From a virus, in the IMG/VR virus record IMGVR_UViG_3300010354_000879, positions 1 to 20,405 of that record: a stretch of DNA of 20,405 nt; one strand, written 5' to 3'. Below are positions 1-20,405 of the stretch, in pieces; the stretch's first letter is position 1; each line of letters starts with the position of its first letter. The notes beneath the pieces were generated by a model. It saw nothing but the letters and a program-made list of their open reading frames with translations, was not told the DNA's origin and searched no databases. Made by a program: the position numbers and the translations under genes.

Positions 1-1
1 G

Positions 2-169
2 CAAATTGAGAAGCAAAAAATGCTTCGTGAGATATCAAATGACGATTTGACTCCAAAAAAACATGATTTTTTTCATCAAAATGAAATTCATGAAAAAATT
101 CGCAATGATGACGATTATGATGACTGGGAATATGGAACAGAACCTCTCTACGAATCAAAAAATCTATAA
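2..169 (+). CDS. C-terminal end of an unidentified protein (5' partial)
   Basis: A reading frame open from the window edge runs 55 codons to TAA at 167-169. The visible part is strongly charged: a lysine/glutamate-rich start, then an acidic stretch (NDDDYDDWEYGTEPLYES) at the very end. No domain can be recognised. It lies directly upstream of gp25 on the same strand, so it is probably another late virion or assembly gene. In related phages, hub or hub-lysozyme genes and small unknown genes are found here, but nothing in these residues decides between them. An ATG at position 20 could start a 49-residue protein, so a short complete gene cannot be excluded. Its stop codon overlaps the late-promoter motif that follows. 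Confidence 0.6.
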   Translation, partial: QIEKQKMLREISNDDLTPKKHDFFHQNEIHEKIRNDDDYDDWEYGTEPLYESKNL

Positions 170-175
170 TAAATA
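168..175 (+). promoter_or_regulatory. Candidate T4-type late promoter upstream of gp25
   Basis: AATAAATA matches the T4 late-promoter element TATAAATA in 7 of 8 positions and fits the NATAAATA form recalled for marine T4-like cyanophages. It sits about 22 bases before the gp25 ATG, which would give a very short leader. In T4 such elements are read by the host RNA polymerase with gp55, gp33 and the gp45 clamp. AT-rich DNA produces similar strings by chance. However, the only other AATAAATA I noticed in the window is also in an intergenic gap, upstream of gp8. Confidence 0.5.
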
Positions 176-197
176 AGATAGAATTAAAGTGCATTGA

Positions 198-599
198 ATG
201 CCAGTAGAGCGAATTAGTAAACAATTTAAAGATATCAGTCTGTCATTGCAGGTAAATCCTTTAAATTATGACCTAATTGACATTAAGAATGAAACTGCAA
301 TATCTCGCTCTATACAAAATCTTGTTTTTACTATACCCGGAGAAAAATTTTTCAACCAAAATCTAGGTTCTAGAATTTCTAATAGTTTGTTTGATAATAT
401 TGATGATGTTTCCGCGTCAATTATTCAAGATGAAATAAGAAATACTATAGAAAATTATGAACCTAGAGTTGATTTAATTAGTGTAGATGTTTCTCCAAAT
501 TATGATAATTATGAATTTAATGTTACAGTAAGATATTACATTATTGGAATTGATGCCTTGCCACAACAACTTACGTTTGCACTACAATCAGTACGATAA
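198..599 (+). CDS. 25: Baseplate wedge subunit gp25 (sheath initiator, TssE-like)
   Basis: The 133-residue product matches T4 gp25 in length (about 132). It carries the gp25/TssE signature: an N-terminal PGEKFF turn region (residues 47-52), a following Leu-Gly-Ser-Arg segment, and the conserved EPR core motif at residues 88-90 (NYEPRVDLISVDV). In T4-like phages and type VI secretion systems, gp25/TssE sits on the inner wedge and starts sheath polymerisation by donating a strand to the first sheath subunit. The ATG at 198 is the first start after the upstream stop and keeps the whole fold. No GGAG-type ribosome site precedes it. It is followed by gp6 with a one-base overlap (TAATG), which suggests coupled translation. 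It is probably transcribed from the late-promoter motif at 168-175. Confidence 0.93.
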   Translation: MPVERISKQFKDISLSLQVNPLNYDLIDIKNETAISRSIQNLVFTIPGEKFFNQNLGSRISNSLFDNIDDVSASIIQDEIRNTIENYEPRVDLISVDVSPNYDNYEFNVTVRYYIIGIDALPQQLTFALQSVR

Positions 600-2500
600 T
601 GTCATTAGTAAATTTTACAAATTTAGATTTTGATCAGATCAAATCTTCTATTAAAGATTATCTGAGATCTAATTCAAATTTTACTGATTATGATTTTGAA
701 GGATCTAATCTTTCAATTATAATTGATACTTTAGCATACAACACATATATTGCATCATATAATGCAAATATGGTTAGTAATGAGGTTTTTATTGATAGTG
801 CTACCTTAAGAGAAAATGTTGTCTCACTAGCAAGAAATATTGGATATGTTCCAAGATCAAGAAAATCGGCAAAATCAAATATAAGTTTCTTCGTTGAAGT
901 TCAAAACCCTTTGGTTAAAACGGTAACTTTAAAAAAAGGATCTGTTTGTAATACATCTAATTTTGGGAGATCTAGTTATGTGTTTTCTATTTTAGATGAC
1001 ATCACTGTTCCTGTAGTGAATGGAATCGCAACATTTGATGCGATAGACATTTATGAAGGGTCTTATGTTAAAAATGATTTTATCGTAAGTTCTGCCAACA
1101 GCAATCAAAGATTTATTTTAGAAAATAGTGGGGTAGATACTGAAACTTTAAATGTAACAGTTAGAGATAGTATCAATAGTACCTCGGCAAGAAAATTTGT
1201 AAACTCAAATTCAATTTTAGACGTAACTTCTTCATCTAAAGTATTTTTTATTCAAGAAATAGAAGACGAACAATATGAGTTAATATTTGGTGATGGTGTT
1301 TTTGGAGAAAAATTAAATGAAAACAATTATATTGAAGTTTCATACTTGATAGGTAATGGTTCTGAAGGAAACAATTTCTCATCATTTGGATTTTCGGGAG
1401 TTTTAGTAGATCAAAAAAATAATTCATTTTCAAAAGGTGTTTCTTTAATTACAACAAATATTTTATCTAATGGTGGAGCTGAAATAGAATCTGTGAATTC
1501 TATTAAAAATTTTGCACCTAGATTGTATTCTTCTCAAAATAGAGCTGTAACTTCATCAGATTATGAAACTCTTATTCCAAAAATTTACCCGCAAGCAGAA
1601 TCAGTAAGTGCTTTTGGTGGAGAAGATTTAGATCCACCACAATATGGAAAAGTTTTCATAACAATAAAACCTTTTTATGGATCTTTTATATCAAATGCTA
1701 TTAAAGACAACATAAAAAGTAAATTAAAAAAATATGCTGTTGCGGGAATTGTCCCAGAGATATTGGACGTAAAATATTTGTATATTGAATTAGAATCAAA
1801 TGTTTACTGCGATTTAAATTCAGTACAAAGTAATGACCTAATAAAAACAAAAATAATTGATAATATAACCAAATATGCAAACTCAGATGAGTTTAACAAA
1901 TATGGGGCTAGATTTAAATATAGTCAATATCAAAAATTAATTGATTCCACCGACTCTTCGGTTACTTCAAATATTTCAAAAGTTCAAATTCGTAGAGATT
2001 TAAATGTTTCTCTGAATCAATTCGCTCAATATGAAATTTGCTTTAAAAATCAATTTCACATTAAGAACTATGATGGATTCAATATTAAATCTTCTGGATT
2101 TAAAGTGAGTGGGATATCCCAAACTGTTTATTTTGGCGATATTCCCAGTTCAGATAAGAAAATCGGATCTATATTTTTATTCTATTTGATTTCAGAAACA
2201 GAACCAGTTGTTTCTAAGTATCAAGTTGGTTCAATAGATTATGTGAAAGGTGAAATAATAATAGATCCAATCAATATTATTTCTACGGAAAAAACACAAG
2301 GAGGAACTCCTATCATTGAAATAAGTGCCTCTCCAGAATCGAATGATGTTTTTGGTATTCAGGATCTTTATTTGGAGATAGATATTAATAAATTAATTGT
2401 GGATATTATTCCCGACAATACTGAATCGGGTTCCGATACTTCAGGAAAAAATTATATAGTATCTTCAAGTTATTCAAATAGCAATCTAGTAAGAAATTAG
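599..2500 (+). CDS. 6: Baseplate wedge subunit gp6 (baseplate J-like)
   Basis: The 633-residue product is close in length to T4 gp6 (about 660). The N-terminal region (residues 1-100) has the DYDFEGSNLSIIIDTLAYNT pattern typical of gp6/gpJ proteins. The baseplate-J-like core contains TSSDYETLIPKIYP (from about residue 318) and the strongly conserved GGEDLDPPQYGKVFITIKP beginning at residue 340. The C-terminal part carries a VGSIDYVKGEIIIDP segment typical of marine gp6 proteins. In T4, two gp6 chains join one gp7 chain as the wedge core and form the continuous ring of the inner baseplate. The start ATG overlaps the gp25 stop by one base, and no other start fits better. The gp7-like gene begins 3 bases after the stop, so gp25, gp6 and gp7 look like one translational unit. 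No frameshift or truncation is seen. Confidence 0.95.
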   Translation: MSLVNFTNLDFDQIKSSIKDYLRSNSNFTDYDFEGSNLSIIIDTLAYNTYIASYNANMVSNEVFIDSATLRENVVSLARNIGYVPRSRKSAKSNISFFVEVQNPLVKTVTLKKGSVCNTSNFGRSSYVFSILDDITVPVVNGIATFDAIDIYEGSYVKNDFIVSSANSNQRFILENSGVDTETLNVTVRDSINSTSARKFVNSNSILDVTSSSKVFFIQEIEDEQYELIFGDGVFGEKLNENNYIEVSYLIGNGSEGNNFSSFGFSGVLVDQKNNSFSKGVSLITTNILSNGGAEIESVNSIKNFAPRLYSSQNRAVTSSDYETLIPKIYPQAESVSAFGGEDLDPPQYGKVFITIKPFYGSFISNAIKDNIKSKLKKYAVAGIVPEILDVKYLYIELESNVYCDLNSVQSNDLIKTKIIDNITKYANSDEFNKYGARFKYSQYQKLIDSTDSSVTSNISKVQIRRDLNVSLNQFAQYEICFKNQFHIKNYDGFNIKSSGFKVSGISQTVYFGDIPSSDKKIGSIFLFYLISETEPVVSKYQVGSIDYVKGEIIIDPINIISTEKTQGGTPIIEISASPESNDVFGIQDLYLEIDINKLIVDIIPDNTESGSDTSGKNYIVSSSYSNSNLVRN

Positions 2501-2503
2501 TAA

Positions 2504-3288
2504 ATGGAAAATACAAGAGTTAAAATCAGTTCTATTGTAGAAAGTCAACTTCCTAGATTTGTTAGAGAGGATTATCCTTTAGTATCTGAATTATTAAAAG
2601 AATATTATAAATCTCTGGAGTCTAAAGGATCTGCTTATGACATTCTACAGAATGTAGATCAATATATTAAAATTAATAATTTAACGAATTTGGTATCAAG
2701 TACAGATTTAACATCAGATGTTGGATTTGCTGATAATGTGATTAATGTTTCTAGTACTGAAGGGTTTCCAAAAACATATGGATTAATTTCTATTGATGAT
2801 GAAATTATTCTTTATAAATCCAAAACTTCAACAACTTTTGAAGAGTGTATACGAGGATTTAGTGGAATAACTGAATATTCTACTCCAAATTCTGAGGACT
2901 TTATTTTCTCCTCCACTGAAATTCAAGAACACACTTCCACAAATTCAGACGGAACAAATAAATCAGTCACCAATCTTAGTAATCTATTTTTAACAGAATT
3001 TTTTAATAAATCCAAAAAACAGTTTTTATATGGATTTGAAAATAGAAATTTATATTCTGATATAAATCAAAATTTATTTTTAAAGCAATCTAAAGATTTT
3101 TATTCTTCAAAAGGCACGGACGGATCTTTTGAAATATTGTTTAGAGTTTTGTACGGTAAAGATGTTGAAGTAATTAGACCTGCTGATTATTTGATAAAGC
3201 CATCAGATGCAAAATACAGAGTAACAAAAAATATTGCAGTTGAATCTATTCAAGGAAATCCAGAAGATCTTATAAATCAAACAATTTT
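2504..3288 (+). other. gp7-like wedge core region within the giant protein (residues 1-262)
   Basis: This part of the giant protein should bind gp6. Visible landmarks are a predicted helix ending in LLKEYYKSLESKG (about residues 31-43), a beta insertion at about 75-160, a second helical part (LTEFFNKSKKQFLYGF), DFYSSKG at 198-204, LFRVLYGKDVEV at 212-223, and DLINQTIF near 258-262. From memory T4 gp7 has the same series of elements in its C-terminal third (a helix ending near a Tyr-Leu-Ser-Asp-Gly stretch, DFYSTKG, LFKVLYNEEVE, DLVGQTIY). In T4 this core follows a long N-terminal arm, whereas here it begins the protein. Confidence 0.7.
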
Positions 3289-6200
3289 TCAAGATGAATA
3301 TAATAATATTCCAAAATCATTTGGTACTGTAAACGACGTACAAAAAATTATAAGGAATAATAAAGAATATTATATTTTGATGGTAGATTATGATTTTAAT
3401 AAAGATGTAAATGTTTCTGGATCTGTTTTTGGTGAATTAAAAATTCACCCCAAAACAAATATTTTAGATGATGTTTCTATTAATTCAACAACGATTGTTG
3501 TAGATTCTACAATAGGATTCCCCAAAAGTGGGGAATTGATAGTAATTAGTGGAGGTACGACTTATAATATTCAATACAATGGAACAACTGTAAATGAATT
3601 TTTAAACTGCAGTGGGGTAAATGGAATTTTAAATAGAGGTTTGGAAATATGTTTAAACACCTATGCTTATGGATATTCTAATAAATCAGCAAAAAATGAT
3701 GCAGAAGAAATAAGATTTAGGATAACTGGAGTTTTATCTAAAATAGATCCTCCGAAGGATGGTGTTTATTATGAAAAAAATGATATCGGTAAGATTGTAC
3801 ATCTTGGATATAATAAAGATGATGTATTGAATACTAATTGGGTTTTTAATAGGACAATTAAGTGTGAGGTTTCCAATTTTATAGATGAAGGTGGATTTGA
3901 ATATACTATAGAAACTTTTGATAATAACGGAATATATCAAGGAGATTCGGTAGAAATAGAATACATTAATAAATCAACAGGAAAAAGGGAAGTTTCGGTA
4001 ATTGATGGATTTAATGTAACAACCCCCACAGGAAGTATACCACAAAAAAGATTTAAAATTCAAACAAATGGATTTGAAATTTCCAAAGTCTTTACAGTAA
4101 AAAAATTAATATCTAAATTTTCAAATAATTTTGTCGCAGATGTATTAAATTTATATAAAGATTTTGGTAGCGATGATTTATATGTAACTTCATCGTCTCT
4201 TCCATTTTATTCCCAAAATTTAAATTCTGAGTTTAAAGATTTAAAAGTAGTTTTAAACGGATCATTTTCTGGTGATACTTTAAAAATAGTAAATGATGGT
4301 GATAGTCACGGGTTCATAACAGGTGATGCTGTTGTATATTCTAGAACTGATTCAACAACTGATTCTAATAGTTTAGGAATACAAACTGGCGTATATTTTG
4401 TCAAAAAGGTTGATGATACTCAAATAAAAATAGCAAGAAGTAGATCTAATATAGATGCAGGAAAATTCATTAGTATTGCTTCAACATCACTAACTGATAG
4501 TATTAATTTCATTAATCCTTTAGTATTTTCAAAAGTAAATAACATTCCTTCTACTGTAGATTCTCAGAGATGCATCAAATTACTAAAAAATGCGGAAAAT
4601 GATGGAAAAAAATATGAAACAAAGAGTGGCACTACTGGAATATTAATCAATGGTGTTGAAATAAGTAATTACAAATCAAAAGATGTAGTTTATTACGGTC
4701 CAATAGAGAGTATAGATGTTATTTCTTCTGGTAAAGGATATGATATTATAAATCCACCAAAGTTAGAAATTTCATTACCAAACAATACTTCTATTGGAGC
4801 GAGTGGATATTGTTGGGTAGAGGGATCTTTAGAAAAAATAGATTTAATTGATGGTGGATTTGATTATATCGACAATCCAATAATTACAGTTTCTGGTGGT
4901 TCAGGGGAAGGTGCAGTTATTACACCCAAAATAGTAGATTATGATTACTATGTTGATTTCAATTCTTCATCATCGAATGAAAAAATAAATTTAACTACAA
5001 ATACTTTAGGTTTTTCTACTTTTCATAAGTTTAAAACCGGAGAATCAATAATATATCTTGCAGATGACACTGGAAAAATAGGTGGTTTAACAACAGAAGC
5101 AAAATATTTTGCTAAAGTTATTGATGATTATACAATAAGATTGCATAAGACATATAATGATTCTTTGGTAGGAATAAACACTATTGACATAACTTCTTTT
5201 GGTACGGGAAATCACAGATTTAGATCATCAATCAAAAAGAAAAAAATTAGTTCATTGATTGTTCTTGACCCTGGAAGTGGATATAAAAATAAAAAAGTAT
5301 CAGTTTCATCGTCAGGAATAAACACTGCAAATGATACAGTAAATGTCTATAAGCATCCATATTTAAGTGGAGAACTTATCTACTATTATGGGGGAGATAC
5401 TAATATAAGTGGGTTGAATACAGGAAAGTATATTGTTACTAAAATAAACGACACCTCATTTAAACTTTCTAATATTGGAATTGGAAGTACCTCTTTTGAT
5501 TTTTATTATCAAACAAATCAATATGTAAATTTCAAATCCACGGGAAGTGGAAATCACATTTTTAATTACGAGCCAATTGAAGTTAATATTACCGGTCAAG
5601 TTGGAGTTTATACTACTACCGGATTGACTTTTTCTGCAAAAGTTCAACCATCCTTTAGAGGTAAAATTGATTCCGCATTTGTCTATGAAGGTGGAACTGG
5701 ATATGGATCTACGGATATTATCAACTTTAATAAACAACCAAGTTATACTTTAAATTCCGGTTCAGGTGCTGTTGTATCTCCAATAATTTCTAATGGGAAA
5801 ATAGTAAGCGTAACTATAAAAGAGGGAGGTAAAGATTATAATTCTACACCAGATCTGGTAATTAGAGGATTTGGAATTGGTGCAGTTTTAACACCAATTA
5901 TAAGTAATGGAAAATTGGTTGAAGTTAAAGTATTATCTGGGGGAATTAATTACGAACAAAAAAATACCTTCATAGATGTCATTTCTTCTGGTTCTGGTTG
6001 TCAATTACAATTTGTTCCAAAAATCTGGACTATTAATAAATTTAAAAAATTAGTAGAAACTAAGAAGATATCTTCCGATGATGGTGTAATTTATGAGGGT
6101 AATAATAAAATATATGGATTACAATACACTCATTTATATGCACCAAGATCATTAAGGAAAAAAGTATACTCTGAAAATTTTGATTCTGAACTAAAGAAAT

Positions 6201-9200
6201 ATAGAAGTGATTATGAAAATGATTTTTCATCTAATACCGAAAAGTATCACTCACCTTTACTGGGTTGGGCTTATGATGGAAATCCAATATATGGACCATA
6301 TGGATACGATTCCATATCAAATAAAAGAGTTAGACAAATTCGTAGTGGATATGGAGATCCTATAGACGATCAAAATTACAGACCAGATAAAAATATTTTT
6401 CCCGCTGGTTATTTTATTGAAGATTTTGTGTTTGAAAATAATGGGGACTTAGATGAAAACAATGGTAGATTTTGCATTACTCCAGAATTTCCTAATGGAA
6501 CTTATGCTTACTTTATGACCCTTAGTGAAAGTCCTGCGGAAGAAACTAAAGGAATTTTTGCCAGAGAAAAAGAACCAAAATTCCCTTATATTATAGGAAA
6601 AAATTATAAATCAACTCCTATTAATTTTAATTTTGATTCAAAAGTAAATCAAGAAAACTTTGATTTTGTTGGAAAAAATATACTAAGGAATACTAGTTCT
6701 TATAACGTAGATAACGAAAACTCTTATTATGAATATTTTTTAAACTCTAGTGATTTTTTAACACAAAACATTAGGGTAAAAAATACTTCAAAGGGAAAAA
6801 TAGACTTCATTAAAGTAATATCAGATGGTGAAAATTATAAAGTAAATGATAAATTAATTTTTGATAATTCGAATACGGGTGGATCTTCTGCTAGTGCTAG
6901 TGTAAGTTTTATTGGCGGAAAAACAATAACTGGTATTTCACAAACTTCAACTAAAATATATGATGTAGAGATATATCCATCAACGACACTGAACAAAGTT
7001 ATAGGATTTTCTTCATCTCCTCATAATTTAAACAATGGTGATATAATTTATTTAAATTCATTGACTGAATATGATCCATCTTTACAAAAATCATTTAAAG
7101 TTGGAATAATTTCAGAAAGATTTATTTTAAATACATCTATAGGAAATACCAATGTTACTGGAATAATTACATATTTTAATATCTCTAACATTACTGATGA
7201 TAATATTAGAGAAAATGATATTTTTTCTGTTGGTTCAGAAGAGGTTAAAATATTATCGATTGATAAAAAATCGTCAAGAGTAAAAGTTTTACGAGGTCAA
7301 AATTCTACTGTTTCATCAGCACACACTGCATATTCTACATTATACCAAAAACCTAGAAAATTCTATGTTGATTTAGCAAATCAATTAAAAAATAAAAATT
7401 ATAATTTAAACAGAGAAATATATTTCAATCCATCAGAATCTTTGGGTATAGGAACTATTGTTGGAATAGGATATACAATCAATTTTTCAAATCCTGGATC
7501 AGGAATAACATCTATCATCATTCCTGAAAAATCAATTTATTTAGAAAATCATAATTTAAAAACTGGAGATGAGTTAGTTTATAAAACTAATGGAGGAAGT
7601 TCAATAATAGTTTCAAATAGTGGAATTTCTACATTTAGTTTATTGAATAATTCTAAAGTATATGTTGCTAAGATTTCCGATAATTTGATTGGAATATCCA
7701 CTATTAAAGTCGGAGTAGGTACTTCTGGTGGATTTGTAGGAATATCTCAGACTGGATCAACACTATTCTTTACAAATTCTGGATCAGGAGAGAATCATAG
7801 TTTTGTTACAAATTTTGATAATGTATCTAAAGCAAATTTAACAAAAACATCAATAACAGTATCTCTTGCTTCTACACATTCACTTGAAGTGAACGATCAA
7901 GTTGTTTTTGAAGTTTTTCCAACGACCACAAAAACAATAGAAGTTCAATATAATAATTTTCATAAAAGATTAGTAGTAGATCCAAAGTATTTTTCGACTG
8001 TTGATTTAACTAATAATTTAATACCAATACAAAATCACGGATTTATTAATGGAGAAAAATTAATTCACGTATCTTCTTCCCCCGCACAAGGATTAGAAGA
8101 TCAAGGAATATATTATGCAATAGTTTATGATTCCGACAGAATTAGACTATCGGATTCATATTATGGAGCAGTTTCAGAAAATAAATCAATCGTTGGAATT
8201 TCATCAACTTCATTTGGAACTTTATATCAAATAAATCCAAAAATAAACGTTGAAAGAAATCAAAAAGTTATATTTGATCTATCAGACTCTTCTTTATCTC
8301 AACAATCAGTGGGTGTTGGTAGAACTTCTTCGTTTGACTTAGAAATATTTTCTGATGAAGCATTTTCTACAAAATATTTCCCAATAAATTCCGATGGTTC
8401 CCCTAAAATAATTAAACTAGGTCAAGTTGGAATAGATTCTTATGCGAAACTTGAGTTTCAAATAGATTCTGATTTTCCAGACAATCTTTTTTATAAATTA
8501 ATTCCAACGGCAATAGGTAAAAATGACATCATCATAGATGATGATGTATATTCAAAAAATAAATTAGAATTTTATCCCAGCGAACTAAATGGCATTAAAA
8601 TCATTAGTGGAATAGGATCGACTTCATTCACTTTTGAAAATAAAAATGAGTTATACTTTGATTACTATTCAAATTCAAATGCTACTTTTAGATACATTAC
8701 AAACTCAGAAAATGAATCTGGTAATATTGAATCAATACAAATAAAGTCTTCAGGAAATTCTTACCAAAGACTTCCATCAATATCATCAATAACATCTTTA
8801 AATGGAAGTGGAGCTATAATCCTTCCACAAAGCAACACTATGGGAAATATAACAATTCTGGAAATAGAAGACATAGGATTTAATTATTCTGTGGATACTA
8901 CTATCAGACCTCTTGTTAAATTTCCCTCAATTTTAAGAGTTGAGCCATTGTCTTCAATAAAATCCGTAGAAATTACATCTTACGGAAAAGATTATACTAT
9001 TCTTCCGGATTTTGTAGTAATTGATGGTTTTACTAATAAAGTTGTAGAGAATATAACTTTAAATTATGGTTCTAACAATAACTTCTTAAATATTGTAAAA
9101 AATGATAACCTATATGGGGTTACTCCAAAAATTATACCAGTAAATAATTCAAACGGAGTTGGAATTAGTTCTATATCATTTAATAATACAACCAAGATAG

Positions 9201-10207
9201 TTTCAGCTGTTCTTAACAAACAATTCAGTGATGTAAATGATTTTCCTTTTTCGATAGGAGATAGGGTTTTAATAGAGGGTATATCTGTTTTAGATTCTTC
9301 AAATAAAGGATATAACTCAAAAAATTATGATTATTCTACGTTCCCCGTAGTTGGAGTAAATACTAGCTTAGGTGGATCAAACGCATCAATTGAATATTAT
9401 TTGGGAGATTATCTACTCTCTTCAGAAATTCCAGGTACTTTTGACGAAGAAAATTCTTCCGGAAGAGTGATCTCTGAAAGTTCTTTCCCAACCTTCAATA
9501 TTATTTTAGAAAAAAATTCTTTCGTTATAGGGGAGGAAGTTCAATCGGATAATATTATCGGTAAAGTATTACGATGGGATCCTAAAAACGAGTACTTAAC
9601 AATAGAATCAACAAAGGATTTTGTTTTAAACTCTTTAATCTATGGGAAGGCATCAAAATCCCAAGCTTTTGTTAAAGAAGTTTTATCTAGCGAATCTTTC
9701 TGTCGTGTAGATGCTTCATCGATAGTTAAATCTGGATGGAAATCTAACACTGGTTTTTTAAATGATAACTTACAAAGAGTCCAAGATAGTGATTATTATC
9801 AATATCTTTCATATTCTTTAAAATCGGAAGTTCCTTTCCTGGAATGGAATGATATTGTTAGTAACTTAAATCATACACTTGGATTTAAAAAATTTAGCGA
9901 TTTAACATTAAACTCTTCTCCTCAAAGTTTTAGTGGAATATCCACGAGTCAAGATTACGGACTTCTTTCAGGATTATCTAATGTAAATAGTATAGTTGAT
10001 GTTGATTGTATAAGTGATTATGATTTAGTATCTGAAAATAATTTTTATGTAGAAAATACCTTAACTAGTGATGAAATAATATTTAATTCGGTTATTCTTC
10101 AAGATTACTCAGAATCAATTGGAAATCTAGTACTAAGTATCGATGATATAAGTGTAGATTTTAACACATCATTATCAAAAACATTTGTAACTTCATTTAA
10201 TATCTAA
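2504..10207 (+). CDS. 7: Giant gp7-like baseplate wedge protein with beta-repeat modules and a YHYH-like domain
   Basis: This is a 2567-residue virion protein. Residues 1-265 resemble the C-terminal third of T4 gp7: a helical start (QLPRFVREDYPLVSELLKEYY), then DFYSSKG at 198-204 and ILFRVLYGKDVEV at about 211-223. The recalled T4 counterparts are DFYSTKG and FLFKVLYNEEVEI. In T4 this part bundles with gp6. A small beta module (about 80-120, with FPKTYG and IDDEIILYKSK) is inserted into it. The remainder is beta-rich: six H-x(4)-GD/GE modules between about 600 and 1910, about ten GxGY-type strand repeats, and a YHYH-like domain at about 1247-1368. The end (about 2411-2468, GWKSNTGFLNDNLQRVQDS onward) resembles a conserved tail of marine-phage giant structural proteins. 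T4 gp7 is 1032 residues and its distal domains differ, so much of this protein has no T4 equivalent. The position between gp6 and gp8 supports the gp7 call. No signal peptide or membrane segment is seen. Confidence 0.8.
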   Translation: MENTRVKISSIVESQLPRFVREDYPLVSELLKEYYKSLESKGSAYDILQNVDQYIKINNLTNLVSSTDLTSDVGFADNVINVSSTEGFPKTYGLISIDDEIILYKSKTSTTFEECIRGFSGITEYSTPNSEDFIFSSTEIQEHTSTNSDGTNKSVTNLSNLFLTEFFNKSKKQFLYGFENRNLYSDINQNLFLKQSKDFYSSKGTDGSFEILFRVLYGKDVEVIRPADYLIKPSDAKYRVTKNIAVESIQGNPEDLINQTIFQDEYNNIPKSFGTVNDVQKIIRNNKEYYILMVDYDFNKDVNVSGSVFGELKIHPKTNILDDVSINSTTIVVDSTIGFPKSGELIVISGGTTYNIQYNGTTVNEFLNCSGVNGILNRGLEICLNTYAYGYSNKSAKNDAEEIRFRITGVLSKIDPPKDGVYYEKNDIGKIVHLGYNKDDVLNTNWVFNRTIKCEVSNFIDEGGFEYTIETFDNNGIYQGDSVEIEYINKSTGKREVSVIDGFNVTTPTGSIPQKRFKIQTNGFEISKVFTVKKLISKFSNNFVADVLNLYKDFGSDDLYVTSSSLPFYSQNLNSEFKDLKVVLNGSFSGDTLKIVNDGDSHGFITGDAVVYSRTDSTTDSNSLGIQTGVYFVKKVDDTQIKIARSRSNIDAGKFISIASTSLTDSINFINPLVFSKVNNIPSTVDSQRCIKLLKNAENDGKKYETKSGTTGILINGVEISNYKSKDVVYYGPIESIDVISSGKGYDIINPPKLEISLPNNTSIGASGYCWVEGSLEKIDLIDGGFDYIDNPIITVSGGSGEGAVITPKIVDYDYYVDFNSSSSNEKINLTTNTLGFSTFHKFKTGESIIYLADDTGKIGGLTTEAKYFAKVIDDYTIRLHKTYNDSLVGINTIDITSFGTGNHRFRSSIKKKKISSLIVLDPGSGYKNKKVSVSSSGINTANDTVNVYKHPYLSGELIYYYGGDTNISGLNTGKYIVTKINDTSFKLSNIGIGSTSFDFYYQTNQYVNFKSTGSGNHIFNYEPIEVNITGQVGVYTTTGLTFSAKVQPSFRGKIDSAFVYEGGTGYGSTDIINFNKQPSYTLNSGSGAVVSPIISNGKIVSVTIKEGGKDYNSTPDLVIRGFGIGAVLTPIISNGKLVEVKVLSGGINYEQKNTFIDVISSGSGCQLQFVPKIWTINKFKKLVETKKISSDDGVIYEGNNKIYGLQYTHLYAPRSLRKKVYSENFDSELKKYRSDYENDFSSNTEKYHSPLLGWAYDGNPIYGPYGYDSISNKRVRQIRSGYGDPIDDQNYRPDKNIFPAGYFIEDFVFENNGDLDENNGRFCITPEFPNGTYAYFMTLSESPAEETKGIFAREKEPKFPYIIGKNYKSTPINFNFDSKVNQENFDFVGKNILRNTSSYNVDNENSYYEYFLNSSDFLTQNIRVKNTSKGKIDFIKVISDGENYKVNDKLIFDNSNTGGSSASASVSFIGGKTITGISQTSTKIYDVEIYPSTTLNKVIGFSSSPHNLNNGDIIYLNSLTEYDPSLQKSFKVGIISERFILNTSIGNTNVTGIITYFNISNITDDNIRENDIFSVGSEEVKILSIDKKSSRVKVLRGQNSTVSSAHTAYSTLYQKPRKFYVDLANQLKNKNYNLNREIYFNPSESLGIGTIVGIGYTINFSNPGSGITSIIIPEKSIYLENHNLKTGDELVYKTNGGSSIIVSNSGISTFSLLNNSKVYVAKISDNLIGISTIKVGVGTSGGFVGISQTGSTLFFTNSGSGENHSFVTNFDNVSKANLTKTSITVSLASTHSLEVNDQVVFEVFPTTTKTIEVQYNNFHKRLVVDPKYFSTVDLTNNLIPIQNHGFINGEKLIHVSSSPAQGLEDQGIYYAIVYDSDRIRLSDSYYGAVSENKSIVGISSTSFGTLYQINPKINVERNQKVIFDLSDSSLSQQSVGVGRTSSFDLEIFSDEAFSTKYFPINSDGSPKIIKLGQVGIDSYAKLEFQIDSDFPDNLFYKLIPTAIGKNDIIIDDDVYSKNKLEFYPSELNGIKIISGIGSTSFTFENKNELYFDYYSNSNATFRYITNSENESGNIESIQIKSSGNSYQRLPSISSITSLNGSGAIILPQSNTMGNITILEIEDIGFNYSVDTTIRPLVKFPSILRVEPLSSIKSVEITSYGKDYTILPDFVVIDGFTNKVVENITLNYGSNNNFLNIVKNDNLYGVTPKIIPVNNSNGVGISSISFNNTTKIVSAVLNKQFSDVNDFPFSIGDRVLIEGISVLDSSNKGYNSKNYDYSTFPVVGVNTSLGGSNASIEYYLGDYLLSSEIPGTFDEENSSGRVISESSFPTFNIILEKNSFVIGEEVQSDNIIGKVLRWDPKNEYLTIESTKDFVLNSLIYGKASKSQAFVKEVLSSESFCRVDASSIVKSGWKSNTGFLNDNLQRVQDSDYYQYLSYSLKSEVPFLEWNDIVSNLNHTLGFKKFSDLTLNSSPQSFSGISTSQDYGLLSGLSNVNSIVDVDCISDYDLVSENNFYVENTLTSDEIIFNSVILQDYSESIGNLVLSIDDISVDFNTSLSKTFVTSFNI
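4707..5992 (+). repeat. Cluster of GxGY-type beta-strand repeats in the gp7-like protein
   Basis: Short repeats of the form I-x-S/K-hydrophobic-x-V/I-x-x-x-G-x-G/D-Y occur at about 4707 (IDVISSGKGYD), 4831 (IDLIDGGFDY), 5247 (LIVLDPGSGY), 5666 (AFVYEGGTGY), 5803 (VTIKEGGKDY) and 5917 (VKVLSGGINY). They are often followed by a Pro-rich strand and a Gly-Ser-Gly-Ala linker. Further copies lie near 6801, 8729, 8846 and 8957. The pattern suggests a stacked beta-solenoid or beta-prism-like fold, as in phage fibres. This is inferred from the strand periodicity only. Confidence 0.6.
5765..5992 (+). repeat. Adjacent tandem pair of a 38-residue (114-base) repeat
   Basis: The unit beginning GAVVSPIISNGKIVSVTI at 5765 is followed exactly 114 bases later, at 5879, by GAVLTPIISNGKLVEVKV. 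Both then give a Gly-Gly-x-x-Tyr turn. At the protein level the first 18 positions are mostly conserved. At the DNA level the copies are clearly diverged, so this is an old in-frame tandem duplication and not a recent one. It is the clearest tandem unit within the wider GxGY repeat cluster. Confidence 0.75.
6242..6607 (+). other. YHYH-like domain within the gp7-like protein (residues about 1247-1368)
   Basis: The segment contains KYHSPLLGWAYDGNPIYGPY (from residue 1247), then DLDENNGRFCITPEFPNGTY at about 1315-1334 with AYF following, and FPYIIGK just after 1360. This order (GW/GxAxDGxPIYGPY, then GxLDexNGrxxxTPExPxGTYxYxxT, then xPYxiG) is the layout I recall for the YHYH protein family, known from bacterial secreted proteins and marine phages and without a settled biochemical role. 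The domain sits in the middle of the giant protein, flanked by beta repeats on both sides, so it is probably displayed on the baseplate surface. The defining YHYH tetrapeptide itself is degenerate (YAYF at 1334-1337). Confidence 0.65.
8729..9020 (+). repeat. Second cluster of GxGY-type repeats near the end of the gp7-like protein
   Basis: Three more copies of the strand repeat lie close together: IQIKSSGNSYQRLP (about 8729), ILEIEDIGFNYSVD (about 8846) and VEITSYGKDYTILP (about 8957), spaced about 110-117 bases apart. That spacing equals the 114-base unit of the tandem pair at 5765, so the two clusters probably descend from one repeated element. The glycine of the turn is kept, while the second glycine is lost in each copy. 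Confidence 0.55.
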
Positions 10208-10214
10208 AACTAAC

Positions 10215-13200
10215 ATGACAACCAAGGTAAGAGCAAAAAAAATATTTTTAGGCGTAAAAGATGATAGATTTGAAGAAAGAAGACAATCTTCAGTAATAAC
10301 CATCTTAACAGATGGCAGTGAAATATATTTAAATCAATATGCAAAAATGTTTACTGAGGATGAACTTGGTAGTTTTGATATTAAAGCAAATGGTGAATTA
10401 GCCGTATTAGAGTTTTTTCCACTAGATTCTAGAGATAATGAATACAGTTACAGTTTTATATCATATGATACTAAACAAAATATATTGAATTTTGACTACT
10501 ATGATTTTGGTAATACGGTTAGTATAGCTACTACTTATTTAAACGTAGGTATTAATTCATCACAGACAATATATACAATTCCATCAAAATTTACTTCTGC
10601 CAAATTGTTGGTAGAGTTTTCTTCGTCCGATAGAAAAACATATGAATATAATGAAATAAATTTGGTTTCTAACGGATCTGATATATTTTTTTCAGAACTT
10701 GGTAGGATTAGTTTATCAAATGACTCTAATTTTTCTCAAGTCGGAATTGGAACTTATGATGCATCTTTTTCCGGTTCAAATATAGATGTTATTTTCAATT
10801 CCAATGTTTCCGATAATCTTGACTGCAATGTAATTTCGGTTTCTATAGCTAGTACAAATTATACTGCAGTGGGTTCTAGACCTTTAAGGTATGCTGACGT
10901 TAAATCGGAAGTTGTTTCGATAGCATCTTCATTTTCACCTGTCGCAGAATTAATAACCGATTATACTTCTAACTATAATATGGGTTATTTTGTAGTTCAG
11001 GTAACAGATACAACTAATAATCACATACAACTTTCAGAATTAATTGTACTAAACAACGATTCAGATTGCACTATTACTGAATATGGAAATGTCAGTACAT
11101 CAGGAAAATCTTTAGGAGAATTCGATTGTTCCACTAGTTCAATTACAGAAATATTCTTTACACCTAAACCAAATATAGATGTTGAAGTATCTATTTTAAA
11201 ACATATTGTTTCTTATGTCGAATTTTCTTCATTTCCTGTTTCAATTAACTTTAAAAATGCTGAACTATCTACTGGATTAAGTAAATTTTCATCATCGAGT
11301 GATATTTCATTTAAAAAAGATTTTAACTTGAATTATAAATCTATACCAATTTTTCAAAGGTCTTTCGGAGGTCAAAAAGAATCTACAATATCAAGTCCTT
11401 CGGGAATTAATCTATCTACTAACTTAGTTTACATACCAAATCATTACTTTGTTAGTGGAGAAAAGGTAGTATACAGCACAGGATCTTTTGATTTTGTTAA
11501 TGTTACCACAACACAAACAACATCAGTGGCAGGAATAGGAACAAATATTTTGGAAGTTTCATCCACTACTGGATTAAATTCCGATGCTTATTTTAACAAT
11601 AATAATGTTTATATACCGATAACAAATGTAAACTCAAATAAAGTTTCTTTAGCCAGCACTCTTAGTTCTCAAATAAATTCTGGAATTGCCGTTACATTTT
11701 CTAGAATATCAAATTCTACTTCATTTGGGTATAACTCATCATTCGCTGTAGGAATAGCGGAAACATATGTTTCCGGAATAGGTCTTACAAATAAATTGGG
11801 GGGAGATTTATATATCTATAAATTCAGTGATAAATTAGTTGGATTTTGCACTTCACCAAAAGATGCTTTATCTATTTCACCAAAGTTAATAAATTTAACT
11901 TCTGTTGGTGCCGGTAACAATCACTATGTAACATCAACAAATCAAAATTCAAAATGTTTGATATTAATTGATGAGATTATTCAATCACCAATTGTTTCCA
12001 CAGCTATTACTTCATTACTTACTGATAGCATAGAATTAATAGATACGACATTAGAATTTTCAGGAATCACTTCATTTTTTGCTGGAGATTTGATAAAAAT
12101 TAATAATGAGATAATGAAAATATCTACTGTTGGTATAGGAACTTCAAATCTTGTGGAAGTTCAGAGACCTTTCTTAGGAACTGGTTTAGAATCACATTCT
12201 AGTAATTCTTTAATTACAAAGTTAAGGGGAAATTATAATATTGTTGGTAGTAAAATATATTTCTCAGAAGCTCCTTACGGACCAATATATGATGATATCA
12301 ATGGTGATGTTAATATAAGGTCTACTTTCCAAGGAAGAGCATTTGTAAGATCCGGAATTCCAAATTCTAATGAAAGCACTTATAATACAAATTATGTTTT
12401 TGATGATATCAACTCAAGTTTTAATGCGGCAATAAAAGATTTTGAATTAACTTCCAACAATCAAAATATATCTGGATTTTCTACATCTAATGCAATAATT
12501 CTCATAAACAATATTTTCCAATCTCCAGAAAACGATTATATACTATCTGAATTATCATCTGAAACAAATTTGAATTTTACGGGAACTGCAACTTCCGCAT
12601 TATATGACCCAAATAATGCAAGTATTCCAAGAGGAGGTATAATAGTGTCCGTTGCATCTAGCAATGGTTTCGGATATCAACCTTTAATATCTGCTGGAGG
12701 AACTGCAACAGTTTCTGTTGCAGGTACAATACAATCAATTAGTATTGGAAATAGTGGATCTGGATACAGATCTTTGGTTCAACCTATTGTTAGAGTTGGA
12801 GTTCAAACTTTAAGTGTAGGGACACCTAATATTCAATATATTGGAACTGCTTCCGTTAGTAATGGAAGAATTGTAAGTATTGCTATTACAAATCCTGGAA
12901 CTGGATATACGTCAACAAATCCACCAGAAGTTGTTTTTGATGCCCCATTATCATACTCCGATTTAAATTTAAAATATTCTGGTGTAAGTAGTGGAGTTGG
13001 AACTCAAGCAAAAATAGATATAGTAGTGGGTCAGGGATCTAGTGTTATTGACTTTACGATTACAAATTATGGATATTCATACAATGTTGGTGATGTTTTG
13101 ACTGTGGAAAGTGGTGGATTAAGCGGAATACCAACAGACACTACAAAACCGTTTAAAGAATTTACTCTTACCGTAGAAAGAATATACAATGATAGTTTTA

Positions 13201-14720
13201 GTGGTTGGTCTTTAGGAGAACTACAAAAACTAGATGATATTGATACGTTGTTTAATGGATCCAGAAAAACTTTTCCACTATTATATAATAACAATAGAAT
13301 TGCTATCATTGCCAAAAAGCAATCAAAAATAAATTTACAATATAATTTACTTATATTCATAAATGATGTACTACAAAAACCAGACGTAGCGTATGTTTTC
13401 AATGGCGGAAGTACAATCACATTCACTGAATCTCCTAAATCTGGTGATAAATGTAGAATAATATTTTACAGAGGAACACCCAATGTCGATGTTATAGATG
13501 TAGACATTTTAGAAACCGTTAAGTCAGGAGATTTGTTGCAGATTAATGGCAATACCTCTGAATTGATACAGAATCAAAGAATTGTGAAAGACATAATACT
13601 TCCAGATACTGTCGAAACTAGTCCATATAATTCAGTTGGAGTTACTAGCAATTTAGAGTTTTTACGTCCAGTTAATTGGCAAAAGCAAAGAAATGACCTT
13701 GTGATAGATGGAATTCAAGTAAACAAGAGTAGAATTGAATATGAACCAAATATATTCCCAGTATCTAACCTAATAAAATCGGTTGGGATAGGATCTACTC
13801 AGTTATTTGTTGATTTGGTAAAAATCGCATTTGATACAAAAAATGAGAATATAGAAAATAAGTTTATAAACAAAATAGAAATCATAGACAACAGCAATTT
13901 AATTGCAGCTATAGCAACAGTTACAGTATCTTCAGCGGGGACAATACAATCGGTAAATATTGTCAATGGTGGTTTTGGATATGATGCAGAACCATCAGTT
14001 TCAATACAAAGTCCACTTGAAATTGGAACAACAGGAAAAGCTACACTATCACCAGTTATTTCGGGAAGTTCTGTTGCATCAATTACAGTTACATCTCCCG
14101 GATTTGGATATTCTCAAACAAATCCCCCAATAGTTTTAATTGATCCACCAACAATAAAGAAAGAGTATTTGGATAATGTTTCATATCTCGGTGACTTTGG
14201 AATTATTTCGGGAATTAAATCTACCTCTGTTGGGTTTGCTTCCACTGGATTGATACTGGATTTATACATTCCAGGTTCTTCTTATTTGAGAAATTCATCA
14301 ATTGTAGATACCACAATAACACAAAGTCAAATACAACAAAATTATTACTTTAAAGTTTCCAATTCTAAAATAGGATCTGGAGTAACTTCTTTAGATAGGA
14401 ATGGAAATATAATTGGAGTAGGAACGACCGGGCTAGATAATGTATATCAGGTAATTTCGGTCTCAAGTGCAACAACTAGTGTTTTGGGAGTAGGAACCAC
14501 AACTGTAGTTCAAGTAGTCGTTAGTATTAGTACTTATTCTAGTCTTTCTGGATTTGGATATAGTTCTTACTATGGTGATTATAGTTGGGGAATAATAAAT
14601 ATCCCAGGAAATAAAAATGAATTTAATGTTGGAACCCAGTTTGGGGTGGTTGGGTTAAATAGCACTCCAATAATTAGGAGATATAACCCACTATCAAGCA
14701 ACAATTTTGATTCTATATAA
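10215..14720 (+). CDS. Large virion structural protein (marine T4-like phage type, no T4 counterpart recognised)
   Basis: This is a 1501-residue protein between the gp7-like gene and gp8, where T4 has no gene. The N-terminus (residues 6-56, RAKKIFLGVKDDRFEERRQ then LNQYAKMF and DELGSFDI) resembles an internal part of giant structural proteins of marine myoviruses as I recall them. Next come an H-x(4)-GE module (about 410-572), a small beta module ending LESHSS (about 632-667), GxGY repeats (about 809-960 and 1242-1307), and a module with a fibre-like hairpin: LLIFINDVLQKPDVAYVF at 1045 onward, then GGSTITFTESPKSGDKC and IIFYRG. A RPVNWQKQ...DGIQVNKSRIEYEP region lies at about 1151-1180. It is probably a baseplate or fibre-associated component of the mature particle. 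No enzyme motif, signal peptide or membrane segment is visible. The first ATG after the upstream stop is used, with a 7-base gap and no Shine-Dalgarno site. Confidence 0.75.
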   Translation: MTTKVRAKKIFLGVKDDRFEERRQSSVITILTDGSEIYLNQYAKMFTEDELGSFDIKANGELAVLEFFPLDSRDNEYSYSFISYDTKQNILNFDYYDFGNTVSIATTYLNVGINSSQTIYTIPSKFTSAKLLVEFSSSDRKTYEYNEINLVSNGSDIFFSELGRISLSNDSNFSQVGIGTYDASFSGSNIDVIFNSNVSDNLDCNVISVSIASTNYTAVGSRPLRYADVKSEVVSIASSFSPVAELITDYTSNYNMGYFVVQVTDTTNNHIQLSELIVLNNDSDCTITEYGNVSTSGKSLGEFDCSTSSITEIFFTPKPNIDVEVSILKHIVSYVEFSSFPVSINFKNAELSTGLSKFSSSSDISFKKDFNLNYKSIPIFQRSFGGQKESTISSPSGINLSTNLVYIPNHYFVSGEKVVYSTGSFDFVNVTTTQTTSVAGIGTNILEVSSTTGLNSDAYFNNNNVYIPITNVNSNKVSLASTLSSQINSGIAVTFSRISNSTSFGYNSSFAVGIAETYVSGIGLTNKLGGDLYIYKFSDKLVGFCTSPKDALSISPKLINLTSVGAGNNHYVTSTNQNSKCLILIDEIIQSPIVSTAITSLLTDSIELIDTTLEFSGITSFFAGDLIKINNEIMKISTVGIGTSNLVEVQRPFLGTGLESHSSNSLITKLRGNYNIVGSKIYFSEAPYGPIYDDINGDVNIRSTFQGRAFVRSGIPNSNESTYNTNYVFDDINSSFNAAIKDFELTSNNQNISGFSTSNAIILINNIFQSPENDYILSELSSETNLNFTGTATSALYDPNNASIPRGGIIVSVASSNGFGYQPLISAGGTATVSVAGTIQSISIGNSGSGYRSLVQPIVRVGVQTLSVGTPNIQYIGTASVSNGRIVSIAITNPGTGYTSTNPPEVVFDAPLSYSDLNLKYSGVSSGVGTQAKIDIVVGQGSSVIDFTITNYGYSYNVGDVLTVESGGLSGIPTDTTKPFKEFTLTVERIYNDSFSGWSLGELQKLDDIDTLFNGSRKTFPLLYNNNRIAIIAKKQSKINLQYNLLIFINDVLQKPDVAYVFNGGSTITFTESPKSGDKCRIIFYRGTPNVDVIDVDILETVKSGDLLQINGNTSELIQNQRIVKDIILPDTVETSPYNSVGVTSNLEFLRPVNWQKQRNDLVIDGIQVNKSRIEYEPNIFPVSNLIKSVGIGSTQLFVDLVKIAFDTKNENIENKFINKIEIIDNSNLIAAIATVTVSSAGTIQSVNIVNGGFGYDAEPSVSIQSPLEIGTTGKATLSPVISGSSVASITVTSPGFGYSQTNPPIVLIDPPTIKKEYLDNVSYLGDFGIISGIKSTSVGFASTGLILDLYIPGSSYLRNSSIVDTTITQSQIQQNYYFKVSNSKIGSGVTSLDRNGNIIGVGTTGLDNVYQVISVSSATTSVLGVGTTTVVQVVVSISTYSSLSGFGYSSYYGDYSWGIINIPGNKNEFNVGTQFGVVGLNSTPIIRRYNPLSSNNFDSI
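11442..11930 (+). repeat. Enlarged H-x(4)-GE module in the 1501-residue protein
   Basis: HYFVSGEKVVYS (from residue 410) opens the same module that occurs six times in the upstream gene, and GAGNNHYVTS closes it at about residue 570. The middle is longer than usual because a second element (TTSVAGIGTNILEVSSTTGL and following) appears to be inserted. The same module in two neighbouring genes points to exchange or duplication across the gene boundary. Confidence 0.55.
12641..14140 (+). repeat. GxGY-type beta repeats in the 1501-residue protein (six copies)
   Basis: Copies: IVSVASSNGFGY (about 12641), IQSISIGNSGSGY (about 12730), IVSIAITNPGTGYTSTNPP (about 12867), VIDFTITNYGYSY (about 13041), IQSVNIVNGGFGY (about 13945) and VASITVTSPGFGYSQTNPP (about 14070). 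They fall in two groups separated by the fibre-like hairpin and the RPVNW region. They are closer to the consensus than those in the gp7-like gene. Two copies share GTIQS before the strand, and two share the TNPP stretch after the turn. Confidence 0.65.
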
Positions 14721-14725
14721 AGTAG

Positions 14726-14733
14726 AATAAATA
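14726..14733 (+). promoter_or_regulatory. Candidate T4-type late promoter upstream of gp8
   Basis: AATAAATA again, inside the 32-base gap between the 1501-residue gene and gp8 and about 19 bases before the gp8 ATG. It is the same 8-mer at almost the same distance from the start codon as the motif before gp25. This suggests that gp8 and the DUF4815 gene form a second late transcription unit that can be made independently of the long upstream genes. No hairpin terminator separates the two units, so read-through is also expected. Confidence 0.55.
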
Positions 14734-14752
14734 TAAAAAAGTCTATAAGTCA

Positions 14753-16294
14753 ATGTCTGCGATTATAACAGATCAATTAAGAATATTTAATGCCGAAAAC
14801 TTTATTTCTTCATTTGAGTCTGAAGATAATAATTACTATTCATTTGTTGGATTGACAAATTCAACAGATTATGATACTAATTGGGAACAAACTCCACCAT
14901 CACCGATAGATTCTCTAGATAATTACCATGATATTTGGGATACTATTATAGCACTTAAAAAAATTAATTCTGATGATGTTAGACAGGTCGTAAGAAAAAT
15001 AGAGTGGGAGTCTGGAACAACATATGATATGTATAGGCACGACATAAGTAGAAATAGGCTTTCAGTTCCATCTTCAAGAACTAGTTTGTATGAGTCAAAT
15101 TTCTATGTGATTAATAGCGATTATCGTGTTTATATTTGTTTGCAAAACGGCATTGATCCAGAAAACCCAAATGGAAGACCATCAATAGATGAACCAACAT
15201 TTACGGATTTAGAACCAAAAAGTGCTGGATCGAGTGGAGATGGGTATATATGGAAATACTTATTTACAATAAAACCATCGGACATTGTAAAATTTGATTC
15301 TATAAATTATATTCCAGTACCAAAAAATTGGAGTACCAGTACAGATACTTCAGCAATTAGGACAAATGCAAATCCATTAATAAGTGGACAGTTAAAAATT
15401 GCTACTATTTTGAGTAGAGGTAGTGGACTTGGATCGCCAAAAGTTTATACTAATGTTCCAATTATTGGTGATGGTTTTGATGCAGAAGCAACTATTGTTG
15501 TTGGAAGTGATTCGACAGTAGAATCTATTAGTATAACTAACGGCGGTTATGGATACACTTATGGAACTATTGATATTAAATCAGCAGGAATAACCGGAGA
15601 TGTTCTTCCGACCTTTGAAGTCATAATTCCACCACTAAAGGGACACGGATATGATATCTATAAAGATTTGGGTGCTAAGAGTGTACTAATTTATTCAAGA
15701 ATAGAGAATGATAACTTAAATCCCGATTTTATTACAGGCAATAAAATTGCAAGGATAGGAGTATTAAAAAATCCACTTTCTCCAGGAACTACGGATACTA
15801 ATTTAAGTATACCAAAAGCTAGTAACACATATGCGATAAAATTATCTGGTAGTTTCACATCAGCTTCTTTTGCAGCGAATTCAACTATCACTCAAACGGT
15901 AAGTACTGGAACTACTGCGGTTGGGAGAGTGGTATCTTATGATAATAGAACTGGTGTATTGAAGTATTGGCAAGACAGAAGTATTGTTGGATTTCAAACT
16001 GGAAATAGCAATTTAAGTTTTACCCCACAATATGGATATGAACTTATAAGATTTTCTTCTTCTGGAGGATCTATTAATGGAGTAACCAATACTTTACCAA
16101 TTGATACTTCATTTACTGGGTTAAGTACAACCATAAATAGTATAACATACAATCTAGGACAATCTTTTACAAATGGAATATCAACTCCAGAGGTTGAAAA
16201 ATATTCCGGCGAGATGATTTATATTGACAACAGACCTTCAATAACCAGGTCACCAAATCAAAAAGAAGATATAAAAGTTATTTTGCAATTTTAA
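14753..16294 (+). CDS. 8: Baseplate wedge subunit gp8, enlarged
   Basis: This 513-residue protein lines up with T4 gp8 (334 residues, recalled) at both ends and at internal anchors: YDTNWEQTPPSPIDSLDNYH with DIWDTIIALKKI near the N-terminus, GDGYIWKYLFTIKP at 162-175 (T4 GDGYVWEYLFEIPP), GNKIARIGVLKNPL at 329-342 (T4 GNKGFRQISIITNPL), and SGEMIYIDNRPSI with a short tail to the C-terminus at 485-513 (T4 SGEMIYMENRPPI). In T4, gp8 is a dimer within each wedge that binds gp7, gp6 and gp10. The extra length is in two places: about residues 195-310, which include a GGYGY-type strand repeat shared with the two upstream genes, and about 343-484, where T4 has only about 28 residues. The ATG at 14753 follows a late-promoter motif and has no clear ribosome site. 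Confidence 0.88.
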   Translation: MSAIITDQLRIFNAENFISSFESEDNNYYSFVGLTNSTDYDTNWEQTPPSPIDSLDNYHDIWDTIIALKKINSDDVRQVVRKIEWESGTTYDMYRHDISRNRLSVPSSRTSLYESNFYVINSDYRVYICLQNGIDPENPNGRPSIDEPTFTDLEPKSAGSSGDGYIWKYLFTIKPSDIVKFDSINYIPVPKNWSTSTDTSAIRTNANPLISGQLKIATILSRGSGLGSPKVYTNVPIIGDGFDAEATIVVGSDSTVESISITNGGYGYTYGTIDIKSAGITGDVLPTFEVIIPPLKGHGYDIYKDLGAKSVLIYSRIENDNLNPDFITGNKIARIGVLKNPLSPGTTDTNLSIPKASNTYAIKLSGSFTSASFAANSTITQTVSTGTTAVGRVVSYDNRTGVLKYWQDRSIVGFQTGNSNLSFTPQYGYELIRFSSSGGSINGVTNTLPIDTSFTGLSTTINSITYNLGQSFTNGISTPEVEKYSGEMIYIDNRPSITRSPNQKEDIKVILQF

Positions 16295-16300
16295 AGAACC

Positions 16301-19300
16301 ATGCCACAAAAGACTAACCTAAATTCAGTTCCATATTTTGATGATTTTGATGCTAATAATAATTTTTATAAAGTTCTTTTTAAACCTGGATATCCTCTGC
16401 AGGCGAGGGAATTAACAACCCTACAATCAATACTCCAAAACCAAATAGAAAAATTTGGAGATCATTTTTTTAAGGAAGGGTCTATTGTTATCCCAGGGGC
16501 AATAAATTATAACAATGAAATAATAGCAGTTAGATTGCAAAATCAATTTAATGGAATTGATATTTTTTCTTACATTCCATATATTGTTGGAACTAATATT
16601 AGGGGAAGAAGTAGTGGCATTAGAGCATATGTTATTGCGGCAATAGATTCTACAGCTTCAGAAAAGAATAGTGTTACTCTATACTTAAGATTTCTAGATT
16701 CTGATTATCAATCATCTTCTTATTCTGCATTCATTAACGGTGAAGAACTAATAGCAGAAACAACTATTTCTGATGTTAACTTTTTAGATGAAACTGAAGT
16801 TGTATTGGTTTCGGAAAATGAGTCTTTTGCTGCTGTTGAGACTTCAGACTCGGTATTTTATAGTTCTTTAGTAACATTGACCGAAGGAGTTTTTTATATT
16901 AGGGGACATTTTGTAAATGTAGAAGAGGATGTAATAATTTTAGATCAGTATTCAAATAAACCAAGTTTTAAAATAGGGTTACGAGTAAAAGAAGAAATAG
17001 TAACTTCAGATGATGATGAAACTTTATATGATAATTCGCAAGGATTTTCAAATTATTCTGCTCCAGGAGCAGATAGGTTAAAGATAACTGCAACATTAGA
17101 TAAGATTCAAACTGATGACGAAGTTGGTACTGATTTTATTCAATTATTAGAAGTAAAAAATGGTGAACTGATTTCGATAATCAAAAACCCACAATACAAT
17201 TTATTTTTGGATGAATTGGCAAGAAGAACTTATGAAACAAATGGAGACTATTATGTTAATCCACCATCATTACAAGTAAGAGAAACTCTAAATGATTTTC
17301 AGGGTAATGATGGAATTTTTCCTGATGCTAGGTTAACATATAATAACAATATTGCATCAGAAAGTTTAGGATCTTATCAAATTTCGCCATTAAAAGCATA
17401 TATTAGTGGTTATGAAGTATCCACAATAAGCCCAACATTTTTAGATTTTGAAAAACCAAGAACAACTAAATTATTAGAAAATCAAGAAGTAATTTATAAT
17501 ACAGGATCAACTTTTTCTTTAAATAGAGTTTCTGGATCCCCAAGACTAGGATTATCGACTTCATATTCTTTAAGTTTAAGAGATTCTAGAGTTGTCACGG
17601 ACTCATCTTCAACTTCTCCCGGAAAAGAAATTGGAATTTCTAGAGTTTATGATTTTGCATTAGAGTCTGGATCTTATAATTCGTCAAATTCTAATCTCAA
17701 TGAATGGGATATTTCTCTATATGATACGCAATTATATACTGAAATTACATTAAATAATCAATTAGATTCTGATATCTTATATAACACTCCATGCCAAGTT
17801 AAAGGTAAATCTAGTGGAGCAAAAGGTTATTTAAGATATGATGGAAGAAACTCTGGAATCATCACCGCATACAATACCAGTGGAAGTTTTATTATTGGAG
17901 AGAAGTTAATTTTCAATGGTATTGAAAATAATAGAGTTTCCATAGCAGTCACTCAACACACTCTAGATGAAGTAAAATCCTTGTTTGGTCGTGTTGGAAC
18001 AGCGTTAACATTTAGTGCCGATACTAAACAATACGTTTCTTCTTCAGTTGGTTTAGTAAATATTAGTGCTGGAAGTGGTGGAGTTAGCACAGTAACCTCA
18101 TCTGATTATATATTTACGGGTAAAGTTAAAATTGGAAGTCTGGTATCATATACAAATTCTGGACTTTCTACAATAACTTATTCTAAAGTAACATCAGTAT
18201 CTCAAAACTCACTTACAATTACTAGCGTAACTAGTGTTGCGGGTATATGTGATGGTTCTCTACCAGCATCTTCGATCAATCCAAGTGATTTTAGAATTTT
18301 AACATCAAGTCTACAAAAATCAAGTTCAAATACCTTATATACAAAATTACCGAAAAATAATATATCTGAGGTAAATTTAGATAGTTCTGTCTTAACCATA
18401 AGAAAAGAGTTTGATGTAACAATTACTTCAAATTCAACTGGATCTATCACAGCAGGAACAGATGAAACATTTCTTCCTTTTGATGAGGAAAGATATGTAT
18501 TAACTACTGCCAACGGAACAAACGAACCTTTAAGCGAAGATAAGTTTTCATTCACTTCTGGTGGTTCGATATTAACAATAAATGGTCTTTCTACATCTAG
18601 TTCTAGTGGTTGTAAATTAATTGCAACTTTAAGAAAAAGTAAAGTAAAATCTAAAGTTAAAGATAGAAATAAAGTTGCAGTTATAACAATAAACAAATCA
18701 AAATATGCAGCATCTGGAGTAGGAGCAACTACATTAAATGATGGATTAGTATACGGAAACTATCCATATGGAACCAGAGTTCAAGATGAAGATATTTGTT
18801 TATTAAAATCAGAAGTAACAAATGTTTTTGGCGTTTTTGAATCACAAACAACTACAGATGCAGTTTTGCCAAACATTGTTTTGACTTCTTTAGATGGGAT
18901 TACAAATTCAACCGCAGACTTACTAGTTGGTGAAGAATTTGTAGGTGAAGAAAGTTCCACAATTGCAATTTATGTGTCTAGTCAAAATAGCACAAAGATT
19001 GATTATGTACGTAAAAATGCAAACTCATTTACTGTAGGCGAAAAAGTCACATTTAAAGGATCCGGTATTACTGCAATCATTTCTAATATTGGAATTAGTG
19101 ATAATGATATAAGCAATCGATTTGTTTTGGAAAAAGGTCAAACTAATAGTATTTTGGATTATTGCAGATTAGTGAGAAATCCAGGAACAGCAGAACCAGT
19201 TAGAAGTTTAAAAGTTGTCTGTGAATTTGCTTCATATTCAGATTCAGATTCCGGAGACATAACGACAGCAAATTCATATAGTCAATTTGATTATTGTGAT

Positions 19301-20405
19301 TTGGATGTTGTTAATCAAAATAAAGTATGTGATATTATTGATATAAGACCAAGGGTTTCTGACTATGTTGTTGCGGAAAATGCAAGATCTCCTTTTGAAT
19401 ATTTTGGTAGGGATTTTACTGAGAAACAAAACTCATCAAAAAATATTCTTGCTTCAGATGAATCTTTTGCCTTAGATTATTCATTCTATCTACCTAGAAT
19501 AGACAAAATTTTCTTATCTAAAGATGGTATTTTCCAAATAAGTAAAGGGCAACCGGCAGAATTCCCTCAACCACCGTTGCCCGCCAACAATTCATTGGAA
19601 ATTGCTAGTGTATTTTTACCAGCATACCTCTGTAATGTTTCTGATTGCAATATTAAATTGACCGAGCATAGGAGATATACTATGTTCGATATTAGAAAAC
19701 TTGAAAATAGAATTCAAAATCTAGAATACTACACGTCACTTTCTTTCTTAGAATCCGGAACCACAAGTTTACAGATAAAAGATTCCAATGGATTGGATAG
19801 AAAAAAATTGGGAATTTTTGTTGATGATTTTTCTGATGCTTCTCCGCAAAAGAAAGTTACTATAGTTAAAAATTCATTCGACTCTAAGAATTCAGAATTG
19901 AGACCTTCTCACTATACCACATTTATTGATTTGTTACCTGGATATTCGTCCATAATTTCCAGTGGTTCTGGTTTAGACCCTACTGCAGATTTAAGATTTG
20001 CAACTGATTTAAATGGTAATGGGATAAGAAAAACTGGAAGTATGCTGACTCTGGATTACACTGAAGTAGTAGAAATAGATCAACCATATTCAACAAGAGT
20101 TACTAGCGTCGCTCCATTTAGGGGAACTTTCTATGGAGGTTCGATAGAACTTACTCCATCTTCTGATACATGGGTAGATACTGTTAAAGTATCTCCCAAT
20201 AGAATAGAAGTAGTGGGAAGTATTACTAAGACAGAAGATCAATTAACTGCCGAAGAATTTGATTCTCAATCTGGATATAATTCCGTCGAATGGGGATCTT
20301 GGAACAAACATTGGAATGGGGATCCAATCACTGGAGTTATGGTTTATACTCCATCTACAAATGAAAATGTAACTACCCAAAATGGTGTTTCAGTTAGAAC
20401 TAACA
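16301..20405 (+). CDS. DUF4815-type virion structural protein (3' partial)
   Basis: From the ATG at 16301 the frame is open through 1368 complete codons to the window edge. I read it through and found no stop. The N-terminus (VPYFDDFDANNNFYKVLFKP, then GYPLQARELTTLQSILQNQI) and the region RRYTMFDIRKLENRIQNLEY (from residue 1124, followed by YTSLSFLE) are the marks of the DUF4815 family found in marine T4-like phages and some other tailed phages. The region before it (DKIFLSKDGIFQISKGQPAE) and the EWGSWNKHWNGDP stretch near residues 1329-1341 also fit that family. The function is unproven. A baseplate-periphery or tail-fibre role is likely, since the gene occupies the place of the T4 gp9-gp12 fibre and baseplate-pin genes after gp8. 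It starts 6 bases after the gp8 stop, so it is probably co-transcribed with gp8. The C-terminus is outside the window. Confidence 0.87.
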   Translation, partial: MPQKTNLNSVPYFDDFDANNNFYKVLFKPGYPLQARELTTLQSILQNQIEKFGDHFFKEGSIVIPGAINYNNEIIAVRLQNQFNGIDIFSYIPYIVGTNIRGRSSGIRAYVIAAIDSTASEKNSVTLYLRFLDSDYQSSSYSAFINGEELIAETTISDVNFLDETEVVLVSENESFAAVETSDSVFYSSLVTLTEGVFYIRGHFVNVEEDVIILDQYSNKPSFKIGLRVKEEIVTSDDDETLYDNSQGFSNYSAPGADRLKITATLDKIQTDDEVGTDFIQLLEVKNGELISIIKNPQYNLFLDELARRTYETNGDYYVNPPSLQVRETLNDFQGNDGIFPDARLTYNNNIASESLGSYQISPLKAYISGYEVSTISPTFLDFEKPRTTKLLENQEVIYNTGSTFSLNRVSGSPRLGLSTSYSLSLRDSRVVTDSSSTSPGKEIGISRVYDFALESGSYNSSNSNLNEWDISLYDTQLYTEITLNNQLDSDILYNTPCQVKGKSSGAKGYLRYDGRNSGIITAYNTSGSFIIGEKLIFNGIENNRVSIAVTQHTLDEVKSLFGRVGTALTFSADTKQYVSSSVGLVNISAGSGGVSTVTSSDYIFTGKVKIGSLVSYTNSGLSTITYSKVTSVSQNSLTITSVTSVAGICDGSLPASSINPSDFRILTSSLQKSSSNTLYTKLPKNNISEVNLDSSVLTIRKEFDVTITSNSTGSITAGTDETFLPFDEERYVLTTANGTNEPLSEDKFSFTSGGSILTINGLSTSSSSGCKLIATLRKSKVKSKVKDRNKVAVITINKSKYAASGVGATTLNDGLVYGNYPYGTRVQDEDICLLKSEVTNVFGVFESQTTTDAVLPNIVLTSLDGITNSTADLLVGEEFVGEESSTIAIYVSSQNSTKIDYVRKNANSFTVGEKVTFKGSGITAIISNIGISDNDISNRFVLEKGQTNSILDYCRLVRNPGTAEPVRSLKVVCEFASYSDSDSGDITTANSYSQFDYCDLDVVNQNKVCDIIDIRPRVSDYVVAENARSPFEYFGRDFTEKQNSSKNILASDESFALDYSFYLPRIDKIFLSKDGIFQISKGQPAEFPQPPLPANNSLEIASVFLPAYLCNVSDCNIKLTEHRRYTMFDIRKLENRIQNLEYYTSLSFLESGTTSLQIKDSNGLDRKKLGIFVDDFSDASPQKKVTIVKNSFDSKNSELRPSHYTTFIDLLPGYSSIISSGSGLDPTADLRFATDLNGNGIRKTGSMLTLDYTEVVEIDQPYSTRVTSVAPFRGTFYGGSIELTPSSDTWVDTVKVSPNRIEVVGSITKTEDQLTAEEFDSQSGYNSVEWGSWNKHWNGDPITGVMVYTPSTNENVTTQNGVSVRTN

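Follow-up and report, generated by a model that had tools for sequence, protein, structure and literature searches.

Baseplate-wedge subunit gp7 of a marine phage related to T4: probable division by a giant insert within its core and by gene fission

Passages of PMC6300606 and PMC10457771 describe how, in T4, the T6SS and phage XM1, a helical bundle and a trifurcation connect a gp7-like subunit to two gp6-like proteins. According to the same passages, the XM1 subunit, gp17, has 242 residues with the bundle hairpin at its start, and its residues 80-106 (core domain) and 201-242 (C-terminal) are located in the density of the tail spikes, which they hold. For marine phages, a passage of PMC7029224 reports that pelagi- and cyanomyophages have no T4 gp7, for which VrlC seems to substitute. 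Gp7 is tabulated in a portion of PMC5349666 that compares DLP6 with other T4-superfamily phages (values of 4-11.3, which we read as percent identity), and an excerpt of the proteome table of cyanophage S-SZBM1 in PMC9146016 gives a 'baseplate wedge initiator' the values 724.20, 6619 and 71, read here, from a row without its headings, as kDa, residues and peptides. Neither a bipartite gp7 core nor a fission of gp7 was found in print in our literature searches.

The window analysed here is the whole of a 20,405-base IMG/VR viral fragment whose + strand carries six large genes (Table 1). The gp7-like gene, gp7A, sits between gp6 and gp8, a position already given in the initial annotation and borne out by PHROG and Pfam matches of the neighbours; a further ORF, gp7B, intervenes between gp7A and gp8. 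The gp6 product is the expected partner of gp7 in a (gp6)2-gp7 wedge. NCBIfam returned no family for gp7A (P0001), gp7B (P0003) or P0006, and a Pfam VID match in gp7B fell below the cut-off and was disregarded.

Table 1. Predicted genes of the window and elements of gp7A, with the basis of each assignment (residue numbers are those of gp7A)
Feature	Residues or length	Coordinates	Strand	Basis
gp25		198-599	+	PHROG and Pfam
gp6		599-2500	+	phrog_219 E 2.6e-194; Gp6-like helical domain 11-83 E 4.9e-16
gp7A, predicted baseplate wedge core protein	2567 aa	2504-10207	+	PHROG
Block A1, first helical hairpin	6-60	2519-2683	+	profile A; low-confidence AF2 helices between 12 and 54
Small beta module between A1 and A2	61-157	2684-2974	+	profile-A gap; AF2 strands 66-157
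Block A2, with DFYSSKG and LFRVLYGKDVEV	158-227	2975-3184	+	profile A 163-240; phmmer T4 gp7 674-759
Core beta domain	228-~315 (right edge approximate)	3185-3448	+	compact-gp7 profile aligns into the stretch
Giant insert inside the core	~316-2415 (~2,100)	3449-9748	+	A-B distance 2184 vs 88-102
YHYH-type module, containing HSPLLGWAYDGNPIYGPYGY	1244-1341	6233-6526	+	PF14240 E 3.2e-21
Block B	~2416-2475	9749-9928	+	profile B 2424-2470; equivalent to T4 gp7 ~861-897
gp7B, predicted gp7 distal third as its own ORF	1501 aa	10215-14720	+	PHROG 2885; S-SM2 colinearity; split common to 11 loci
gp8		14753-16294	+	PF09215 E 2.2e-16; phrog_438
Open ORF after gp8		from 16301	+	position

Sequence homology identifies the 2567-residue ORF as gp7, the baseplate-wedge subunit, in a marine phage related to T4. 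In a phmmer search of 177,635 PDB sequences, residues 1-266 match T4 gp7 (5hx2/5iv5) at 674-759 with E 8.9e-5 and KP1 gp7 (9f4a) with E 3.2e-3, and nothing besides these two gp7 proteins appeared up to E 1; the whole protein, searched in the same way, gave no PDB match up to E 0.1. A 33-sequence profile of this region also placed the same two gp7 sequences at the top (E 9.6e-6 and 1.7e-5, the next at 0.21), with gp7 matches that cover profile positions 183-217 only. DFYSSKG lies at residues 198-204 (from 3095) and LFRVLYGKDVEV at 212-223 (from 3137). The tblastn search matched 1392 of 50,697 phage records at E <=0.01, including cyanophages, pelagiphage HTVC008M and T4-type phages; identity in the best 40 rows is 42-51%; 36 of these are named cyanophages and four are marine single-cell viruses without annotation, and many of the 40 carry the label baseplate wedge initiator or subunit, the gene being called gp7 in six. 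PHROG 2885 (baseplate wedge subunit) covers residues 3-2559 of the ORF over profile positions 7-2551 (E 0). Against PF23786 (Baseplate_wedge) residues 1-266 score 21.7 bits, below the gathering score of 27 bits, and on score the ORF is not filed as a member of that family.

These searches agree with the initial annotation in its central point, that the N-terminal region is a wedge core and the homologue of the last third of T4 gp7. The outcome that had been named as refuting it, no profile match to gp7, did not occur, T4 and KP1 gp7 ranking first in the profile check of the region. The core was, however, not hidden, as had been written, the proteins of S-SM2, P-SSM2, P-HM1, S-B05 and others being already annotated as gp7 or baseplate wedge initiator. 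That marine T4-like phages are described as lacking gp7 is true of the passage in PMC7029224, which prints the absence, but many cyanophage records name the protein.

The core itself is bipartite, since the last element of the T4 core, block B, is found at residues 2424-2470. As far as sequence allows it to be judged, the order of the parts is that of T4: a helical block A, a small beta domain and block B. Profile A was built from 5 sequences and profile B from 8; the source phages include no cyanophages and no T4-type phages, and several are classed in Kyanoviridae. In the window's protein, profile A matches at 6-60 and 163-240, and profile B at 2424-2470 with E 1.8e-12 among 20 proteins and 1.8e-9 among 4035 ORFs; in T4 gp7 the two matches are at 645-760 and 864-890, the second weak alone (E 0.0036). 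Both profiles match 20 of 20 gp7 proteins, a set that includes the profile-building sequences, always in the same order. Among the 4035 ORFs of at least 80 aa from 205 sources, A was found in 204, B in 150 and both in 146; the same ORFs reversed gave no match to either profile at E 1, and the five T4-type proteins fell below the profile B cut-off.

Compact relatives, in which A, the beta domain and B are contiguous in about 290 residues, allow the same comparison along a short chain. In BLAST comparisons, the 586-residue gp7 of Desulfovibrio phage 7757 matches T4 gp7 645-888 as a single stretch (E 1.6e-7, ten-protein set) and the window's protein in separate pieces, two of them within residues 1-249 (block A) and another at 2412-2469 (block B) with 43% identity (E 1.4e-8, ten-protein set). 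A search of IMG/VR with the Desulfovibrio phage gp7 found no relatives. A 16-sequence compact profile spans A, beta and B on KP1 gp7 649-914 (E 2e-11) and A and beta on T4 gp7 646-828 (E 2.1e-9), the same beta domain following block A in both proteins. The block B alignment, for which 30 of 31 computed coordinates were used (L159 was left out), has a consensus around QDSxYYQxxSY...H(P/T)xGFxxF, and the window's block aligns in it with 29 other gp7 B blocks. It corresponds to T4 gp7 861-897, a match that is weak alone (E 0.089 for T4 and 0.0082 for KP1, the next chance match being at 1.6) and that hhalign gives at 84% (E 7.5e-6); when the whole compact and T4-type alignments were compared by hhalign, the alignment ended before B. 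PF23786 matches 13 of the 30 B blocks, the window's not among them, and 15 of 16 aligned compact or mid-size relatives (46.7 bits for L128). Blocks A and B together constitute a sequence definition that finds gp7 in its compact, giant and T4-type forms.

The rest of gp7 had initially been thought replaced by a new distal part of ~2300 residues. Block B is instead kept, displaced ~2,100 residues downstream; most of the stretch taken as new is an insert inside the core, and gp7 extends into the gene that follows. The original observation was real but incomplete: gp7 was already a familiar name in cyanophages, and what had been overlooked is the distant block B, the YHYH-bearing insert and the conserved fission of the gene.

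In four loci (L020, L054, L070 and L085) A and B fall in separate ORFs; each locus is broken differently, three by overlapping frames and one by an in-frame stop, and we read these breaks as putative sequencing errors or decay. The gp7 of L085 (4751-5423) is of pelagiphage type and has its in-frame stop within block A2; that of L084 is intact, and L084 and L085 are each 95% identical to HTVC008M.

The AF2 model of residues 1-270 has helices where they were expected, with a mean pLDDT of 61.7 (low confidence), and its best-predicted part is the beta module, with strands at 66-157. Its structural matches fall mostly on this module (63-161) and are non-specific, being to phage-tail and F1-ATPase beta domains (Z 6.8-10.2); T4 gp7 is not among the best 50 of 712 rows with Z at least 2, and the helices are poorly predicted. 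The model of the compact relative L128, with a mean pLDDT of 49.2 and a block B average under 60, matches T4 gp7 645-896 (5iv5) with Z 10.2 over 225 aligned residues; the rmsd of 18.7 is large and the domains are therefore placed differently in the two structures. The next matches are KP1 gp7 (Z 10.1) and the gp7 of 5hx2 (Z 9.1), followed in fourth place by a P1 baseplate chain (Z 7.0, 166 aligned, rmsd 13.0), which is in the tool's unspecific range.

An N-terminal core, initially held to be unusual, is the rule in our sample: of 145 scorable ORFs, 144 have the start of block A no further than residue 40 of the open frame, the exception being L171, where it starts at 150. This set is limited to ORFs that carry both blocks, less the 5'-truncated L069, and contains near-copies, for example HTVC008M as both L078 and L083. 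The IMG/VR loci were gathered with the window, HTVC008M and a compact-gp7 alignment (one block-B pattern, best 80 of at least 580) as queries, and since no T4-type query was used, the statement applies to lineages outside T4's group. Within that group, 1430 GenBank records match the T4 gp7 core region; of the five T4-type phages that we examined, four are recorded as Straboviridae and one, Vibrio phage F86, is unclassified. In these five, block A starts at 633-713, that is, 632-712 residues precede the core. T4 gp7 with its long N-terminal extension may be the special case.

The distance between A and B varies widely. It is 88-102 residues in 10 compact ORFs and 2184 in the window, which belongs to a set of 37 ORFs with distances of 2142-2828. 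Intermediate groups lie at 170, 234-253, 322-381, 403-445, 495-554 and 654-890, with single cases at 1078 (L188) and 1584 (S-PM2). We note that the distances step through ~90, 170, 250, 325, 425, 500 and so on, as if domains of ~80 residues had been added singly. In L079 and L080 (ACG-2014d and S-RIM8), ~600 residues separate A1 from A2, a second insertion site, here in the helical block.

The giant insert contains GGxGY-type repeats, seen by eye, and the YHYH-type module, which is strongly conserved in gp7s with a giant insert. Its short motif, defined by a regular expression for DGxPIYG and close variants, occurs in 38 of the 39 gp7 ORFs whose block B lies past residue 1500 and in none of the 107 others, and the printed contexts read HSPxxGWAYDGNPIYGPYG with few changes; by elimination, the single giant gp7 ORF without the motif is that of S-RIM8 (L080). 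The YHYH region has no credible relative among PDB sequences (best E 0.17). The module is a concrete candidate for tests of host contact or catalysis in cyanophages. As a separate observation, the gp7 of HTVC008M (NC_020484; L078 11983-15033) is labelled 'head closure Hc2' in NC_020484. The Hc2 PHROG (460) has matches in the window as well, to gp7B with E 4.3e-8 and to gp8 with a weak E of 0.063, possibly through GGxGY-type repeats.

By colinearity of sequence, gp7 extends beyond the stop of gp7A, and gp7B is its distal third. PHROG 2885 (4179 positions) spans both ORFs, gp7B reaching profile position 4177 (E 1.3e-281), and the single gp7 of S-SM2 is colinear with the pair: gp7A residue 2567 meets S-SM2 residue 2612 and gp7B residue 6 meets 2616. 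We compared 38 junctions, those of the window and of the 37 loci out of 75 that reach this point; 11 are split at the same site, 26 read through and one was unscored (L004, in which the start of gp7B was unmatched). Every one of the 11 split junctions consists of TAA, 2-10 nt and ATG, with frame offsets of 0 in 2 loci, 1 in 5 and 2 in 4. The window and the 10 other contigs that share the site are as little as 57% identical over the last 150 residues. In a tree of 40 proteins, obtained by a quick method and with long branches flagged among the distant rows, the 11 split loci form one clade (SH-aLRT 99), with one change. Gene fission in the window's clade very probably split off the distal part.

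A second fission site is seen near S-SM2 residue 2961-2966, in phage B23 (L206 4477-16256) and in L021 (5652 onward), the latter being counted among the 26 read-throughs at the site of the window's clade. Both sites lie downstream of block B, and two fission sites, both after the core, offer a natural map of the part of gp7 that may leave the chain. Extra genes are also found between gp7 and gp8 in S-B05 (L005 32110-33486), S-PM2 (L077 21148-21675) and Melnitz (L118 7316-10041).

We propose, with a probability of about 85%, that the window encodes a gp7 wedge subunit whose core has been split by an insert and whose distal segment has been cut off as gp7B. The two halves of the core would fold together from both ends of the gp7A chain, and this core would join two copies of gp6 in a helical bundle and trifurcation, as in T4. 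The A-B distance would have grown from 88-102 to 2184 residues by the ~2,100-residue insert, with its YHYH module and beta repeats, which may loop out to the baseplate periphery. Gp7B would be synthesised on its own and join the wedge as a second subunit; the distal part would not need to stay covalently joined to the core, and its release would best explain the split. The insert and gp7B would lie in places comparable to the stretches of XM1 gp17 that hold the spikes, and this analogy suggests peripheral or host-contact functions for both. To our knowledge, giant-gp7 marine phages lack T4's gp9-gp12 layer. A bolder version, which we hold tentatively and at somewhat less than even odds, is that, with the core formed from two chain ends, the insert is the main peripheral or host-contact apparatus replacing that layer, gp7B being independent and perhaps exchangeable.

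Could the N-terminal ~265 residues be the sole part derived from gp7, everything distal being a new C-terminal replacement? The PDB searches would fit, given that residues 1-266 match T4 gp7 at 674-759 only and that the whole protein finds nothing up to E 0.1, as would the lack of a PF23786 match to the window's block B. However, this block belongs to the same core, aligns with the 29 other gp7 B blocks and is the same as the last core element of KP1 and T4 gp7, and we consider such a replacement improbable. It is a little less probable still that no true fission occurred and that a sequencing error, readthrough or frameshift hides one gp7 of ~4070 residues. S-SM2 (4156 aa) and S-B05 (4024 aa) do have single ORFs with colinear sequence, but the window and 10 contigs carry the break at a common site, with TAA and then ATG 2-10 nt later, and the 11 split loci form one clade. 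Programmed frameshift or readthrough was considered and rejected: TAA is followed by ATG in 11 of 11 and all three offsets occur, so that no single recoding signal explains the split.

Least probable of all is that VrlC, and not the gp7-like protein, replaces gp7 in these phages, as the passage in PMC7029224 states. The window has a gp7-like ORF in addition to the ORF after gp8, which by its position, the feature compared here, answers to the genes annotated VrlC (or VlrC) in S-SM2, HTVC008M and DLP6. Of these two ORFs only the gp7-like one bears A and B. HTVC008M itself carries A and B in the 1016-aa product of a gene flanked by gp6 and gp8, and in its annotation, as in that of S-SM2, VrlC is a gene of its own that follows gp8. 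The gp7 with both blocks in HTVC008M and the examined cyanophages contradicts the statement made in that passage.

Among known systems, XM1 gp17 (242 aa) and TssG of the T6SS, likened here from partial descriptions, represent the one-per-wedge partner of two gp6-like proteins at its minimal size. The compact gp7s of Desulfovibrio phage 7757 (586 aa) and Ochrobactrum phage OC (631 aa) share with the window's protein a core that starts at the N-terminus and comprises A and B, but their A-B distance is 88-98 and they lack a giant insert. In Ochrobactrum phage OC (L117 3106-4989), the annotation 'T4-like gp7' is given both to the gene in gp6 position and to the true gp7 adjoining it. T4 gp7 (1032 aa; 5IV5, 5HX2) shares the order of A, beta domain and B and the position between gp6 and gp8, with ~640 residues before the core and a short A-B link, whereas the window's gp7 lacks an N-terminal extension, has ~2,100 more residues ahead of B and has its distal part split off. 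The gp7s of cyanophages S-SM2, P-SSM2 (5195 aa) and S-B05, gathered in PHROG 2885, are the same protein, with the YHYH insert and the gp6-gp8 position; they are encoded by single genes, unlike the 2567 + 1501 aa of the window. Synechococcus phage B23 (gp257/gp258) has, like the window, gp7 in two genes, but its split lies ~350 residues further on (S-SM2 ~2961) and has a 4-base overlap.
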